NCBI GenBank assembly: GCA_022826705.1
Contig: JAJDUJ010000023.1
Location: forward strand, 1 to 64,000
Direction: 5' to 3'
Source: Acidimicrobiia bacterium
Lineage (GTDB): Bacteria > Actinomycetota > Acidimicrobiia > Acidimicrobiales > Bin134
DNA length: 64,000 nucleotides
Shown: piece after piece, positions 1 to 64,000 of the stretch
Numbering within the stretch: position 1 is the first letter of the stretch
How the letters are laid out: the number at the start of each line of letters is the position of its first letter
Notes under the pieces: model-generated
What the model saw: only the letters and a program-made list of their open reading frames with translations
Database searches by the model: none
What the model was told of the DNA's origin: nothing
Translations under genes and position numbers: made by a program

Positions 1-113
1 CCCGAAACCCGCGCCCCGAAACCCCGCCCGCACCCACCAACACGCAAAAACCCCCGCAACACACCCAAACCCAACCCCAGCACAACCCACCCGACCACCC
101 ACACCACCCGGCG
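1..113. repeat. T-free C/A-rich low-complexity tract with G-quadruplex motif
   Basis: The plus strand contains no T for 113 bases and only about 13 G, so the minus strand is almost purely G and T. At 86-109 the minus strand has four GGG runs separated by loops of 6, 5 and 1 nt, which fits a G-quadruplex consensus. CCCGAAACCC-like units recur at 1-30. No coding potential is evident. The tract directly follows the 3' end of a truncated phosphatase gene, so it may mark a recombination scar or the edge of a larger low-complexity element outside the window. Confidence 0.6.
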
Positions 114-131
114 TAATTCAAACCGGTGGAT

Positions 132-446
132 TCAGGCTAAGTCGGGATCGGGGCGCTCATAGGTGTGCATGGTTCGATCGGTGGTTCCCACGTGGTGCTC
201 GACGACACCAAGTGTCGGGTCGAGCACCCCAACCCGCTCCCGCTCGTCGTTTGCCCGCAAATCCACGGCGGTGCGGACACCCAACCGCCCCGTTATCACC
301 CCGGCATCCGCTGGGCTCAGCCGGTGCAGCGAGTCAGCCCGGAACAGCACTCCCCACTTGGTGGTTCCGCCCAATGAGCTGGCGTAGCCGCCCAGGTCTC
401 GGAAGTTCACGCACCCTTCCAGAGGGATGCGCCGCTGATGGTTCAT
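132..446 (-). pseudogene. Truncated tyrosine/serine phosphatase (N-terminal fragment)
   Basis: The 104-residue product starts with the N-terminal signature of the Y_phosphatase3 protein tyrosine/serine phosphatase family: NFRDLGGY near residues 14-21, then FRADSLHRLSPADAG and VDLRAND. Intact members are about 240-270 residues and carry a catalytic HCxxGKDRTG loop in the C-terminal half. Here a stop codon ends the frame before that loop, and only low-complexity DNA follows. The ATG at 446 is preceded by GGAG at short distance. The family assignment is fairly secure; catalytic activity is not expected. Confidence 0.65.
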
Positions 447-493
447 TGCTCCAATTTCCTGTCTTCCCTCCGGCCCGCAATCTAGGACACCAC

Positions 494-499
494 TAGCGT
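494..499 (+). promoter_or_regulatory. Putative leaderless -10 box (TAGCGT)
   Basis: TAGCGT ends 6 nt before the GTG at 506. No Shine-Dalgarno sequence separates the two, so transcription probably begins at or next to the start codon. Confidence 0.4.
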
Positions 500-505
500 G
501 AGGGC

Positions 506-841
506 GTGGTCGGGAAGATTCATGTCTTGGACGAGTTGACCGTGGAGCCCGGACGGCTGGATGAGGTGCGTAGGTTGATGACCGAGGGCTACATGGCGGG
601 GGCCAAAGCGCGGGGCATGACATTGGAGGAGACGTGGCTGACCCCGCCGATTGAGCTGTTCGACCAACCCAACACGCTGGTTTACTTGTGGTCGGTGCCC
701 GATGCGGCGGCATGGTGGGCTATGCGGGGCGCCGCCGGGCGAGACCCCGGTGTCAGCGAATTCTGGGCCGAAGTCGACGCCCTCTGCGTGGAGCGGCAAC
801 GACGGTTTCTGGTGGACGATCAGATTGGCGAGGAGGAATAG
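506..841 (+). CDS. Small dimeric alpha/beta-barrel (NIPSNAP/EthD-like) protein
   Basis: This 111-residue protein has the alternating pattern of a ferredoxin-like dimeric alpha/beta barrel. A first strand (KIHVLDELTV) runs into a helix (GRLDEVRRLMTEGY), and a second strand-helix unit follows (NTLVYLWSVPDAAAWWAMR). I do not recognise a specific family; NIPSNAP and EthD-like proteins are the nearest in look. It overlaps the next gene by one base (TAGTG), so the two are almost certainly co-translated. A role as a small ligand-binding or cofactor-free enzyme in the neighbouring catabolic block is inference. Confidence 0.6.
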   Translation: MVGKIHVLDELTVEPGRLDEVRRLMTEGYMAGAKARGMTLEETWLTPPIELFDQPNTLVYLWSVPDAAAWWAMRGAAGRDPGVSEFWAEVDALCVERQRRFLVDDQIGEEE

Positions 842-1422
842 TGAGCCGAACGCTGGCACTAGTGACCCTGGCCGATGGGGCTGATCCCCGTCGAGTGGCC
901 GAGTTGGAATCAGCAGCGGTGCTGGGCAAACACATGCCGGGAACAGTGGGCGGCGGGCACTACACGTGGGACGGCATCGACGACCCGATCCCGCCCGGAT
1001 TTGAGGACGTGGCCGATGTCGATTTGGTCGAGTTGTCGCTCATTGACGGTTCGTTGGCCGATCCCGGTTTTGCTGGGGAGATCAAGCGCACCCTCCTGCT
1101 TCGGGTTGAGCCCGACGCCCCGGCCGATTCGGTGGCTGCATTCGAGCGGGATCTCATGGCCATGCCCGACCACATCCCGGCCATCGTGAACTGGACCCTC
1201 AGCCGAGTTGTCGGTCCATCGGGCACCCGGTGGACCCATAGCTGGGAGCAGGAGTACTACACCCTCGACGGGCTCAAGGTGGACTACATGATGAGTCCCC
1301 ACCACTGGGGCCTTATCGACGGCTGGTTCGATCCCGAGATGCCCCGGCAGATCGTGGACCTCGAGCTGGCCCACGTCTATCACGCCACCGGCCGATCGGT
1401 TTTGGCTGCCGCTCTCGGTTAG
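841..1422 (+). CDS. Dabb-like stress-responsive alpha/beta-barrel protein
   Basis: The 193-residue product starts at the GTG that overlaps the preceding TAG. The second half (MPDHIPAIVNWTLSRV, then HSWEQEYYTLDGLKVDYMMSPHHW) resembles a Dabb domain, in which a helix ending in a conserved phrase about private contact is followed by a strand carrying His and Trp. The first half looks like a diverged second copy of the fold, giving a possible internal pseudo-dimer. It converges on the ipdF-like gene with a 4-base tail overlap. The substrate is unknown. Confidence 0.6.
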   Translation: MSRTLALVTLADGADPRRVAELESAAVLGKHMPGTVGGGHYTWDGIDDPIPPGFEDVADVDLVELSLIDGSLADPGFAGEIKRTLLLRVEPDAPADSVAAFERDLMAMPDHIPAIVNWTLSRVVGPSGTRWTHSWEQEYYTLDGLKVDYMMSPHHWGLIDGWFDPEMPRQIVDLELAHVYHATGRSVLAAALG

Positions 1423-2201
1423 GGGTGCTGGGAGCTGACCGAGACGATCTCCCCGGTCATATACGTCGAATAGTCGCTGGCCAGAAACACCATCACGTTG
1501 GCCACTTCCCACGGCTCGGCGGCCCGGTCGAATGCCTCCAGCGAAATCAAGCTGTCGAGGAACTCCTGGCTGGATGTCTTGGCCAAGAAAGGGTGCATGG
1601 CCAGGCTGGGCGCCACGCAATTCACCCTGACCCCGGTCTCGGCGGCTTCAATGGCCGCGCAGCGGGTAAGGGCCATCACCCCGGCTTTGGCCGCGGCGTA
1701 GTGGCTCTGGCCGGCTTGGGCCCGCCAACCCATTACCGAGGCGTTGTTGACGATGACTCCCGAGCCCCGGGGCATCATGTGGCGCAGCGCGGCTCGGGTG
1801 GTTCGCATGGTGCCGTTGAGGGTGACATCGATCACCACCTGCCACTGATCGTCGGTCATGTCCACCAGATTGGCGGTGCCCCCCAAACCGGCGTTGTTGA
1901 TCATCACGTCCACATGGCTCAACTCGGCCACTGCGGCATCGATCAAGGCTTGGACTTCCTCTTCAACTGTCACATTGCACAGCTGTGTGGCAGGCCTAAC
2001 GCCGAATTCTTCAGCCAAGCGGTCGGAGGCTTCATCCAAGCGGCGCTCGTGGATATCGCTGATGAGCACCTGGGCGCCCTCGGCGATGCACCTCCGAGCG
2101 GCGGCAAAGCCCAGGCCAGTGCCCGCCGCGGCGGTCACCACCACGGTCTTGCCCTCCAGCAGCCCCCGGCCCGGGGGCTCGGCGGGCACTTCCCGGCTCA
2201 C
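1419..2201 (-). CDS. ipdF: IpdF-like short-chain dehydrogenase (steroid C/D-ring catabolism)
   Basis: A 260-residue classical SDR. The cofactor loop is the unusual TAAAGTGLG (residues 23-31) rather than TGxxxGxG. NNAG is at 102-105, the catalytic Ser near 155, and Tyr168/Lys172 form YxxxK. The atypical loop, NNASVMGWRAQ, EAFDRAAEPWEVA and the SVSSQHP tail closely match what I recall of mycobacterial IpdF (Rv3559c), which oxidises the hydroxyl of a hydroxymethyl-indanone propionyl-CoA intermediate of cholesterol degradation. The start is a GTG whose GTGA overlaps the stop of the upstream SDR, so it is translationally coupled. Identity is from memory of the family; the substrate is inferred. 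Confidence 0.75.
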   Translation of the reverse strand: MSREVPAEPPGRGLLEGKTVVVTAAAGTGLGFAAARRCIAEGAQVLISDIHERRLDEASDRLAEEFGVRPATQLCNVTVEEEVQALIDAAVAELSHVDVMINNAGLGGTANLVDMTDDQWQVVIDVTLNGTMRTTRAALRHMMPRGSGVIVNNASVMGWRAQAGQSHYAAAKAGVMALTRCAAIEAAETGVRVNCVAPSLAMHPFLAKTSSQEFLDSLISLEAFDRAAEPWEVANVMVFLASDYSTYMTGEIVSVSSQHP

Positions 2202-3091
2202 GGCGATACCGGGACCGGCGGCAGATCTTTCATGGCCTCGGCCAAATCGGCGATGGTCCACTCCCGCTCTGTATCAAGGAAGTCTTGGCGCAACCACGGG
2301 GTGTACCAGCGGACGTCGCCGCCTTTGGCCATGAACACCCGGCCGGTCACCTCGCAGTCGGCAGTGGCCAGCCACCCCACCACTGGCGCAGGGTGGAAGG
2401 GGTGGTACACGTCGAACCCCTCGGCGGGCTTGGCCACCATCTCGGCCACACCTGGCGCGCCCTCGGTCATGCGGGTACGACCGACGGGGGTCACGCAGTT
2501 CACCCGCACCCCGTAGCGGCCCAGTTCTTGGGCGATGATCACCGTCATACCGGCAATGGCGCTCTTAGCTGCGCCGTAGTTGGACTGGCCCACCTGGCCG
2601 ATCAGCCCCGAAGTAGAGCTGATGTTGATCACCGAGGCGTTCACCGCCTCTCCGGCCTTGGTCTGATCGCGCCACCAGCCGGCGCACACCCGGGTCATGC
2701 AGAAGGTGGACTTGAGGTGGCCGCGGATCACCGAATCCCAGTCGTCCTCACTCATGCTGGCGAACATCTTGTCCCGCAGGATGCCGGCGTTGTTCACCAC
2801 CACGTCCACCCCGCCGAAGGCGTCCAGCGTCTGGGCCAGCACCGATTCGGCCCCAGCCATCTCAGCCACGTCGTCGCTGTTGGCTACTGCGGTGCCTCCG
2901 GCAGCAGTGATCTCGTCGACCACCGCCTGGGCCACCGCTGGATCGGCGCCGGTGCCATCGGCCTCACAGCCCAAGTCGTTGACCACAACTTTGGCGCCCT
3001 CGGCGGCGAAAAGCAGGGCGTAGTGGCAGCCGATGCCCCGCCCGGCGCCGGTGATGACGGCGATCCGCCCCTTGAGCGCGCCGCCGGACAT
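2198..3091 (-). CDS. SDR family 3-hydroxyacyl-CoA dehydrogenase-like protein
   Basis: A 297-residue SDR of the type fused in MFE-2 enzymes. TGAGRGIG is at residues 14-21, NDLG at the second strand, NNAGILRDK near 100-108, and NISSTSG precedes Tyr172/Lys176. After the core, an extra C-terminal segment of about 60 residues (VFMAKGGDVRWYTPWLRQDF and onward) replaces the hydratase domain of MFE-2. Steroid-catabolism SDRs such as Rv3548c have this layout. It overlaps both neighbours (TGATG upstream, GTGA downstream), so the three SDRs form one operon. NAD-dependent oxidation of a 3-hydroxyacyl-CoA is the likely reaction. Confidence 0.75.
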   Translation of the reverse strand: MSGGALKGRIAVITGAGRGIGCHYALLFAAEGAKVVVNDLGCEADGTGADPAVAQAVVDEITAAGGTAVANSDDVAEMAGAESVLAQTLDAFGGVDVVVNNAGILRDKMFASMSEDDWDSVIRGHLKSTFCMTRVCAGWWRDQTKAGEAVNASVINISSTSGLIGQVGQSNYGAAKSAIAGMTVIIAQELGRYGVRVNCVTPVGRTRMTEGAPGVAEMVAKPAEGFDVYHPFHPAPVVGWLATADCEVTGRVFMAKGGDVRWYTPWLRQDFLDTEREWTIADLAEAMKDLPPVPVSP

Positions 3092-3993
3092 CAGCTGCCC
3101 TGGGCGGCCTGGCGCTGAGCGGCCTGTGCGGCCAGCAAGGCCATGGTGGGGTGCTCCTCAAAGCCGATGGTGCGGGGCAGCGACTCCTCGATCCCCTCGG
3201 GGGTCCAACTGCTGTCGGGGGCATACATGGAGCGAAGCTCTCCGAATTGGGCCCACACCGAGATGCGAGGACCGACCACGGTGTACACCTGAGCGGTGAG
3301 GTCCCGAGCAGCATCGCTGAGCAGGTACACGGCCAACGGCGCCACGTCTTCGGGCTCACCGGCCTCGATCTCGAACGGGACGTTCTCCGACATGCGGGTC
3401 TTGGCGCTGGGAGCGATGCAGTTGGCGTTGATGCCGTAGCGCTTCAGAGCCAGCGCCGCGCTCTTGGTGAGCGAGATGATGCCGCCCTTGGCCGACGCGT
3501 AGTTGCACTGAGAGGTAGAGCCGGTGAACGCCCCGGAGGTGATTCCCACCAGCGACCCGCCGGTCTCCTGCTTACGCATGATGGCCGAGGCGTGCTTGTA
3601 CACCGTGAAGTGGCCCTTGAGGTGTACCCGGATCACGTCGTCGAACTCCTCTTCGGTCATGTTGAAGATCATCCGCTCCCGCAAGATTCCGGCCACGCAC
3701 ACTGCGCCGTCGATGGACCCCCAAGTGTCCACCGCGGCCTGGACCGCGGCCGCGCCGCCCTCCATGGTGCTGATGTCAGAGGCCAGAGCCAGGGCAGTAC
3801 CGCCAGCTGCCTCAATCTCGGCCACCACTGCGTCGGCCACCTCCGACGACGGATCGGAGCCGTCTAGCGACACGCCGTAGTCGGCCACGACGACGTTGGC
3901 GCCGGCGGCGGCACAGCCCATGGCGATAGCCCGGCCAATGCCATTGCCCGCTCCGGTGACGACGACGTTCTTGCCTTCTAGATATCCAGTCAC
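3091..3993 (-). CDS. SDR family oxidoreductase with altered NNAG motif
   Basis: A 300-residue SDR with TGAGNGIG at residues 13-20, Asp38 for cofactor specificity, Ser153 and Tyr165/Lys169. The usual NNAG is replaced by VCVAG (about 98-102), which removes the first Asn that normally stabilises the central sheet. Like its downstream neighbour it has a C-terminal extension (AQVYTVVGPRISVWAQFGEL). It begins the three-SDR operon from a GTG, with TAGGGT 8 nt upstream. Probably a hydroxyacyl-CoA dehydrogenase of the same catabolic pathway; the substrate is not known. Confidence 0.7.
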   Translation of the reverse strand: MTGYLEGKNVVVTGAGNGIGRAIAMGCAAAGANVVVADYGVSLDGSDPSSEVADAVVAEIEAAGGTALALASDISTMEGGAAAVQAAVDTWGSIDGAVCVAGILRERMIFNMTEEEFDDVIRVHLKGHFTVYKHASAIMRKQETGGSLVGITSGAFTGSTSQCNYASAKGGIISLTKSAALALKRYGINANCIAPSAKTRMSENVPFEIEAGEPEDVAPLAVYLLSDAARDLTAQVYTVVGPRISVWAQFGELRSMYAPDSSWTPEGIEESLPRTIGFEEHPTMALLAAQAAQRQAAQGS

Positions 3994-4001
3994 GGGGGGA
4001 A

Positions 4002-4007
4002 ACCCTA
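4002..4007 (-). promoter_or_regulatory. Putative -10 box (TAGGGT) of the three-SDR operon
   Basis: On the minus strand TAGGGT lies 8 nt before the GTG at 3993. It overlaps the last codons of the upstream lipoprotein gene, giving the SDR operon its own start point. Confidence 0.35.
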
Positions 4008-4628
4008 TCCTTCGCCTTCGGCCAATAGCAGGTTGAAGTGCCTGGTCAGAATTTCTGGGGGAATACGACCGCTTCCCCTAGACGCCAACGTTCCGTCACC
4101 GAACACCAATACCCAAAACGGAGTGCCCGTCTGCCCGAGGGCGGCGGCAATCTCGTTGTCGGCACTATCCACCAGAACGGGGAACGGCCAATCCTCATCG
4201 GCCAGCCATTGGCTTGGCGGGTAATTGTCCCTGCTGGAGTCCACCAGCGTTACCACGCTGATCAGGTCCACCCCGTCGGGAAGTTCGTTTCCTGCGGCAA
4301 GCCAGCCGGTGAACTCAGCCACCTCTCCCTGACAAGCCGGGCACCAGTGAGCCAGGAACACGATGACTGCTGGACGCTCACCCGGAGTCCAGGAGAACGG
4401 CGTACCGTCGATGGCTGAACCTGAGAGCCCAGGCACTGGACGACCGATTGCCGGATCGGAAGCTGGAGTAGGTCCTACCGGCCCTAGAGGCTGTCCGAGG
4501 ATCTGCACTGGGGCAACCTCGACGGCCTCTGGGGCAGCATCGTCGTCGTTGCCGCCGCAGGCAGCCGCCAACAAGAGAACACCGGCCACCAGTACCGCGA
4601 TGCGGCGGATGTTGCGTTTGGACTTCAT
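4005..4628 (-). CDS. TlpA/ResA-like thioredoxin-fold lipoprotein
   Basis: A 207-residue lipoprotein. Basic residues precede a hydrophobic signal segment ending in the lipobox LAAAC (Cys24), followed by an acidic linker. The redoxin domain then shows WCPAC with both thiols at residues 96 and 99, and the cis-proline loop as TGTPFW near 168-172. Anchored outside the membrane, such proteins reduce or isomerise disulfides or serve cytochrome maturation. The ATG at 4628 is preferred over the GTG at 4634 because TAGCCT lies exactly 6 nt upstream of it. It sits alone between two catabolic SDR units, so its partner is unclear. Confidence 0.8.
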   Translation of the reverse strand: MKSKRNIRRIAVLVAGVLLLAAACGGNDDDAAPEAVEVAPVQILGQPLGPVGPTPASDPAIGRPVPGLSGSAIDGTPFSWTPGERPAVIVFLAHWCPACQGEVAEFTGWLAAGNELPDGVDLISVVTLVDSSRDNYPPSQWLADEDWPFPVLVDSADNEIAAALGQTGTPFWVLVFGDGTLASRGSGRIPPEILTRHFNLLLAEGEG

Positions 4629-4634
4629 GAACAC

Positions 4635-4640
4635 AGGCTA
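4635..4640 (-). promoter_or_regulatory. Putative leaderless -10 box (TAGCCT)
   Basis: Minus-strand TAGCCT, 6 nt before the ATG at 4628. It would overlap the alternative GTG start at 4634, which argues for the ATG. Confidence 0.45.
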
Positions 4641-4648
4641 CGGGCTGG

Positions 4649-5449
4649 CTATAGCGGCATCACCACGCCGCCATTGGGCCGCATGGTCTGGCCGGTGACG
4701 AACCTTCCGGCCTCGGAACAGAGGTAGAGAATGGCGTAGGCGATGTCGTTGGGGTCTCCCACGTAGCCAAGGGGGTTCATCTGGGCGATGGTGTCGAAGT
4801 GGTTCCTCTGTCGCTCGGGATCCACTTTGCCGTCGTCGTCGAGGAAGTGGCGGTCGTAGATGGGGGTCTCGATGGAGCCGGGGGCCACTGCGTTCACCCG
4901 GATGGGAGCCATTTCCACCGCCGCGGTGCGGGTGATCATCTTCACCGCCGCCTTGGTGAGGGCGTACACCGAGATCATCGGGGCAGGCATGTCGGCCCCG
5001 GCCGATGACAAATTGACGATGGAGCCCGACTTCTGATCGGCCATGGCTCGACCCGCCGCTGCGGTGCCCCAGTACACGCCTTTGATATTCACGTTCATCA
5101 CCCGGTCGAGCTGCTCGGGGGTGGTGTTCACGATCAGACTGTCGGTGATAATCCCCGCGTTGTTCACCATGATGTCCAGCCGGCCATGGCGGTTCACCGC
5201 ATCGGCCACCAGCGCATCCACCGCCGCCTTGTCGCTTACATCGGTAGGCACCGCCGACCAACTGGCTCCCAACTCGTCCAGCGCCCCGCCGGTCTCTCCC
5301 ATCCCGTCGGCATCAACATCCCCCAGCACCACCGAGGCTCCAGCCTTGGCCAGCGTCACCGCCGTGCCCCGGCCGATCCCCGAAGCCGCCCCCGTGACCA
5401 CCGCCACCCGGTCGGAAATATCAAACGCCGCAATGATGTCGTCGTGCAT
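4649..5449 (-). CDS. SDR family oxidoreductase
   Basis: A 266-residue classical SDR. TGAASGIG is at residues 19-26, Asp44 follows the second strand (LGDVDADG), NNAG lies in the central sheet, a Ser is found in NLSSAG, and YALTK supplies the catalytic Tyr and Lys. The tail GGVVMPL is typical of FabG-like enzymes. The Asp after strand two suggests NAD(H). It belongs to the minus-strand catabolic block, 20 nt upstream of the lipoprotein gene start and 53 nt downstream of the DUF35 gene. The likely role is oxidation or reduction of a hydroxy/keto intermediate; nothing in the sequence fixes the substrate. Confidence 0.75.
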   Translation of the reverse strand: MHDDIIAAFDISDRVAVVTGAASGIGRGTAVTLAKAGASVVLGDVDADGMGETGGALDELGASWSAVPTDVSDKAAVDALVADAVNRHGRLDIMVNNAGIITDSLIVNTTPEQLDRVMNVNIKGVYWGTAAAGRAMADQKSGSIVNLSSAGADMPAPMISVYALTKAAVKMITRTAAVEMAPIRVNAVAPGSIETPIYDRHFLDDDGKVDPERQRNHFDTIAQMNPLGYVGDPNDIAYAILYLCSEAGRFVTGQTMRPNGGVVMPL

Positions 5450-5502
5450 AGCCCCATCATGGCCCCTGCCGAATGGGGATCAGGAACCGTACTTGGGATG
5501 CG

Positions 5503-5919
5503 TCAGGCGGGTTCCCAGAAGATCATGGCGTGGGTTTCGTCGTAGGTGCGGGCGTAGGCGGTGACGGGCATGCCGATCTCTACGGCTTCGGGGTCGATGC
5601 CGGTGAGGCCGCCGAACATTCTCACTCCCTCGGGGAGGTCGATCATGGCCAGCACATAGGGCAGTTCGGCGAAGGCGGGGACGCCGTATTGGCGGACCAC
5701 GGTGTAGGTGTAGACGGTGCCAGTGCCCGCTGCCTCCATCCACTCGGGCTCGGCGCCGCAGGCAGTGCATATTGCCCGGGGATAGTGCTGGCGGTGGCCG
5801 CATTCCGGGCACTGCTGGATGAGCAAGCGGCCCTTAGCGGCGGCGGCGAAGAACTCTCCGTACTCGCCCTCGCCTGCGGGAACCGGTCCCTGCCATTCAA
5901 GATCGCTGACGACCCTCAT
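5503..5919 (-). CDS. DUF35 zinc-ribbon/OB-fold acyl-CoA-binding protein
   Basis: A 138-residue DUF35 (ChsH2-C-like) protein. An N-terminal rubredoxin-like zinc ribbon carries Cys37, Cys40, Cys51 and Cys54 (CPECG and CTACG). An OB fold follows, with GTVYTYTVV and a strand-rich acidic-loop region. In steroid and archaeal systems such proteins bind thiolase-fold partners and channel CoA substrates between thiolase, hydratase or aldolase sites. ATGA couples it to the thiolase-like gene just upstream, the usual pairing. The start is fixed by that overlap. Confidence 0.85.
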   Translation of the reverse strand: MRVVSDLEWQGPVPAGEGEYGEFFAAAAKGRLLIQQCPECGHRQHYPRAICTACGAEPEWMEAAGTGTVYTYTVVRQYGVPAFAELPYVLAMIDLPEGVRMFGGLTGIDPEAVEIGMPVTAYARTYDETHAMIFWEPA

Positions 5920-7094
5920 GACGGCCGGTCCTTGCCCAAGATGACGGTGGCGATGGCCGACAGCCAGCCGCCGGAGCCGCAGGCCAGAGCCAATTCCGCG
6001 TCGGGTACCTGGGCCTCGCCGGCGTCGCCTCGGAGCTGGCGTACTGCTTCGATCAGTAAAAAGATGCCCCGCATTCCCGGATGGTTGGACGACAGGCCCC
6101 CTCCGTCGGTGTTGGTGGGCATCGAGCCGCCTCGGCGCAGGTGGCCCTCCTCCACATAGGCGCCGCCCTCTCCCCGACCGCAGAAGCCCAAGCCCTCCAG
6201 CATGAGCATCACAGTGATGGTGAAGCTGTCGTAGAGCTGGGCGGTGTCGATGTCGGCCGGTGTCACCCCCGCCTGGGCGAACGCCTCTGGCCCGCATACC
6301 GCGGCGCCCATCTCGGTGAAGTCGGGCATCTGGTGGATATTCCAGTGGGTCTGCGTGCCCGCCGCGCCCAACACGTAGATCGGGGGCTGGCGCAGGTCGC
6401 GGGCGATCTCCTCAGTGGTCATCACCAGCGCTCCACCCCCGTCGGTGATCACGCAGCAGTCCAGCTTGTGCAGCGGATCGGCGATCATGCGGCTGCTCAA
6501 CACGTCGTCCACCGTGATGGGGTCGCGGTAACGGGCATCAGGATTGAGGCCAGCGAACTCCCGAACCCCCACGGCGATCTCGGCCAATTGCTCCGAGGTG
6601 GTGCCGAACTCGTGCATGTGGCGGCGGGCGGCCAGGGCATAGGCCCCCACCAGGGGCAATCCGTAGGGGGTGGCCATCTGCATGGCTCCGGTCACCGGCT
6701 GGGCGTCGCGTTGAAAGCCCCCGGTGCCCAGCACCCGGCCCATGCGGGTGAGCTGGTCGGAGCCATAGGTGATCAGCACGGTGTCGCACAGCCCCTCTCG
6801 GATGGCCGCGGCAGCGTGCTGCACGTGGAACTCGAATGACGAGCCCCCCACCATGGTCCCGTTGATGTAGCGGTGGTTCACCCCTAGGTACTCGGCCATG
6901 GACACGGCGTCGTCGCCCTCTGCCGGCCCGCCACCGCTGGTGCTTACGTAGCCGTCGATGGCCGATTTGGCGATGCCGCAGTCGGCGATGGCGCGACGAG
7001 CGGCCAGCGCATGGTGCTGTACAGAGTTCAGGTGCGGCACTACCGGATAGTCGCTCAGGCCAATGCCGCAGATGACGGGGTGACGGGAGGGCAT
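5916..7094 (-). CDS. Thiolase-fold (SCP-x/Ltp-type) protein, probable aldolase partner of DUF35
   Basis: A 392-residue SCP-x/lipid-transfer-type thiolase. Where real thiolases carry the nucleophilic Cys, this protein has GTMVGGSSFEFH (residues 79-90), so Ser replaces Cys and thiolysis is unlikely. Tyr288 in LYDSFTIT lies where Ltp2-type steroid side-chain retro-aldolases have a catalytic Tyr. NHPGMRG lies near the C-terminal catalytic region. With the coupled DUF35 protein, an Ltp2/ChsH2-like aldolase that splits a 3-carbon or 2-carbon unit from a CoA ester is my inference. Ordinary acetyl-CoA acetyltransferase activity is the less likely alternative. Confidence 0.8.
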   Translation of the reverse strand: MPSRHPVICGIGLSDYPVVPHLNSVQHHALAARRAIADCGIAKSAIDGYVSTSGGGPAEGDDAVSMAEYLGVNHRYINGTMVGGSSFEFHVQHAAAAIREGLCDTVLITYGSDQLTRMGRVLGTGGFQRDAQPVTGAMQMATPYGLPLVGAYALAARRHMHEFGTTSEQLAEIAVGVREFAGLNPDARYRDPITVDDVLSSRMIADPLHKLDCCVITDGGGALVMTTEEIARDLRQPPIYVLGAAGTQTHWNIHQMPDFTEMGAAVCGPEAFAQAGVTPADIDTAQLYDSFTITVMLMLEGLGFCGRGEGGAYVEEGHLRRGGSMPTNTDGGGLSSNHPGMRGIFLLIEAVRQLRGDAGEAQVPDAELALACGSGGWLSAIATVILGKDRPS

Positions 7095-8336
7095 CTAGGC
7101 CAGAGCCTCAATGATGGAGTTGTGCTCGCCGAGGTGGGGGGCGCGGTGGCGGATGCGGTAGGGGGATTTGGGGGCGATGTACGGTGCTCCCAGATAGGTG
7201 AAGCTGCGGCCCAGGTCCTCGTGCTCTACTTCGACGGGGAAGCCTCGCTCTTGGAAGTGGGGGTCGGCCAGCACTTCTTCGGGCGAGTAGATAATGCCCA
7301 CCGCCAAGCCCCGCTCTTGGGCGCCGATGAAGAACTCGTAGGCGGTGATGTTCTCGGAGATGAACCGGACTGCCTCTCGGGCGGCGCCGAACATGGCGGT
7401 CACCTCGGGATCCTGGCCCACCTGTGAAAGATGCAGATCCTCTTCGAGTTGGGCTCCCATCTCCAGGAAGAAGAACTCTTCAAATTGATCTTTCAACCCC
7501 AGGCTCTCCATCCATTCCACTACCACGGCGAAGTCCCGGGCCGAACGGGGTGGGAAGCCGGTGTTCACGTCGATGCCGTCTGCCGACAGTGCTCTGGTGA
7601 ACGTGGTGGGCTCGATGGCGGCGTGTCGCCCGGTCTGGCGCTGCACCTCGTCGCCAGCCACCAACCACTGCACCGAGCCGAACTCGGTGGTCACGTTGGC
7701 GGCTGCGTGCATGCTGACGTCCACGAACTGGCCCCGACCAGTGCTGTCTCGGGCCAACAGCGCGGTCTGGGCGGATAGCACCGCGAACACCGAGCCGGTC
7801 TGGTACCCCTGGTTGCCGCCGCCCCGCTGAGGTGGAATGGCGTGATCGTCGTAACCGCAGCTCCACACCGGCCCGCCCGCGGCCAGCACGGTCAGGTCGA
7901 TGCTCTCCTCTTGAGACCGCGGCCCGTTGCGTCCAAACGGGGTCAGCGATACCCAGATCAACTCGGCGTGGTCGGCCCGCAAGGTGTCGTGGTCGATGCC
8001 CAAGTAGGCCAGTCGACCAGGGCGCTGGGATTCCAGCACCACATCGGCGGTCGCAACTAGAGAGCGGAACCGATTTCGATCGTCCTCATCTCCGAGATCC
8101 ATGGTCACGCCCAGCTTGGAGGCGTTGTAGTGCCACCACCAAAGGCTGCGTTCGGGATCGGGCTCGTCGTCGAGAAACGGCTCAAATCCCCGGGTGTGAT
8201 GACCGTCGGGAGGCTCCACCACGATGACCTCGGCCCCCATCCCCGCCAGCATCAGGCCGGCATACGCCGATGCTTCACCGGCCAGTTCCACTACTCGGAT
8301 TCCTGCCAGAGCGCCGGGAAGATCGTTCCCCGTCAT
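7095..8336 (-). CDS. CaiB/BaiF family CoA-transferase lacking the catalytic Asp
   Basis: A 413-residue family III CoA-transferase. The N-terminal Rossmann region (VVELAGEASAYAGLMLAGMGAEVIVVEPP) and the middle TGRGQFVDVSM motif are clear. The segment that should carry the CoA-accepting Asp reads GGGNQGYQTG and has no acidic residue. It lies immediately upstream of the thiolase-like gene (stop TAG touches the ATG) and overlaps the second CaiB/BaiF gene (TAATG). It may be a non-catalytic partner of that second protein, or use another chemistry such as epimerisation or binding. Confidence 0.8.
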   Translation of the reverse strand: MTGNDLPGALAGIRVVELAGEASAYAGLMLAGMGAEVIVVEPPDGHHTRGFEPFLDDEPDPERSLWWWHYNASKLGVTMDLGDEDDRNRFRSLVATADVVLESQRPGRLAYLGIDHDTLRADHAELIWVSLTPFGRNGPRSQEESIDLTVLAAGGPVWSCGYDDHAIPPQRGGGNQGYQTGSVFAVLSAQTALLARDSTGRGQFVDVSMHAAANVTTEFGSVQWLVAGDEVQRQTGRHAAIEPTTFTRALSADGIDVNTGFPPRSARDFAVVVEWMESLGLKDQFEEFFFLEMGAQLEEDLHLSQVGQDPEVTAMFGAAREAVRFISENITAYEFFIGAQERGLAVGIIYSPEEVLADPHFQERGFPVEVEHEDLGRSFTYLGAPYIAPKSPYRIRHRAPHLGEHNSIIEALA

Positions 8337-9565
8337 TAGATCACCCCCTCCGCTGCCAGGTCGGTCAACTCTGCGTCGGAATGACCGAGCAGGCCCCCGA
8401 GTATCTGGCGGTTGTGCTGGCCCAGTAGAGGACCTCCCCGCTCCAGCACCCAGTCGGTCTCTGAGAAATGGGCGGGGATTCCGTCGACCCGAACCCGGCC
8501 CATCTCACCGTGGGTGACGGTGGGCCACAAGCCCCAGGCCTCGGTGTTGGGGTCGTTGTCGATTCGGTCCTCCGGCTTGGCCACTCCGGCAGCGGGCACG
8601 CCGACGGCTTGCAATTCGGAGGCCGCCTTGAACCGATCCCGACTCGAAGTCCAGGCCCGCACGGCATCGTCCAACTCGTCCTCATAGGCCAGTCGCCCGG
8701 CCAGGTCGTCGAACCTCTGGTCGTTGATGCCCATTAGGCCGGCGATGGCCTGCCAATCGCGGTCGTCCCGGGCAGCCAGGGCCAGCCAGGCATCGTGCCC
8801 GTCGGCCTCATAGATGCCGTGGGGCGCCATGGCCGGGAACTGGCTGCGGTTGCTGTAGGGCATGCCGTCGCGCCGCAGCGGCCGTCCGTTCACGGTGTAG
8901 TCCAATGCCGCCGGGCCGAGCATGGTGGCCCCGGCATCGGTACACGACATGTCGATCCACTGGCCCTCGCCGGTGCGGCTGCGGTGGATGAGCCCGGCCA
9001 TGATGGCCATGGCCATGAAGTTCCCGCCGTGGTGGTCCATGTAGGAATACCCCCACCCGGCCGAGGGCATGTCGGGAAGCCCGGAGGTGAACGTGAGCCC
9101 ACAGCAGGCCTGCACGATCGGCCCCCACGTCTTGTACTTGCGATAGGGGCCGACGTGGCCGAACCCGCAGTTGGACACGTACAAGATGTCGGGTTTGATC
9201 TCTTTCAGGCGGTCGTAGCCGAAACCCAGGCGCTCCAGCACCCCGGCGGCGAAGTTCTCGGTGACGGCGTCGCTCACCGAAATGATCTCGGCCAACAGCT
9301 CCTTGCCCCGGTCGGTGCGCAAGTTGAGCGTGACTCCCAGCTTCTCCACGTTGTGGTTGTTGAAGCAACCGCCAAACTCATGGCCCCGGCGGTCGTCCGC
9401 GAACGGGGACGTTCCCCGGAGCACATCCCATTTGCCGAGGCGCACCGGATCTTCGATGCGGATGATCTCGGCCCCGAAGGCGGCCATCCACCGGGTGGCC
9501 CCTGCTCCGGCCAGCTGCCCGGTGAAGTCACAGATGCGAATGTGGGACAAAGCCTCAGATTTCAC
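8336..9565 (-). CDS. CaiB/BaiF family CoA-transferase
   Basis: A 409-residue family III CoA-transferase: CDFTGQLAGAGATRWMAAFGAEIIRIED at the N-terminus, LNLRTDRGKELL, then GYSYMDHHGG with the expected acyl-accepting Asp, and TGEGQWIDMS. It moves CoA between acids (for example succinyl-CoA to a substrate carboxylate) or isomerises acyl-CoAs. GTG at 9565 is chosen over GTG at 9589 because TAAGGT stands 7 nt upstream. It is the first gene of a run with the second CoA-transferase, thiolase-like and DUF35 genes, and could form a heteromer with the Asp-less downstream paralogue. Confidence 0.85.
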   Translation of the reverse strand: MKSEALSHIRICDFTGQLAGAGATRWMAAFGAEIIRIEDPVRLGKWDVLRGTSPFADDRRGHEFGGCFNNHNVEKLGVTLNLRTDRGKELLAEIISVSDAVTENFAAGVLERLGFGYDRLKEIKPDILYVSNCGFGHVGPYRKYKTWGPIVQACCGLTFTSGLPDMPSAGWGYSYMDHHGGNFMAMAIMAGLIHRSRTGEGQWIDMSCTDAGATMLGPAALDYTVNGRPLRRDGMPYSNRSQFPAMAPHGIYEADGHDAWLALAARDDRDWQAIAGLMGINDQRFDDLAGRLAYEDELDDAVRAWTSSRDRFKAASELQAVGVPAAGVAKPEDRIDNDPNTEAWGLWPTVTHGEMGRVRVDGIPAHFSETDWVLERGGPLLGQHNRQILGGLLGHSDAELTDLAAEGVI

Positions 9566-9572
9566 GGCCCGA

Positions 9573-9578
9573 ACCTTA
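9573..9578 (-). promoter_or_regulatory. Putative leaderless -10 box (TAAGGT)
   Basis: Minus-strand TAAGGT, 7 nt before the GTG at 9565. It decides that start and would drive the CoA-transferase/thiolase/DUF35 run. Confidence 0.45.
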
Positions 9579-9638
9579 TGCGGTTGCACCCAGCCGAATC
9601 CGAGCCGGGAATCGCTGACGGCCCCGCCCGCCGTTCCC

Positions 9639-9644
9639 TAGGCT
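9639..9644 (+). promoter_or_regulatory. Putative leaderless -10 box (TAGGCT)
   Basis: TAGGCT, 7 nt before the GTG at 9652. Paired back to back with the minus-strand box at 9573-9578. Confidence 0.45.
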
Positions 9645-9651
9645 CCTCCCC

Positions 9652-10578
9652 GTGCGAGTGCTACACCACATGGAAGACGGGCGGCTCGACCCGATCATCG
9701 CCCGTTTCGACACCGTGGAGTTCGTGTATGTGCCCCGCCAGGGCGACATCCCCGACGATGCGTCCGGCGACGTGCTTTTGACCATCCCCCGGGGCTATCC
9801 CAACTTGGCCGAGCTGCTCGACCGGGGGGTGGAGTGGGTACACGTGACCAGCACCGGGATCGACGGATTCCCGCTGGATCTGCTGGGCGACCGGGTGATG
9901 ACCTGCTCTCGAGGGGCCTCAGCCATCGGCATCTCCGAGTGGTGCCTGGCCATGATGCTGGCCTTCGAGAAGGATCTGCCCAACGTGTGGCTCCAAAGCC
10001 CGCCTGAGCGGTGGTTTACGGCTGATTTGGGGGCGCTCTCCGGCAAGACGCTGGGCCTCGTCGGGTTGGGGGGCATCGGCACCGCGGTGGCCCGCCGGGC
10101 GCTGGCCTTCGACATGACGGTGCTGGCCGTGCGGCGCACCGCGGCGCCGTCGCCCCTTGCCGGAGTCAAGATAGCCGGGTCGTTGGACGAACTTCTGAAG
10201 CGCTCCGACCACATCGTGGTGGCCGCGCCAGCCACCACGGCCACCCGCTACTTGCTGGATGCTGACGCCCTGGCCAAAGCCAAACCGGGCGCGCACATCA
10301 TCAACATCGCTAGGGGCGACCTCATAGACCAAGACGCCCTGCGAGTTTCGCTTGACAGCGGGCACATCGCCCGAGCATCGCTGGACACCGTGGAACCCGA
10401 ACCCCTGCCCGAGGGCCACTGGCTGTACGACCACCCCCAGATCCGGCTCAGCGCCCATGTGTCCTGGTGCATGCCTGAGTCCTGGGACTTCCTCATGGCC
10501 CCCTTCGCCGACAACCTCCAACGCCGCTTGGACGGGCAACCCCTGGAGGGAATCGTCAACCCCGACGAGGAGTATTAG
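9652..10578 (+). CDS. D-2-hydroxyacid dehydrogenase family protein
   Basis: A 308-residue NAD-binding dehydrogenase of the D-isomer 2-hydroxyacid family. The GLVGLGGIGTAVARRA dinucleotide loop lies in the middle. HIINIARGDLIDQDAL carries the conserved Arg, and DTVEPEPLPEGHWLYDHPQIRLSAHVSW includes the Glu and the catalytic His region. It would interconvert a 2-keto acid and a D-2-hydroxy acid in the cytosol. It is transcribed divergently from the CoA-transferase gene and ends 4 bases into the converging acyl-CoA ligase gene. No substrate can be assigned. Confidence 0.85.
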   Translation: MRVLHHMEDGRLDPIIARFDTVEFVYVPRQGDIPDDASGDVLLTIPRGYPNLAELLDRGVEWVHVTSTGIDGFPLDLLGDRVMTCSRGASAIGISEWCLAMMLAFEKDLPNVWLQSPPERWFTADLGALSGKTLGLVGLGGIGTAVARRALAFDMTVLAVRRTAAPSPLAGVKIAGSLDELLKRSDHIVVAAPATTATRYLLDADALAKAKPGAHIINIARGDLIDQDALRVSLDSGHIARASLDTVEPEPLPEGHWLYDHPQIRLSAHVSWCMPESWDFLMAPFADNLQRRLDGQPLEGIVNPDEEY

Positions 10579-12056
10579 CGGCCGGTTGACAGGATTGCCG
10601 CCACCACGTCGCGGCGGCGGACCTGGCCGGTGGCGGGGGTGCGGGGGATGGTATCCATGGCTTCGATCCGGCGAGGGTGCTTGAATCGGGCCAGGCGGTC
10701 GCTCAGGTGGGTCTGCACCTCATCGGAAGTAGGCAGTGCGACACCGGGAGCCGTCACGAACACGGCGCACACCACCTCCCCCCAGCGCTCGTCGGGAATG
10801 CCCACCACCGCCACTTCAGCCGCACCGGGGAAATCGGCCAGGTGGCCCTCCACCTCGGCGGGAGAGACTGTCTCACCGCCGGTGCGGATCACATCTTTGA
10901 CCCGGCCGACGATGGAGTAGAAGCCGTCGCCGTCCACCTCGGCCAGATCGCCGGTGCGGAACCAGCCGTCTTTGGTCGACGCTTCGGCGGTGGCGTCAGG
11001 ATTGTCGAAATAGCCGTCGAACATGAAGGGCGACCGGGTCTGGAGCTCTCCCTGGTCGAGGCGCACCTCCGCACCGGTGTGGGCCTGGCCGCAGCTTCCT
11101 GGCCGAGATTCCATGTCGGGATCGTCCAGCATCGTGACCGAGCCCGCTTCGGTAGAGCCGTAGAAGACCCGTCGATGGGCGTTGGGGAACGCCGCCTTCA
11201 AGTCGGCCAGCAGTTCGGGCGGGGTGGCTGAGGTGCCCGAGGTGGCGAATCGCAGCGAAGCCAGATCTTGATGCCGGTTGGCTTCCAGCACCCGGCGCCA
11301 CACCGCTGGGATGCAGTTCATGTAGGCCGCTTGGTTGTGCTGAACCGCGTCGATCAACACATCGGCGTCGGCCCGATCGGTGAACACCACTAGGCCCCGG
11401 GCCTGCCAGGCCTGAAGGGCGATGGTCCACGCCCCCATGTGGAACATCGGGAACATGCACACCGTGGCACCCCTCGGCTCCAGCAGCGCCGGGGTACGAG
11501 TGCGCAGCCAGTTGCACCGGTGCGACAGCACCACGCCCTTGGACCTCCCGGTGCTACCGCTGGTGAAGAACACCACGTGGGGATCGCTCTCCCCCACCTG
11601 CGATGGCACCGGTGCCGCGGCCGATGCCGACTGGGCCTCGGCAACCAGGTCGAGCCCCGGACCGGTGCCTCCCAACCGCACCAGCGGCACCCCCACCGCG
11701 TCAGCGACTGCCTGTCCAGCCTCGGCATGTCCGGGATCGACCACCAACAGCCGGGGTAGGGCCAGGCCCACCATCTCGGCCGCTTCCTCGGGCGACAACC
11801 GGGCGTTGGCCGGGGCAAACACCGCCCCTGCCTGGGCCAAAGCCACAAATAGAGACACCGACGCCAGGTTGTTATCGCTCCAGGTGACCACCCGGTCGCC
11901 CCGACCCACCCCGAGTCCAGCCAGCACATGGCTCATCTGATTGGCCTGCCGGCCCAGCTCCCCGTAGGTGAGCATTTGCCCATCTAGCGCCGCCGCCGGA
12001 CGATGAGGCACGGTCGCGGCCACATTGTCGAACACCGAGCCGATCACCAACTCCAT
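10575..12056 (-). CDS. AMP-dependent acyl-CoA synthetase-like protein with missing A10 Lys
   Basis: A 493-residue ANL-superfamily enzyme. The phosphate loop FFTSGSTGRSKG, the YGSTEAG motif, GWFRTGDLAEVDGDGFYSIVGR and RTGGETVSPAEVE are all present. The C-terminal motif reads PRTPATGQVRRR: the catalytic Lys that normally follows the Gly (TxxGKxxR) is Gln, which in studied members nearly abolishes adenylation while leaving thioesterification. It may act on a preformed acyl-AMP or be regulatory. The ATG at 12056 follows TAGTGT by 8 nt. It is divergent from the methyltransferase gene. Confidence 0.8.
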   Translation of the reverse strand: MELVIGSVFDNVAATVPHRPAAALDGQMLTYGELGRQANQMSHVLAGLGVGRGDRVVTWSDNNLASVSLFVALAQAGAVFAPANARLSPEEAAEMVGLALPRLLVVDPGHAEAGQAVADAVGVPLVRLGGTGPGLDLVAEAQSASAAAPVPSQVGESDPHVVFFTSGSTGRSKGVVLSHRCNWLRTRTPALLEPRGATVCMFPMFHMGAWTIALQAWQARGLVVFTDRADADVLIDAVQHNQAAYMNCIPAVWRRVLEANRHQDLASLRFATSGTSATPPELLADLKAAFPNAHRRVFYGSTEAGSVTMLDDPDMESRPGSCGQAHTGAEVRLDQGELQTRSPFMFDGYFDNPDATAEASTKDGWFRTGDLAEVDGDGFYSIVGRVKDVIRTGGETVSPAEVEGHLADFPGAAEVAVVGIPDERWGEVVCAVFVTAPGVALPTSDEVQTHLSDRLARFKHPRRIEAMDTIPRTPATGQVRRRDVVAAILSTGR

Positions 12057-12064
12057 CGCCGGGC

Positions 12065-12070
12065 ACACTA
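12065..12070 (-). promoter_or_regulatory. Putative leaderless -10 box (TAGTGT)
   Basis: Minus-strand TAGTGT, 8 nt before the ATG at 12056. Confidence 0.4.
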
Positions 12071-12103
12071 CCGGGAGATGGGGCCTCCAACCGGTGTGGT
12101 CAC

Positions 12104-12109
12104 TACCTT
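12104..12109 (+). promoter_or_regulatory. Putative leaderless -10 box (TACCTT)
   Basis: TACCTT, 7 nt before the ATG at 12117. With the box at 12065-12070 it makes a compact divergent promoter region of about 60 bp. Confidence 0.4.
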
Positions 12110-12116
12110 GAGGGTA

Positions 12117-12794
12117 ATGGCAAAGCAAACAGGGTCACGATCTAGGGCCACAGAGCTCGCGCTCGAAAAGGCCTATGGGACCAAGGGTCCGGAGGCCAAT
12201 CGCGAGTTGTACGCATCCTGGGCCAAGACGTACGAGTCGGGCTTCATCGTCGACAGCGGATACGTCTACCACCAAGAGGTGGTCAAGGTTTTCAGCGATG
12301 GCTTCTCTGACCTCAGCGAGCCCGTGCTGGATGTGGGCTGTGGAACCGGAGTCGTCGGGGGCGAGTTGGCCAAGCTGGGCGTGTCCGTCATCGACGGCAT
12401 CGACATCTCTCCAGAAATGCTGGCCGAAGCCGCGGCCAAGACGTGCAACGGCCGCCCGGTGTACCGGCAACTCATTGAAGCCGACCTCACCGGTCAGACC
12501 GAATTGGCCGTTGGCGCCTACGCCGGAATCGTGAGCTCAGGAGCGTTCACCCATGGGATATTCGGTCCGGAGACGATTTTGAAACTGCTCCGGGCGGCCA
12601 GCCCCGGTGCTCGTTTCGCGCTCGGGATCAACTCCGCCCATTTCGAGGAACTCGGCTTCGCTGATTGGCTGGGACAATGCCAGTCGAACGGGCACATCTC
12701 AGAGTTGCAATTCGAGTTGCGGCCCATTTATGGCGACGCCGACGCGGCAGATCCCAACCAGTGGTCCCGCATAGCCGTCTTCTCGGCCCCGTGA
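12117..12794 (+). CDS. Class I SAM-dependent methyltransferase
   Basis: A 225-residue protein with motif I VLDVGCGTGVVGGELAKLG and motif II GIDISPEML of Rossmann-fold SAM methyltransferases. The N-terminal helical stretch (ELYASWAKTYESGF) matches small-molecule methyltransferases of the Williams-Beuren-related type. The ATG at 12117 is preceded by TACCTT. The P450 gene follows 42 nt after the stop on the same strand, so methylation of a P450 product or of a related lipid is possible. The methyl acceptor is unknown. Confidence 0.75.
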   Translation: MAKQTGSRSRATELALEKAYGTKGPEANRELYASWAKTYESGFIVDSGYVYHQEVVKVFSDGFSDLSEPVLDVGCGTGVVGGELAKLGVSVIDGIDISPEMLAEAAAKTCNGRPVYRQLIEADLTGQTELAVGAYAGIVSSGAFTHGIFGPETILKLLRAASPGARFALGINSAHFEELGFADWLGQCQSNGHISELQFELRPIYGDADAADPNQWSRIAVFSAP

Positions 12795-12836
12795 GCGAAG
12801 CCGCAAGATTTGGCGAGACGTGGCACCATTAGATCC

Positions 12837-14063
12837 ATGAGCTTGACGTCTGATCCGCTCACGCCTTCCGACGAAGACACGGCATTCGACCCGTTCGGCT
12901 ATCCCGAGGAGGTGCCCATCGACACGCTGGCCGAGCTGCGGTCGGAGTGCCCGGTGGCCCGGACTCCCACCGGCTGGTACCTCACCAAGTTCGACCATGT
13001 CCTAGAGGCCACCAGAGACGTGGAGACCTTCGTGTCCAGCTTCCGCGATCCCGGCGTGGTGGTGCCGGAAGAGGAGAAGCTCATCAGCGAGATCCCCGAA
13101 CCCCGCCACGGCAAGGTGCGGCGGATCATCAACGCCACCGTGGCCCATCACAAGTCGATGCGGGCCGAACCCTTTGTGCGGGACCTGTGTCACGAGTACC
13201 TCGACCCCATCTTGGAGCGGGGCCATGGCGAGCTGGTAGCTGAGTTCATAACCCCGGTGCCCATCAACGTGATCTCCCACCTCATCGGGGTGCCCGCCGA
13301 AGACTGGGAGCAGTTCCACGCCTGGACCGACGAGGTGGTGCTGGGCGACTACCCCCGCACCAATCGCAACGAGCGGGGCGAGGGCCTGGCCGGCGCCCAT
13401 CCCGAGTTCTGCGCCTACATCGACGCCCTGATCGCCGAGCGGCGGGCCAGCGACGAGGCCCCCGACGACCTGGTCACCCGGCTCATCACTACCGAGATCG
13501 AGGGCCATCGCCTCACCGATGTGGAGATACGCACCCAGCTGGCATTCCTCATCATGTCGGGCAACGAGACCACTCGGCACCTGATCGGCAACCTGCTGTG
13601 GCGCATCATCGGCGACCCCGAGCTGTTCGCCACCCTTAAGGCCGACCGAAGCCTCTCTGAGCGAGCGGTGGAGGAATCGCTGCGGATCGACTCCCCCGCC
13701 CACATGCTCATTCGGGATTGCACCGTCGACACCGATGTGTTCGGCGCTCCAATGCGCAGTGGCGACAAGATCGTGTTCGGCGTGTCGTCGGCCAACCGGG
13801 ACGAGGACTACTTCGACCATCCCGACGAGTTCCGGCTCGACCGGGACCGCCCCAAAGACCACATCGCGTTCGGCGGCGGCCCCCACATCTGCCCGGGCGC
13901 CAGCCTGGCCCGCCTGGAGGGAAGGGTGGCGCTGGAAGTGTTCTTGGACCGAGTGGCATCTGCCGAGCTGGCCCCCGGATGCGTTCGCAAGAAGACCCCG
14001 GTGTTCTGGGCCAATGGACCCGATCGCCTCGACGCGTTCTTGACTCCCGAACCCCTTGGCTGA
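12837..14063 (+). CDS. Cytochrome P450
   Basis: A 408-residue bacterial class P450. The I-helix SGNETTR carries the acid-alcohol pair for proton delivery, EESLR is the K-helix ExxR, and FGGGPHICPG places the heme-ligating Cys at residue 352. There is no membrane anchor, so a soluble enzyme fed by a ferredoxin encoded elsewhere. The adjacent methyltransferase genes on both sides (the downstream one overlapping by 8 bases) suggest a small hydroxylation-methylation unit. The substrate is not evident; the steroid or terpenoid range is a guess from the neighbourhood. Confidence 0.85.
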   Translation: MSLTSDPLTPSDEDTAFDPFGYPEEVPIDTLAELRSECPVARTPTGWYLTKFDHVLEATRDVETFVSSFRDPGVVVPEEEKLISEIPEPRHGKVRRIINATVAHHKSMRAEPFVRDLCHEYLDPILERGHGELVAEFITPVPINVISHLIGVPAEDWEQFHAWTDEVVLGDYPRTNRNERGEGLAGAHPEFCAYIDALIAERRASDEAPDDLVTRLITTEIEGHRLTDVEIRTQLAFLIMSGNETTRHLIGNLLWRIIGDPELFATLKADRSLSERAVEESLRIDSPAHMLIRDCTVDTDVFGAPMRSGDKIVFGVSSANRDEDYFDHPDEFRLDRDRPKDHIAFGGGPHICPGASLARLEGRVALEVFLDRVASAELAPGCVRKKTPVFWANGPDRLDAFLTPEPLG

Positions 14064-14877
14064 ACAACAGCCCGAGGGTGAGACTTACACCCACGGCTAC
14101 CACCAGGTAATCGTGGGATGGCACTCCAGGCGCACTGCCGAGACATGCGCGGCCTTCCTGCTGCCTCGGCTGCGGCCCGATGCGGAGGTGCTGGACATCG
14201 GCTGCGGCTCGGGCACCATCACCGCTGGTCTGGCCCGCCGCGTAGGCCGGGTAGTGGGCTTGGATTTGTCGGCTGACGTGGTGGACGCGGCCCGTGCCCA
14301 TGCCGACGACTGCGGCCTGTCCAACGCATCCTTTGAGGTCGGCTCGGTCTACGAACTGCCGTGGGACGACGCCAGCTTCGACGTGGTGTACGCCCATCAG
14401 GTGCTCCAGCACCTCTCCGATCCGGTCCGGGCCTTGCGGGAGGCCCGGCGAGTACTGCGGCCCGGTGGGCTGGTGGCCGTACGCGACTCCGACTACGCCA
14501 CCATGATCCACGCTCCCGTATTCCCAGCCATCGAGCGCTGGCGGGACCTCTACCACCAGGTTGCCACCGCCAACGGCGGTGAGGCCGACGCCGGTCGCTA
14601 TCTGCTGTCGTGGGCAATAGAAGCCGGTTTCGCCGATATCGAGACCACTGCCACCACCACTGCCCACACCGACCACGAAGGTCGGACGGTGTGGGGTGAG
14701 ATGTGGGCGGTGCGGGCAATCGAAAGCGATTTCGCCGAACACGCAGTCAACAACGGATTCGCCACCCGCGATGAACTACAGGAAATCTCCGACGCCTTCC
14801 GCCATTGGACCATCCAGCCCGACGGCTTCTGGGCCTGGATAAACGGCGAGGTGATCGGGGTCTGCCCGCCCGATTGA
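14056..14877 (+). CDS. UbiE/COQ5-like SAM-dependent methyltransferase
   Basis: A 273-residue methyltransferase with VLDIGCGSGTITAGLA (motif I), GLDLSADVV (acidic residue binding the SAM ribose), DDASFDVVYAHQVLQHL and the ARRVLRPGG signature of UbiE-like enzymes. The C-terminal third is an insert typical of small-molecule substrates. The only in-frame start near the N-terminus is TTG at 14056, inside the end of the P450 gene; this is unusual but consistent with coupled translation. It converges on the VOC gene. Confidence 0.75.
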   Translation: MAEQQPEGETYTHGYHQVIVGWHSRRTAETCAAFLLPRLRPDAEVLDIGCGSGTITAGLARRVGRVVGLDLSADVVDAARAHADDCGLSNASFEVGSVYELPWDDASFDVVYAHQVLQHLSDPVRALREARRVLRPGGLVAVRDSDYATMIHAPVFPAIERWRDLYHQVATANGGEADAGRYLLSWAIEAGFADIETTATTTAHTDHEGRTVWGEMWAVRAIESDFAEHAVNNGFATRDELQEISDAFRHWTIQPDGFWAWINGEVIGVCPPD

Positions 14878-14937
14878 TGGATCGCGGCTATTCGACCGGC
14901 GGGCTCTCGATCAACTGAGCAGGAACTCCATGATCGC

Positions 14938-15342
14938 TCAGCCCTTGATGGTGAGGAGTTCGAGGAGGTTGCCGTCGGTGTCGCGGAAGTAGACGGACTG
15001 GCCGCGTTCGCCGTTGCTGGCGGGGCGGGGGGCGGGGCCTTCGATGATCTCAACGCCGCAGTCGGCCAGGTGGGCCTGGGCTTCGGCGATGGTGCCGCCC
15101 CAGCGGAAGCACAGGTCTACCGAACCGGGGGTGGGCAGGCGGGCGTGGGGGGAGGCGGGTGCGGCCGCGGGGTGCACGTTGATGCGGTTGGCCCCCACCT
15201 GCATCATCACGATGGGCATCTTCCCGGCCCGGAACTCCTCCAGATACATGGGCTCAGCGCCCAACACCTCGCCGTAGAAGGCCACCGTGGCCTCCACATC
15301 GGCCACGGTGATGGCCAGATGGTCGAATCCCTCAACACTCAT
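14938..15342 (-). CDS. VOC family (glyoxalase/dioxygenase-fold) protein
   Basis: A 134-residue vicinal-oxygen-chelate protein with two beta-alpha-beta-beta-beta units. FDHLAITVADVEATVAFYGEVLG begins the first, with its metal-binding His; SVDLCFRWGG begins the second; and the ending SVYFRDTDGNLLELL has the characteristic DPDGN-like turn and terminal Glu ligand. It probably binds a divalent metal and acts as an isomerase, lyase or dioxygenase. The SDR gene ends 5 nt upstream on the same strand, so they are co-transcribed. Confidence 0.8.
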   Translation of the reverse strand: MSVEGFDHLAITVADVEATVAFYGEVLGAEPMYLEEFRAGKMPIVMMQVGANRINVHPAAAPASPHARLPTPGSVDLCFRWGGTIAEAQAHLADCGVEIIEGPAPRPASNGERGQSVYFRDTDGNLLELLTIKG

Positions 15343-15347
15343 GATGC

Positions 15348-16094
15348 CTACCCCCGCATCGGGATGCCCGCGGTGGAGCCCCCGTCGATGATGTACTCGT
15401 GGCCAGTCTGATACGACGAGGCGTCCGACACCAGATAGCAGGCCAGATCGGCCACCTCAGAGGCCACCCCGGCCCGACGCAGTGGCACATGGCCAAACAG
15501 CTCAGGGCACCCGTGGCGGTCGGCCGCCAGCATGGCGGTCTCGATCGGCCCGGGGTGGATCGAATTCACCCTGATTCCCCGAGGACCCAACTCAATGGCC
15601 GCCACCTTGGTCAGCCCCCGCACCGCCCACTTGGTGCCCCCATAGGCCGAGTGGTGGGCGATTCCCTCTATGCCGGCGATAGACGAAATGTTGACGATCC
15701 CCCCACCGCCGGCCTCGGCCATGGAATCGGCCACACTCTGGATGCCCAGATAGGTACCCAAGTAGTTCACCTCCCAGATGCGACGCAGGCTCTCGGGGGT
15801 CTCATCGGCAATTGGGGCGGTCCAGTGGATGGCGGCGTTGTTCACCAGCGCCCGCAGCGGCCCCTGCTCCACCGCGGCGGCCACCACCCGGGCCCAATCC
15901 TCGGGCGAGGACACGTCGTGGTGGAGATACACGGCCTGGTCGCCCAACTCGGCGGCCACCGCCTCCCCCGCCTCGTCGAGCACGTCGCCCATCACCACGA
16001 ACGCGCCCTCGTCCACGAACTTCCTGGCTTCGGCCTCGCCCTGCCCCCGAGCCGCCCCGGTCACAATCGCTACTCGTCCATCAAGACATCCCAT
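15348..16094 (-). CDS. SDR family oxidoreductase
   Basis: A 248-residue classical SDR: TGAARGQG replaces the more usual TGxxxGIG at the cofactor loop, GDVLDE gives an acidic residue selecting NAD, NNAAIHW stands for NNAG, NISSIAG supplies the Ser, and YGGTK the Tyr/Lys pair. The C-terminus GGSTAGIPMRG is typical of 3-alpha/20-beta-hydroxysteroid dehydrogenase-like members. It leads a two-gene unit with the VOC protein. Confidence 0.75.
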   Translation of the reverse strand: MGCLDGRVAIVTGAARGQGEAEARKFVDEGAFVVMGDVLDEAGEAVAAELGDQAVYLHHDVSSPEDWARVVAAAVEQGPLRALVNNAAIHWTAPIADETPESLRRIWEVNYLGTYLGIQSVADSMAEAGGGGIVNISSIAGIEGIAHHSAYGGTKWAVRGLTKVAAIELGPRGIRVNSIHPGPIETAMLAADRHGCPELFGHVPLRRAGVASEVADLACYLVSDASSYQTGHEYIIDGGSTAGIPMRG

Positions 16095-16157
16095 GGCGAA
16101 GTTCTAGCCCACCGTGTATCGCTGGCCATACCCGCCGGGAGTCCCGGACACTCCCCA

Positions 16158-16163
16158 TAGAAT
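16158..16163 (+). promoter_or_regulatory. Putative leaderless -10 box (TAGAAT)
   Basis: TAGAAT, 6 nt before the GTG at 16170. This is one of the closest matches to the TATAAT consensus in the window. Confidence 0.45.
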
Positions 16164-16169
16164 GAGCCC

Positions 16170-16544
16170 GTGGGGGCATGGACTCTGGCGATAGCCATTG
16201 CGCTCGTTCATGGGCTGCTAGCCGTGTTCCTCATCGTGGGCGCTCCGCTGGCCGCCCGCCGGCATCGGTTGATGAAGTGGTACATGCTCGCTCTAGTGCC
16301 GACCGGTGTGGTGAACCTCACCGGGCAGCCATGCCCGCTCACCGTGTGGGAGAAACACTTCTGGCGCCTCGCCGGTGAGACCCCTTACCGAGGGAGCTTT
16401 ATCTCCCAGTACTTCATCGAGCCGTTCTACGCCCCCGGCCTGAGGTCCGGCGACGAGACCATCCTGCTGGTCGCCGTGGTGGTCTGGTGCCTGTTTTGGC
16501 TGGGGTATTCCGCCCTCTTGCGCCTGCGGCTGCGGAGCAGCTGA
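16170..16544 (+). CDS. DUF2784 family small membrane protein
   Basis: A 124-residue membrane protein that I assign to DUF2784 from its TGQPCPLTVWEKHF motif after the second transmembrane segment. It has three hydrophobic helices (about 5-25, 35-50 and 95-116). The family is widespread in proteobacteria and actinobacteria and its function is unknown. A GTG start follows TAGAAT closely. It stands alone between the divergent SDR unit and the downstream cyclase gene. Confidence 0.7.
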   Translation: MGAWTLAIAIALVHGLLAVFLIVGAPLAARRHRLMKWYMLALVPTGVVNLTGQPCPLTVWEKHFWRLAGETPYRGSFISQYFIEPFYAPGLRSGDETILLVAVVVWCLFWLGYSALLRLRLRSS

Positions 16545-16606
16545 TCCCGGCAAGCCGATACTGAAGTCAGACGTCCAGGAGTGAGTTTCCGCCCGCAGGC
16601 GACTAC

Positions 16607-16612
16607 TAGGGT
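16607..16612 (+). promoter_or_regulatory. Putative leaderless -10 box (TAGGGT)
   Basis: TAGGGT, 6 nt before the ATG at 16619. Confidence 0.4.
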
Positions 16613-16618
16613 GCGGCC

Positions 16619-17578
16619 ATGCCATACCCTCAATCACTCCTGGACATCGCCGCTCGCATCAACAACTGGGGGCGCTGGGGCGAGGACGACCAGATCGGCA
16701 CGCTCAACTTCCTTACCGACGAGGTGGTGAAGGAAGCGGCGCAGTGCATCCGCACCGGCAAGCGCATCTCGCTGGCCTATCCCCTGCACAAAGACGGCCT
16801 TCAAACTGGCGTCATCCCCGGACGGGTGAACCCGCTGAAAACGATGGTGTCGCTCAATGCCTCCATGCTGGGCGACCCGGACATGTTCCACACCAGCGAC
16901 GATGTGGTCACCATGGGCCTGCAATGCGCCACCCACTGGGACGGGCTGTGCCATGCCATGTACCGGGGCAAGCTATACAACGGCCACGACGCCTCCACCA
17001 TCACCGAGTGGGGGGCGTCGGTGTGCGGCATCGAGCAGGTGAAGAGCCTCACTGGGCGGGGCGTGCTGCTGGACATAGCCAAGCTCCATGGGGTGGACGT
17101 GCTGGAACCGGGTCATGCCATCGGCTACGACGACCTGGCCAATGCGGCTGAGGCTCAAGGGGTGGAGATCCGCACCGGCGACATCATCCTGGTCCGTACC
17201 GGCCTGTTCGCCTACGCCAAGGCCGGCGATCTGGACAACTACTACGGAGAGCCCATACCCGAGATGGGGATCGTGCGCTCCGCCGGCATCGGCGTGACCG
17301 CCTGCGAGTGGTTCTACGACAACAACATCGCCGCGGTGGCCACCGACAACATCGTGTTCGAAGTGCTGCCCTACGACCCCGCCTTCGAGGGGGCGATCAT
17401 CGCCATTCACTGCCTCAACCTGGTGGACATGGGACTCACCCAGGGCCAGAACTGGGATTTGGAGGAGCTGGCCGCCGACTGCGCCGCCGACGGCCAGTAC
17501 GACTTCTTCCTGGAAGCCTCCCCCCAGCCCTTCGTCGGCGGCCTGGGGTCACCGGTAAACCCAGTAGCCATCAAGTAG
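16619..17578 (+). CDS. Cyclase family protein (kynurenine formamidase-like metal hydrolase)
   Basis: A 319-residue cyclase-family protein. The metal-binding core reads ATHWDGLCH (near residues 103-111), matching the HxxTHxDxxxH-type signature with the first His replaced by the CAT context. GRGVLLDI and GDIILVRTG strands follow, with a second His/Glu-rich region near the end. Members hydrolyse cyclic or amide substrates such as N-formylkynurenine or isatin; longer bacterial versions of about 310-330 residues like this are mostly uncharacterised. A monocistronic unit, convergent with the exporter gene. Confidence 0.75.
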   Translation: MPYPQSLLDIAARINNWGRWGEDDQIGTLNFLTDEVVKEAAQCIRTGKRISLAYPLHKDGLQTGVIPGRVNPLKTMVSLNASMLGDPDMFHTSDDVVTMGLQCATHWDGLCHAMYRGKLYNGHDASTITEWGASVCGIEQVKSLTGRGVLLDIAKLHGVDVLEPGHAIGYDDLANAAEAQGVEIRTGDIILVRTGLFAYAKAGDLDNYYGEPIPEMGIVRSAGIGVTACEWFYDNNIAAVATDNIVFEVLPYDPAFEGAIIAIHCLNLVDMGLTQGQNWDLEELAADCAADGQYDFFLEASPQPFVGGLGSPVNPVAIK

Positions 17579-17585
17579 CCCGCAA

Positions 17586-19178
17586 TCAGCCCGCCGTCGG
17601 GGCCTCCCTAAGGGCGGCGGCCTCGGCGCGCTCCTCCTCAGATCGGATCTCCTGTCGCAGCGGGATCTGTCGTACCAACAGCGCGGCCAAGATTCCTATG
17701 GCGATGATCGGTGCTCCGAAGATGAAACAGCGACCCACCCCCACCGTGAAGGAGTCCAGTACTGCATCCACAATCGACGGGTCCTGGATGGCCCGGATCT
17801 GCTGGGGGCTGCCCAGCAGCTTGTCGGGATCGGGAAGGGCGGCCAACTGCTCAGGGGTGACTTTGGACTCCAGGGAAGATTGCAGTCCGTTGGCATAAAT
17901 GGCGCCCATGACGGCCGCACCGATGGTGCCCCCTAGCGACCGCACGAAGTTGGTGGCCGCCGACACCATGCCGATGTCGCGGTGAGCGCTGGCATTCTGC
18001 ACGACTAGAACCAGCACCGGCATGGTCATCCCCAAACCCAATCCGATGACGAACACCATGAGGCCCACCTGAACCTGGGTGGTGTCCCGGCCCAAGAACA
18101 AGGCCAGAAGCGACATGCCCGCGGTCATGAGCACGGTGCCGAGCACGATGAACACCTTGTAGTTCCCAAATCGGGTGAGCATCTTGCCCGACAACACCGA
18201 CGTGAAGATGATGCCGATGAACATGGGCATCATGTTCAGGCCCGAACCGGTGGCGCTCACCCCCGACACCACCTGCAAGAACACGGGGATGAACAGCGTG
18301 GCCCCGAACATCACCAGCCCGATGAGCAGCATGACCACCATCGACCAGCGCACGACGTCGTTGGAGTACAGCCGGGGAGGGAGGATCGGATCGTCGGCCT
18401 TGGTCTCCCACCAGAAGAACGCCGGCAGCAGCACGGCGGACACCGCCAAGATCAGGGCCATCCCCGGCGACGACCAGGCCAGCTGGTCTCCCCCGATGCT
18501 GAGGGCGATCAGCAACGGGGTGAATCCGGAGATGAGCAACCCCGCCCCCAACCAGTCGATGGGGCGGGACACGACGTCGAGGCGCACGTTGAACAGCACC
18601 GCAATGGCCGCCATTGAAATCAAGCCCACAGGAATGTTCACGTAGAACACCCACCGCCAGCTCAGGTGGTCGACAAAGAAGCCGCCTATAAGGGGTCCAG
18701 CCACGCTGGCCGTGCCGAACGTGGCCGCGATGTAGCCCTGGTAGCGGCCCCGCTCGTTAGGGGCGACGATATCTCCCACGATGGCCATGGGCAGCGCCAG
18801 AAGGCCGCCGCCGGCCAACCCCTGCAAGGCCCGGAACAGCACCAGCTGCAACATGGTCTGCGACAGGCCGGCCAGGGCCGAGGTAATGATGAAGAAGCCG
18901 ATGGTGAGCTGGAAAACCAGCTTGCGGCCGTAGATGTCGCTGAGCTTGCCGATGATTGGCGTGGCGATGGTGCCGGTCAGCAGATAGGAGATGATGATCC
19001 ACGCCACTTGGTCCTGGCCGCCCAGTTCGCCGGCGATAGTGGGCACCGCGGTGGCCAGCACCGAGTTGTCCAATGCCGCCAGGAACATACCCGTCATCAG
19101 GGCGATCATGATGATGTGGACTTGACGGGGGGCGAGCTCCTCTGGCTCCACCAACTCGGGATTGAACAGGCGGGCCAT
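17586..19178 (-). CDS. DHA2-family MFS multidrug exporter
   Basis: A 530-residue, 14-helix major facilitator of the EmrB/QacA (DHA2) type. [19 protein letters not shown] is the motif at helix 1, [10 protein letters not shown] is MFS motif A between helices 2 and 3, and [21 protein letters not shown] is in helix 4. It exports lipophilic compounds using the proton gradient. The charged tail ([14 protein letters not shown]) is cytosolic. I chose the ATG at 19178 over the upstream TTG. It may clear toxic intermediates of the surrounding catabolic genes; a second DHA2 exporter lies at 46245. Confidence 0.85.
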
Positions 19179-19214
19179 CAGCGCTACCAATCTTCGGCTA
19201 CAACCTGCCCACCC

Positions 19215-20780
19215 TCAGATAGACCGGGTCTTGCCCTCCCAGTAGGGGTCCCGCAGGCGGCGCTTGTACAGCTTGCCGTTGGGATCGCGGGGCATCTCAT
19301 CGGTGAAGTCGATGGAGCGGGGCCACTTCTGCTTGGCAATCTGGTCCCGGAGGAACTCCATGATGGCCCCCCGGGTGTCGTCGTCGGCGGCCACACCGGC
19401 AGCGGGCTCAATTACCGCCTTGATCTCCTCGCCGGTGTCCTCGTTGGGGATCCCGAACACCGCGGCGTCGCCCACCAGAGGGCTCTGGAGCAGGGCGCCC
19501 TCGATCTCGGCCGGATAGATGTTCATCCCGCCCACGATGATCATGTCGTTTGAGCGGTCGTTGAGAAACAGGTAGCCGTCGTCGTTGAAATAGCCCACGT
19601 CGCCCACGGTGAAGAACTCCTCCCCCAAGCGGGCCTTGTCGGTCTTCTCCTTGTCCTTGTAGTACTCAAAGGTCTGTCCTTGGGGCATCTTCATGTAGAT
19701 GGTTCCGCTGGCGCCGGGAGGCAGGCTGTTGCCTTCGTCGTCCACCACGATGACCTCCGATCCCGGCCACGGGCGACCCACCGTGCCGGGGTACTGGCGC
19801 CACTCGTCGGGGGGGATGTAGGTGCCGCCGCCCTCGGTGGCTGCGTAGTACTCCCAGATGCAGTCGCCCCACCAGTCGAGCATCTTCTGCTTGGTCTCTA
19901 CTGGGCAGGGGGCGGCGGCATGGATCATGCGCCGCAGTGACGACACGTCATAGCGCTCCTTCACCTCGTCGGGGAGCTGGAGCAGGCGGTGGAACATGGT
20001 GGGCACCATGTGGCTCTGGGTGACCTTGTAGCGGTCGATGCGCTCCAGCGCCCCCTCGGCGGTCCAGCGGCCCATGAGCACCGCGGGATGCCCCATGTGC
20101 AGCGACGTGGTGGTCCAGATATTCACCGCGGTGTGGTACAGCGGGGCCTGCGTGATGTGGACATTGTCTTGGTGGGGCATGATGCCCAGCAGCATGAACA
20201 GCCCACCGGAGCCGGCGGCAGACTCGTCGGGGTGGACGCCGGGCAGGGCACGCCGCACGCCCTTGGGCCGACCGGTGGTACCCGAGGTGTAGAACATGAA
20301 CGACCCGGTGGTGAGGTCGTCGGGCCTGCTAGCAGGCTGGGAGTCGACCAGCTCAGACAGCGGTCGGAAGCCGTTGATGCTCCCCACCGAGAAGCGGTTG
20401 GCGGCGGGCACATCGCTATCCTCCAGCACCCTGGTGGCCTGAGCGGCGAAGTCCTCGTGGACGATGAACGCCTTGGTCTCGCTGTCGTTGACGATGTAGG
20501 CGATCTCCGGGCCGGCCAAGTGCCAGTTCACCGTGGTGAGGTAGAAGCCCCCCTGGTAGGCGGCCAGGGAGACGGCAGTCTGCTCGATCCCATTGGGCAG
20601 CACGGTGGTCACCTGATCGCCCACTTCAAGCCCAGCAGCCCGCAGGCCGTGCACGATGCGGTTGGTCAGCTCGGCCAGCTCCCGGTAGGTGATCTCGTTG
20701 TAGTCGGGGTCTACCACCGCCAGGCGCTCAGGGTCAGCCTCGGCGATCTTCCAGAATCCCAGCACGTCGGTCTCAGCCAT
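19215..20780 (-). CDS. Acyl-CoA synthetase (FadD-like)
   Basis: A 521-residue ANL enzyme with all core motifs: FYTSGTTGRPKGVRR phosphate loop, YYAATEGGGTY, VGDVGYFNDDGYLFLNDR and the intact C-terminal catalytic Lys in PRDPNGKLYKRR. It activates a carboxylic acid as acyl-AMP and then acyl-CoA. Acyl-CoA synthetases of this type in actinobacteria act on medium-chain, aromatic or steroid side-chain acids. GGGAGG stands 4 nt before the ATG, so it is conventionally translated. The enoyl-CoA hydratase genes lie just upstream in the same direction. Confidence 0.85.
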   Translation of the reverse strand: MAETDVLGFWKIAEADPERLAVVDPDYNEITYRELAELTNRIVHGLRAAGLEVGDQVTTVLPNGIEQTAVSLAAYQGGFYLTTVNWHLAGPEIAYIVNDSETKAFIVHEDFAAQATRVLEDSDVPAANRFSVGSINGFRPLSELVDSQPASRPDDLTTGSFMFYTSGTTGRPKGVRRALPGVHPDESAAGSGGLFMLLGIMPHQDNVHITQAPLYHTAVNIWTTTSLHMGHPAVLMGRWTAEGALERIDRYKVTQSHMVPTMFHRLLQLPDEVKERYDVSSLRRMIHAAAPCPVETKQKMLDWWGDCIWEYYAATEGGGTYIPPDEWRQYPGTVGRPWPGSEVIVVDDEGNSLPPGASGTIYMKMPQGQTFEYYKDKEKTDKARLGEEFFTVGDVGYFNDDGYLFLNDRSNDMIIVGGMNIYPAEIEGALLQSPLVGDAAVFGIPNEDTGEEIKAVIEPAAGVAADDDTRGAIMEFLRDQIAKQKWPRSIDFTDEMPRDPNGKLYKRRLRDPYWEGKTRSI

Positions 20781-20846
20781 TTGTCCTCCCGTCGGCGTGC
20801 GCTGGGTGGATGGTAGGCGCAGTCTGAGGAGAGGCCGAAACCGTGC

Positions 20847-21620
20847 TTACATGCCGGTGAAGTCCGGGGGGCGCTTCTCCATGAAGGCGGAGATAGCCTC
20901 CACGTTGGCCGGAGCCCCCATCAAACGGGAGAAGGCGGCGTTCTCCCGCTCGCGTGCCGAGGCCACACCGTCATGCCAGCCGTGGGTGATCAGCACCTTC
21001 GACTCCATCAGCGATGCCACCGGCAGCGCGGCCAGCTTCTGGGCGTGGGCCAGCGTGGTGTCCAGCAGCTCATCGGGAGGGCACACCTTCCATACGAGGC
21101 CCATTTCCTGGGCCTCCTCGGCGCTGATCCACTCGGCGCTGAGCAGGGTCCACATGGCCTGCTGGCGACCCAGAAGCAGCGGGAAGGTGTAGCTGCTGGC
21201 TGCTTCGGGGGCCACGCCCAGGCTGGAGAACGGACACCGCAACCGGGCCTCCGACGACATGAAGGCCAGATCGGCGAACCCCAGCATGGTGGCCCCTACT
21301 CCGATGGCCAGACCGTTCACCGCGACGATGAACGGCTTGGCGAACGAGTCCATCTGGTCGATCATCCCGGCGAAGCCGTGGACGCCGGGCTCCACGCCGC
21401 CCCCGCCGGGGTTGCGAGCGCCCATCTCCACCAGGTCGGTGCCGGCGCAGAACGCCCGTCCGTTCCCGGTCAACACCACGACGGCCACATCGGGATCGGC
21501 GGCGGAATCGATAAGGGCTTGAGCAGTGGCGTCGTACAAGGCCTCGCTGAACGCATTCAGCGCGTCTGGCCGGTTCAAAGTCAACAGCCGAACCCGGCCT
21601 TGGTCTTCGATGTCAAGCAT
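20847..21620 (-). CDS. Enoyl-CoA hydratase/isomerase family protein
   Basis: A 257-residue crotonase-fold protein. GRAFCAGTDLVEMG forms the first half of the oxyanion hole, NGLAIGVGATML the second, and SSLGVAPEAASSYTFP the helix bearing a catalytic acid. A single-Glu arrangement is more like delta3,delta2-enoyl-CoA isomerases than the two-Glu hydratases. AGGAGG precedes the ATG at 21620 at 9 nt, which fixes the start. It lies 11 nt downstream of the other crotonase gene and upstream of the acyl-CoA synthetase: a beta-oxidation operon. Confidence 0.8.
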   Translation of the reverse strand: MLDIEDQGRVRLLTLNRPDALNAFSEALYDATAQALIDSAADPDVAVVVLTGNGRAFCAGTDLVEMGARNPGGGGVEPGVHGFAGMIDQMDSFAKPFIVAVNGLAIGVGATMLGFADLAFMSSEARLRCPFSSLGVAPEAASSYTFPLLLGRQQAMWTLLSAEWISAEEAQEMGLVWKVCPPDELLDTTLAHAQKLAALPVASLMESKVLITHGWHDGVASARERENAAFSRLMGAPANVEAISAFMEKRPPDFTGM

Positions 21621-21631
21621 CGATCTTCCTC

Positions 21632-22450
21632 CTACAGCGGATTCCAACGGGGCTCACGGCCCTCTCGAAATGCCTGCGATGCCTCGGACATGTTCCCGGT
21701 GAATGTGCCCAGTACTTGAGTGCGATTCTCCAACTCCATCGCGTGACGCAGGCTGGGGGCGTCCAGGGTGGCGTTGGCTCCCAGTTTGGTCATCCACACC
21801 CCGTACTCATTGTTGGCGGCGATCTGCCGGGCCACGTCAAGGGCAGCCTCCACCACCTGGCCGTCGGGCACCACCTGAGACACCAGTCCGATGCGATCGG
21901 CTTCGGCGGCATCGAAGATCCGGCCGGTGAGCATCAGCTCCCGGGCTCGGCCGGCCCCAACGATCCTGGGCAGCAGGTAGCTGTTGCCCACGTCCAGCGA
22001 CGACAGGCCCACCTTGATGAACACCGAGCCGAACCGGGCCGACTCCGCGGCCACCCGAACGTCGCAGTGCAAGGCAATGGCGAACCCTCCCCCGACGGCG
22101 GGGCCGTTCACCGCAGCGATCACCGGCACCCGCAGCTCGTAGATCTTGAGCATGAGGTTGGCCAGGTCGAGCTGCATGTCATAGATGGCCCCCACCCGGC
22201 TCCGCTCGGGCGGCTCGGCGAACTCCTGCTCGCCCCCGGCCTTGAGATCGGCACCCGAGCAGAATCCCCGCCCGGCGCCGGTGAGAACCACCGCCCTCTG
22301 AGTCCGGTCCCGCTCCACCTCCTCAAGGGCCCCATGCAGGTCGGCAATGAGTTCGGGGCTGATGGCGTTGAGCCGCTCAGGGCGTGACAAGGTGATCTGG
22401 GTGATGCCCGACTCGGGGGTATCGACCGTGACAGTGGACGCATCAAGCAC
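21632..22450 (-). CDS. Enoyl-CoA hydratase/isomerase family protein
   Basis: A 272-residue crotonase-fold protein with GRGFCSGADLKAGG, NGPAVGGGFAIALHCDVRVA and KVGLSSLDVGNSYLLPR. The position of the first hydratase Glu reads Ser-Leu-Asp, so Asp may serve, as in dienoyl-CoA isomerases or feruloyl-type members. The C-terminal half has the ANNEYGVWMTKLG trimerisation helix. GTG at 22450 is preferred to GTG at 22459 since TAGTGT stands 7 nt before it. It is the first gene of the ech-ech-ligase run. Confidence 0.8.
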   Translation of the reverse strand: MLDASTVTVDTPESGITQITLSRPERLNAISPELIADLHGALEEVERDRTQRAVVLTGAGRGFCSGADLKAGGEQEFAEPPERSRVGAIYDMQLDLANLMLKIYELRVPVIAAVNGPAVGGGFAIALHCDVRVAAESARFGSVFIKVGLSSLDVGNSYLLPRIVGAGRARELMLTGRIFDAAEADRIGLVSQVVPDGQVVEAALDVARQIAANNEYGVWMTKLGANATLDAPSLRHAMELENRTQVLGTFTGNMSEASQAFREGREPRWNPL

Positions 22451-22457
22451 GGCCCTC

Positions 22458-22463
22458 ACACTA
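22458..22463 (-). promoter_or_regulatory. Putative leaderless -10 box (TAGTGT)
   Basis: Minus-strand TAGTGT, 7 nt before the GTG at 22450, overlapping the alternative GTG at 22459. It would drive the ech-ech-ligase run. Confidence 0.4.
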
Positions 22464-22674
22464 GAACTCGATCGTCAAACAACCCGAGTTGCGCTCGACC
22501 GTGTTGAAACGACAGGGTCTCACGCCAATGCATACTGGCGGGTCACAGGCTTAGGAACGGCCGGGCGCCGATTAGCGGAGCAGGAATTATAAGCACTGCG
22601 CCCACTGGAATAGTGGATTTCCCTGTGAACCAGTTGTGGACAGCAAGCGTCAGTCCTATAGTGCCGGTTCAGGC

Positions 22675-22941
22675 ATGACCTTGGGCATTGCAGTAGGGGC
22701 CTATCTCGTCGTGCATTTGCTCGGCGCTTACTTGCTGCGCGCGTCCGGAGTTTCAACCGATCTGTTCGGCCGATTCCGCAACGTTCCCGACCTGCCCGAG
22801 CCGAAGCAGCTGTCCGAGTTCACCGCCTTCGTGGAGACCCACTCCTTCTGGGACACCGAGGATGATGAAGTTCTCGACAACGTCGACGAGTTCGAGCTCC
22901 AAGCGGTCTTCTGGAACGAGAGGCGGCGCCGGACCGCCTGA
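22675..22941 (+). CDS. Small single-pass membrane protein of unknown function
   Basis: An 88-residue protein with one N-terminal transmembrane helix (about residues 2-22), a short basic turn and an acidic soluble tail (VETHSFWDTEDDEVLDNVDEFELQAVFW). I do not recognise the family. ATG at 22675 is taken because TATAGT lies 12 nt upstream; a GTG at 22636 would add 13 residues but has no ribosome site. The 215 bp before it holds no other gene that I can see. Confidence 0.45.
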   Translation: MTLGIAVGAYLVVHLLGAYLLRASGVSTDLFGRFRNVPDLPEPKQLSEFTAFVETHSFWDTEDDEVLDNVDEFELQAVFWNERRRRTA

Positions 22942-22960
22942 TCCCGGCCAGCCGCGGCGA

Positions 22961-23740
22961 TTAGTTCGACTTGGCGTGGAGGCCGCCGTCTACCAGCACG
23001 ACGGCGCCGTTGATGAATGATGCGGCGGGCAGCACCAGCGAAAGAGTGACCTGGGCTACCTCTTCGGGATCGCCGTAGCGACGGGCCGGGACCCGGCGAC
23101 GGGCGTATTTCTTCTTGGCCTCTTCGGGGATGTCGCCGGTCATTGCGGTGCGGATCGGGCCGGGACAGATCGCGTTGGCGGTCACCCCCCACTGGCCCAG
23201 CTCCACGGCCAATGCCCGGGTGAGCCCGACCACGCCGTGCTTGCTCACGGTGTAGGGGGATGTATTGGGCGTGGCCATCACCCCCTCGGTGGAGGCCACG
23301 TTGACGATGCGGCCGTCGCCGTTGCGCTTCAGGTCGTCCAGGCAGGCCCGCACCAAGCGCATCTGTGCCGTGAGGTTCACCTCCATGGCAGCGGCCCACA
23401 CGTCCTCGTAGTCGGCGGCCTCCACCGGAGCGCCGGCGGCAATGCCCGCGTTGTTGATCAGGATGTCCACCGGGCCCAGTTCGTTCCGAACCTGCTCCAC
23501 CACTGGTTCCACCACTTCGGGATCAGCCAGGTCACAGGCCACCGCCAGGGCAGTTCCACCCGCGTCGACGATGGCCGCCACCGTCTCCTCCACCCCGGAG
23601 CGGTTGACGTCGAGCGCGACTACCTTGGCCCCCTCGTCGGCCAGAAGCCACGCGGTGGCCCGGCCCATGCCCGAGGCCGCACCGGTGACCACCGCCACCC
23701 GACCGGCCACCGACCGGTCTAACTTGCTGAGGCGAGTCAT
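22961..23740 (-). CDS. SDR family oxidoreductase
   Basis: A 259-residue classical SDR: TGAASGMG near residues 19-26, ALDVNRSG with the NAD-selecting Asp, NNAG, NVASTEG with the Ser, YTVSK catalytic pair and a FabG-like tail GAVVLVDGGLHAKSN. It is translationally coupled to the ogt gene (TGATG at 23738-23742), an odd partnership of a DNA repair enzyme with a metabolic dehydrogenase. The substrate is unknown. Confidence 0.75.
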   Translation of the reverse strand: MTRLSKLDRSVAGRVAVVTGAASGMGRATAWLLADEGAKVVALDVNRSGVEETVAAIVDAGGTALAVACDLADPEVVEPVVEQVRNELGPVDILINNAGIAAGAPVEAADYEDVWAAAMEVNLTAQMRLVRACLDDLKRNGDGRIVNVASTEGVMATPNTSPYTVSKHGVVGLTRALAVELGQWGVTANAICPGPIRTAMTGDIPEEAKKKYARRRVPARRYGDPEEVAQVTLSLVLPAASFINGAVVLVDGGLHAKSN

Positions 23741-24306
23741 CAGCCCCGGTGGGCGCTCTCGTGCTCCAACAGCCAGGCCTTCACATCGGGGCGTCCTCCG
23801 TACTCCCCCACCGACCCGTCGCTGCGAACAACTCGATGGCAGGGCACCACCAAGGGGATCGGGTTGCTCGACATCGCCGTCCCCACCGCTCGGGCCGCAC
23901 CAGGAGAGCCAGCCATAAAGGCCAACTCCCCGTAGGAAACCGTCGTGCCGTAATCGACGGTCATCAGCGTGTCGAGCACCCGGCGATAGAACCCGTGGCT
24001 CAGGTGCCAGTCCAAAGCCAGCTCGAACTGGTGTCGGCGACCCTCGAAGTACTCGCCAAGCTGGGCGAAGGGCTCGTCCAGCCAGGCAGGGTTGCCCTCG
24101 CCCATCGAACCGGGCAGTTCGGCCAGCTCGGCCATCATGTCTGCCCTTTCCTCCATGTAGCCGAATCCGACCCTCACCAGCCCTTTCGAAGTAGCGGCAA
24201 CATTCAGAGGTCCGATTGGAGTGTCCAGCGACCCCAAGGCCACACCGAGGTCATCGACCTCTGGTGATACAGAATCGGAGCGAGTCAGCAGCGCAGTTGG
24301 AGACAT
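23740..24306 (-). CDS. ogt: Methylated-DNA--protein-cysteine methyltransferase
   Basis: A 188-residue Ogt/MGMT suicide repair protein. The active site PCHRVV carries the Cys that takes the alkyl group from O6-alkylguanine. GTTVSYGELAFMAGSPGAARAVGTAMSSNP holds the recognition helix and arginine finger. Length fits the family. ATG at 24306 is preferred because TACGGT is 7 nt upstream. It heads a two-gene unit with the SDR and is divergent from the aminoglycoside-phosphotransferase-like gene. Confidence 0.9.
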   Translation of the reverse strand: MSPTALLTRSDSVSPEVDDLGVALGSLDTPIGPLNVAATSKGLVRVGFGYMEERADMMAELAELPGSMGEGNPAWLDEPFAQLGEYFEGRRHQFELALDWHLSHGFYRRVLDTLMTVDYGTTVSYGELAFMAGSPGAARAVGTAMSSNPIPLVVPCHRVVRSDGSVGEYGGRPDVKAWLLEHESAHRG

Positions 24307-24313
24307 GGCACTG

Positions 24314-24319
24314 ACCGTA
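24314..24319 (-). promoter_or_regulatory. Putative leaderless -10 box (TACGGT)
   Basis: Minus-strand TACGGT, 7 nt before the ATG at 24306. Confidence 0.4.
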
Positions 24320-24372
24320 GCGGAAGACCAGACTGACGCGGTGGAGTCATCGGACAGCGAGAACCGGAAGTC

Positions 24373-25434
24373 ATGAGCACGCAAGAGTCATCGAGTACCG
24401 ATATCGCTGGAATCGATGTAGCGCCGGTCACTGCCTGGCTAGCCGGCAACATCGCCGACAGCGAGCCGCCGTTCACCTTCGATCTGATTGCCGCCGGCGG
24501 GTCCAACCTCACCTTTCGACTGGCTGATTCCGGAGGCCGACAGTGGGCGCTGCGGCGACCCCCGGTTGGATCGGCGCTGGCCACTGCCCACGACATGGGA
24601 CGGGAGTGGCGCATCATGGCCGCTCTAGGCGAGGCCAGCGACGTGCCGGTGCCCGAGATAGTGGCCTTCTGCGACGACCACACGGTGAACGGAGCCGACT
24701 TCTACGTGATGAGTTTCGTGGAAGGGCGCATTCTGAGGGACCAGGACTCGGCCGCCGACATGACCCCCGAGCAGGCCGAGATCGCCACCCAGAGCCTGCT
24801 CGACGTGCAGATCGCCTTCCACACCCTCGACCTCGACGAGGTGGGGCTGGGCGACTTGGGCCGCCGGGAGGACTATGTGGGCCGTCAGCTCAAGCGCTGG
24901 CGCCGCCAAGTGGAAGCCGCCGGGGTGCGAGAGGTGCCACTGCTCATCGAGTTGCACGAGCGGCTGAGCGCAGCCAAACCAGCCGAGACTGCCTCCCCAG
25001 CGTTGGCCCACGGCGACTATCGGTTCGACAATACCGTGCTCGATGACCAGTGGAAGATCGCCGCAGTCTTGGACTGGGAGTTGTGTACCACCGGCAATCC
25101 CATCGCCGACTTCGCCTGGTCGCTCCAGTACTGGGCCGATCCCGGCGATGAGATGAGCTTCCTAACCGATCCGCCCACCCTTCAGGACTGCTTCGTCCGC
25201 CGCCAGGAGGTAGCCGACCGCTACGCCGCCCAGTCGGGCTTCGACCTGTCCGACCTCCCCTACTACGCAGTGTTCAGCTGGTGGAAGCAGGCCTGCATCG
25301 TGGAGGGGGCATACGCCCGCCGCTTACAGGGGATGACCGGCGGCATGGGAACCACCGGCGATGTCCACGACATCGCCCGAAGAGTGGACGCCATGCTGGG
25401 CCACGCCGCCGATATGGCCACCGGAGTTCTCTAG
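24373..25434 (+). CDS. Phosphotransferase family protein (APH/ACAD10-like)
   Basis: A 353-residue protein of the aminoglycoside phosphotransferase fold. AAGGSNLTFRL makes the nucleotide loop, ALRRPPVG the Lys/Arg region, HGDYRFDNTVLD the catalytic loop with Asp and Asn, and VLDWELCTTGNPIADFAW the metal-binding Asp. Members near acyl-CoA dehydrogenases (ACAD10/11 N-domain) phosphorylate 4-hydroxyacyl-CoA compounds, which fits this catabolic neighbourhood better than antibiotic resistance. Single gene, convergent with the permease gene. Confidence 0.8.
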   Translation: MSTQESSSTDIAGIDVAPVTAWLAGNIADSEPPFTFDLIAAGGSNLTFRLADSGGRQWALRRPPVGSALATAHDMGREWRIMAALGEASDVPVPEIVAFCDDHTVNGADFYVMSFVEGRILRDQDSAADMTPEQAEIATQSLLDVQIAFHTLDLDEVGLGDLGRREDYVGRQLKRWRRQVEAAGVREVPLLIELHERLSAAKPAETASPALAHGDYRFDNTVLDDQWKIAAVLDWELCTTGNPIADFAWSLQYWADPGDEMSFLTDPPTLQDCFVRRQEVADRYAAQSGFDLSDLPYYAVFSWWKQACIVEGAYARRLQGMTGGMGTTGDVHDIARRVDAMLGHAADMATGVL

Positions 25435-25444
25435 CCCGCCGAGG

Positions 25445-27202
25445 TCAGGCTGCGGCGGCCACCAAGGTGGTGAGCAGCACCAGGGTGAGCAGCGACATCG
25501 GCACCCCCAACCGGAGATAGTCAGTGAAGCGATAGCGGCCCGGGCCGTACACCATGGTGTTGGTCTGATAGCCGATAGGGGTCAGGAACGAGGCCGAGGC
25601 AGCTACTGCCACCCCGAGCGCCAAAGTGCGGGGATCCAAACCGGACTGAGCAGCCGCCTCCAGTGCCACCGGGAACACCAGAGCTACGGCAGCCACGTTG
25701 GTGATCAACTCGGTGAGCAGCATGGTGGCGACCACAATGCCCAGCACCACCCCGGCATCACCCAAGAAGTCGAAGCCGGTGACGATGCCGTCGGCTAGGT
25801 CCTCGGCCAAACCAGCCTCGTCCAGTGCCGCGCCCAGGCCGAACGCCGCTCCGATGGTGATGAGCACGCTGAAGTCCACCGCCTCTCTGGCCTCCCGGGG
25901 AGTAAGCAACCCGCCGACGACCACCGCGCCCGCCGCGATCAGCGCCGCCTCCAGCACGCTCAGCACCCCTGCCGCGGGCAGCACCACCAAGGCCACCACC
26001 GCGGCCAGCGCCACCGGCGCCCGCCGGCTGGCCCTCGGCGGCGACCCGCCCAACCGGGACACCAACAGAAAGTCGTTGTGGTTGCGCCACCGCTCGTCGA
26101 ACCCATCGGCGGCCAGCACCAACAGGGTGTCGCCGGTGCGCAGCCGCACCTGGCCGAACTTGGCCTCCACCGGCGCGCCGGAGCGGTGGATGCCCACCAC
26201 TGCGGCCTGGTAGCGGCCCCGGAAACCGGCCTCGGCCAGCGTCCGCCCGCTGAGCGGAGATGCCGCCCCCACCACCGCCTCGAAGAACGTGTGGTCGTCG
26301 GAATCCACCGCCTCCAGGTGGGGATCCTCGGCCGAAACCAGCCCGGACATCGCCTGGAGGTCCACCACCAGGTCCACCCGTCCGGCGAACGTGAGCCGGT
26401 CGCCGCCCCGGAGCACGAACGTGGGGGCCACCGGAGCGATCACCGTGCCCTGCCTTTCCACTTCCACCAAGAACACTCCTTGGAGGTGGCGCAGTCCCCC
26501 GGCCTCCACCGACTGCCCGTCGAACGCCCCCTGGGCGACCACCTCCATCGACACCAAGTAGGAACGGCCCTCGCCCGCCGCCTCGGGATCCCGCCGTTCG
26601 GGCAACAGCCAGGGGGCAGCAACAACAATGAGAACGAGTCCCGCACCGGCCAGTGGCAGACCGAATCGGGCCAGTTCGAACATCTCCAGTTCGTCGTAGC
26701 CCACCGACTGCAACAGGCCGCCCAGCACCAGGTTGGTGCTGGTGCCGATGGCGGTGATCGCCCCGCCCAAAATGGTGGCGTATGACAGGGGGATCAGAAA
26801 CCGGGAGGCGGCCCGGCCATAGCGCTCTGTCCAGCCCCGCACCGCTGGCACCAGCATGGCCACGATGGGAGTGTTGGCCAAGAACGCCGACGCCGCACTG
26901 GCCGGGGTCAGCAGTCGGACCAGCGATACCCGGGTTCGAGACCCGCGGTCCAGCATTCGGGCCACCAATGGTTGCAAGGCGTTGGTCTTGGTCACTGCGC
27001 CGGCCACCACATACAGCGCCCCGATGGTGATGGGAGCGGGGTTGGCGAACCCGCGGAAGGCCTGGTCGGCGTCGATCACCCGCAACAAGAACAACCCACC
27101 GGTGGCACCCAGCACTCCAGCGGCAGGCGAAAGCCGGTTGCTGATGAGCCCCGCGCCCATCACCGCCAACACCGCGATCGTGAGCACCGCGTCACCATCC
27201 AT
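25445..27202 (-). CDS. SLC13/DASS-type permease with two RCK_C domains
   Basis: A 585-residue membrane transporter. Two hydrophobic bundles (about residues 1-195 and 385-585) flank a soluble centre containing two TrkA-C/RCK_C-like repeats: roughly 205-275 (ending GGDRLTFAGRVDLV) and 305-370 (ending RTGDTLLVLAADGF). NTPIVAMLVPAVRGW and the TSTNLVLGG motif match divalent-anion symporters. SLC13 proteins with this insert include sulfate transporters. Its position directly before sulfate-activation genes (divergent, 104 bp) supports sulfate uptake, but this is inference. TAGCAT lies 8 nt upstream of the ATG. Confidence 0.8.
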   Translation of the reverse strand: MDGDAVLTIAVLAVMGAGLISNRLSPAAGVLGATGGLFLLRVIDADQAFRGFANPAPITIGALYVVAGAVTKTNALQPLVARMLDRGSRTRVSLVRLLTPASAASAFLANTPIVAMLVPAVRGWTERYGRAASRFLIPLSYATILGGAITAIGTSTNLVLGGLLQSVGYDELEMFELARFGLPLAGAGLVLIVVAAPWLLPERRDPEAAGEGRSYLVSMEVVAQGAFDGQSVEAGGLRHLQGVFLVEVERQGTVIAPVAPTFVLRGGDRLTFAGRVDLVVDLQAMSGLVSAEDPHLEAVDSDDHTFFEAVVGAASPLSGRTLAEAGFRGRYQAAVVGIHRSGAPVEAKFGQVRLRTGDTLLVLAADGFDERWRNHNDFLLVSRLGGSPPRASRRAPVALAAVVALVVLPAAGVLSVLEAALIAAGAVVVGGLLTPREAREAVDFSVLITIGAAFGLGAALDEAGLAEDLADGIVTGFDFLGDAGVVLGIVVATMLLTELITNVAAVALVFPVALEAAAQSGLDPRTLALGVAVAASASFLTPIGYQTNTMVYGPGRYRFTDYLRLGVPMSLLTLVLLTTLVAAAA

Positions 27203-27210
27203 CCTGAGTG

Positions 27211-27216
27211 ATGCTA
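27211..27216 (-). promoter_or_regulatory. Putative leaderless -10 box (TAGCAT)
   Basis: Minus-strand TAGCAT, 8 nt before the ATG at 27202, within the 104 bp that separate the permease from the ATP sulfurylase gene. Confidence 0.4.
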
Positions 27217-27306
27217 TGAGCAGAAACCCGGGATTCCCGCCTGCTTTGTGGTCGATTGGCGGCTTGATGGCTTAAACACGGCCATCCTGCGATATGAAAT
27301 ACCTCC

Positions 27307-29022
27307 GTGGCTTCTAACTTGATCCAACCCCATGGCGGCGAGCTGACCGATCTGATGGTCGACAACGCCACCGCCGAGGAACTCAAAGCGGAATCGCGCG
27401 ACCTTCCGTCGTTCACCCTCCAGCCCCGCCACCTGTGCGACTTGGAGCTGCTGCTGAACGGCGGCTTCTCGCCTCTGCGGGGCTTCATGGGCCAAGCCGA
27501 CTACGAGCAGGTGTGCTCCGACATGCGGCTGGCCGACGGCACGCTTTGGCCCATGCCCATCACCCTGGACGTGGACGGCGACACCGCCGAGGCTGCTCAG
27601 GCCGCCGGCCGGCTGGCGCTGCGGGACATAGAAGGGGTCATGCTGGCCGTGCTCACCGTGGACGACGTGTGGCAGCCCGATACCGCGGCTGAGGCCGAGT
27701 CGGTATTCGACAGCTTGGACCCCGACCACCCCGGCGTGGGCCACCTGCTTCACAACACCGCTCGGTTCTACATGGGTGGATCGGTACAGGGCCTGCAACT
27801 CCCGGTCCACTACGACTTCACCGAGCTGCGGCGCACCCCGGCCCAGCTGCGGGCGGAATTCGAAGCGGCGGGCTGGAGCCGGGTGGTGGCCTTCCAAACC
27901 CGCAACCCGATGCACCGGGCCCACGTGGAGCTCACCCGAAGGGCGGCGGTGGAGGCCGAAGCCAACCTGCTGATCCACCCGGTGGTGGGCATGACCAAGC
28001 CCGGCGATGTGGACCACTACACCCGGGGCCGGGTGTACCAGCACATCATCAAGCGCTACCCGGAGAACTCGGCCATGCTGGCCATGCTGCCGCTGGCCAT
28101 GCGCATGGGCGGACCCCGGGAGGCGGTGTGGCACGCCATCATCCGCAAGAACCACGGCGTGTCCCACTTCATCGTGGGCCGAGACCACGCCGGGCCGGGC
28201 TCCGACGCCTCCGGCAACCCCTTCTACGGCCCCTACGACGCCCAAGACATGTTGCAGGACTACACCGACGAGCTGGGCGTGACCATGGTGCCGTTCAAGA
28301 TGATGGTGTACGTCCCCGACAGCGACAGCTACCACCCGGTAGACGAGGTGGACGAGGGCACGGCCACGCTCAGCATCAGCGGCACCGAGCTGCGGGACCG
28401 GCTGGCATCGGGCGACGACATCCCCGAGTGGTTCAGCTACCCGGAGGTGGTGTCCGAGCTGCGCCGCACTCATCCCCAGAAGTCCAAGCAGGGCTTTACC
28501 GTGTTCTTCACCGGTCTGAGCGGCTCGGGCAAATCCACCATCGCCAACGCGCTCATGTCCAAGCTCCTGGAGCGGGGCGGCCGGCCGGTGACCCTGCTGG
28601 ACGGCGATGTGGTGCGCACCAACCTGTCGTCGGAGCTGGGGTTCTCCAAGGAGCACCGCGACATCAACATCACCCGCATCGGCTATGTGGCCTCGGAGAT
28701 CACCAAGCACGGCGGCATCGCCATCTGCGCGCCGATCGCCCCCTATGCCGGACCCCGGTACAAGAACCGGGAGGCCATCTCGGCCAACGGCGGCTACGTG
28801 CTGGTGTATGTGTCCACCCCGCTGGAAGTGTGCGAGGAGCGGGATCGCAAGGGGCTGTATGCCAAGGCTCGGGCCGGGATCATCAAGGAGTTCACCGGCA
28901 TCTCCGACCCCTACGAGGAGCCGGCTGACGCCGACGTCGTTCTGCCCACCGTGGATCAGACGCCCGATGAAGCAGCCCAGGTCATCATCTACCACCTGGT
29001 GGCCGAGGGGTATCTGGAATAG
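27307..29022 (+). CDS. sat-cysC: Bifunctional ATP sulfurylase / APS kinase
   Basis: A 571-residue fusion. The first 390 residues form an ATP sulfurylase with an N-terminal PUA-like part, the QTRNPMHRAH nucleotide motif near 197-206 and GRDHAGPG near 291. The last 175 residues are an APS kinase with Walker A GLSGSGKST at about 403-411, DGDVVRTNLS and GFSKEHRDINI. Together they convert sulfate and 2 ATP into PAPS in the cytosol. The kinase looks intact, so it is a genuine PAPS maker rather than the allosteric fungal type. A GTG start is used. Two 3'-phosphatase genes follow. Confidence 0.9.
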   Translation: MASNLIQPHGGELTDLMVDNATAEELKAESRDLPSFTLQPRHLCDLELLLNGGFSPLRGFMGQADYEQVCSDMRLADGTLWPMPITLDVDGDTAEAAQAAGRLALRDIEGVMLAVLTVDDVWQPDTAAEAESVFDSLDPDHPGVGHLLHNTARFYMGGSVQGLQLPVHYDFTELRRTPAQLRAEFEAAGWSRVVAFQTRNPMHRAHVELTRRAAVEAEANLLIHPVVGMTKPGDVDHYTRGRVYQHIIKRYPENSAMLAMLPLAMRMGGPREAVWHAIIRKNHGVSHFIVGRDHAGPGSDASGNPFYGPYDAQDMLQDYTDELGVTMVPFKMMVYVPDSDSYHPVDEVDEGTATLSISGTELRDRLASGDDIPEWFSYPEVVSELRRTHPQKSKQGFTVFFTGLSGSGKSTIANALMSKLLERGGRPVTLLDGDVVRTNLSSELGFSKEHRDINITRIGYVASEITKHGGIAICAPIAPYAGPRYKNREAISANGGYVLVYVSTPLEVCEERDRKGLYAKARAGIIKEFTGISDPYEEPADADVVLPTVDQTPDEAAQVIIYHLVAEGYLE

Positions 29023-29035
29023 ATCGGCCACACAA

Positions 29036-29821
29036 GTGTCGCGGGCCGATGATCTACAACGAATTGCCGACGCGCTGGCCGCGGCCGACGAAGTGCTCAA
29101 GCGTTTCACCCCCGGGGAAATCGAATCGGAGCTCAAAGACGGGGGCGACCCGCTGACCGCGGCCGATACCGCGGTCAACGAAGCGCTGGCCGCGGCACTG
29201 CGAGGCGGTGACGAGGGCTGGCTTTCGGAGGAGACCACTGACGCCGCCAGCCGGCTGGACCGGCGCAGGGTGTGGGTGGTGGATCCAATCGACGGCACCC
29301 GGGAGTTCATCGACGGAATCCCTGAGTGGTGCGTCTCGGTGGGACTGGTGGAAGACGGGGTGCCGGTGGCCGGCGGCGTTCTGAGCCCGCCCAATGGGCA
29401 CCTGATCATCGGATCGGACGAGACCGGGGTGGAGTGCAATGGCCAGCGCGCGGGCACCACGGGCACCACCGATATCCGGGGCGCGCTGGTGCTGGCCTCG
29501 CGCAGCGAGATGAAGCGGGGCGAGTGGGAGCGCTTTTTCTCCACGCCGATCGCGGTGCGCAATATGGGCTCGGTGGCCTACAAGCTGAGCCTGGTGGGCG
29601 CCGGACTGGCCGACGCCACCTGGACGCTGGTCCCCAAGAACGAGTGGGACGTGGCCGGCGGGGCCGCTCTGGTGAGAGCCGGCGGCGGTCAGGTGTTCGG
29701 GACCGACGGTACCGACGTGGTGTTCAACCGCCCCGACCCGCTGATGGATGGCTTCATCGCGGTCGCCCCCGGCCTTCGCGACCAGGTCATGCACTTGCTC
29801 GACATCTCTCCCCAACCGTGA
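29036..29821 (+). CDS. cysQ: CysQ-like 3'(2'),5'-bisphosphate nucleotidase
   Basis: A 261-residue inositol-monophosphatase-fold enzyme. Metal ligands are visible as GDPLTAADTAVNEAL, SEET, DPIDGTREFIDG and NEWDVAGGAALV. CysQ removes the 3'-phosphate from PAP (and PAPS), preventing its toxic build-up. It starts at a GTG 14 nt after the fused sulfurylase/kinase gene and ends in a GTGA overlap with a second paralogue, giving a sulfate activation and recycling operon. Confidence 0.85.
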   Translation: MSRADDLQRIADALAAADEVLKRFTPGEIESELKDGGDPLTAADTAVNEALAAALRGGDEGWLSEETTDAASRLDRRRVWVVDPIDGTREFIDGIPEWCVSVGLVEDGVPVAGGVLSPPNGHLIIGSDETGVECNGQRAGTTGTTDIRGALVLASRSEMKRGEWERFFSTPIAVRNMGSVAYKLSLVGAGLADATWTLVPKNEWDVAGGAALVRAGGGQVFGTDGTDVVFNRPDPLMDGFIAVAPGLRDQVMHLLDISPQP

Positions 29822-30546
29822 ACGACCATCAACTGGCTGCTTGGCTGGCTTCGGAAGCGGGCAAGCTCCTGGTCGATTTGCGAGAAGAGCTGGGCGGCCA
29901 GCGGCTGGCCCCGTTCGCCGTCGGGTCCCGAGGCGATGCCGCTGGCCACGACTTCATCGCCGATGCCCTCCAGCAGCACCGCCCAGAAGACATGGTGCTG
30001 TCTGAGGAGTCGATGGACGACCGCCGTCGGCTTGAGCACCGCCGAGTATGGATCGTGGATCCACTCGACGGCACCCGGGAGTTCTCCATCCCCGGCCGCA
30101 CCGACTGGGCTGTCCACGTGGCCCTGGTTGCCGACGGCGTACCCGTGGCCGCGGCGGTGTCCCTCCCGGCCCAGGGCATCACCCTGGCCACCGAGCCGAG
30201 CTCTCCCACCCCGGTGGCGGCCAACCCTCCCCGAGTCATCACTAGCAGGAGCCGGCCCGGTCGACTGGCCCGCCACATCGCCGACAACCTCGGGGCCACC
30301 ATCATCCAGTTGGGCTCGGCCGGGGCCAAGGCCGCGGCGGTGATCCGCGGCGAAGCCGAGGTGTACGCCCATGCCTCCGGGCTGCACGAGTGGGACCTGT
30401 GCGCGCCCGCCGCGGTGGCCGCGGCCGCGGGGCTGCATGTCTCCCACCTCAACGGAGCCGAGCTGCGGTTCAACCAATCCGACACCTACGTATCGGATTT
30501 CGTAATCTGTCACCCGAATCTCGCCGCGGCCGTGATCGCCCGGTGA
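29818..30546 (+). CDS. Second CysQ/inositol monophosphatase-like protein
   Basis: A 242-residue paralogue of the preceding gene. SEESMD, DPLDGTREF and HEWDLCAPAA keep most metal ligands, but the first motif is eroded (GDAAGHDFIADAL lacks the usual T-x-x-D spacing), and FSIPGRTDWAVHVALV replaces the substrate loop. It starts at the overlapping GTG. It may have shifted substrate (for example inositol phosphate or a lipid-linked phosphate) or form a heterodimer with CysQ. Confidence 0.75.
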   Translation: MNDHQLAAWLASEAGKLLVDLREELGGQRLAPFAVGSRGDAAGHDFIADALQQHRPEDMVLSEESMDDRRRLEHRRVWIVDPLDGTREFSIPGRTDWAVHVALVADGVPVAAAVSLPAQGITLATEPSSPTPVAANPPRVITSRSRPGRLARHIADNLGATIIQLGSAGAKAAAVIRGEAEVYAHASGLHEWDLCAPAAVAAAAGLHVSHLNGAELRFNQSDTYVSDFVICHPNLAAAVIAR

Positions 30547-30582
30547 CGCTCACTGTCTTCTGCCCATAGATTGGGAGCCGCA

Positions 30583-31242
30583 GTGAGACTGGTGATCGCA
30601 CGATGTTCGGTGGACTACGACGGCCGGTTGGCCGCGCACCTGCCCGAGGCAGTGCGGCTCATCATGATCAAGGCCGACGGCTGTGTGGCCATCCACGCTG
30701 ACGGCGGCGCCTACAAGCCGCTGAACTGGATGAACGCCCCCAACCGACTGTCGGAGGAAGACGGCGTTTGGACGGTGGTGAACCCGGCCGGCGAAAAGCT
30801 GACCATCACCATCCACGAGCTGATCTCCGACACCGACCACGAATTGGGTCATGATCCCGGGCTCGACAAAGACGGCGTGGAGGCCCACCTCCAAGAGTTG
30901 CTGGCCGCATCCCCCGAGATGCTGGGAGAAGGCTTCCGGCTGGTGCGGCGGGAATATCCCACCGACATCGGCCCGGTGGACTTGCTGTGCCGAGATGCCG
31001 ACGGGAACGCCATTGCCGTAGAGATCAAACGGCGCGGGGAGATCGCCGGAGTCGAACAGCTCACCCGCTATCTCCAGTTCTTGAACCAAGATCCGGCGCT
31101 GGCCCCAGTCCGGGGCGTGCTCGCCGCACAGGTCGTCCGTCCTCAGGCCCGGGCTCTGGGCACCGACCGGGGCATCGAGTGCGTGGAAATCGACTACGAC
31201 CTGCTCCGGGGCATCGAACCCGACCAGGCCAAGCTGTTCTGA
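30583..31242 (+). CDS. nucS: Mismatch-specific endonuclease NucS/EndoMS
   Basis: A 219-residue NucS. The N-terminal beta domain starts [15 protein letters not shown], with the conserved YKPLNWM loop. The C-terminal RecB-like nuclease carries Asp133, Glu147 and Lys149 (PVDLL...VEIKRRG). In actinobacteria lacking MutS/MutL it cuts both strands at G:T, G:G and T:T mismatches and lowers mutation rate. The last residues QAKLF resemble the sliding-clamp-binding tail. The GTG at 30583 has GGGAG in front and matches the usual NucS N-terminus better than TTG at 30571. Confidence 0.9.
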
Positions 31243-31312
31243 GGCCGCCCATGTCCGCTCTCAGGCCCGCCCCTGATCGGAATGTCAATCCCACTACGAT
31301 CCCGTAATCCCC

Positions 31313-33295
31313 ATGGATCGCCATCCTCCCCTCCGCCTGCGCCGACCTCCCCGTCCTCCCTGGGTCTGGGCCCTCATGTTCGCCCCGGTGGTACTGCTGG
31401 TCATCTGGCTGGTTTCTTGGCTGGTGGACTCGTCCAGCAACGACGACAAAACGCCCCGGGGACTGAAAATCGAGAGTCCAATCCTGCCCAACGTCAGCAT
31501 CGACATCGGCTTGCTGGGCCAGCAGGACGTGACCGAAGTGGTTGTGGAGCTGGCCGAGCGATTCCAGCAGACCCCGGTGGAGATCGTCACTCCCAGCCGG
31601 GTCGTCTCTTTCACCGCTGAAGAGATCGGTCTGGGGGTCGACGTGGAAGGCACGGTGGCGGCGATCATGAAGCTGGACAGCGGAACGAGCAACCCTGTCG
31701 GGTGGACCGCCTCGTTCTTTGAGACCTCCCGATCAGAGCTGCTTCTCACCCTGTCGGCAGATGCCCTGCAGATTGCCAACCTGGAAGCCGACCTGCGGAA
31801 AGAGCCAGTAAACCCCACCATCACCTACGAAAACGGGACCTTCCTGGCGGTCCCGGGCATTGCCGGCGAAATCGTCGACTTGAATCCGTCGCTCCCCCTC
31901 TTGCTCGAGGCCGCACGCCGTGGCGATGACCCCTTGAGAGCCGAGGCCGATGCCCGCCTGATCTCTCCCGAGTTCGACGACGACCCGGTGACCACTGCCG
32001 CCGACTGGATCAACCGGCGCACCTCCCAGGGGATCTTGGTGACGGTCCAAGAAGTCACCAAGCGAGTGCAGCCAGCCCAGCTTCGATCATGGCTGACCCT
32101 GCAAAACGACGGCGACCAGTGGGCCTACGACATCAACCGGCAGCAGGTGGAAGACGATCTGGCCGAGCTCTTCGTGGAGGTGGCCACGGTGGCCTCGGAA
32201 CCGGTGCTCACGATCATCGACGATGTTCCGGTGCTGGTCAGCGAGGTTCCTGCTCTCATCTGCTGTGAGGAAAACTCGGCCCGCACCGTGCTGCTGTCCC
32301 TCGATACAGGCCAGCCCGCCGTGGAGTTGGAGTTGAGGGAATCGAGCAAGATCAACGACCAGAGCTGGCTGATCGAGCGGGGCATCGTGGAGCTGACCGG
32401 TCGGTTCACCACCTACTACACGCCGGGCCAAGATCGGGTCTCCAACATCCACCGCATCGCCGACCTGATCCAAGGGGCGGTGGTCTATCCGGGCGAGACG
32501 TTCTCGGTCAACGACTACGTGGGGGAACGCACCGAGGAGAAGGGATTCGTGGACGCCGGCGTGATCTACGACGGGATTTACACCACAGATGTAGGCGGGG
32601 GTATCTCCCAGTTCATCACCACCCTGTTCACCGCCACCTTCAACGCCGGGATGGAGTTTCCCGAGTATCAGGCGCACAGCATCGACATCCGGCGCTATCG
32701 AGAAGGGGTTGACGCCACCATCTCCTGGCCCAAGCCCGACTTCAAGTTCTACAACCCCCACCCCTACGCCGTGCTGCTGTGGCCCACTACGACCGCCGGC
32801 AGCGTCACCGTCAGCGTGTACTCCACTGCGTATGCCGAGGTGGAGTGGACAGCCCGGTATGACACGCCGCGTAGGTTCTGCACGGTGCGGACCACCGAGC
32901 GCAGCCGCTCCTATGCCGACGGCACCGTGCTGCGCGACTCGGTGACCGCGTTGTACCAGCCCCGAGAGGGCATCAACTGCGGCGGGACTTGCACCTCCTC
33001 GGTGCTGCCGCTGGACGCCGATGGCGACGGGGTAGCGGAGCTGGACGACCGGGGTCTGCCCGTGGCTTGCATCCTTCCCCGGAATTGCATCGGGGACCAC
33101 GCGCCGGTGGATGTCAACGAAGACCTCAGGCCTGATCTCTGTTCCATTCCACCGGCCACAGAAGAGGAGGGCGAGCCCGGGGAGGCCGACGCCCAAGAGC
33201 CGGCAACCGAAGACGCCTCCGACCAAGACCCCGATGCACCGCCGGGTCAGCGCCAGGCATTGGACCCGGAGCAGTCTTCCGAGCAGAGCACATGA
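31313..33295 (+). CDS. VanW domain cell-envelope protein with Ca-binding-like tail
   Basis: A 660-residue protein. After a proline/arginine-rich cytosolic start, one transmembrane helix spans about residues 18-38. The outer part has peptidoglycan-binding-4-like repeats, then a VanW domain (FTTYYTPGQDRVSNIHRIADL, TDVGGGISQF, YPEYQAHS-type region) near 360-500. The C-terminus holds a CGGTC pair and two acidic loops (DADGDGVAELD and DVNEDLRPDLC) like thrombospondin type-3 calcium sites, ending in an acidic disordered tail. VanW proteins are linked to cell-wall biology; the catalytic role is not established. Confidence 0.8.
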   Translation: MDRHPPLRLRRPPRPPWVWALMFAPVVLLVIWLVSWLVDSSSNDDKTPRGLKIESPILPNVSIDIGLLGQQDVTEVVVELAERFQQTPVEIVTPSRVVSFTAEEIGLGVDVEGTVAAIMKLDSGTSNPVGWTASFFETSRSELLLTLSADALQIANLEADLRKEPVNPTITYENGTFLAVPGIAGEIVDLNPSLPLLLEAARRGDDPLRAEADARLISPEFDDDPVTTAADWINRRTSQGILVTVQEVTKRVQPAQLRSWLTLQNDGDQWAYDINRQQVEDDLAELFVEVATVASEPVLTIIDDVPVLVSEVPALICCEENSARTVLLSLDTGQPAVELELRESSKINDQSWLIERGIVELTGRFTTYYTPGQDRVSNIHRIADLIQGAVVYPGETFSVNDYVGERTEEKGFVDAGVIYDGIYTTDVGGGISQFITTLFTATFNAGMEFPEYQAHSIDIRRYREGVDATISWPKPDFKFYNPHPYAVLLWPTTTAGSVTVSVYSTAYAEVEWTARYDTPRRFCTVRTTERSRSYADGTVLRDSVTALYQPREGINCGGTCTSSVLPLDADGDGVAELDDRGLPVACILPRNCIGDHAPVDVNEDLRPDLCSIPPATEEEGEPGEADAQEPATEDASDQDPDAPPGQRQALDPEQSSEQST

Positions 33296-33308
33296 TCCGA
33301 TCGAGTCG

Positions 33309-34517
33309 ATGAACGAGGTCTGGGACGCAGCAATCATCGGGGCCGGGCCGTCGGGGTGCGCGGCGGCCATCACCCTGGCCCGGGCCGGCCAGCGGGTGGT
33401 GATGGTGGACCGGGCCCGCTTCCCCCGCCCCAAGGCCTGCGGCGACGGCCTCACCGCCGGGGCGCTGCGGCTTCTGGAGGGTTTGGGTTTAGACCCAACT
33501 CCGATCTCGACTTGGATGCCGGTGGAAGACGTCTGCATCCGATCGCCCTCAGGCCGCACCGTCGAGTTCCCCCTGCCCCGAAAGGGCGGCCAGTTCGCAG
33601 CAGTCGTCCCCCGGGCGGAATTGGACAACGCGCTGGTGGAGCAGGCCAAGGGCGAAGGCGCCGTGCTGATGGAGGGCGCCGCCTGCCAGGGGATTTCCGA
33701 GGATGACGGCCAAGTGGCGCTGGAGGTGGAGGACCACGGAACAGTGACGGCCCGATTCGCCATCGCTGCCGACGGGATGTGGTCGCCCACCCGCAAGTAC
33801 CTGGACCTGGCCGCCGACGGCTACCGGGGAGACTGGCACGCGTTCCGCCAGTACTGGTCGGGAGTGGCCACTCCGGCCAGCCGGGCCTTGTGGGTGTGGT
33901 TCGAAGAGGAGATTCTGCCCGGCTATGTCTGGTCTTTTCCACTTCCCGACGGCCGGGCCAACGTGGGATTCGGCGTGCGCCGCGGCGGGCCGGTGGCGGT
34001 GGGCGACATGGGCAAGCTGTGGCGGGAGCTGCTGGAGCGGGACCACATCCGAGCGGTTCTAGGCCATGGCGCTCAGCCGGAGACCTCCCACCGGGCCTGG
34101 CCCATTCCCGCCCGCATCGACAAGATCCCGCTAACCGCCAGGCGAACCATGTTCACCGGCGACGCCGCGGCGGCAACCGACCCGATGAGCGGCGAGGGCA
34201 TCGCCCAGGCCTTGCTCACCGGCATCGGCGCGGCCAACTCCGTGCTAGCGGGCGGCGGTGAAGCCGCCCAGGTAATGGCCGCCTACCGCAGATTCGTGCG
34301 CATGGAGCTGTTCGCCGACCATCGCATGGCCCGCCGCCTCGGTCGGGTCTTGGCCACGCGGCCCGGTGCCCGCGGGGCCGTGCGCATTGCCGGGCTCACC
34401 CCCTGGACCCGGCGAAACTTCGCCCGCTGGCTCTTCGAGGACTACCCCCGGTCCATCATCACCACCCCCCGCCGCTGGTTCCGCAAACCCCTCACCACCC
34501 CCGGCGCTTACCGCTGA
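33309..34517 (+). CDS. Geranylgeranyl reductase family FAD-dependent oxidoreductase
   Basis: A 402-residue flavoprotein. AAIIGAGPSGCAAAITLARAG binds FAD, FPRPKACGDGLT is the GGR-family signature close after, and GDAAAATDPMSGEGIAQALLTG forms the second FAD motif. Related enzymes saturate isoprenoid chains of quinones, lipids or chlorophyll; actinobacterial members often act on menaquinone. The ATG at 33309 lies 13 nt after the VanW gene. The final region is Arg/Pro-rich and may touch the membrane. Substrate not determinable here. Confidence 0.8.
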   Translation: MNEVWDAAIIGAGPSGCAAAITLARAGQRVVMVDRARFPRPKACGDGLTAGALRLLEGLGLDPTPISTWMPVEDVCIRSPSGRTVEFPLPRKGGQFAAVVPRAELDNALVEQAKGEGAVLMEGAACQGISEDDGQVALEVEDHGTVTARFAIAADGMWSPTRKYLDLAADGYRGDWHAFRQYWSGVATPASRALWVWFEEEILPGYVWSFPLPDGRANVGFGVRRGGPVAVGDMGKLWRELLERDHIRAVLGHGAQPETSHRAWPIPARIDKIPLTARRTMFTGDAAAATDPMSGEGIAQALLTGIGAANSVLAGGGEAAQVMAAYRRFVRMELFADHRMARRLGRVLATRPGARGAVRIAGLTPWTRRNFARWLFEDYPRSIITTPRRWFRKPLTTPGAYR

Positions 34518-34532
34518 GCGCTTCAACCGCCG

Positions 34533-34538
34533 TAACCT
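34533..34538 (+). promoter_or_regulatory. Putative leaderless -10 box (TAACCT)
   Basis: TAACCT, 7 nt before the ATG at 34546, giving the SDR/PAP2/fusion operon its own promoter after the reductase gene. Confidence 0.4.
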
Positions 34539-34545
34539 TCCAACC

Positions 34546-35451
34546 ATGGCATTGAGTTTTGACAACCGGGTGGCGATCGTCACCGGGGCTGGAGGCGGCC
34601 TGGGGCGCCTGTATGCCCTGGAGTTGGCCCGGCGAGGGGCCCGGCTGGTGGTAAACGACTTGGGCGGGGCGGCCGACGGTACCGGGGCCAGCGAAGGACC
34701 GGCCCAGTTGGTGGCCAACGAGATCAACGATGGTGGCGGCGAAGCGGTGGCCGACACCAACTCAGTGGCCACCACCGAGGGCGGGGCGGCCATCACCGCC
34801 ACCGCGGTGGAGGCGTTTGGGCGGGTGGACGTGGTTGTAAACAACGCCGGAATCCTGCGGGACAAGACCTTCCACAAGCTGGAAGACGATCAGCTCCACC
34901 CGGTGCTCGCCGTCCACCTCCGGGGGGCGTTCAACGTGACCCGGCCGGCCTTCGTCCAGATGCGAGAGCAGGGCTATGGCCGCATCGTGTGCGCCACGTC
35001 CAACGCCGGCGTGCTGGGCAACTTCGGCCAGTCCAACTACAGCGCAGCCAAGATGGGATTGGTCGGGCTCACCAACACGCTGGCTCTGGAGGGAGCCAAG
35101 TACAACATCAAGGCCAACTGCGTGGCCCCGGTGGCCACCACCCGCATGACCGAGGCCATTTTCGGCGAGGAGATCAAAGAGGCCATGAGCCCGGAGCACG
35201 TCACCCCGGTGGTGTGCTTTTTGGCCCACGAGGACTGCCCGGTTTCGGGCGAGGTGTATTCCGCGGCCGGCGGCACCGTGGCCCGATTCTTCATTGGCCG
35301 GACCCCCGGCTACTACAACCCCGAGCTCACGGTCGAGGACGTGGCCGAGAACTTCGACCAGATCCGCGATGAAACCGGCTACAAAGTTCTGAACGACGCC
35401 AACCACGAGGTGGGCGTGGCCTACAAGACGATAAGGGCAGCACGCGAATGA
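34546..35451 (+). CDS. SDR family 3-hydroxyacyl-CoA dehydrogenase-like protein
   Basis: A 301-residue SDR of the MFE-2 dehydrogenase type: TGAGGGLG, NDLGGAADGTG, NNAGILRDKTFHK, SNAGVLGNFGQSNYSAAKMG with the Tyr/Lys pair, and a C-terminal extension (GGTVARFFIGRTPGYYNPEL) as in the SDR at 2198. It probably oxidises a (3R)-hydroxyacyl-CoA with NAD. Its stop is inside ATGA of the PAP2 gene, so the two are coupled, although a functional link between them is not obvious. Confidence 0.75.
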   Translation: MALSFDNRVAIVTGAGGGLGRLYALELARRGARLVVNDLGGAADGTGASEGPAQLVANEINDGGGEAVADTNSVATTEGGAAITATAVEAFGRVDVVVNNAGILRDKTFHKLEDDQLHPVLAVHLRGAFNVTRPAFVQMREQGYGRIVCATSNAGVLGNFGQSNYSAAKMGLVGLTNTLALEGAKYNIKANCVAPVATTRMTEAIFGEEIKEAMSPEHVTPVVCFLAHEDCPVSGEVYSAAGGTVARFFIGRTPGYYNPELTVEDVAENFDQIRDETGYKVLNDANHEVGVAYKTIRAARE

Positions 35452-36128
35452 CCGCTGACGAGGCCGAGCGCCCCGAGGAAGCTCCCGAAGCGGTCGACTC
35501 GCTGGAGGACCTCGAAGACGAGGACCTCGACGATGTGGCGTTCTTCGGCGAAGCGCTCGACCACGAGGCGCTTGACGGCGAGGCGTTCGAGGAGGACGTC
35601 CCTATAGGCACCTCGCCGGCCGTCGAGGCCTTTGACGAGGCCGTCGAGCAGATCTTCGCCCGCTTACGGGGCAACCCGGTGGCCGACCGGATGTTCTACA
35701 CCGCCTCGGAACTGGGCAACTTCAGCATCCTGTGGCACGCCCTGGCCTGGGCGGGAGCAACGTCCAAGCGAGGCCGCCGCCGGGCCATGCGGGTGTCGGT
35801 GGCCCTGGCGGTGGAGTCAGCGCTGGTCAACGGGCCGATCAAGTCGGCGTTCAACCGCTCTCGCCCATTGGCTGAGCACGACCACCCCCATCGCTTGCGC
35901 CAGCCGATCACCAGCAGCTTCCCCAGCGGCCACGCCAGCGCCGCGGTGGTGGCCGCCGTGTTGCTGTCCGAGTCCCGTCGCCGCCGTTGGCCCTTCTGGG
36001 CAATCGCCTCGGTGGTGGCGGCCAGCAGAGTGCATGTGCGCATCCATCACGCCTCCGACGTGGTGGTGGGCGCTCTCGTGGGGACAGTGATCGCCCGGCT
36101 CTTCAAGAAGATCTGGCCCCTCCGCTAG
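35448..36128 (+). CDS. PAP2 superfamily membrane phosphatase
   Basis: A 226-residue PAP2 enzyme with an unusually acidic N-terminal tail of about 50 residues (repeating LED/EDLD and DHEALDGEAF), then helices carrying the three phosphatase motifs: KSAFNRSRP (Lys132, Arg139), PSGHAS with His162, and SRVHVRIHHASD with the second His and Asp. It would dephosphorylate a lipid such as undecaprenyl diphosphate or phosphatidate on the outer side. It starts in an ATGA overlap with the SDR; the fusion gene follows after 14 nt. Confidence 0.85.
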   Translation: MTADEAERPEEAPEAVDSLEDLEDEDLDDVAFFGEALDHEALDGEAFEEDVPIGTSPAVEAFDEAVEQIFARLRGNPVADRMFYTASELGNFSILWHALAWAGATSKRGRRRAMRVSVALAVESALVNGPIKSAFNRSRPLAEHDHPHRLRQPITSSFPSGHASAAVVAAVLLSESRRRRWPFWAIASVVAASRVHVRIHHASDVVVGALVGTVIARLFKKIWPLR

Positions 36129-36142
36129 AGGGCAAGAAGAAC

Positions 36143-37222
36143 ATGGCCGATCGAGCCACCGTCGGCGTCTACGAGAACCGGGCTGGCGAATGGCTGGCCC
36201 AGCGCCAGCCCAAATCCACCGCCGGGGTCGAGGCTTTCGCCGCTCTCGACCGACCCGAGGGAGTCACCGCCGATTTGGGCTGTGGCCCCGGCTGGCATAC
36301 CTCCGTACTGCCCAGCCCGGCGTTGGCCATCGATGCGGCCCGGTCGATGCTGGAGATGGTTCCCGACCACGCGCCCGATGCCCTGCGCTGCCGAGCCGAC
36401 CTGGCCGCGCTGCCTCTGGCCCCTGGGTCGCTGGCCGGGGCCTGGGCATCGCGTAGCTATGTCCACCTCGACCGGCGCCATGTGCCGTTGGCCCTGGCCG
36501 ACCTGCACCGGGCGCTGGCCCCGGGCGCTCCGGTGGAGCTTCACATTTTCGAGGGGGATGCCGACTTCGAGCCGTTCTCCGACGACGACTTCCCGGGCCG
36601 ACGCTTCTCCCAGTGGCCTCAAAACTGGATTGCACCCTTGATGGAGGGGGCCGGATTCACCCTAGATGCGTTGGAGCGATTGGACCGGCCCCCCAAGGTG
36701 GCCACCCTGATCGTCAAGGGCCGCAGAACCCGCACGCTGCCCGACACCGTGGGGCCGGAGATGCGCCTGCTGATCTGCGGCCTGAACCCCAGCGTGTACG
36801 CCGCCGATGCCGGCGCGGGGTTTGCCCGGCCCGGCAACCGGTTCTGGCCCGCGGCGCTGGCCGCCGGGCTGGTGAGCGCCGACCGGGACCCCCGGCGTGC
36901 GCTCATCGACCACGGCGTGGGCATGACCGATCTGGTGAAGCGGGCCACGCCCCGAGCCGACGCGCTCACCGCCGATGAGTACCGCCACGGCCTCAACCGG
37001 CTGGAGTGGCTGGTGGGCTGGCTCAAGCCCGCCGCGGTGTGCTTTGTGGGCCTCGCCGGCTGGCGGGCCGCGATGGACAGAAAGGCAAAGGCCGGAGTGC
37101 AACCCCAGGAGTTGGCCGGTGTGCCGGTTTATGTGATGCCCTCAACCAGTGGGGCAGCCGCCGGGTATCAACTGCCTGACTATGTCACCCACCTCCAGCA
37201 GGCTGCGGCGCTAGCGACCTGA
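36143..37222 (+). CDS. Methyltransferase-Mug DNA glycosylase fusion
   Basis: A 359-residue two-domain protein. Residues 1-190 are a class I SAM-methyltransferase-like domain (ADLGCGPGWHTSVL at 43-56, then LAIDAARSM). Residues 205-359 match E. coli Mug uracil/thymine mismatch glycosylase: LICGLNPSVYAADAG (209-223), FARPGNRFWPA, HGVGMTDLVKRAT and VMPSTSGAA (331-339), where the catalytic Asn and the leaving-base loop sit. The combination suggests base excision joined to modification or to a regulatory SAM sensor. A single reading frame with no stop argues against an assembly artefact. The tail overlaps the converging LLM gene by 38 bp. Confidence 0.8.
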   Translation: MADRATVGVYENRAGEWLAQRQPKSTAGVEAFAALDRPEGVTADLGCGPGWHTSVLPSPALAIDAARSMLEMVPDHAPDALRCRADLAALPLAPGSLAGAWASRSYVHLDRRHVPLALADLHRALAPGAPVELHIFEGDADFEPFSDDDFPGRRFSQWPQNWIAPLMEGAGFTLDALERLDRPPKVATLIVKGRRTRTLPDTVGPEMRLLICGLNPSVYAADAGAGFARPGNRFWPAALAAGLVSADRDPRRALIDHGVGMTDLVKRATPRADALTADEYRHGLNRLEWLVGWLKPAAVCFVGLAGWRAAMDRKAKAGVQPQELAGVPVYVMPSTSGAAAGYQLPDYVTHLQQAAALAT

Positions 37223-38165
37223 CCGCCTCCCAGGGGTCGATCCCGCCCAGGGGCATCACCATGAGCGACGAGGTAGTGGCGCCGTTGTCGAAGTAGCGGT
37301 CGATGTGCTTGCGGCACTCCTCGGGGGTGCCGTTCACGATGAGGTCGTCCACCACCTGCTCGGGGATGGCCTCCAGCGATCCGGCCCGGTCGCCAGCCGC
37401 CCACCGCTCCCAGTGCTCGGCCAACAGGTCACCCCGGCCCAGCCACTGGTGGAAGGCCCGATAGACCGGCACATTGAGATAGCCGGCCACCGCCCGCCGT
37501 CCTTGGGCGATCACCGTCTCGCGGTCGGGGTTGGGGCAAACGAAGATACGGGCCACTATCTCTTTGTCGGGCCCCTGGGCGTTGACGATCTCGCTCACCC
37601 GGGCGGTGTCATCGGCCGACAGCCAGTTGATGATGGTCCCGTCGGCCTCCTTGCCAGCCAGTGTCAGCATCTGGGATCGCAGCGCCGCCACCAAGATGGG
37701 GGGCGGTTCGGGGGGAACCAACCCCAGCCGAAACCCCTGCACCGAGAAGGTCTCGTAGTCGCCGCTCACCTTCTCACCGGCCAGAGCGGGCTTGAGGAAC
37801 CGCACCAGATCCCGCACTCGCTGATAGGGCGCCTCGAACGGGATGGAGTTCCACCGCTCCACGATCACATCCGAGGAGCTGCCCAGCCCGAGGAGGAACC
37901 GCCCCGGAGCCAGCGTGGCCAGCGTGGCCGCCGACTGGGCCACCAGTGCGGGTCCCCGGGTGTAGGCCGGGACGATGGCTGTGCCCAGGCGCAGGGTCGG
38001 CGCCCACTGGGAGGCCAGCACCAGCGGAGTGAAGGCGTCGTGGGAGTTGGACTCTGACGACCACACATCGGTGTAGCCCAATTCGACCAGCTCCGCCATC
38101 TGCGCCGCCTGCTGGTCGAGGGGGCCGAACAGGGGAACCGTCATCCCGTCACGTCGTGAAGCCAT
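37185..38165 (-). CDS. LLM class F420-dependent oxidoreductase
   Basis: A 326-residue luciferase-like monooxygenase-fold enzyme. YTDVWSSESNSHDAFTPLVLASQWAPTLRLGTAIVPAYTRGP, TLATLAPGRFLLGLGSSSD and the PPILVAALRSQMLTLAG strand mark the TIM barrel, with the residues used by F420 in actinobacterial members. It likely uses F420 for hydride transfer on a small molecule. Its ATG lies 6 nt from TAGAGT; the promoter region is shared with the divergent PHA synthase gene. Confidence 0.8.
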   Translation of the reverse strand: MASRRDGMTVPLFGPLDQQAAQMAELVELGYTDVWSSESNSHDAFTPLVLASQWAPTLRLGTAIVPAYTRGPALVAQSAATLATLAPGRFLLGLGSSSDVIVERWNSIPFEAPYQRVRDLVRFLKPALAGEKVSGDYETFSVQGFRLGLVPPEPPPILVAALRSQMLTLAGKEADGTIINWLSADDTARVSEIVNAQGPDKEIVARIFVCPNPDRETVIAQGRRAVAGYLNVPVYRAFHQWLGRGDLLAEHWERWAAGDRAGSLEAIPEQVVDDLIVNGTPEECRKHIDRYFDNGATTSSLMVMPLGGIDPWEAVRSLAPQPAGGG

Positions 38166-38171
38166 GCCGCA

Positions 38172-38177
38172 ACTCTA
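38172..38177 (-). promoter_or_regulatory. Putative leaderless -10 box (TAGAGT)
   Basis: Minus-strand TAGAGT, 6 nt before the ATG at 38165. Confidence 0.4.
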
Positions 38178-38213
38178 TGGCTCCAGGGTAAGGGCTCTGC
38201 CAAGCTTGCTTGA

Positions 38214-38219
38214 TATAGT
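38214..38219 (+). promoter_or_regulatory. Putative -10 box (TATAGT) of the PHA synthase gene
   Basis: TATAGT, 8 nt before the GTG at 38228; five of six bases match TATAAT. No clear -35 box was found. Confidence 0.5.
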
Positions 38220-38227
38220 TCCCAGCC

Positions 38228-39991
38228 GTGAGCGAAGACGTCGAAGCAGGGTCTATCGGAGCCACCGCAGGCGAATCCGACGTTTTGGACCCCAACTGGG
38301 TGGGGGACCAAATCCTCGACACGCTCGACCCGGTCTACTTCGCCCGAACCCTGGTCAATGCGGGCATGAAGGCGGCATCCAACCCGGTGGGGGTGGGCAC
38401 GGCGCTGCTGAAAGCGGCCGCCGGAGCCATGAAGGTAGGAGCGGCCACGATGGCCAAGGCGGCCAAGACCGCCGACCCCGAGGCCCCCTCACCCATCCAG
38501 CCCCAGCCCAAGGACCATCGCTGGACCTCCAAGGCCTGGCAGGACAATCCCTATTTCTTCGGCCTCCAGCAAACGTATCTGCTCACCAGGAACCTGGCCG
38601 ATGACCTCATCGACGCCGCCAACCTCGACGAGGCCGAGCACCGCAAGGCCAAGTTCGCCGCCTCGTTCGCCTTCGACACCCTCGCTCCCACCAACATGCT
38701 GCTCACCAACCCCGACGCCTTGGCCAAAGCGGCCGCCACCGGGGGGGCCAGCGTGGTGAAGGGCGCAGCCAACATGCTTCACGATCTGCGCCACAACGAA
38801 GGGTGGCCCTCCAAGGTGGACGACTCGGGATTCGAGCCGGGGCTGAACATGGCCTTGACTCCCGGCAAGGTGGTGTACCGCAGCAACCTGATCGAGGTGA
38901 TGCAGTACGAGCCCCAGACCGAGCAGACCTACGAGATCCCGATGCTGTTCTGCCCGCCGTGGATCAACAAGTACTACATCATGGACTTGGCCCCGCAGAA
39001 GAGCCTGATCGAGTGGGCGGTTCAGCAGGGCCACACCTGCTTCACCATCAGCTATCGCAACCCCGACGGGTCGATGCGCGACATCAGCTTTGAGGACTAC
39101 CTCCGCCAGGGACCCCTCGACGCCCTGCGAGTGGTGCGGGAGATCACCGGCCAGGAGAAGGTGAACACCGTCAACGTGTGCCTGGGGGGCACGCTCAGCG
39201 CCATCGCCATGGCACACGGCGCGGCCACCGGCGACCAGCCGATCCACACCGCCACGTTCCTGAACACTCTCACCGACTTCTCCGACCCCGGCGTGCTGGG
39301 CGCGTTCACCGACGAGCCCACCGTGGCCGGACTCGAGCGCAAGATGGCCGATCAGGGCTACCTCGAGGCCAGCGAAATGGCCCGCACCTTCGACGCCATC
39401 CGAGCCAACGACCTGATCTTCCAGTACGTGGTGAACAACTGGCTGCTGGGCGAGGACCCCCCGGCTTTCGACCTGCTGGCCTGGAACAACGACAGCACCC
39501 GGATGCCAGCTCGCATGCACAGCAGCTACCTGCGCCGGTGCTATCTGGAGAACCAGCTTGCCAACGACGCCTTCGAGGTGGACGGCACCGTGCTGCACCC
39601 CGCTGATGTGAAGCAGGACAGCTACGTGCTGTCGGCCATCGACGACCACATCGTGCCGTGGACCGCGGCCTATCGCACCGCCAACCTGCTGGGTGGCCAG
39701 AACCGTTTCGTGCTCAGCACGTCGGGGCACATCGCCGGCATCGTCAACCCGCCCAGCCCTAAGGCTCGCCACTGGACCAACGACCAGATCGCCGAGACCC
39801 CCGAGCGGTGGCTGGAAGGCGCCGAACAACACCAGCACACGTGGTGGGAAGACTGGGCCCAGTGGATCGGCGAGCGGGCCGGCAAGAAGGTGGCTGCTCC
39901 CCAGCAGATCGGCAGCAAGGCCTACACGCCGATGGAGGATGCGCCGGGCCTCTACGTGAAGATGCGCCCCGGCGACACCGTCTCGGCCTGA
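38228..39991 (+). CDS. phaC: PhaC-like poly(3-hydroxyalkanoate) synthase
   Basis: A 587-residue alpha/beta-hydrolase of PHA synthase type. The lipase-box variant NVCLGG puts the nucleophile Cys at residue 318. SAIDDHIVPW holds the catalytic Asp and STSGHIAGIVNPP the His, all in family order. Length and the DNPYFFGLQQTYLLTRNL N-terminal region match class I enzymes. It polymerises 3-hydroxyacyl-CoA into granules. A phasin-like gene follows after 77 bp, then a strong terminator. The N-terminal 60 residues are alanine-rich and lack recognisable domains. Confidence 0.85.
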   Translation: MSEDVEAGSIGATAGESDVLDPNWVGDQILDTLDPVYFARTLVNAGMKAASNPVGVGTALLKAAAGAMKVGAATMAKAAKTADPEAPSPIQPQPKDHRWTSKAWQDNPYFFGLQQTYLLTRNLADDLIDAANLDEAEHRKAKFAASFAFDTLAPTNMLLTNPDALAKAAATGGASVVKGAANMLHDLRHNEGWPSKVDDSGFEPGLNMALTPGKVVYRSNLIEVMQYEPQTEQTYEIPMLFCPPWINKYYIMDLAPQKSLIEWAVQQGHTCFTISYRNPDGSMRDISFEDYLRQGPLDALRVVREITGQEKVNTVNVCLGGTLSAIAMAHGAATGDQPIHTATFLNTLTDFSDPGVLGAFTDEPTVAGLERKMADQGYLEASEMARTFDAIRANDLIFQYVVNNWLLGEDPPAFDLLAWNNDSTRMPARMHSSYLRRCYLENQLANDAFEVDGTVLHPADVKQDSYVLSAIDDHIVPWTAAYRTANLLGGQNRFVLSTSGHIAGIVNPPSPKARHWTNDQIAETPERWLEGAEQHQHTWWEDWAQWIGERAGKKVAAPQQIGSKAYTPMEDAPGLYVKMRPGDTVSA

Positions 39992-40032
39992 TTCTCCAGT
40001 GCCATAGATTCAGAAAAAATATTCTCCCTGAA

Positions 40033-40061
40033 TTGGCAATCAAGCCTTTGCTAAGTAAAGT
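40033..40061 (+). promoter_or_regulatory. Sigma-70-type promoter of the phasin-like gene
   Basis: TTGGCA (40033-40038), a 17-nt spacer and TAAAGT (40056-40061). The -10 box ends 7 nt before the ATG, predicting a leaderless mRNA. The flanks are AT-rich compared with the rest of the window. This allows the granule protein to be made in excess of the upstream synthase. Confidence 0.6.
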
Positions 40062-40068
40062 AAGCAAC

Positions 40069-40380
40069 ATGACCGACGTCAAAGAAATCACTGAAGCCGT
40101 ACAGGAACAGGTTCTGAGCGCCCTCAAGATGGGCCAGACCGCCATCGTCGAAGGTGTCCGCACCTGGACCGATACGGTCGGCAACATCACCCCGGACAGC
40201 TTGAAGCTCGATTCCGTGCCCGGCCTTGACTCCCTGCCCGATCCCAAGGAGCTGATGAACGTCAGCTTCGGGTTCGCCCAGGAACTGCTCAACACCCAAA
40301 AGGAGTTCGCCCAGAACCTGTTGGCCGCAGCCAGCGCCAACGGTTCGGCTTCCGCCCAGCCAGTCGCCAAGAAGAGCTGA
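40069..40380 (+). CDS. Phasin-like PHA granule-associated protein
   Basis: A 103-residue, largely helical amphipathic protein: an N-terminal helix (KEITEAVQEQVLSALKMGQTAIVEGVRTW), a Pro/Leu-rich centre (SVPGLDSLPDPKELMN) and a second helix (FGFAQELLNTQKEFAQNLLAAA), ending in a short basic tail KKS. Composition and size match phasins that coat polyester granules. Placement between the PHA synthase gene and a strong terminator, with its own good promoter, supports this. Sequence similarity to named phasin families could not be checked. Confidence 0.7.
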   Translation: MTDVKEITEAVQEQVLSALKMGQTAIVEGVRTWTDTVGNITPDSLKLDSVPGLDSLPDPKELMNVSFGFAQELLNTQKEFAQNLLAAASANGSASAQPVAKKS

Positions 40381-40403
40381 ATCCCCCCTCAGCTCATTCC
40401 TGC

Positions 40404-40441
40404 AAACGGGGCCGGTCATTGACCGGCCCCGTTTTATTTTT
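40404..40441 (+). terminator. Strong intrinsic terminator after the PHA genes
   Basis: A near-continuous 15-bp inverted repeat (arms 40404-40418 and 40420-40434, core GGGGCCGGTCA) is followed by a T-rich run GTTTTATTTTTC. This is the clearest rho-independent terminator in the window and separates the phaC/phasin unit from the dehydrogenase gene. Confidence 0.85.
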
Positions 40442-40479
40442 CTATCGCTTGCGTACTATCCTAAACAGCCACGTAGGGG

Positions 40480-40495
40480 CCGCCGGACACGGCGG
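40480..40495 (+). promoter_or_regulatory. Leader hairpin upstream of 3-hydroxybutyryl-CoA dehydrogenase
   Basis: CCGCCG, loop GACA, CGGCGG: a perfect 6-bp GC stem that ends 14 nt before the ATG at 40510, followed by the ribosome site GGGAGGG. A possible -10 (TACTAT, 40454-40459) would put it inside a leader of about 45 nt. It could modulate translation. Confidence 0.4.
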
Positions 40496-40509
40496 ACGGG
40501 AGGGAAACC

Positions 40510-41427
40510 ATGACTACGGGTGCTGACTCTTCTGGCGCGCAGCCGCCTGAGGATTTCGAGTCTCCGCTGGAGCCGATCAACAAGGTCGGAGTGATCGGCG
40601 GCGGGATAATGGGATCGGGAATCGCTGAGGTGTGTGCCCGAGTCGGCTTGGACACCTTGGTGATAGAGGTGGACGACACCGCAGTCAGCATCGCCCGAAA
40701 GTCGATCGAGGATTCCCTGAACAAGGCGGTCTCCCGCAACAAGGTGCCGGCGTCAACTCGAGACCTGGCCTTGGACTCGCTCAGCTTCAGCACCGACATG
40801 GGCGACCTGGCCGACCGGGATATGGCGATCGAGGCTGTGATCGAATCGCTGGAAGAGAAGCTGTCGGTGTTTCGGGCCATGGACAAAGTGATGGCTCCAA
40901 ACGCCATCTTGGCCACCAACACCTCCTCCATTCCCATCATCACCCTGGGTTCCATAACCAGCCGGTCGGACATGGTGCTCGGCATGCACTTCTTCAACCC
41001 GGCCCCGATACAGCCCTTGGTGGAGCTGGTGCGCTCGCTGGGCACATCCTTGGAGACCATCGACCGGGTCGACCGTTTCGCAGTGGAAGTTCTGGGCAAG
41101 CGGGTGATCCGCTGCCGAGATCGGGCCGGGTTCGTGGTGAACCGGCTGCTGGTGCCCTATTTGCTCGACGCCATCCGCATGTTCGACGAGGGCAAGGTGA
41201 GCGCGGCCGACATCGACAGCGGGATGATGTACGGATGCGGCCATCCCATGGGCCCGCTTACGCTGTGCGATCTCATCGGGCTGGACACCATCGAGGCGGT
41301 GGCCGACGTGCTCTACGAGGAGTTCAAAGGATCCCACAACGCCCCGCCCCCGCTGCTGCGGCGCATGGTGGCCGCCGGACATCTGGGCCGAAAGACGGGC
41401 AAGGGCTTCTACGATTACGAAAGCTAG
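40510..41427 (+). CDS. 3-hydroxybutyryl-CoA dehydrogenase
   Basis: A 305-residue 3-hydroxyacyl-CoA dehydrogenase. KVGVIGGGIMGSGIAEVCA (from about residue 25) binds NAD, IEAVIESLEEKLSVF and ATNTSSIPI precede GMHFFNPAPIQPLVELV with the catalytic His, and the C-terminal helical domain holds RAGFVVNRLLVPYL and GPLTLCDLIGLDT. It interconverts (S)-3-hydroxybutyryl-CoA and acetoacetyl-CoA. A GGGAGGG ribosome site lies 6 nt upstream of the ATG. It sits between the PHA genes and an XRE regulator. The N-terminus has about 20 extra disordered residues. Confidence 0.85.
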   Translation: MTTGADSSGAQPPEDFESPLEPINKVGVIGGGIMGSGIAEVCARVGLDTLVIEVDDTAVSIARKSIEDSLNKAVSRNKVPASTRDLALDSLSFSTDMGDLADRDMAIEAVIESLEEKLSVFRAMDKVMAPNAILATNTSSIPIITLGSITSRSDMVLGMHFFNPAPIQPLVELVRSLGTSLETIDRVDRFAVEVLGKRVIRCRDRAGFVVNRLLVPYLLDAIRMFDEGKVSAADIDSGMMYGCGHPMGPLTLCDLIGLDTIEAVADVLYEEFKGSHNAPPPLLRRMVAAGHLGRKTGKGFYDYES

Positions 41428-41435
41428 GGCTGATC

Positions 41436-41798
41436 ATGGACCAAGCTGCCGTTGAGGCATTCGGAAACTATCTGCGCAGCCAGCGCAAGCTGGCCCAGCT
41501 CACTTTGCGGGAGCTGTCCGACCTGGCCCAGGTTTCCAACCCCTACCTCAGCCAGTTGGAGCGAGGCCTGCACCAGCCTTCGGTGCGGGTGATCAAGTCG
41601 CTGGCCACCGCGCTGAACTTGTCGGCCGAGACCCTCCTAGCCCAGGCCGCCGGCATCGATGCCGCCAACGGCGAGGGTTTGGACGGCGTCTCCGACACCG
41701 AAACCACCATCCGGTCCGACGCCAACCTCTCCGACGAGCAGAAGGCGGCCCTTCTCGAGGTGTACCGGAGCATGACCGGCGGCAGCCAAGCCTCCTGA
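41436..41798 (+). CDS. XRE family transcriptional regulator
   Basis: A 120-residue protein with a Cro/CI helix-turn-helix at about residues 10-66 (NYLRSQRKLAQLTLRELSDLAQVSNPYLSQLERG, recognition helix PYLSQLERG). The C-terminal part (SDTETTIRSDANLSDEQKAALLEVYRSM) is helical and may dimerise or bind a ligand. It begins 8 nt after the dehydrogenase gene. A role as the PHA/beta-oxidation regulator is inferred only from position. Confidence 0.8.
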   Translation: MDQAAVEAFGNYLRSQRKLAQLTLRELSDLAQVSNPYLSQLERGLHQPSVRVIKSLATALNLSAETLLAQAAGIDAANGEGLDGVSDTETTIRSDANLSDEQKAALLEVYRSMTGGSQAS

Positions 41799-41887
41799 AC
41801 CACGGCTTTTCCCACTTCAGAGGGGTTTTCTGAAAAATTCCTCCCTTTCCCGTCCCAAACTGTCACTCCCACCGGGATACTGGAAGC

Positions 41888-42058
41888 ATGAAGCAACAGC
41901 TCACCCTCTTGGAGGCACCGCCAGACTGGCGGATCGATGAGCGCACCAAGGAGATCGGGCGTCGGGGCCTGGCTCAGGCCCGAGCTGCCTTGCAGCGCCA
42001 CTCCCCTGCCATCCACTCCGCCCCTTCCCCATCCGACGACGTTCCCCGTGCTGCGTGA
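41888..42058 (+). CDS. Small conserved-looking protein of 56 residues
   Basis: A 56-residue product MKQQLTLLEAPPDWRIDERTKEIGRRGLAQ..., mostly one basic helix (DERTKEIGRRGLAQARAALQRH) followed by a Pro/Ser tail. It escapes length-based gene finding, but its TGA overlaps the GTG of the nuclease gene (GTGA at 42055-42058), codon use is regular, and GATACT lies 6 nt before the ATG. The DWRIDERTKEIGRRG pattern resembles small actinobacterial proteins that I have seen but cannot name. Function unknown. Confidence 0.6.
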   Translation: MKQQLTLLEAPPDWRIDERTKEIGRRGLAQARAALQRHSPAIHSAPSPSDDVPRAA

Positions 42059-42597
42059 GGCGGACCCCAGCGGTTTGCGGCCTGCTGATATTCGCGCTCG
42101 TCGGCTGCTCGGGAAATTCGGCTGGCCAGCTCGGTAACTCCCCTGAGTCGGCCGCGACGACAGTCGGGACTGCGGCCACGGTGAAAGAGGTGGTCGACGG
42201 CGACACGGTGGTGGTTGAGGTGGCGGGCCGGTCCGAGCGGGTGCGATTGATCGGCATCGATACCCCAGAGGCAACCGGGGGCTTCCTGCCAGCGGAGTGC
42301 TACGGCGACGAGGCCACCGCCTTCACCAGTGCGCTGCTGCCGATCGGCACCGATGTGCGCTTGACCCGTGATATCGAGGCCCGCGACCGCTATGAGCGGC
42401 TGCTGGCCTATGTACATCGCTCCGGCGACGGCCTGTTCGTCAATCTCGAAATCGCGGCCCAGGGATATGCCGAGGCTCTGATCATCGAGCCCAACACCAT
42501 TCACGCCGATGCCTTCTACACTGCTGCGGCCCATGCCCGTGACCAGGGGATGGGCCTGTGGAGCGCCTGCGGCAGTGCCGACGTAGTGCTTGAGTAA
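42055..42597 (+). CDS. Secreted thermonuclease-family (SNase) lipoprotein
   Basis: A 180-residue staphylococcal-nuclease-fold protein with a signal segment and lipobox LVGC (Cys18). The OB-fold core shows VKEVVDGDTVVVEV with the Ca-binding Asp, VRLIGIDTPEA carrying the catalytic Arg-Leu-x-Gly-Ile-Asp-Thr-Pro segment, a second Arg/Glu in DIEARDRYERLLAYV, and LEIAAQGYAE. It would degrade nucleic acid at the cell surface. It is coupled to the small upstream ORF. Confidence 0.85.
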   Translation: MRRTPAVCGLLIFALVGCSGNSAGQLGNSPESAATTVGTAATVKEVVDGDTVVVEVAGRSERVRLIGIDTPEATGGFLPAECYGDEATAFTSALLPIGTDVRLTRDIEARDRYERLLAYVHRSGDGLFVNLEIAAQGYAEALIIEPNTIHADAFYTAAAHARDQGMGLWSACGSADVVLE

Positions 42598-42620
42598 TCC
42601 CCTTTTCGGTCAACGGGCGG

Positions 42621-42626
42621 TAGCTT
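42621..42626 (+). promoter_or_regulatory. Putative leaderless -10 box (TAGCTT)
   Basis: TAGCTT, 7 nt before the GTG at 42634. Confidence 0.4.
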
Positions 42627-42633
42627 TCGGGTA

Positions 42634-43467
42634 GTGAGCGAGCTAATGGAACGCCTGGGCGATGGCCCCCAGGGCCGAGCCCTGATTATCACCTGCGACA
42701 ACCTGGGGCAGTCCCACGCGGCCAACGCCGCCATCGCCGAGTGCCTGGACACCGGGGTGGCCAACGCCGCCAGCCTGATGGTGCCGTGTCCGTGGGCCAG
42801 GGATGCCGCCACCCGCTTCGCCACCACCCCGGTGGGGGTCGACCTCACCCTGAACGCCGAGTTCGACAACTACCGATGGGGTCCGATCACCCAGGCACCA
42901 TCTCTGTTGGACGGCGACGGCGGCTTCCCCCGCACCCCGGCCGACGCCTGGGAGCACAGCGACCTCGACGAGGTCTTCCGGGAGTGCCGGGCCCAGATTG
43001 AGCGGGCCAGTCAGTGGGGCAGCGATCTGACCCACCTGAGCCCCCACTTGGACACGCTGTTGATGCGCCCCGAGTTCTTCGACGTGTATGTGGAGCTGGC
43101 CGCGGAGCTGAAGCTCCCGATGCGCTTGGGCGGGAGCGACCAGGAGCGTCGGGCCGGATTCCCGTTCCGCCGTCTGGCCGCCGACGCGGGAGTGCTGGCC
43201 CCGGACCATCTGGTGCAGATCCGCGGCCGTCCCCCCCGCCGGACCTTGGAGGAAGCGGTGGAGAGCCTGGCCCCGGGGGTGACCGAGCTGGTGGTGTCGC
43301 CGGCCATCGACACCCCCGAGCTGCGGGAGCTGGATCCGGGCTGGCTCAGTCGGGTGGAGCAGTACCTGCTGGTGGCCCACGATCCGTCGCTGCGCACCGC
43401 CATCGAGCGATCCGGCGCACGGATGCTGACCTACGCCGATCTGCGCGACGCCCAGCGCCAGGGTTGA
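42634..43467 (+). CDS. ChbG/YdjC-like carbohydrate deacetylase
   Basis: A 277-residue protein with ALIITCDNLGQSHAANAAIAECL (metal Asp in TCDN; the usual DD has become DN), VGVDLTLNAEF where YdjC enzymes have HxxLxxG-like residues, and DLTHLSPHLDTLL containing the metal-binding His pair. These enzymes remove acetyl groups from N-acetylated sugars such as diacetylchitobiose. The altered DN at the first site may lower activity. A GTG start follows TAGCTT. Convergent with the SCP2 gene. Confidence 0.7.
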   Translation: MSELMERLGDGPQGRALIITCDNLGQSHAANAAIAECLDTGVANAASLMVPCPWARDAATRFATTPVGVDLTLNAEFDNYRWGPITQAPSLLDGDGGFPRTPADAWEHSDLDEVFRECRAQIERASQWGSDLTHLSPHLDTLLMRPEFFDVYVELAAELKLPMRLGGSDQERRAGFPFRRLAADAGVLAPDHLVQIRGRPPRRTLEEAVESLAPGVTELVVSPAIDTPELRELDPGWLSRVEQYLLVAHDPSLRTAIERSGARMLTYADLRDAQRQG

Positions 43468-43487
43468 GCGAGGGCTGAGGCCTCGCT
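43467..43487. terminator. Bidirectional hairpin between convergent genes
   Basis: AGCGAGG, a 7-nt loop, CCTCGCT: a perfect 7-bp stem that fills the 20 bp between the stop codons of the deacetylase (+) and SCP2 (-) genes. There is no T-run, so it may act with Rho or simply block opposing polymerases. Confidence 0.45.
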
Positions 43488-43884
43488 AGAAGTCGGTCTT
43501 CTCGGCCAGAGCCGCTCGGAAGGCGTCGTACTCGGCTGAGTCCAGCAGCGGGCGCAGGCCAAAGACCCAGCGGCCGTAGTCGCCTTCCAGCTTCATCCGC
43601 CCCGACATATAGGCCAGATCGGGATGATCCCCGCCGGAGATCTCCGCGCGGGCGTCGGCGTACTTGTAGATGATGCTCACGTCGGCGTCGGCCAGCTTGC
43701 CCGAGGCCATCTCCGCCAAGCGGCCGTTGTGGATGACCGCGTGGTAGCGGATCTTGCCGTCGGGCGCGCCGGTCACCTCATAGTTGACCGAGCAGTCCAC
43801 CCCCGGCCGCTCCGGCCACTCAGACGCGGCCCCAAGGTTCAAGCCGAACCACTCGTCGCTGAGAAACAGCGCCCGCTCCACCAC
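43486..43884 (-). CDS. SCP2 sterol-transfer family protein
   Basis: A 132-residue stand-alone SCP2-fold protein. The central VNYEVTGAPDGKIRYHAVIHNGRLAEMASGKLADADVSIIYKYADARAEISGG strand pattern and GRMKLEGDYGRWVFGLRPL match sterol carrier protein-2 domains that hold a fatty acyl or sterol ligand in a hydrophobic tunnel. The GTG start overlaps the stop of the mca gene (TAGTG), so they are coupled. A lipid-carrier role for the steroid-type catabolic genes here is plausible. Confidence 0.75.
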   Translation of the reverse strand: MVERALFLSDEWFGLNLGAASEWPERPGVDCSVNYEVTGAPDGKIRYHAVIHNGRLAEMASGKLADADVSIIYKYADARAEISGGDHPDLAYMSGRMKLEGDYGRWVFGLRPLLDSAEYDAFRAALAEKTDF

Positions 43885-44738
43885 TACTCGATCCCTGCGA
43901 ACAGGTCGGTTTCAGGAATGTCGGTGTCCACCAGGCTGCGGCCCAGCATGTAGTCCTCCCACGGGTAGGCGTCGGCCATATGGTGGTCGGGCAGGCCGAA
44001 CCAGAACTTGGAGTCGGGGTCGACCTGGGTGCGGTGGGCCAAGAGCGCCTTGGACCGGCGGTCGAAGTACTCGGCGCAGTTGATGCGGGTGGTGATGGCA
44101 TCGTCGTTGGACGGCCGGCTGAACCAGCGCTCGTCATAGGGCGACTCCAGATCCAGCTCACCGAACTTCTCGTGCAGGGCGGTAATCCGGTTCCGGGACC
44201 AGGTCACGTAGTACATCTTCAGCGGCTGCCACGGCTCACCGGCGTCGGAATAGGCCTCGGGATCGCCGGCAGCATCGAATGCCGGGCCGCTGATCTCGGC
44301 CACCCGCAGATGGTCGGGGTGGCGATAGCCCTGCTGGTCTTCCCCGTAGGTGACCACCACATGGGGACGCTCGGCTCGCAGGATGGCCACGAGACGCCCC
44401 ACGGCCTCATCCAGCGGGGCCTGGGCAAAGCTGCGGGGGTCGGCGTTGGCCTCGCTGTCGGGCATGCCGGAGTCGTGATACCCCAGCCAGTGGACGCTGC
44501 GATAGCCGAGCACATCGGCGGCCTCCACCAGCTCGTCTCGGCGGACCTGCTCCAGATTCTCACGAACCTCGGGGCGATCCATGGCCGGGTTCAAGATGTC
44601 GCCCTGCTCCCCGCCGGTGCAGCACACCAGCGATGCCACCACGCCCTGGTCGGCGTACATGGCCACCGTGGCCGACCCCTTCGACGACTCATCGTCGGGA
44701 TGGGCGTGGATGGTGAGCAGTCGAAGGTCGCCGGTCAT
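43884..44738 (-). CDS. mca: Mycothiol S-conjugate amidase (Mca)
   Basis: A 284-residue LmbE/PIG-L-fold zinc deacetylase. HAHPDDESSKGSATVAMYADQG begins the protein with the HPDDE metal site; CTGGEQGDILNP, WLGYHDSGMPDSEA, VTYGEDQQGYRHPDHLR with the third His, and the long C-terminal part are all typical of Mca rather than the shorter MshB. Mca cleaves mycothiol conjugates of electrophiles and antibiotics so the mercapturate can leave the cell. This implies the host makes mycothiol. TAGCCT lies 9 nt upstream of the ATG. Confidence 0.88.
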   Translation of the reverse strand: MTGDLRLLTIHAHPDDESSKGSATVAMYADQGVVASLVCCTGGEQGDILNPAMDRPEVRENLEQVRRDELVEAADVLGYRSVHWLGYHDSGMPDSEANADPRSFAQAPLDEAVGRLVAILRAERPHVVVTYGEDQQGYRHPDHLRVAEISGPAFDAAGDPEAYSDAGEPWQPLKMYYVTWSRNRITALHEKFGELDLESPYDERWFSRPSNDDAITTRINCAEYFDRRSKALLAHRTQVDPDSKFWFGLPDHHMADAYPWEDYMLGRSLVDTDIPETDLFAGIE

Positions 44739-44833
44739 CGCCTGCTTAGGCTAACGCCGCCCAAGCGGGGCTAGGAACCCGTGCCGGATGGCCAACCCCC
44801 AGTCCAAGACCCTTGAGGCACCAGGGCAAGGGT

Positions 44834-44839
44834 TAGTCT
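44834..44839 (+). promoter_or_regulatory. Putative leaderless -10 box (TAGTCT)
   Basis: TAGTCT, 6 nt before the ATG at 44846; back to back with the mca promoter region. Confidence 0.4.
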
Positions 44840-44845
44840 CCGGGG

Positions 44846-45748
44846 ATGCCAAGCCCAGAATTCGAAGCGGTGCGGTCCATGCTGGCGGCCGCTCCCGCGC
44901 CCGACCCCTCCGAGACCGCGGCGGAGCGCCGAGCCCGGCTAGACGCCAACGCCGCGGCCACGCCGCTCGCCGACGGGGTGGTGAAGGAGACCGTGGAGAT
45001 CCCCGGTGTGCCCGGCGCCGCCTGGCTGCGCCCCGAAGCTCACGACCCCGAGAGCCTCCCGGCGCTGCTGTTCTTCCACGGCGGCGGCTACCGGGTGGGA
45101 TCGATCATCTCCCATCAGGGCTTCGGATCCCATCTGGCCTCATTGATCCCGGCTCGAGTGCTGATGATCGACTACCGGCTGGCACCGGAGAACCCGTTCC
45201 CCGCCGCGGTGGACGACTGCCTGGCCGCCTACCGCTGGATGCTGGATGCCGGGATCGACCCGGGCTGCATCGCGTACATCGGCGACTCGGCTGGAGGCGG
45301 ACTGGTGGGCGCGGTGTTGCTCGGGGCCCGAGACCAGGGCTGGCCGCTGCCCGGCGCGGGCGTGTGCCTGTCGCCGTGGATCGACCTGACCAACTCCTCG
45401 GCCAGCCATACCGAGCGCGACGAGCTGGATGTGATGTTCGGCCACGACGATGCGGTGACCGCGGCCAGTTGGTACCTGGACGGCCACGATCCCCGTGATC
45501 CGCTGGCCTCCCCGCTCTTCGGCGACTTGACGGGATTGCCCCCCATGCTGGTCCACGCCGGAGACCACGAGGTGCTGTTGGACGACGCCACCGGGTTCGC
45601 CGCCGCGTTGGAGTCAGCGGGCGTGGAAGTGGACCTCCGCATCTGGCCGGGCATGATCCACGACTTTCAGATCATGTACCCCAACTACCCCGAGGCGATC
45701 GAGGGGACCGAGGCCATTGCGGCCTTCGTGCGACGCGTCGTGGAATGA
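44846..45748 (+). CDS. Alpha/beta hydrolase (HSL-type esterase)
   Basis: A 300-residue hormone-sensitive-lipase-like esterase. FFHGGGYRVGS (about residues 75-85) is the HGGG oxyanion motif, GDSAGG near 146 holds the nucleophilic Ser, DEVLLDDA-type GDHEVLLDD carries the acid and GMIHDF the catalytic His. No signal peptide, so a cytosolic carboxyl-esterase or lactonase. Single gene; a hairpin follows between it and the converging whiB gene. Confidence 0.88.
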   Translation: MPSPEFEAVRSMLAAAPAPDPSETAAERRARLDANAAATPLADGVVKETVEIPGVPGAAWLRPEAHDPESLPALLFFHGGGYRVGSIISHQGFGSHLASLIPARVLMIDYRLAPENPFPAAVDDCLAAYRWMLDAGIDPGCIAYIGDSAGGGLVGAVLLGARDQGWPLPGAGVCLSPWIDLTNSSASHTERDELDVMFGHDDAVTAASWYLDGHDPRDPLASPLFGDLTGLPPMLVHAGDHEVLLDDATGFAAALESAGVEVDLRIWPGMIHDFQIMYPNYPEAIEGTEAIAAFVRRVVE

Positions 45749-45758
45749 GGAGGTTGAA

Positions 45759-45780
45759 GGCGCCGCCTGAATGCGGCGCC
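45759..45780. terminator. Bidirectional hairpin between esterase and whiB
   Basis: GGCGCCGC, loop CTGAAT, GCGGCGCC: a perfect 8-bp GC stem 11 nt after the esterase stop and 18 nt from the whiB stop. There is no T-run. It probably insulates the two converging transcripts. Confidence 0.5.
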
Positions 45781-45797
45781 GGGTCAGCGCAGTCGGC

Positions 45798-46100
45798 TCA
45801 GGCCGATTCCCGCTCGGTACGGTGGCGCCGCAGACCGATGACCGGAGTGGAGGGGGCGAAGCCCGCCTCTGCCCGCTCGATCTCCGACTCGCCGCCCCAG
45901 AAGCCGAGCTCGCGCTGGTCGCGGGCCCAACTCCGGCACGCCCGAATTACTACGCACTCCCCACAAATCCGCCGGGCTGCATTCTCCCGCCGCTCACGAG
46001 CCGACGGACGTTCGCCGGCCGGAGGGAAGAACAGCTCGCTCTTCCCTTTGCAGTTCGCATTTTCCATCCACCAAGGACGAGGCTCCATTGCCATCTCCAC
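45798..46100 (-). CDS. WhiB-family iron-sulfur transcriptional regulator
   Basis: A 100-residue WhiB protein. The four cluster-binding cysteines are Cys17 (ENANCKGKSELFFP), Cys46 and Cys49 (ICGEC) and Cys55 (IRACRSWA). RELGFWGGESEIERA is the beta-turn motif that contacts the sigma factor. The tail is basic (RRHRTERES) but lacks the AT-hook of WhiB7. Two in-frame ATGs at 46094 and 46088 could also serve. It is divergent from the DHA2 exporter across a 144-bp, relatively AT-rich region, so it may control that gene in response to redox or drug stress. Confidence 0.9.
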   Translation of the reverse strand: MEMAMEPRPWWMENANCKGKSELFFPPAGERPSARERRENAARRICGECVVIRACRSWARDQRELGFWGGESEIERAEAGFAPSTPVIGLRRHRTERESA

Positions 46101-46244
46101 CCATTGCCTCCCGTACGAGTCCGGGGGCCTTTTCTCCGTTTGGCTATTACTTCAGCAACCGAAACACCTAGCAATTGCTTAGATATTCGCCTGCTTTCAA
46201 AACAAAAGTTAGACGCTCGAATAGCGCCCGTCACGATATCCTAT

Positions 46245-47798
46245 ATGAATAGTTTTGATAAATCTATCCCGATAAGTGATAGTGCTTCGGCAGGAAGCGG
46301 CAACCTGCCCAAACGCCAAGTACTGGTCATCATACTCACTCTGATGCTGGCTCAGATGATGGCGGCCATCGAGGGCACGGTGGTGTCCACCGCGCTGCCC
46401 ACCATCATCGGAGACTTGGGTCGGCGGGACCTGTACACGTGGGTTTTCACGTCTTATTTCATCGCCTCAACCTCAACCACCCCGCTGTGGGGAAAGCTCT
46501 CAGACCTGTGGGGGCGCAAGAGCCTGTACCAGACCGCCATCGTCATCTTCATGGTCGGATCGGTGCTGGCCGGGGTGTCGAGCGGCATGACCATGCTGAT
46601 CGTGTTCCGGGCCATCCAAGGGTTGGGCGCCGGCGGTTTGTTCACGCTGTCGATGGCCATCCTGGCCGACGTGCTGTCGCCCCGGGAGCGGGGCCGGTAC
46701 CAGGGATACATGGGCGGGATCTTCGCTCTGGCCACCATCTTGGGGCCGCTGGCGGGGGGTCTTCTGGTGGACTACGCCCACTGGCGATGGGTCTTCTTCA
46801 TGGTGCTGCCGCTCGGCGGTATCTCCCTGGTGATGTCGGTCACTCATCTCGAGTTGGCCTTTACCCGCCGCGAGGCCCGGGTGGACTACACCGGAGCGGG
46901 CCTGCTTGTGGTGTGGGTGATCGCCATCATCCTGGCAATGGAGCTGGGGGGTGACTCCTGGGATTGGGTGTCGGCCCCGTCGATCGCGCTGCTTGCCGCG
47001 GGAGTTGGGGGCGTGGCCCTGTTCGTCGCCCAGCAGCGGCGAACAGCCGAGGCCATCCTGCCGCCCCGGCTGTTCCGGTTCCGGCTGTTCAACATCTCCT
47101 GTGTGATCCAGTTCATCGCCGGGGCGGCCATGCTCAGTGCGGGCATCTTCGGACCGCTGTTCCTCCAAGTGGTCACCGATGTGAACGCCACTCGGTCGGG
47201 GCTCCTGTTGGTGCCCATGATGTTGGGGATGCTGCTCACCTCGGTGAGCGCCGGGCAGGTGCTGACCCGTACCGGTCGCTACAAGGCGGTGCCGATCTTC
47301 GGAGCCGGCGTGCTCACCCTGGGGGTGTGGCTGATGTCCACCCTTAGCGGCGAGACGTCGACGGTGACGGCCATGGCCTATCTGTTCACTATGGGCTGCG
47401 GAGTGGGCGCCATCATGCAGGTGCTCTTGGTGGCAGTGCAGAACATCGTTCCCCACGACGACTTGGGGGCGGCCACGTCGGCGTCCAACTTCTTCCGCTC
47501 CTTGGGCCAGACCTTCGGTTCCGCGGTGATGGGGGTCGTGTTTATTTCCCGCCTTGACTACTACCTGCCCCGGTTGGTGCCGGGCGGCGATCAGCTCGAC
47601 ATCGAAGCGCTCATCGAGGCCCCCACCCAAATTGGCGCCATTGAGCCCGCGTCGGTGCGCAACGGCATCATCGAGTCGTTCGCCAATGCCATTGCCGACG
47701 TCTATTGGTGGGCCATCCCGGTGACGGCATTGGCCGTGGTCTTGGCCATGCTGGTGCCCGAGTACCGCCTGCGGGAGAAGGCCGCCATCGGGAACTAG
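46245..47798 (+). CDS. DHA2-family MFS multidrug exporter
   Basis: A 517-residue, 14-helix exporter. AAIEGTVVSTALPTIIGDLG in helix 1, GKLSDLWGRKSLYQ as MFS motif A, FRAIQGLGAGGLFTLSMAILAD in helix 4 and [25 protein letters not shown] (motif C, antiporter) are clear. The first 25 residues are Ser-rich and AT-rich at the DNA level. It expels lipophilic toxins by proton antiport. It is divergent from whiB and ends 4 bases into the converging dehydrogenase gene. No ribosome site is visible at the ATG; the start is the only one that keeps helix 1. Confidence 0.85.
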   Translation: MNSFDKSIPISDSASAGSGNLPKRQVLVIILTLMLAQMMAAIEGTVVSTALPTIIGDLGRRDLYTWVFTSYFIASTSTTPLWGKLSDLWGRKSLYQTAIVIFMVGSVLAGVSSGMTMLIVFRAIQGLGAGGLFTLSMAILADVLSPRERGRYQGYMGGIFALATILGPLAGGLLVDYAHWRWVFFMVLPLGGISLVMSVTHLELAFTRREARVDYTGAGLLVVWVIAIILAMELGGDSWDWVSAPSIALLAAGVGGVALFVAQQRRTAEAILPPRLFRFRLFNISCVIQFIAGAAMLSAGIFGPLFLQVVTDVNATRSGLLLVPMMLGMLLTSVSAGQVLTRTGRYKAVPIFGAGVLTLGVWLMSTLSGETSTVTAMAYLFTMGCGVGAIMQVLLVAVQNIVPHDDLGAATSASNFFRSLGQTFGSAVMGVVFISRLDYYLPRLVPGGDQLDIEALIEAPTQIGAIEPASVRNGIIESFANAIADVYWWAIPVTALAVVLAMLVPEYRLREKAAIGN

Positions 47799-48793
47799 CC
47801 CTGGTCGGCTTCCCCGCTGGCCCTCTGGATGCGGGCATCTCTTTCGGTAATCAATCTCCCGGCCCCGATCCCGGATTCGCTGAGCGCCCGCATCACTCCC
47901 AGCAGGCTCTGGTCGCGCTGGTGCTCCAACTCCGCCACTGTGCGCCCGCCCGCCTGGGCTTCGGTGCCGGTGGCCATGGCCTCGATGAGTTCCTCGGTGA
48001 GCTCGGGGGCCTCCATGTGGGTCCAGGGCAGCTTCAGGGCGGGGCCGAACTGGCTCAGCATGTGCCGCATCCCGCCCTCGCCCCCGGCCAAGTGGAAGGT
48101 GAGATTGGTGCCCAGGGCCGCCCAGCGCAGCCCGGGGCCATAGACGACGGCGTCGTCCAGCTCGGCGGTGGTGGCCACCCCGTCGTTCACCAGATGCAGC
48201 ACCTCTCGCCACAGGGCTTCTTGGAGGCGGTCGGACAGGTAGCCCTCGATCTCGTTTCGCACGATGAGAGGGTGCATGACCAGGTCGTCGTAGTGCTCCA
48301 CTGCGGCGGCCACCGCATCGGCGCTGGTGGCCTTACCAGCGACCACCTCCACCAGCGGCAGCAGATACACCGGGTTGAACGGGTGGCCGATGAGCAGGCG
48401 CTCGGGGTGGTGCAGGCCCTCGGCCAAGCGAGTGGGCAAGAGTCCCGAGGAGCTGCTGGCGATCACCGTGCGGGGCGGGGCGGCGTCGTCCAAGCGGCGC
48501 AGCAGGATGCGCTTGATCTCTTCGTCTTCGGGAGCGCTCTCCTGGATCCAATCGGCGGCATCGGCCACCTCCTCGGGGGAGTCGGCCCACCGCACCCGGC
48601 TGGGGTCGGCTCCGGGGAACAGGCCCAACTCGGTGGCCGCGGGCCAGGCTCGCTCAATCGAGTCTGCCAACCGGTCCTCGGCGCCGTCGGCCGGGTCCCA
48701 GGCCACCACGTCGTACCCTCGGGCCAGCACCCGTACCGCCCAGCCCGAGCCAATGACCCCCGTCCCCACCAGTCCGATGGTCTTGGTCGTCAT
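47795..48793 (-). CDS. 3-hydroxyacyl-CoA dehydrogenase family (L-carnitine dehydrogenase-like)
   Basis: A 332-residue dehydrogenase. IGLVGTGVIGSGWAVRVLARGYDVVAWDP binds NAD; ESAPEDEEIKRILLRRLDDA, SSSSGLLPTRLAEG and GHPFNPVYLLPLVEVV carry the catalytic His and Asn in the form typical of carnitine 3-dehydrogenases (GHPFNPVYLLPLVEV rather than the acyl-CoA GMHFFNP). It would oxidise L-carnitine or a similar 3-hydroxy acid. GAGGG precedes the ATG by 4 nt. It lies 18 nt after the SDR gene. Confidence 0.75.
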   Translation of the reverse strand: MTTKTIGLVGTGVIGSGWAVRVLARGYDVVAWDPADGAEDRLADSIERAWPAATELGLFPGADPSRVRWADSPEEVADAADWIQESAPEDEEIKRILLRRLDDAAPPRTVIASSSSGLLPTRLAEGLHHPERLLIGHPFNPVYLLPLVEVVAGKATSADAVAAAVEHYDDLVMHPLIVRNEIEGYLSDRLQEALWREVLHLVNDGVATTAELDDAVVYGPGLRWAALGTNLTFHLAGGEGGMRHMLSQFGPALKLPWTHMEAPELTEELIEAMATGTEAQAGGRTVAELEHQRDQSLLGVMRALSESGIGAGRLITERDARIQRASGEADQG

Positions 48794-48811
48794 CGCCCTC
48801 TGACCCTCCGG

Positions 48812-49567
48812 TCACCAGGTGGGATTGGTGAGGATCCCGCCGTCCACCACCAGATCGGCACCGGTGATCCACCGGGCCAGATCAGAGCAGAGGAACACAC
48901 AGGCGTCCCCGACGTCTTCGGCGGTGCCCAGGCGGCCGAGCGGGACGGCGGCCATCCAGCGCTCTACGCCCTCGGGCCAGTCATCGGCCAAGCCGGGGCG
49001 GTCGATCAGCCCTGGCGACACCGAGTTGACCCGAATGCTGTGAGGACCCCAGGCCAGGGCAGCCGCCTTGGCGTGCATTACCAGTCCTGCTTTGGCGGTG
49101 GCGTAGTGGCCGTGGACCGGAGTGGGGTGGCGGGCCTCAATGGAGGCGATGTGGACAATGGACCCGCCAGTGCCCTGGTCCCGCATGGCCGAGGCGGTCG
49201 CTTGAGTCAGCCGGTGTACCGCAGTGAGATTGGTGTCGATCATCTCGGCCCATTGCTGATCGGTGAGATCAGTGAACGGGGCCACCGGCTGGATCCCCGC
49301 GTTGTTGACCAGGGCGTCGATCCGCCCGTGACGCTCCCGGGCCGCGTCCACCACCGCAGTCGGGCCGTCTTCTTCGGTGAGGTCAGCCCGCACCTCAGTG
49401 ATCTGCCCTTCGCCGCGCTCAACCGGTGACGACCGAGTGTGGGCCACCACCGAGGCACCCGCGGCCGCCATGCGCCTGACGATCCCCCCGCCAATCCCCC
49501 CACCCGCACCAGTAACCACCACTACCCTGCCGGTGAGGTCGACCATCTCAGCGGGCGATGCAGTCAC
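48812..49567 (-). CDS. SDR family oxidoreductase
   Basis: A 251-residue classical SDR: TGAGGGIGGG at the cofactor loop, AHTRSSP (Arg after strand two suggests NADP), NNAGIQP, HIASIEA with the Ser and YATAK as Tyr/Lys. The C-terminus VVDGGILTNPTW is FabG-like. Its GTG starts inside GTGA of the cupin gene upstream, and the carnitine-dehydrogenase-like gene follows, making a three-gene operon. Confidence 0.75.
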   Translation of the reverse strand: MTASPAEMVDLTGRVVVVTGAGGGIGGGIVRRMAAAGASVVAHTRSSPVERGEGQITEVRADLTEEDGPTAVVDAARERHGRIDALVNNAGIQPVAPFTDLTDQQWAEMIDTNLTAVHRLTQATASAMRDQGTGGSIVHIASIEARHPTPVHGHYATAKAGLVMHAKAAALAWGPHSIRVNSVSPGLIDRPGLADDWPEGVERWMAAVPLGRLGTAEDVGDACVFLCSDLARWITGADLVVDGGILTNPTW

Positions 49568-50037
49568 GGCCTCACCAACTCAGCGATCTCCCGCGCCGCC
49601 GAGGGGTACTGCTCAACAAGCTGGTCGGAGTCGCCCAACTCGAAGCCATCATGGTGATACGGCGGCGCCATCGTGGTCCCCACCAGCGACCACTCACCCC
49701 GAGTAGCCGCCCCCATCCAAGTGTGGGCCGGAACCACCACACAAGGCCGCTCCCCCGCCCCCAAGTCGTCGCCCAACATCGGCCGCTCCACCAACCCGTC
49801 CGGCCCCAGCAACAGCATCTGAACAGCCGCCCCCGCATAGTGATGCCACAGCTCCGGCCCATCCAGCCGATGCATCGCTGAGAAGTCCCCCGGCTGAAGC
49901 AAGAAATAGATGGCAGTGCTCTGCTCATCCCGCCAAACCTCCCGCCACATCCCCCCTTCCTCCGGCAACGGCACCAACCCCAACATCGCCACCACCTCAG
50001 CCCCAGACAACCCCGCCAAGTCCCCCCGCTGCCCCAT
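49564..50037 (-). CDS. Cupin_5 (DUF985) family protein
   Basis: A 157-residue cupin of the DUF985 type. TAIYFLLQPGDFSAMHRLDGPELWHHYAGAAVQMLLL holds the first barrel motif with its His/Glu metal ligands, VVPAHTWMGA the second, and SLVGTTMAPPYHHDGFELGD the end of the barrel. Members are of unknown function, some suspected sugar epimerases. The ATG at 50037 is chosen because TAGGGT lies 8 nt upstream. The gene is unusually C-rich on the plus strand. Confidence 0.8.
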   Translation of the reverse strand: MGQRGDLAGLSGAEVVAMLGLVPLPEEGGMWREVWRDEQSTAIYFLLQPGDFSAMHRLDGPELWHHYAGAAVQMLLLGPDGLVERPMLGDDLGAGERPCVVVPAHTWMGAATRGEWSLVGTTMAPPYHHDGFELGDSDQLVEQYPSAAREIAELVRP

Positions 50038-50045
50038 CGCCACAG

Positions 50046-50051
50046 ACCCTA
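50046..50051 (-). promoter_or_regulatory. Putative leaderless -10 box (TAGGGT)
   Basis: Minus-strand TAGGGT, 8 nt before the ATG at 50037; supports that start over the GTG at 50043. Confidence 0.4.
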
Positions 50052-50060
50052 GCTTTCCCT

Positions 50061-50462
50061 CTATACAGACCTGCTCAAAGGAGGCACCGAGGCCGCCTCA
50101 GCCCTCGAATGATCTTGCTCTTCGAGAGAAGACGGCTCCGGCGTTGATGGGTAGGTGAGATTGATTGCGCGGTCGCCAACGCTGATTTCGATGCTGAGCG
50201 TTCCACCTAGAGCGGAAGTGAGCTTGCACAAAGTGGACAGCTTGGGGTCAGCCGACCGCTCGAGCCTCGACACTCCCCCCTGTGTGATGCCGAGCCTCTC
50301 AGCCAGATCGACCTGATTGATGCCGAGCTCACTCCGCAGTTCTGCCAACTGAAAGGCGAAGATTTTCGCCTCCACCTTCTGCCTGTACTCCTCCGCCCTA
50401 GCACTGCGCACCGGATCGGCATCAATAGGAGCAGCAAGTTCGTCAAAGCTCTTGGTCGTCAT
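50061..50462 (-). CDS. HigA-like XRE antitoxin
   Basis: A 133-residue helix-turn-helix protein: an N-terminal helix, then LAELRSELGINQVDLAERLGITQGGVSRLERS at about residues 39-70 as the Cro/CI motif, followed by TLCKLTSALGGTLSIEISVGD, the strand region common in antitoxins. It starts 11 nt after the toxin gene; this toxin-first order is the HigBA signature. It should bind both the toxin and the promoter palindrome at 50827-50840. Confidence 0.85.
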   Translation of the reverse strand: MTTKSFDELAAPIDADPVRSARAEEYRQKVEAKIFAFQLAELRSELGINQVDLAERLGITQGGVSRLERSADPKLSTLCKLTSALGGTLSIEISVGDRAINLTYPSTPEPSSLEEQDHSRAEAASVPPLSRSV

Positions 50463-50473
50463 GAAATGAGTCC

Positions 50474-50809
50474 TTAGTTTCGTAGTTCGGTTAGGTGCTC
50501 GTCATAGAGATCGTCTGCCTTGGGGATCGACTGCTTGTACCACACATTCCATCGACCCCGTTTGTTGCCACCGAGGAGCAGGACAGCGCTTCGCAAGGGG
50601 TCGAAAGCGAATACGACCCGAAGAGTGCCCGCTCGCAGCTCCTTCATATTCCGATGGCGACTGCCCGACAGCGTATCGACGAGCGGCCGCCCCGTACCCG
50701 GACCTCGCTGAGAGAGCACCCTCAAGGCACCTCGGAGCCGGTCTTGGTCCTTGTCCGAGAGCGAGTTCCACCACACCTCGAACTGGACCGTGACCTCTAC
50801 CCTCCACAC
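50474..50809 (-). CDS. HigB/Gp49-like RelE-superfamily toxin
   Basis: A 111-residue phage-derived Gp49-like (HigB) toxin. VQFEVWWNSLSDKDQDRLRGALRVLSQRGPGTGRPLVDTL and SRHRNMKELRAGTLRVVFAFDPLRSAVLLLGGNKRGRW show the RelE-fold core with basic active-site residues; KADDLYDEHL forms the last helix. It would cleave mRNA at the ribosome. The GTG start lies 6 nt from TAGTTT, so its mRNA is probably leaderless. Confidence 0.85.
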   Translation of the reverse strand: MWRVEVTVQFEVWWNSLSDKDQDRLRGALRVLSQRGPGTGRPLVDTLSGSRHRNMKELRAGTLRVVFAFDPLRSAVLLLGGNKRGRWNVWYKQSIPKADDLYDEHLTELRN

Positions 50810-50815
50810 CCGTTG

Positions 50816-50844
50816 AAACTACTCGCAACTCATATGAGTTACAA
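50816..50844 (-). promoter_or_regulatory. HigBA promoter with internal palindromic operator
   Basis: On the minus strand: -35 TTGTAA (50844-50839), 17-nt spacer, -10 TAGTTT (50821-50816), then 6 nt to the GTG. A perfect 14-bp palindrome AACTCATATGAGTT (50827-50840) lies mostly in the spacer and overlaps the -35 edge, placed to let HigA block polymerase. Confidence 0.7.
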
Positions 50845-50888
50845 GTGCTTTCCGGGCTTCAGCTGCTGAAGGTCCTTCTGTTACTTGG

Positions 50889-51827
50889 CTAGGGCTCTAG
50901 GACGACCTTGATGGCACCGGAGGCGCGGTTGGCGGCGGTGGCGAAGGCTTCGGCGGGGGCATCTAGGGGAAAGCGGTGGGTGATGATGGCGTCGGGGAGC
51001 TCGGGCAGCTGGGCTAGGGCGGCGGCGGCCACGTCCATGTCGCGGGTGGGGCCGTGGCGGCCGTACATGGAGGAGGGCACCAGGGTGACCTCCTTCATGC
51101 TGATTTCTATGCCGGGCAGCTCCACTGGGTCCCAGTAGCTGCCCAGGATGACGATCTTGCCGCCAGGACGGCACTTCTTCACGGCATCGGCCAAGGCTGA
51201 GGAGGTGCCAGCGGCCTCCACCACGATGTCGTAGGGCTCATCGGTTAGCGGGACGGCCCCCAGGCGCTCGGCGGCTTCCCTTTGGGCGTCATGGCGGGCC
51301 GATATGGCGACTTCGCATCCGGCCAGGCCGGCCACGGCCAACGCGGTCTGGCCCACGGCGCCGCCGCCGACAACGGCCACCCGCATGTCGCCCCGCAGTC
51401 CGGCCAGGCGAAAGCCGTGTACCGCGATGCCCAGGGGCTCCACCAGGCAGGCGTCCCGGGGGTCGGCCCCGGAGGGCAGGGGCACGATGGCCTCGGGCCA
51501 CATGAGCACCTCGTCGGCCATTCCCCCGTCGCGGGAGATTCCGGCGATGTCACCCAGGGTGGCCGGACAGCGGTTGTAGTCGCCGGCCAGGCACAGCTCG
51601 CAGGTGCCGCAGCCGTGGATGGGCTCGATGGCCACTGGTCGACCGTCGTCAAGCCAGCCGGCGAATTCGTGGCCGATGGTGAACGTGTTGAGCATTCCCA
51701 AGGGGAGCATGTGCAGATCGGACCCGCACACCCCCGCCGATGCCATCTTGATGCGCACTCCCTCACCTTCGGGAGGGGCCACCTCCACCGTGGTGGGCTG
51801 GCCGTCGACGCATCGAACTGCTCTCAT
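50889..51827 (-). CDS. Zinc-dependent medium-chain alcohol dehydrogenase
   Basis: A 312-residue MDR enzyme. Catalytic zinc ligands are Cys34 (GVCGSD) and His53/Glu54 (GHEFAG); structural-zinc cysteines are Cys73, Cys76, Cys79 and Cys87 (GCGTCELCLAGDYNRC). VAVVGGGAVGQTALAVAGL is the NAD(P) loop. It is about 30 residues shorter than typical MDRs, mostly through trimmed loops. Likely oxidises a secondary alcohol or sorbitol-type polyol. Same strand as the double CoA-transferase gene, 37 nt downstream of it. Confidence 0.85.
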   Translation of the reverse strand: MRAVRCVDGQPTTVEVAPPEGEGVRIKMASAGVCGSDLHMLPLGMLNTFTIGHEFAGWLDDGRPVAIEPIHGCGTCELCLAGDYNRCPATLGDIAGISRDGGMADEVLMWPEAIVPLPSGADPRDACLVEPLGIAVHGFRLAGLRGDMRVAVVGGGAVGQTALAVAGLAGCEVAISARHDAQREAAERLGAVPLTDEPYDIVVEAAGTSSALADAVKKCRPGGKIVILGSYWDPVELPGIEISMKEVTLVPSSMYGRHGPTRDMDVAAAALAQLPELPDAIITHRFPLDAPAEAFATAANRASGAIKVVLEP

Positions 51828-51864
51828 GGCTTCATTCTTTCACTGGGCCAGCTCGCGACGGGCC

Positions 51865-54288
51865 TCACAGGCCCTTGGGGCGGGTGCCGATCACACCGTC
51901 GGCTTCCAGTTGGGCGATCTCGTCGGCCGACAGGCCCGACTCGGCCAGGATCTCATGGTTGTGCTGGCCCAGCGCGGGCGACGGGGAGGTGATCCAACGG
52001 TCTACCGAGGCAAACCGGTAGGGCATTCCCGGCATGGGGTGGGTCCCCACCGCCGGATGCTGGACCATTTCAAACAGCCCCCGATGGGCAAGCTGGGGGT
52101 TCTCGTGCTGGATCCGAGGATCCCAGGCCGGGGCGGCGGGCACGCCAGCGGCCACCAGCTGGGCCACGACGTCGTCGAGGTCCTGCTCGGCGGCCCAGGC
52201 GTACAGCCCCTCATCGATGGCATCGTGGCCCGCCCGGCGACCGGCGTCGGTGACATACTCCGGGCGGTCGGCCCACTTCGGCGACCCCAGCACCTCCACT
52301 AGCGCCTGCCACTGCTCGTCGGTGGCCACAGCCAGTGCCAGCCATTGCTCGTGGCCCCGGCAGGGGTACAGCCCCTGGGGTGCGGCGTAGGGACCCCGGT
52401 TGCCGGCCCGCTCCATTACATTGCCGTAGGCGGTGTACTCCACGATCTGCTCCGCCGAGCAGTTGAGCGCGGCCTCCACCATGGTGGACTCCACGAACAC
52501 CCCCCGCCCGGTGCGCTCCCTTACGGCCAGTCCCAAGATCGCGGCATAGGCCCCGTGCATCCCGGCGATGGGGTCGCACGGGCCTCGCATGATGCGGGGC
52601 TGGTCGTAGGGATGGCCCGTCACCCAGGCCATGCCGGTGAGCTGCTCCATGGTCTGGGCGAACCCCACCCGCTCCCGCCACGGCCCGCTCAAACCGAACG
52701 CCGGCATCCGGGTGAACACCGCCTGGGAGTTGCGGGCCGAGACGGCCTCCCAGCTCAGGCCCCACTTCTCCACCACCCGGGGGGAGAAGTTCTCGATCAC
52801 CACGTCGGCGCCCTCGATGAGCTGCCACAGCAGATCCATGCCCGCTTCGGTGTCCAAGTCGAGCGTCAGACCTCGCTTGTTGTGGTTGATGGCCACGAAC
52901 ATCGAGCTCCACTCCCACCAGTCCTCGGTTCCGAACATGAACCCGGTCATCCGCATGCCGTCGGGATGGCCAGTGGACTCGATGTGGAGCACATCGGCTC
53001 CCAGCATGGCCAGCGTGCCAGTGGCCGACGGCCCGGCCCACCAGCTGGTGAGATCCACCACCCTGACGCCGGCCAGCGGCAGCTCAGGATCGGCCCCGGC
53101 TCCCGACACCACGGGCCGCGGGCGGGCTTCGATCGTCCCGGTGTGCTCGCCCAGTTGAGGAGCAGCCGTCGCCGGACGCCGCTCGCCGCCGTCGTCCATC
53201 AGGTAGGGCGGCCGGGGCTGGAGGAACCCGCCGGGGTTGCGCACGAACACCCCCCGGGCGGCGAACTGCTCGTTGTCGAGCACGCTGCGGCCGTCGTTCA
53301 CCTCGGCCACCGGCACACGCAGATCAGACGCCGCCTTGATGATCTCGGCCACGGTGTGGCGAGAGGTCCACGGGTGGACCATGGCATTCCACTCGTCCAG
53401 GCGGCCGGCCCGCTCCCCGATCTGGCTCCACTCGGTGTCGATCAAGTCGGGACGCTCGATCATCAGCACAAAGCCTTGGTACTGGAGAGCGGTGTTGGTG
53501 TTGAACCCCACCCAGCCGTCGAGGGCGGGCTCGATGGAGGGCGCCTCCACCGACCGGGCCACCCGGTCGAAGTCGTGGCCGCCGCCCCGCATGGAGTGGG
53601 CCAGGTCGCTGAACGTGGTGGAGGCGATGCCCATCACGTCGGCCACCGCCAAGTCGATGTGCTCGCCGCGCCCGGTGCGCCGGGCCCTCAGCAGCGTGGA
53701 GAGGACCGCAGGGCCGGCGAAGGCCCCGGCGGTCCACTCCGCAATGCCCCCTCCGGCGTGGATTGGGGGCTGGTCGGGCCGCCCCCGACAGGCGATGGCA
53801 CCGCACTGGGCCTGCACGGTGTACTCGGTGGACGGGTGCGAGGCCAGCGGCCCGTCCTGTCCGTAGGGCGTCACCGACAGCACCACCAAATGTGGGTGCT
53901 GATCCGCCCAAGCCCGTCCGATACCCGAGCCGGCGGGGAATGACTCCACCACGGCGTCGGCGGTGGCCACCAGCTCTTCGATCTCGGGATCGCCCGGCTG
54001 TCCGACAACGCCCCGCTTGGAGGCGTTGAGCAGCTGGAACAGCGCGCTGTCGCCCTCGAACTCGGCCCGAGTGGCCGACCAGCGCCGCATCGGGTCGCCG
54101 TCGGGCCCCTCCACCTTGATCACGTCGGCTCCGGCGTCGGCCAAAAGCTTGGTGACATAGGGGCCGGGCACCCCGGTTGAGAAGTCCACCACACGGATGC
54201 CATCCAGTATTGAGGCCTGCATGTGGACGCCTTCGCCCACGCTGGCTCCGTCGGCCCGCTGAGCGTCCTGGTTGGCCTCTGCCGTCAT
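51865..54288 (-). CDS. Tandem-domain CaiB/BaiF CoA-transferase
   Basis: An 807-residue protein made of two complete family III CoA-transferase domains. The first (about 25-400) begins GIRVVDFSTGVPGPYVTKLLADAGADVIKVEGP and the second (about 415-800) begins GVRVVDLTSWWAGPSATGTLAMLGADVLHIEST. At the catalytic site the first has GGGIAEWTAG (Glu for Asp), the second PCDPIAG with Asp retained. Normal enzymes are interlocked dimers of one chain, so this may be a pseudo-homodimer with one active half. ATG at 54288 is my choice; an internal ATG at 54222 is possible. Divergent from the CYP125-like gene. Confidence 0.85.
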   Translation of the reverse strand: MTAEANQDAQRADGASVGEGVHMQASILDGIRVVDFSTGVPGPYVTKLLADAGADVIKVEGPDGDPMRRWSATRAEFEGDSALFQLLNASKRGVVGQPGDPEIEELVATADAVVESFPAGSGIGRAWADQHPHLVVLSVTPYGQDGPLASHPSTEYTVQAQCGAIACRGRPDQPPIHAGGGIAEWTAGAFAGPAVLSTLLRARRTGRGEHIDLAVADVMGIASTTFSDLAHSMRGGGHDFDRVARSVEAPSIEPALDGWVGFNTNTALQYQGFVLMIERPDLIDTEWSQIGERAGRLDEWNAMVHPWTSRHTVAEIIKAASDLRVPVAEVNDGRSVLDNEQFAARGVFVRNPGGFLQPRPPYLMDDGGERRPATAAPQLGEHTGTIEARPRPVVSGAGADPELPLAGVRVVDLTSWWAGPSATGTLAMLGADVLHIESTGHPDGMRMTGFMFGTEDWWEWSSMFVAINHNKRGLTLDLDTEAGMDLLWQLIEGADVVIENFSPRVVEKWGLSWEAVSARNSQAVFTRMPAFGLSGPWRERVGFAQTMEQLTGMAWVTGHPYDQPRIMRGPCDPIAGMHGAYAAILGLAVRERTGRGVFVESTMVEAALNCSAEQIVEYTAYGNVMERAGNRGPYAAPQGLYPCRGHEQWLALAVATDEQWQALVEVLGSPKWADRPEYVTDAGRRAGHDAIDEGLYAWAAEQDLDDVVAQLVAAGVPAAPAWDPRIQHENPQLAHRGLFEMVQHPAVGTHPMPGMPYRFASVDRWITSPSPALGQHNHEILAESGLSADEIAQLEADGVIGTRPKGL

Positions 54289-54396
54289 TGCAGTCTCACT
54301 GTTTCCCAGTCGGTTCGCACCCCGGTATCTTGTCGCATTGGGAAGTCCCGTACACTGGCCGACACTCGGCAAACGATCGCAGCAAAGGAAAGCACT

Positions 54397-55668
54397 GTGA
54401 AGCTCACCGAAGTCAACCTGCTGGACCCCGACCGATTTGTGCGCCTAGAGCACCACGAGATGTTCAGGGTGCTGCGGGAGCAATGCCCAGTCTTCTTGCA
54501 CCAGGATCCCAACGGTCCGGCGTTCTGGAACATCGTCAAACACGATGATCTGGTGGAGGTGAACCGCGACACCGAGCGCTTCTCCTCTGAGATCGGCGGC
54601 ACCTCCATCCCCGACCCGGGCACCCGCGAGAACAGCGGACCCGACTCACGGGGGGTGATGATGCTCACCACCGATCCTCCCAAGCACACCCGCTACCGGC
54701 GGCTGGTGAACAAGGGCTTCACCCCTCGCATGATCGGCCTGATCGAGCAGTACCTGCGGCACCGGGCCATCTTGATCGTCGACAACGTGATCGAGAAGGG
54801 CGAAGCCGACTTCGTGGTCGACCTCGCCTCGGAGCTACCGCTCCAGGCCATTGCTGAGATCATGGGCGTGCCCCAAGAAGACCGCATGATGCTGTTCGAC
54901 TGGTCCAACCGCTTGATCGGCGTCGACGACCCCGAGTATGCCGACGGTGCCGAAGACGGCGTCGTGGCCGGCGCGGAGCTGTACGCCTACACCAACCAGC
55001 TGGCCAAAGACCGGGCGGAAAACCCCCGCGACGACATCGTCACCAAGCTCATCAACGCTGAGATCGACGGTGACCAGCTGACCGAGCTGGAGTTCGACAT
55101 GTTCATGCTGCTGCTCACTGTGGCCGGCAACGAGACCACCCGCAACGCCACCGCCCAAGGGATGCTGGCGCTGATGGACCACCCCGAGCAGTTCGAAATC
55201 ATGAAGGACTCCCCCGACGGGGTGACAGACACCCATATCGACGAGCTCCTGCGGTGGTCAACCCCGGTGCTGCACTTCCGCCGCACCGCCACCGAGGACA
55301 CCGAGATCAGGGGCCAGCACATCGACGAGGGCGACAAGATCGTCATATGGCACATCTCGGCCAACCGGGACGAAGAGGTGTTCGAAGACCCGTTTACCTT
55401 CGATGTGAACCGCACCCCCAACGAGCAGATCGCCTTTGGCGGCGGCGGGGCCCACTACTGCCTGGGCGCCAACCTGGCCAAAATGGAGCTGCGCCTCATC
55501 TTCCAAGAGATCATCGAGCGCATGCCCGACATGCACCGGGTGGGCGAGCCCGAGTGGCTCCGTTCCAACTTCATCGGCGGCATCAAGCATCTCCCCGTCG
55601 CCTGGACCCCCGGTAAAAAAGTGAACCCCGGCCCCGCCCCCGACCAAAACCTCTCAACCCTGGTCTAG
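54397..55668 (+). CDS. CYP125/CYP142-like cytochrome P450
   Basis: A 423-residue P450. VAGNETTRNATAQGM is the I-helix, DELLRWSTPV holds ExxR, and FGGGGAHYCLGANLAKM puts the heme Cys at residue 355. RRLVNKGFTPRMIGLIEQYL, SELPLQAIAEIMGVPQEDRMMLFDWSN and ANRDEEVFEDPFTFDV closely parallel mycobacterial CYP125A1, which oxidises C26 of cholesterol. Steroid side-chain hydroxylation is therefore a reasonable inference. The GTG start follows AAAGGAAAG. Its divergent neighbour is the double CoA-transferase. Confidence 0.88.
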   Translation: MKLTEVNLLDPDRFVRLEHHEMFRVLREQCPVFLHQDPNGPAFWNIVKHDDLVEVNRDTERFSSEIGGTSIPDPGTRENSGPDSRGVMMLTTDPPKHTRYRRLVNKGFTPRMIGLIEQYLRHRAILIVDNVIEKGEADFVVDLASELPLQAIAEIMGVPQEDRMMLFDWSNRLIGVDDPEYADGAEDGVVAGAELYAYTNQLAKDRAENPRDDIVTKLINAEIDGDQLTELEFDMFMLLLTVAGNETTRNATAQGMLALMDHPEQFEIMKDSPDGVTDTHIDELLRWSTPVLHFRRTATEDTEIRGQHIDEGDKIVIWHISANRDEEVFEDPFTFDVNRTPNEQIAFGGGGAHYCLGANLAKMELRLIFQEIIERMPDMHRVGEPEWLRSNFIGGIKHLPVAWTPGKKVNPGPAPDQNLSTLV

Positions 55669-55684
55669 CGAGGCAAGCACCTTG

Positions 55685-55990
55685 ATGGCCAGCTTGCCCC
55701 CCGTCTACTGGGAACAACTCGCCACCAAAGCCGACCTCACAGCCAGCGAACAGCGGCTCGGCAACGAGCTGCGCTCGGAGTTCGCCAAGGTCTATGGCGA
55801 ACTGCACAGCCTTCGCACCGAGACCGCAGCCGAGTTCAAGAACCTTCGCACCGAGACCGCAGCGGAATTCAAGAGCGTGCGGAGTGAAATGGCCCTTCAG
55901 TTCGCCAGGCAGACCCGCACCATGGTGTTCACCATGTTGGGGTTGGCCGTACCGATATTGGGCACCATCTTGGCAGTGGGCCTTTCGTGA
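55685..55990 (+). CDS. Coiled-coil membrane protein with tandem 11-residue repeats
   Basis: A 101-residue protein with a long coiled coil (about residues 10-70) that includes two almost identical 11-residue units LRTETAAEFKN/S, and one C-terminal transmembrane helix (TMVFTMLGLAVPILGTILAVG). This architecture resembles DUF1640-type coiled-coil membrane proteins, sometimes linked to mobile DNA or phage. It follows the P450 gene by 16 nt; a functional tie is unknown. ATG at 55685 is used; TTG at 55682 would add one residue. Confidence 0.65.
   Translation: MASLPPVYWEQLATKADLTASEQRLGNELRSEFAKVYGELHSLRTETAAEFKNLRTETAAEFKSVRSEMALQFARQTRTMVFTMLGLAVPILGTILAVGLS
55811..55876 (+). repeat. Two-copy 33-bp tandem repeat inside the coiled-coil gene
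   Basis: Units at 55811-55843 and 55844-55876 differ at only three or four positions and each encodes 11 residues (LRTETAAEFK plus one), the hendecad length of a right-handed coiled coil. Copy number may vary between strains by slippage. Confidence 0.75.
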
Positions 55991-56110
55991 ATCCGCAGGC
56001 GCCTCAAATCGCACTGCTGAACCCTGACGGCCTATAGGCAACTACTCGAACTACCGACTCCGTTTCATGCAACTCCGGCGTGCGCAGCCTCCAGAGCCAT
56101 TTGCCGCCGG

Positions 56111-56644
56111 TCAATCCCCTGGCAGTCGGCTCCACATCACGACGTCGGGTTGGTCGTCTTTGACCGGCTCCCAAGCCCGCAGCACGCCTTCACGTTGATA
56201 GCCGCAACGCTCGGCCACCCGTTGGGACGCGGGATTGTCGACATGGGTCACCAGATGAACCCGGGCCAGGCCGTGCTCGGAGAATGCCCAATCGGTGATC
56301 AGGTTGAGGGCTTCTGAGGCGATCCCTTGTCCCCGGTACCGCCTGTCGAGCCAATAGAACGCCTCCCCACGCCGGAATTGGGGCTCTAGCAGGATGCCCA
56401 TCTGACCGATGCAGCGATCCGAAGGAGGCAAAGTGATCGCGAATGCGAATAGACCCTGGTCCCTCCGTGCCAGCCGTTCCTCAATCCACTCTCGAGCCTG
56501 CGAATCAGACATCGCTTCCGGCATCATTGTGAATCGGGGAATCTCCGGGTCCTGGCATGACTCGGCAATGTCGACCGCGTCCTCGACTCGAAACGGTCGC
56601 AACAACACGCGCTCCCCGGCAATCATGGTGAACGGAATAGCCAC
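56111..56644 (-). CDS. GNAT family N-acetyltransferase (RimJ/RimL type)
   Basis: A 177-residue acetyltransferase. GERVLLRPFRVEDAVDIAE starts the fold, FYWLDRRYRGQGIASEALNLITDWAF is the acetyl-CoA pyrophosphate-binding motif A (RxxGxA/G), and VDNPASQRVAERCGYQREGVLRAWE is motif B. RimJ/RimL-like proteins acetylate protein N-termini or small amines. GTG at 56644 with GGGGG upstream is my choice; ATG at 56626 is an alternative. The region 55991-56110 before its end holds no gene. Confidence 0.8.
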   Translation of the reverse strand: MAIPFTMIAGERVLLRPFRVEDAVDIAESCQDPEIPRFTMMPEAMSDSQAREWIEERLARRDQGLFAFAITLPPSDRCIGQMGILLEPQFRRGEAFYWLDRRYRGQGIASEALNLITDWAFSEHGLARVHLVTHVDNPASQRVAERCGYQREGVLRAWEPVKDDQPDVVMWSRLPGD

Positions 56645-56735
56645 AACCCCCAGTTTCCCAGAGCCCCAAACCTTTGAACCCTCAATTTCAAAGTCGGCTT
56701 TGCCCAATTACAAGGCAAAATTATAAGTTGCTTTG

Positions 56736-56741
56736 TAGGCT
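56736..56741 (+). promoter_or_regulatory. Putative leaderless -10 box (TAGGCT)
   Basis: TAGGCT, 6 nt before the ATG at 56748, in an AT-rich stretch (TTATAAG just upstream). Confidence 0.45.
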
Positions 56742-56747
56742 GTTTGC

Positions 56748-56990
56748 ATGTCAAACACGGGAACTTTGAAGGTGTCGTCTCGGGGGCAGATGAGCCTTCC
56801 GGCGACGGCTCGCCACCACTGGGGTCTCGACGAAGGGGGCGAGGTCGGGTATCTGCATCTGGGCGGCGCACTCCTGCTGATACCGGGCAACGTCGAAAAG
56901 CTGCGGGCTGAGCTGCTTGCCGCCATCACCGACGAGATCTGGGAGCAGGCCGCAGCCGGCTTCGGCGACCCCGACCTGGCCAGCGAGTGA
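56748..56990 (+). CDS. AbrB/SpoVT-domain protein (antitoxin-like)
   Basis: An 80-residue protein whose first half is a swapped-hairpin AbrB domain: LKVSSRGQMSLPATARHHWGLDEGGEVGYLHLGGALLLIPG, with the SRGQMSLPA phrase that marks VapB/MazE-like DNA-binding domains. The C-terminal helix (NVEKLRAELLAAITDEIWEQAAAGF) would contact a partner. GTGA couples it to the following PIN-like gene, as in toxin-antitoxin pairs. Confidence 0.75.
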   Translation: MSNTGTLKVSSRGQMSLPATARHHWGLDEGGEVGYLHLGGALLLIPGNVEKLRAELLAAITDEIWEQAAAGFGDPDLASE

Positions 56991-57406
56991 CCCAGCTCGT
57001 CGACGACAGGGTGCTCGCCGGCCTTCTGCAAGGGGAAGCTCCGCCGGAGCCCGGCCAGCCGGTCTACACCACCGGCTGCTGGTACGTGCGGCTCTGCCAG
57101 GCAGCTCTGAGCTCGACGGTCAGAGGGACGCTCTCCGGCTCGTTCGCCGAATTGCCCCCCAAACTCGTCCCCCGGGCACTGCATTCGCTGCTCGAACTTC
57201 CCGATGAGATCGGTTTGGTGAGCCTGCGAACCCTGGCGCCGCTGATCGGCCGGTTACGCAGCCGCCACCGCCAGCTCAACCTGCTGTCGGTTGAAGCGCT
57301 GGCTGCCGCACTGCACCTGAACTCCCAGGTGTACCTGCTCACCCCCTCCCCTCCCCTCCAGCACGCCCTCGCCGTCGAAGGCCGCCAAGCTGTCATCATG
57401 GCTTGA
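56987..57406 (+). CDS. PIN-like partner protein with eroded active site
   Basis: A 139-residue protein resembling a small actinobacterial family that I recall next to AbrB-type genes. The pattern VDDRVLAGLLQG, then helices, then LLSVEALAAALHLNSQVYLLTPSPPLQHAL mimics the first and last strands of a PIN RNase, but the C-terminal Asp pair (A-x-D and T-x-D) is missing, so metal-dependent cleavage is doubtful. TTGCWYVRLCQAAL is a conserved-looking motif. It may be a binding or inactive toxin-derived protein. Confidence 0.65.
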   Translation: MTQLVDDRVLAGLLQGEAPPEPGQPVYTTGCWYVRLCQAALSSTVRGTLSGSFAELPPKLVPRALHSLLELPDEIGLVSLRTLAPLIGRLRSRHRQLNLLSVEALAAALHLNSQVYLLTPSPPLQHALAVEGRQAVIMA

Positions 57407-57438
57407 CACGCATCGGGACAGCCTTGGGGCGGTATCGG

Positions 57439-57702
57439 TTAGTTCGGGCGGTAGACGTGTCGGCGGTGCTGGACTCGGTGGATCACTACTGCCATCTCGT
57501 CCTCCAGGATCTCGTAGACGATGCGGTAGTCGCCACGGCGGGCGGATCGCAGGCTCTCAAGTTCGTCCATCAGCGGTTTGCCGACCCTCTGGGGATTCTC
57601 AGCCATCGGGCCGAAGATGGTGGCAAGGGCTGCATCTCGAATCTTGTTGGGCAAGCGGTCGAGATGCCGCAGGCCCGAGGGCGTGATCTTGACCTCGTAC
57701 AC
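57439..57702 (-). CDS. RelE/ParE-family toxin
   Basis: An 87-residue RelE toxin: YEVKITPSGLRHLDRLPNKIRDAALATIFGPMAENP, then GKPLMDELESLRSARRGDYRIVYEILEDEMAVVIHRVQHRRHVYR with the basic strand residues (Arg in RRGDYRI, HRRHVYR) needed for mRNA cleavage on the ribosome. It lies 9 nt downstream of the Phd-type antitoxin gene: antitoxin-first order, as in relBE. Confidence 0.88.
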   Translation of the reverse strand: MYEVKITPSGLRHLDRLPNKIRDAALATIFGPMAENPQRVGKPLMDELESLRSARRGDYRIVYEILEDEMAVVIHRVQHRRHVYRPN

Positions 57703-57711
57703 GGGGCCGCT

Positions 57712-57966
57712 TCAGACGTGATCGCGCAATCGTAGAAGTTTCTCCTCAGCGGCTTCTTGAAGCGACTCGCGGAGTGAATCGACCAGTTCGGAATCGCTCA
57801 AGATATCCAGAGTCTCCTCTATGGACTCGAGTTCGTCGGGACTCATAAGGACAAAAGAGGGCCGGCCGTTGCGGGTTACCAAGATGCGGTCGCGCTGAGT
57901 TTCCACCCGGTCGGCCAACTCAGAAAGATGGGCCTTGACCTCTGAGAACGGGATCGTATCTGCCAT
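57712..57966 (-). CDS. Phd/YefM-family antitoxin
   Basis: An 84-residue antitoxin: TIPFSEVKAHLSELADRVETQRDRILVTRNGRPSFVLMSPDELESIEETL is the Phd/YefM DNA-binding and dimer domain, and the rest is a helix that wraps the toxin (SDSELVDSLRESLQEAAEEKLL). The promoter region carries a perfect inverted repeat overlapping the -10 and spacer, the expected autorepression site. The ATG follows TATACT by 7 nt, so the mRNA is probably leaderless. Confidence 0.88.
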   Translation of the reverse strand: MADTIPFSEVKAHLSELADRVETQRDRILVTRNGRPSFVLMSPDELESIEETLDILSDSELVDSLRESLQEAAEEKLLRLRDHV

Positions 57967-57973
57967 CGGTGCG

Positions 57974-58001
57974 AGTATAGGTCAATATTTTGACCTATCA
58001 A
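57974..58001 (-). promoter_or_regulatory. Promoter and palindromic operator of the Phd/RelE pair
   Basis: On the minus strand: -35 TTGATA (58001-57996), 16-nt spacer, -10 TATACT (57979-57974), 7 nt to the ATG. A perfect inverted repeat, ATAGGTCAA and TTGACCTAT with 4 nt between (57977-57998), fills the spacer and overlaps both boxes. Confidence 0.8.
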
Positions 58002-58040
58002 AGCCACTTGCCCGCGGAGTCGGGGCATTCACGTCGATTC

Positions 58041-58427
58041 CTACGGCCCTAGCACGTCGACGCCGTGCTGTGCGGCGGATGCCGCGAGGCGGTGGTCGAA
58101 GGTGGCGATGGCGCGGGCGTTTAGTTCTAGGGCGGTGTCGAGGACGATTGCGTCGGGGAGCCTCAGTCCGGTCTCTGCCCGCAGCATCGCCCATCGAAGC
58201 GGTGCGCCGTCGTCCACATCGGTCACCACGAACGCAGCCCGGAGTCCCTCAGATGCGCTCTCGACGACCCCGAGGTGGGCCGGCGCCACAAGGCATTCGG
58301 CCATGGTCACCGGGTGCAAGAGCGCCTCTTCGTCGGCGACCTCGCCATTGATCGCAACCGCCCTGGAATGATGCTCATCGCTTGGATCGCGCAAAGCCAC
58401 AACCCAGCTGGCGTCGGCCACAATCAT
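58041..58427 (-). CDS. VapC-like PIN-domain toxin
   Basis: A 128-residue PIN RNase: MIVADASWVVALRD (Asp5), TMAECLVAP (Glu), RLPDAIVLDTALEL and ATFDHRLAASA (Asp pair) give the four-acid Mg site. It would cleave tRNA or rRNA. The ATG overlaps the antitoxin TGA (ATGA), so they are coupled. The acid spacing is typical, and unlike 56987-57406 the site is intact. Confidence 0.88.
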   Translation of the reverse strand: MIVADASWVVALRDPSDEHHSRAVAINGEVADEEALLHPVTMAECLVAPAHLGVVESASEGLRAAFVVTDVDDGAPLRWAMLRAETGLRLPDAIVLDTALELNARAIATFDHRLAASAAQHGVDVLGP

Positions 58428-58669
58428 GCGGGCCAGTCTTGGGACCGGTCATAGAGCACCGAAGAGCCGGGCAAAGAGCCCTCCAGCACCGCCCTGGCCT
58501 GAGACCTGGATGTGGGCGACCGGCCGCTGGCCACCCAGTCCAACATGATGAGCCGTATGAGCTTCGCCCGCGGGACATCGGACCACTTCCGAGACGCCTC
58601 ATCGAGGATCTCGGAAATCTCATCGGTTTCGGTCACCGAGTGGCGAGGGCGGGTTGTCGGCATCCCCAT
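58424..58669 (-). CDS. VapB-like antitoxin
   Basis: An 81-residue protein upstream of the PIN toxin. TDEISEILDEASRKWSDVPRAKLIRLIMLDWVASG resembles a ribbon-helix-helix or similar N-domain, and SQARAVLEGSLPGSSVLYDRSQDWPA is a toxin-binding tail. I cannot name the exact family. ATG at 58669 or 58663. A GCACT/AGTGC inverted repeat around 58677-58687 just upstream could be its operator. Confidence 0.7.
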   Translation of the reverse strand: MGMPTTRPRHSVTETDEISEILDEASRKWSDVPRAKLIRLIMLDWVASGRSPTSRSQARAVLEGSLPGSSVLYDRSQDWPA

Positions 58670-58709
58670 AAGTGTAGCACTGAGTGCAGCACTACGGATC
58701 TTCCTGCGA

Positions 58710-59126
58710 CTATAAGGAGGCGTCGATGCAATTCGCCGGGCCATCCCACGACAGCATGTGCCGGTCCAGAGTGAGCAGGGGGCACTCCTGGACCAGTGCG
58801 GTGGCCAAGATGAATCGATCGGCGGTATCCCCAGTGGCCAGGCCCATCTCCCCCAATCGGGCGGCCTGTTCTGCTTCCATCGATCCGATGGGCAGATCCC
58901 TGACCCCGGCGGCAACCATTCGCATCCGCAGAAGGGCCACGTTGAGCTCCACCACTAAGCGCCGCTTAGCCTGCAACAGGGCCAGCTCCCAATAGGTGAT
59001 CGCGCTGACCGCCGCATCACCTCGCTGGGTGGCTTGGTCTACCCGCCCGATGGCTTCGTTCCCGAGCTTGCCGTCAGCCACTCCCCAGCAGAACCGGAGC
59101 ACGACATTGGTGTCCAGCAGCAGCAT
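58710..59126 (-). CDS. PIN-domain toxin
   Basis: A 138-residue PIN protein: MLLLDTNVVLRFCWG (Asp5), SAITYWELALL (Glu) and GDTADRFILATALVQECPLLTLDRHML (two Asp) complete the active site. It belongs to the PIN class often written as type II toxin VapC (YacL/SMc-like). The start overlaps the antitoxin stop (TGATG), so co-translated with the Phd-like protein. Confidence 0.88.
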   Translation of the reverse strand: MLLLDTNVVLRFCWGVADGKLGNEAIGRVDQATQRGDAAVSAITYWELALLQAKRRLVVELNVALLRMRMVAAGVRDLPIGSMEAEQAARLGEMGLATGDTADRFILATALVQECPLLTLDRHMLSWDGPANCIDASL

Positions 59127-59467
59127 CAGCCGTCTTGGTCGGAAGATCCGATGACGAGATCGGGCTCTTGCCTGTTCCAACTGGAGAGAACTTCCTGGAC
59201 GATCTCCTCATTGCCTAACCCCATGCTCTCTGTGTCGAAATCGAACCCCTCGGGCAGGTCGATGATGTCTCGGCAAAAGCCGAAGAGCGAACCAGTGAAC
59301 TCCTCGCGAGGAGAACGAGGAGGCCGGACCTCGGCTACTGGCCGGCCATTCTTGGTTATGACGATCTCCTGCCCGTCGCACACCGCATCCAAAAGCGGCC
59401 CGCAATTGGCTCGGAACTCGCTCACTGAGACGGTGGCAGAAGACAGGTGGTCACCGGGAAGTGCCAT
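59126..59467 (-). CDS. Phd/YefM-like antitoxin
   Basis: A 113-residue antitoxin: TVSVSEFRANCGPLLDAVCDGQEIVITKNGRPVAEVRPPRSP is the Phd/YefM DNA-binding domain, and EEFTGSLFGFCRDIIDLPEGFDFD the toxin-binding extension, longer than usual. It starts 6 nt after TAGCCT; a 34-bp perfect inverted repeat lies 20 nt upstream. Coupled to the PIN toxin gene. Confidence 0.85.
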   Translation of the reverse strand: MALPGDHLSSATVSVSEFRANCGPLLDAVCDGQEIVITKNGRPVAEVRPPRSPREEFTGSLFGFCRDIIDLPEGFDFDTESMGLGNEEIVQEVLSSWNRQEPDLVIGSSDQDG

Positions 59468-59473
59468 TCTGCC

Positions 59474-59521
59474 AGGCTAGCGGCAGAAACAGATTTTGTA
59501 CATCTATGTACAAAATCTGTT
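59474..59521 (-). promoter_or_regulatory. 34-bp inverted-repeat operator and -10 box of the Phd/PIN pair
   Basis: A perfect inverted repeat with 16-bp arms (AACAGATTTTGTACAT and its complement) around a CT centre occupies 59488-59521. The minus-strand -10 TAGCCT (59479-59474) lies 6 nt before the ATG. It stands between the antitoxin gene and the divergent ilvE gene, so could affect both. Confidence 0.75.
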
Positions 59522-59590
59522 GGCCCCACAAATCCCTCAGTCTCCTGAAACATTGGGCTATACCATCCTCTTGGCCGAAGGAGAGCCTGT

Positions 59591-60616
59591 ATGACCGCCA
59601 AGCCCGATCCCCTCACTGTCCCGTTCGGGACCGTTTTCTGCGACTGGATGACGACGGCTCGGGCTGATGGCGGGGTGCTTGCCTATGGCGGCTCTGTTGA
59701 GCCGTTTGGGGATCTGAGCTTGAGCCCGGCGGCTCACGTGCTGCACTACGGGAGCTCCGTTTTCGAGGGGTTGAAGGCGCATCGCCAGGTTGACGGGTCG
59801 GTAGCCATCTTCCGGCTGGACAGCCATGTCGCTCGCATGGTTGCCAGCGCCGCCTGCCTGCGGCTGCCCGAGATCGATCCCAGAATGCTGCGGCAGATGA
59901 CCATCGACACGGTTGCGGCCAACGCCGACGAGGTCCCCGACCCGCCGGGCTCGCTCTATATCCGCCCAACGCTGGTGGGCACCGGGGCCGACATCGGCGC
60001 GGCGGCCCATCCCGCCCCCTCCGCTCTGTTGTTCGTGGTCAATTCCCCGGTGGGCGACTACTTCAAGGGAGGCATCCGGCCCCTCACACTGCAAGTTGAG
60101 TCGTCCACACCCCGTACCGTGCCCCAGTTCGGCATGGTGAAGTGCGCGGCCAACTATGCAATGGCCCTGGGTTCCACGCTGGACGCGATGGCCGCCAATG
60201 AGGCCGTCGACCAAGTGCTGTTCGCCAGCAACGGCGACATCACCGAAACCGGCGCCTCAAACTTCTTCCTGGCCGACGACGAGCGCATAGTCACCCGGCA
60301 CCTCGACGATTCGTTCCTGCACGGCGTGACCCGGGACTCGGTGATCCAGCTCGCCCGCCACCATGGCTACGACGTGGAGGAACGCGCCATCGACCCAGAG
60401 GAGCTCGTCGACTGGGCCGAGCAGGGCGAGGCCTTCCTGTCGGGCACCGCCGCCGGCGTCGCCCCCGTCGGCACCATCCTCTACTCGGGCAAGACCCTCA
60501 CCATCGGCGACAGCCAACCCGGCCCCAACACCCTGCGCCTGCGCCAAGCCCTCACCGAAATCCAAACCGGCGCGGCCCCCGACCCATTTGGCTGGCGCAC
60601 CCCGGTGCGCAGCTAA
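59591..60616 (+). CDS. ilvE: Branched-chain-amino-acid aminotransferase
   Basis: A 341-residue fold-IV PLP enzyme. HYGSSVFEGLKAHR, YIRPTLVGTG, MVKCAANYAMAL with the PLP Lys184, DGDITETGASNFF-type region NGDITETGASNFF and FLSGTAAGVAPVGTI match class IV branched-chain aminotransferases. It moves amino groups between Leu/Ile/Val and 2-oxoglutarate. A good ribosome site AAGGAG precedes the ATG by 8 nt, so unlike many neighbours it has a leader. Confidence 0.88.
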   Translation: MTAKPDPLTVPFGTVFCDWMTTARADGGVLAYGGSVEPFGDLSLSPAAHVLHYGSSVFEGLKAHRQVDGSVAIFRLDSHVARMVASAACLRLPEIDPRMLRQMTIDTVAANADEVPDPPGSLYIRPTLVGTGADIGAAAHPAPSALLFVVNSPVGDYFKGGIRPLTLQVESSTPRTVPQFGMVKCAANYAMALGSTLDAMAANEAVDQVLFASNGDITETGASNFFLADDERIVTRHLDDSFLHGVTRDSVIQLARHHGYDVEERAIDPEELVDWAEQGEAFLSGTAAGVAPVGTILYSGKTLTIGDSQPGPNTLRLRQALTEIQTGAAPDPFGWRTPVRS

Positions 60617-60663
60617 ACAGAAGATCTGGCCCTCGCGCGTGTCCTTCGGGAATCCGGGCAGCA

Positions 60664-60800
60664 TCAGCGGTAGGCATCCCTTTGGCGCCGGATCGCTAAA
60701 TCAACGATCTGCCCCTCACCCGCCGTGTAGTTGATGCGGTGTATGAACCGCTCTGGTCTTCTTGGAGAACCTCAAGCTTGAAAGCGAGACTATGGCGATG
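60664..60800 (-). pseudogene. Degenerate RelE-like toxin remnant
   Basis: The minus strand at 60664-60750 encodes 28 residues (RFIHRINYTAGEGQ... RRQRDAYR) that look like the C-terminal strands of a RelE/ParE toxin, with the typical ending HRRxAYR. Further upstream the likely continuation (LAFKLEVLQEDQS) is in another frame, and a stop blocks the first frame. A frameshifted relic, consistent with turnover of the neighbouring toxin-antitoxin island. Confidence 0.4.
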
Positions 60801-60917
60801 CCTGCACGGAGATTGCTGGAACATCCTCCTACGAGGTGGTACTCGGCTCAGGAGAACCACTTGGCGGTGCGGCTGGTGCGCGAGTTGCGCGCCCATGGCG
60901 GAGACCGGTCGGCCTAG
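60792..60917 (+). CDS. Possible 41-residue ORF abutting the histidine phosphatase gene
   Basis: An ATG at 60792 opens 41 codons, ending in a TAG that directly touches the next ATG at 60918. The peptide is Arg-rich with a helical tail (HLAVRLVRELRAHGG). I do not recognise it, and there is no clear ribosome site. It could be a real coupled leader ORF or chance. The interval 60617-60917 otherwise holds only the toxin relic. Confidence 0.25.
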   Translation: MAMPARRLLEHPPTRWYSAQENHLAVRLVRELRAHGGDRSA

Positions 60918-61496
60918 ATGACGAACCTCATCCTCATCCGCCATGGAGTCGCCGAATCCGCAAGCGACTCTAGCCATGGCCCCGATCCTCCCCTCTCGGC
61001 TGTGGGCGAAAAGCAGGCTGCCGCAATGGCGTCATATCTGACTGCAGAGTCGCTTGACGCGATCTGGTCCAGCCCGATGCGACGCGCCGCGAGCACTGCA
61101 AGCGCACTCGCAACAGCAACCTCGCTGCCAGTCTCCTATGACGAGCGCCTAGTCGAATTTGACGTCGACGAGCCGAACTACATCGCGCCAAACACCGCTG
61201 GCCATACCAAGGAGGAGCTCGCCAGAATCTGGACCCTGCTGACTGCTCCACCGTTCGTTTCGCGGGTCCGGGCCGCCATCGATGACCTGGTTTCAGCGCA
61301 CAGGGGCGAGACGATCGCCGCTATCTGCCACGGAGGCGTGATAGTCCAGGCGCTCGCCCACCTCCTATCCTCACCTGGTCTGATCTCTTCACTCGAACTT
61401 CGCTCATCGTCGATCTCTCGCATTCGCGTCCGCCGCACCGGAGAAGCAATCCTGCAAACCTTCAACGAAGCGCCGTGGCTGCGCGAAGAAATGTAG
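60918..61496 (+). CDS. Histidine phosphatase (phosphoglycerate mutase-like) family protein
   Basis: A 192-residue phosphatase. LIRHGVAES carries Arg8, His9 and Gly10 of the RHG site; SSPMRRAASTASALATAT holds the second Arg, and ICHGGVIVQALAHLL the second His. Relatives include phosphoserine, cobalamin-pathway and broad phosphatases (CobC/SixA-like). The start follows a TAG directly. The DNA looks somewhat less GC-rich than at 24-55 kb. Confidence 0.85.
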   Translation: MTNLILIRHGVAESASDSSHGPDPPLSAVGEKQAAAMASYLTAESLDAIWSSPMRRAASTASALATATSLPVSYDERLVEFDVDEPNYIAPNTAGHTKEELARIWTLLTAPPFVSRVRAAIDDLVSAHRGETIAAICHGGVIVQALAHLLSSPGLISSLELRSSSISRIRVRRTGEAILQTFNEAPWLREEM

Positions 61497-61533
61497 CTGT
61501 AGCCTTCGAAGCGGTGGAGGCGGCTGCGCTCAC

Positions 61534-62997
61534 CTACTCAAGCTCGGGCATGGAGATCGACGTCAACTCCATGAGTTCGTCGAACCCCTCCACCCCCCAC
61601 TGACGACCGATTCCGCTCTGTTTGTGGCCGCCGAAGGGCATGCTGGGGTCATAGCCACCGGTGCCGTTGACCGAGATCGTGCCGGTGCGGATTCGGCGAG
61701 CAATCGCAGTCGCACGTGCGGGGTCACCACCCGTCACGCTGCCAGCTAGCCCGTACTTGGAGTCATTGGCGATCCGCACCGCGTCGTCATCATCCTCATA
61801 CGGGATCACGCAAAGCACAGGTCCAAAGATCTCCTCTTGGGCAATCGCCATCGAGTTGTCGACATCGCAGAAGACCGTGGGTTCCACGAAGAACCCTTGT
61901 TCGAAGCCAGCAGGGCGACCGCCCCCAACCAAGAGGCGAGCACCGTCACTGATGCCGGCATCTATGTAGCCAAGCACCCGGTCACGTTGACGTGCACTAA
62001 TGAGGGGACCAGCCATCACCTCCGGGTCGGTCGGGTCGCCGAAGGGAACCGCCCCCCAGGCCTCGCGGACGATTTCCAACGCTTCGGCGTAGCGCGATCG
62101 CGGCAAAAGCAACCGCGTCGAAAGCCCACAACCTTGTCCGGCGTGAGTACACGCACTGACTGACCGGCCAACCGCTCGAGCAAGGTCCGCGTCCTCAACG
62201 ATGATTGATGCAGACTTGCCACCGAGTTCCAGAAAGCAGCGTGTCATATTCGCCGCAGCGGTCTGCATGACCCGCTTTCCCGTCTCAGTGGAGCCAGTAA
62301 ACGCCACCAAATCCACGTCGGCCGAGCCGGCCAGTGTCTCGCCGACCAGGTGGTCCGACGACGTGATCGTGTTGATAACACCAGGGGGTATGTCTGTCTC
62401 ACAGATGAGCTCACCGAGGCGCAACAGATTCAACGGCGTCTCCGGCGCTGCCTTGATGACCATGGTGTTGCCGGTAGCGAGAACAGCACCGACCTTCGAC
62501 AGCGTGATCTCGACGGGGAAGTTCCAGGGCACGATCCCAGACACGACCCCGACGGGATGCTTCAGGACCGCCTGACGCTGTTTACCCCCACGTCCTTCGC
62601 TGGTCCCTCGGTCTACTTCCCATTCGTAGGTGTCCATTAACTTCAGTGGAACCCCGAGGCCATGCGCGATCGGCCAGTCCAGCTGAACCGAATATGTCCA
62701 CATGAGCGGTGTGCCGATTTCCGCGACCAGTTCGTGGCGCCAAGTGCCAGCAAAGTCCGTACAGAGGTCCTGGAGCTGACCCAGGCAGTGACGCCGGAAG
62801 TCGTGGTCGCGGTGCCAATCGGTACTGTCGGCCGCGTATCGCGCCGCAGCCACTGCTCGATAAACATCGCCATGCGATGCGTCAGGCGCGGTCCCTACAA
62901 GGCTCTCGTTCGCAGGGTTGTAGCACTCGAATCGAGCGCCTGACTCCGCTTCTACGAGCTCGCCGTTGACCAGCAACTTTCCGCCGATAGTTGACAT
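61534..62997 (-). CDS. NAD(P)-dependent aldehyde dehydrogenase
   Basis: A 487-residue ALDH. PWNFPVEITLSKVGAVLATGNTMVIKAAPETPL has the NAD-binding Lys and the oxyanion Asn; FTGSTETGKRVM the glycine loop; LELGGKSA the catalytic Glu; AGQGCGLSTR the nucleophile Cys; and EIFGPVLCV the C-terminal Glu. It oxidises an aldehyde to acid, probably from the same substrate as the thiolase-like gene upstream. ATG at 62997 follows TATTTT by 6 nt. Confidence 0.88.
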   Translation of the reverse strand: MSTIGGKLLVNGELVEAESGARFECYNPANESLVGTAPDASHGDVYRAVAAARYAADSTDWHRDHDFRRHCLGQLQDLCTDFAGTWRHELVAEIGTPLMWTYSVQLDWPIAHGLGVPLKLMDTYEWEVDRGTSEGRGGKQRQAVLKHPVGVVSGIVPWNFPVEITLSKVGAVLATGNTMVIKAAPETPLNLLRLGELICETDIPPGVINTITSSDHLVGETLAGSADVDLVAFTGSTETGKRVMQTAAANMTRCFLELGGKSASIIVEDADLARAVGRSVSACTHAGQGCGLSTRLLLPRSRYAEALEIVREAWGAVPFGDPTDPEVMAGPLISARQRDRVLGYIDAGISDGARLLVGGGRPAGFEQGFFVEPTVFCDVDNSMAIAQEEIFGPVLCVIPYEDDDDAVRIANDSKYGLAGSVTGGDPARATAIARRIRTGTISVNGTGGYDPSMPFGGHKQSGIGRQWGVEGFDELMELTSISMPELE

Positions 62998-63003
62998 GGC
63001 GAG

Positions 63004-63009
63004 AAAATA
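63004..63009 (-). promoter_or_regulatory. Putative leaderless -10 box (TATTTT)
   Basis: Minus-strand TATTTT, 6 nt before the ATG at 62997. It gives the dehydrogenase its own start site downstream of the thiolase-like gene. Confidence 0.45.
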
Positions 63010-63103
63010 GCAGACAGTTTTGGGGTAGGCCACGCTTCGCTCATGGAGGGCGGCACACTTCCACGATTAGCGCATCAAATGCCGCCAGCTCATTTCTGAC
63101 GTC

Positions 63104-64000
63104 TCACCTGATACTGACAAGAACACAGCCCGCGATCGGTCCGCCACCAGCGGCGGCAACTGCCACCGCTGGATGCGGGACCACTTGACGTTCGCCCGCC
63201 GCACCCCACAGCTGCAAGCACGCCTCATGCAAGAACCCGAGTCCGTGAAGACGCCCCGCCGAGAGCTGCCCGCCCTGTGTGTTCAGTGGGCGCTCGCCAT
63301 CCAGTCCGATTCGATGTCCACCTTCGACATACCGCCCGGCTGTGCCCTTCTCGCAAAATCCCAATGCCTCGATCCACTGAAGTGTGATGTAGCTGAATCC
63401 GTCATACAACTCCATCACATCAACGTCACTCGGCCCAAGCATCGTCTGCTCCCACATCGATGCAGCCGCATCGTGAGCCCCCATCGTCGTTAAGTCAGGA
63501 CGCTGATCCCAAGTATGCCGCTCGGCGACACCATGGCCGAATGCCTCCACGTTGATGGGGGGTCGGTTCAGGCCACCTGAAGATACGCGCCTCGATACCA
63601 CAACCGCGACGGCACCGTCGGTAGGTACATCGCAGTCGTAGAGACACAGCGGCGATGAGATCATTCGCGACGCCAAGTAGTCGTCCAAGGTCATCGGATC
63701 GCGGTATACCGCGGCAGGGTTCATGGCGGCGTGGCGACGGCAGGTCAGCGCCACCTGCGCCAGCTGTTTACGGGTCAAGCCATAATCATGCATGTAGCGC
63801 GAAGCCAGCATCCCTACCCAAGTGGCAGCCGACATCGCACCGTAAGGACCGAACCACTCGAACACGCCAGTAGCGCGAGAGGGGCCTCGGCTCAATACGC
63901 TCGCCCGGTCACCACCGTGCTGCGCTGTGGACTCCCACACAGATCGGAAACAAACCACGTGGTTCGCCGCACCTGTCGCGACCGCCAGGCATGCGCTCAT
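63104..64000 (-). CDS. Thiolase-fold (SCP-x/Ltp-type) protein, 5' part outside the window
   Basis: The visible 298 codons cover the C-terminal three quarters of an SCP-x/Ltp-type thiolase. CLAVATGAANHVVCFRSVWE corresponds to the region after the catalytic position, VMELYDGFSYITLQW carries the Tyr-Asp pair, and NTQGGQLSAGRLHGLGFLHEACLQL is the C-terminal catalytic loop. The nucleophile region lies off the edge, so activity cannot be judged. It is a distant paralogue of 5916-7094 and heads a unit with the ALDH 106 bp downstream. Confidence 0.8.
   Translation of the reverse strand: MSACLAVATGAANHVVCFRSVWESTAQHGGDRASVLSRGPSRATGVFEWFGPYGAMSAATWVGMLASRYMHDYGLTRKQLAQVALTCRRHAAMNPAAVYRDPMTLDDYLASRMISSPLCLYDCDVPTDGAVAVVVSRRVSSGGLNRPPINVEAFGHGVAERHTWDQRPDLTTMGAHDAAASMWEQTMLGPSDVDVMELYDGFSYITLQWIEALGFCEKGTAGRYVEGGHRIGLDGERPLNTQGGQLSAGRLHGLGFLHEACLQLWGAAGERQVVPHPAVAVAAAGGGPIAGCVLVSIR

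Follow-up and report, generated by a model that had tools for sequence, protein, structure and literature searches.

The 359-residue protein described here joins a class I SAM methyltransferase to a Mug-type DNA glycosylase in a single chain. On balance, it is best explained as an altered Mug glycosylase with an accessory, probably active methyltransferase, the SAM-binding half of which has undergone repeated deletion, whereas the C-terminal half is retained and would most likely support the glycosylase. The gene lies in a 64,000-nucleotide stretch of contig JAJDUJ010000023.1 from an Acidimicrobiia bacterium, referred to below as the window. The domain combination is real, conserved, and apparently undescribed: literature searches aimed at a methyltransferase-Mug fusion returned no description, in agreement with the first-pass annotation of this DNA, which knew of no example. 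The features of the locus are as follows.

35448..36128, + strand: PAP2-family phosphatase gene upstream of the fusion; it also precedes several truncated orthologues
36143..37222, + strand: whole gene for the 359-residue methyltransferase-Mug fusion, from the open reading frame and domain matches
36143..36451, + strand: SAM-binding half of the methyltransferase (residues 1-103), absent from shortened orthologues
36272..36292, + strand: SAM motif I, DLGCGPG (residues 44-50), with D44, G46, G48, and G50 invariant in full-length members
36452..36721, + strand: C-terminal half of the methyltransferase (residues 104-193; helix D, strands 5-7, helix E), the remnant found in 21 truncated orthologues
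36722..37219, + strand: Mug/TDG-type (UDG family 2) glycosylase domain (residues 194-359)
36785..36787, + strand: Asn215, counterpart of the water-positioning Asn18 of E. coli Mug
36929..36931, + strand: Asp263, at the pyrimidine-reading position (E. coli Mug K68, TDG N191)
37154..37165, + strand: Ala338-Ala339-Ala340-Gly341, the altered DNA-wedge loop of the window's genus (elsewhere LNAH or similar)

A single reading frame encodes both domains

No internal stop interrupts the open reading frame at 36143-37222 (+ strand), and both domains are read in one frame. Residues 1-193 form the methyltransferase, with Pfam matches over residues 44-128 to Methyltransf_25 (30.7 bits, cut-off 27) and Methyltransf_11 (28.3 bits, cut-off 21.2), and residues 194-359 form the Mug/TDG-type glycosylase, with a match over residues 201-342 to the UDG superfamily (PF03167, 43.6 bits, cut-off 24.3). 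The end of the methyltransferase runs straight into the start of Mug at KGRRTRTLPDTVGPEMRLLICGLNP, with no evident linker. An AlphaFold model of the window protein is of low confidence (mean pLDDT 54.6).

The full-length fusion was found in 50 genomes from 22 families, all of the class Acidimicrobiia. It is present in 17 of the 22 genomes of the window's genus (relatives of 'Candidatus Poriferisocius'), its own included, at 84-98% identity, and in 33 genomes of other Acidimicrobiia families at 43-60% identity. Because the one-frame fusion recurs in this way, a frameshift or assembly artifact is excluded. The in-frame, single-chain arrangement that the first-pass annotation had read from the sequence is thus borne out, and the search that it suggested for the same domain order elsewhere gave a positive result within one class. 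Elsewhere in the phylum, sampling turned up only unfused proteins (bare Mugs and separate methyltransferases), and none of the plasmid records searched spans both halves of the fusion.

In the Mug-domain tree, every fused and truncated form falls into a single clade set against bare Mugs (support 100/100). Many of the genomes are draft MAGs, many branches within the clade are weakly supported, and five contig-edge cases were excluded from the state counts. The architecture and the tree show that the fusion to an N-terminal methyltransferase arose once, within Acidimicrobiia. The ancestor was of Mug/TDG type and gained a class I SAM methyltransferase; the glycosylase is the constant part. One clade member, accompanied by the same downstream oxidoreductase, sits in a MAG titled 'Thermoanaerobacterales bacterium' (L070, PKRH01000104.1), the title or binning of which is probably wrong. 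Two Mug-like matches with an in-frame stop (G027:C1:3386068-3386628 and G065:C57:23175-23630), both in bare-Mug genomes, are possible pseudogenes.

Genome context

The gene order shared in the window's genus is SDR dehydrogenase, PAP2 phosphatase, fusion, and a luciferase-like oxidoreductase on the opposite strand; no repair gene adjoins the fusion at the locus. NucS and Ogt, noted in the first pass as encoded in the window, are indeed there, but they lie ∼5 and ∼12 kb from the fusion and are not its neighbors. The NucS_C domain (30877-31236, + strand, within the gene at 30571-31242, + strand) and the Ogt-type domain (23755-23991, − strand, within the gene at 23740-24384, − strand) are each the sole family match in the genome. 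The same genome encodes a family-4 UDG plus another UDG-superfamily protein, read as family 5, so the fusion is not necessarily required for ordinary uracil repair. A defense system was considered and rejected, as no PADLOC model for anti-phage defense matches the fusion and the neighboring genes are metabolic.

The methyltransferase retains an intact SAM site

The N-terminal domain has the defining features of a class I SAM methyltransferase, namely motif I (DxGxGxG) at D44-G50 and an acidic residue, D64, after strand 2. Full-length members are invariant at the glycines and Asp of motif I and at D64, Y10, H108, P115, R153, G169, and G171. Among the genus proteins, dN/dS is 0.16 for the SAM-binding half, 0.10 for the C-terminal half, and 0.14 for Mug, and the intact SAM-binding half is under purifying selection. 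For the window's METHYLTRANSFERASE, the invariant SAM-site residues and these dN/dS values support a putative working SAM enzyme. With its intact SAM site and conserved pocket (Y10, H108, R153, and W158), the window methyltransferase is probably active.

Its substrate is probably a small molecule or a protein, as opposed to DNA. The nearest solved relatives of the domain are 3h2b, 3l8d, 3e23, a D-glucose O-methyltransferase, and a sterol methyltransferase. Free-standing Methyltransf_25/11 proteins (PDB 3h2b and 3e23, and the L113 protein of genome G058, which is 36% identical to the methyltransferase of the fusion) have the SAM motif and the helix/strand order in common with it, but are unfused; in G058 the methyltransferase and mug lie on different contigs. 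Neither the DPPY/NPPY (amino) nor the PCQ (C5) DNA-methyltransferase motif is present in the window sequence or the alignment, and a DNA methyltransferase was rejected on that ground; the domain groups with Methyltransf_25/11 enzymes.

A domain of this kind could instead act as a sensor, with bound SAM or SAH modulating the glycosylase allosterically and no methyl group being transferred. Such a role would suit SAM-site residues that are invariant in full-length members and a domain joined directly to the glycosylase. It is nevertheless very unlikely: H108, R153, and W158, which lie outside the SAM site, are equally conserved and are a better fit to catalysis, and the truncated forms described below manage without the SAM-binding half.

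The SAM-binding half has been lost repeatedly

Twenty-one orthologues lack the SAM-binding half but retain the C-terminal half of the methyltransferase. The N-terminal part of these proteins is homologous to methyltransferase residues 104-197 (hhalign probability 99, E 5.7e-18), and the [LIV]PxxL(x3)[HYR] helix and G[AG][GA]F turn are kept in 21/21. The truncated state is scattered on the Mug tree, requiring 11 changes, at least seven of them forced by supported branches, and it is single in no bootstrap tree. In the youngest truncation, in the window's genus (G001), the PAP2 gene is followed by a start codon and a few residues, after which the sequence resumes at residue 83; ∼75 codons have been lost in frame. 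Two of the 73 clade members in the Mug tree (L082 and L086) are without any remnant. From these states we infer an order of one fusion, then repeated loss of the SAM-binding half, and rarely loss of the rest. Two of the proteins have further peculiarities: the bare L082 (G024:C30:369800-374400, ORF 1973-2860) carries a C-terminal extension of ∼110 residues after the Mug domain, and in the remnant of L084 (G204:C12:130500-135000), GADP is repeated in tandem between the GAGF turn and Mug.

No displaced SAM-binding half was found in the 23 genomes with truncated or bare forms. A moved half acting in trans is excluded, as those genomes hold only distant ordinary methyltransferases, or none. One candidate, a match in G137:C30 (42% over residues 13-102), was rejected because it reads as a separate small methyltransferase.

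Given that the SAM-binding half has dropped out time and again from proteins that keep the glycosylase, methylation appears to be optional or accessory. This bears on the proposal, made in the first-pass annotation, that base excision is coupled to methylation. Of that proposal, the SAM-methyltransferase domain with its intact motif stands, but coupling to DNA methylation is unsupported, given the missing DPPY/NPPY and PCQ motifs, the grouping with Methyltransf_25/11, and the 21 orthologues that have dispensed with the SAM-binding half. A broader version, in which the methyltransferase modifies DNA, the abasic-site product, or a repair partner during base excision, draws on the retention of the direct one-frame fusion across 22 families, on the conserved SAM site and pocket residues, and on the dN/dS of 0.16. 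Against these stand its Methyltransf_25/11 relatives and want of DNA-methyltransferase motifs, the repeated loss of the SAM half from a retained glycosylase, and a locus with no adjoining repair gene, and we judge the coupled enzyme to be quite unlikely.

The remnants allow another interpretation. Two unrelated enzymes may simply share a transcript and a chain, with the truncated forms a product of neutral decay from the N-terminal end of the methyltransferase and the remnant without a role. Remnants change faster in amino acids than Mug (pN/pS 0.40-0.84 vs 0.23-0.41), and therefore decay remains a rival; L082 and L086 are already bare, and the protein has no conserved tie to a known pathway. 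Yet all 21 remnants share core residues and about the same boundary despite separate truncations, and the remnant is wholly missing in just the two members mentioned. Neutral decay is accordingly considered improbable, if less so than coupling. In the explanation that we prefer, the methyltransferase C-terminal half seems tied to the glycosylase, and its persistence after repeated deletion of the SAM-binding half would most likely reflect packing on, and support of, that domain.

The clade carries Asp at the pyrimidine-reading position

Among solved structures, the C-terminal part is closest to E. coli Mug (7.7e-17) and human TDG, which are homologous to it at the fold level across the whole glycosylase domain, and the nearest NCBIfam model is Mug PRK10201 (75 bits, below its cut-off of 144). 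Catalytic Asn215 (E. coli N18, TDG N140; GxNP) is invariant in the clade, and the window protein retains Phe227 (F30, base stacking) and Asn232-Arg233 (N35-R36). Unlike E. coli Mug and human TDG, the window protein has an N-terminal methyltransferase, and its clade relatives a methyltransferase or remnant; it also has Asp at the K68/N191 position and, in its genus, has lost the wedge loop. Bare Actinomycetota Mugs, the nearest glycosylase relatives (33-48% identity), have no methyltransferase part and carry Asn at position 263 in 50/50 sampled.

By alignment, position 263 corresponds to Lys68 of E. coli Mug and Asn191 of TDG, with N123 as the UNG counterpart. Of 78 clade members, counting full, truncated, contig-edge, and secondarily bare forms, 77 have Asp there; of 56 Mugs outside the clade, none does, the residue being Asn in 53, Thr in two, and Ser in one. 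Asp263 thereby departs from the family-2 expectation of Lys, Asn, or another neutral residue. The sole clade exception, L053, keeps Asn and is the first branch of the clade in one tree and unsettled in another, which fits an Asn-to-Asp change that postdates the fusion. Three residues past Asp263, position 266 (36938-36940 in the window) is Lys or Arg in 71/71 compared clade members, with A, E, P, or H in bare Mugs, and this residue may pair with Asp263. In the Mug of Deinococcus radiodurans (2c2p/2c2q), an active-site Asp93 has reportedly been proposed as catalytic.

In UNG, N123 bonds uracil N3 and O4 (PMC5387724), and K68 of E. coli Mug has been equated with N91 of UDGX, which forms bidentate bonds to the uracil base (PMC10776899). 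Changing N123/N204 of UNG to Asp gives a cytosine-DNA glycosylase (PMC3989344, PMC11289083). The hallmark of these engineered CDG/CYDG enzymes is present in the window protein as Asp263, by alignment to K68 and the published equation of K68 with UDGX N91 (PMC10776899). Engineered UNG N204D and E. coli UDG N123D:L191A (CYDG) thus have the same Asn-to-Asp change at the equivalent residue (PMC3989344, PMC11289083), but they are family 1 and laboratory-made, and the natural clade protein is likened to them by sequence alone. An early change in the clade turned the pyrimidine-reading Asn into Asp263, so base preference has probably been altered.

An altered loop replaces the DNA wedge in the window's genus

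The first-pass annotation had regarded the catalytic NP and PSTSG motifs as intact. Asn215 and PSTSG are present, but the Asp263 change and the loss of the wedge were overlooked. The loop that follows PSTSG is unusual in the window's genus, where 17/17 proteins read SG(A/T)AAG (SGAAAG in the window); in the other fusions Asn339 is found in 34/34, mostly within SGLNAH. Bare and fused Mugs outside the genus read SGLNAH or close to it, and the family-2 SGL wedge is kept in most of the clade. The corresponding loop of E. coli Mug, PNPSGLS, contacts the mismatch guanine (PMC12001322), and its TDG equivalent intercalates (PMC3488261). In CYDG, N123D is partnered by loss of the UNG wedge Leu191, and C paired with G is not excised (PMC3989344). 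The combination of D263 and A338 in the window's genus parallels N123D plus wedge-Leu loss in CYDG, a resemblance of sequence only. Loss of the wedge in the genus should weaken base flipping and may limit the enzyme to bases that are already unstable or unpaired.

A more specific proposal is that the clade is a natural cytosine-type Mug lineage that arose fused to a methyltransferase and is now shedding the SAM-binding half lineage by lineage. Asp263 would read a C4-amino pyrimidine, such as a mispaired or modified cytosine, and wedge loss would have tamed the genus enzyme, as in CYDG. This fuller scenario is, at present, a speculative and rather unlikely one.

Implications

DNA-methylation coupling is a weaker lead than the Mug clade itself, in which the base-reading residue has been switched and the methyltransferase partner is optional. 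The clade amounts to a natural experiment, in which full, half, and bare forms of one protein occur within one class and the SAM-binding half has been repeatedly removed. The Asn-to-Asp change sits at the position that switches UNG from a uracil to a cytosine glycosylase, and it raises a natural cytosine-type enzyme in the superfamily as a testable possibility. If modified or mispaired cytosine does prove to be excised, these proteins would offer a natural starting point for glycosylase-based base editors.
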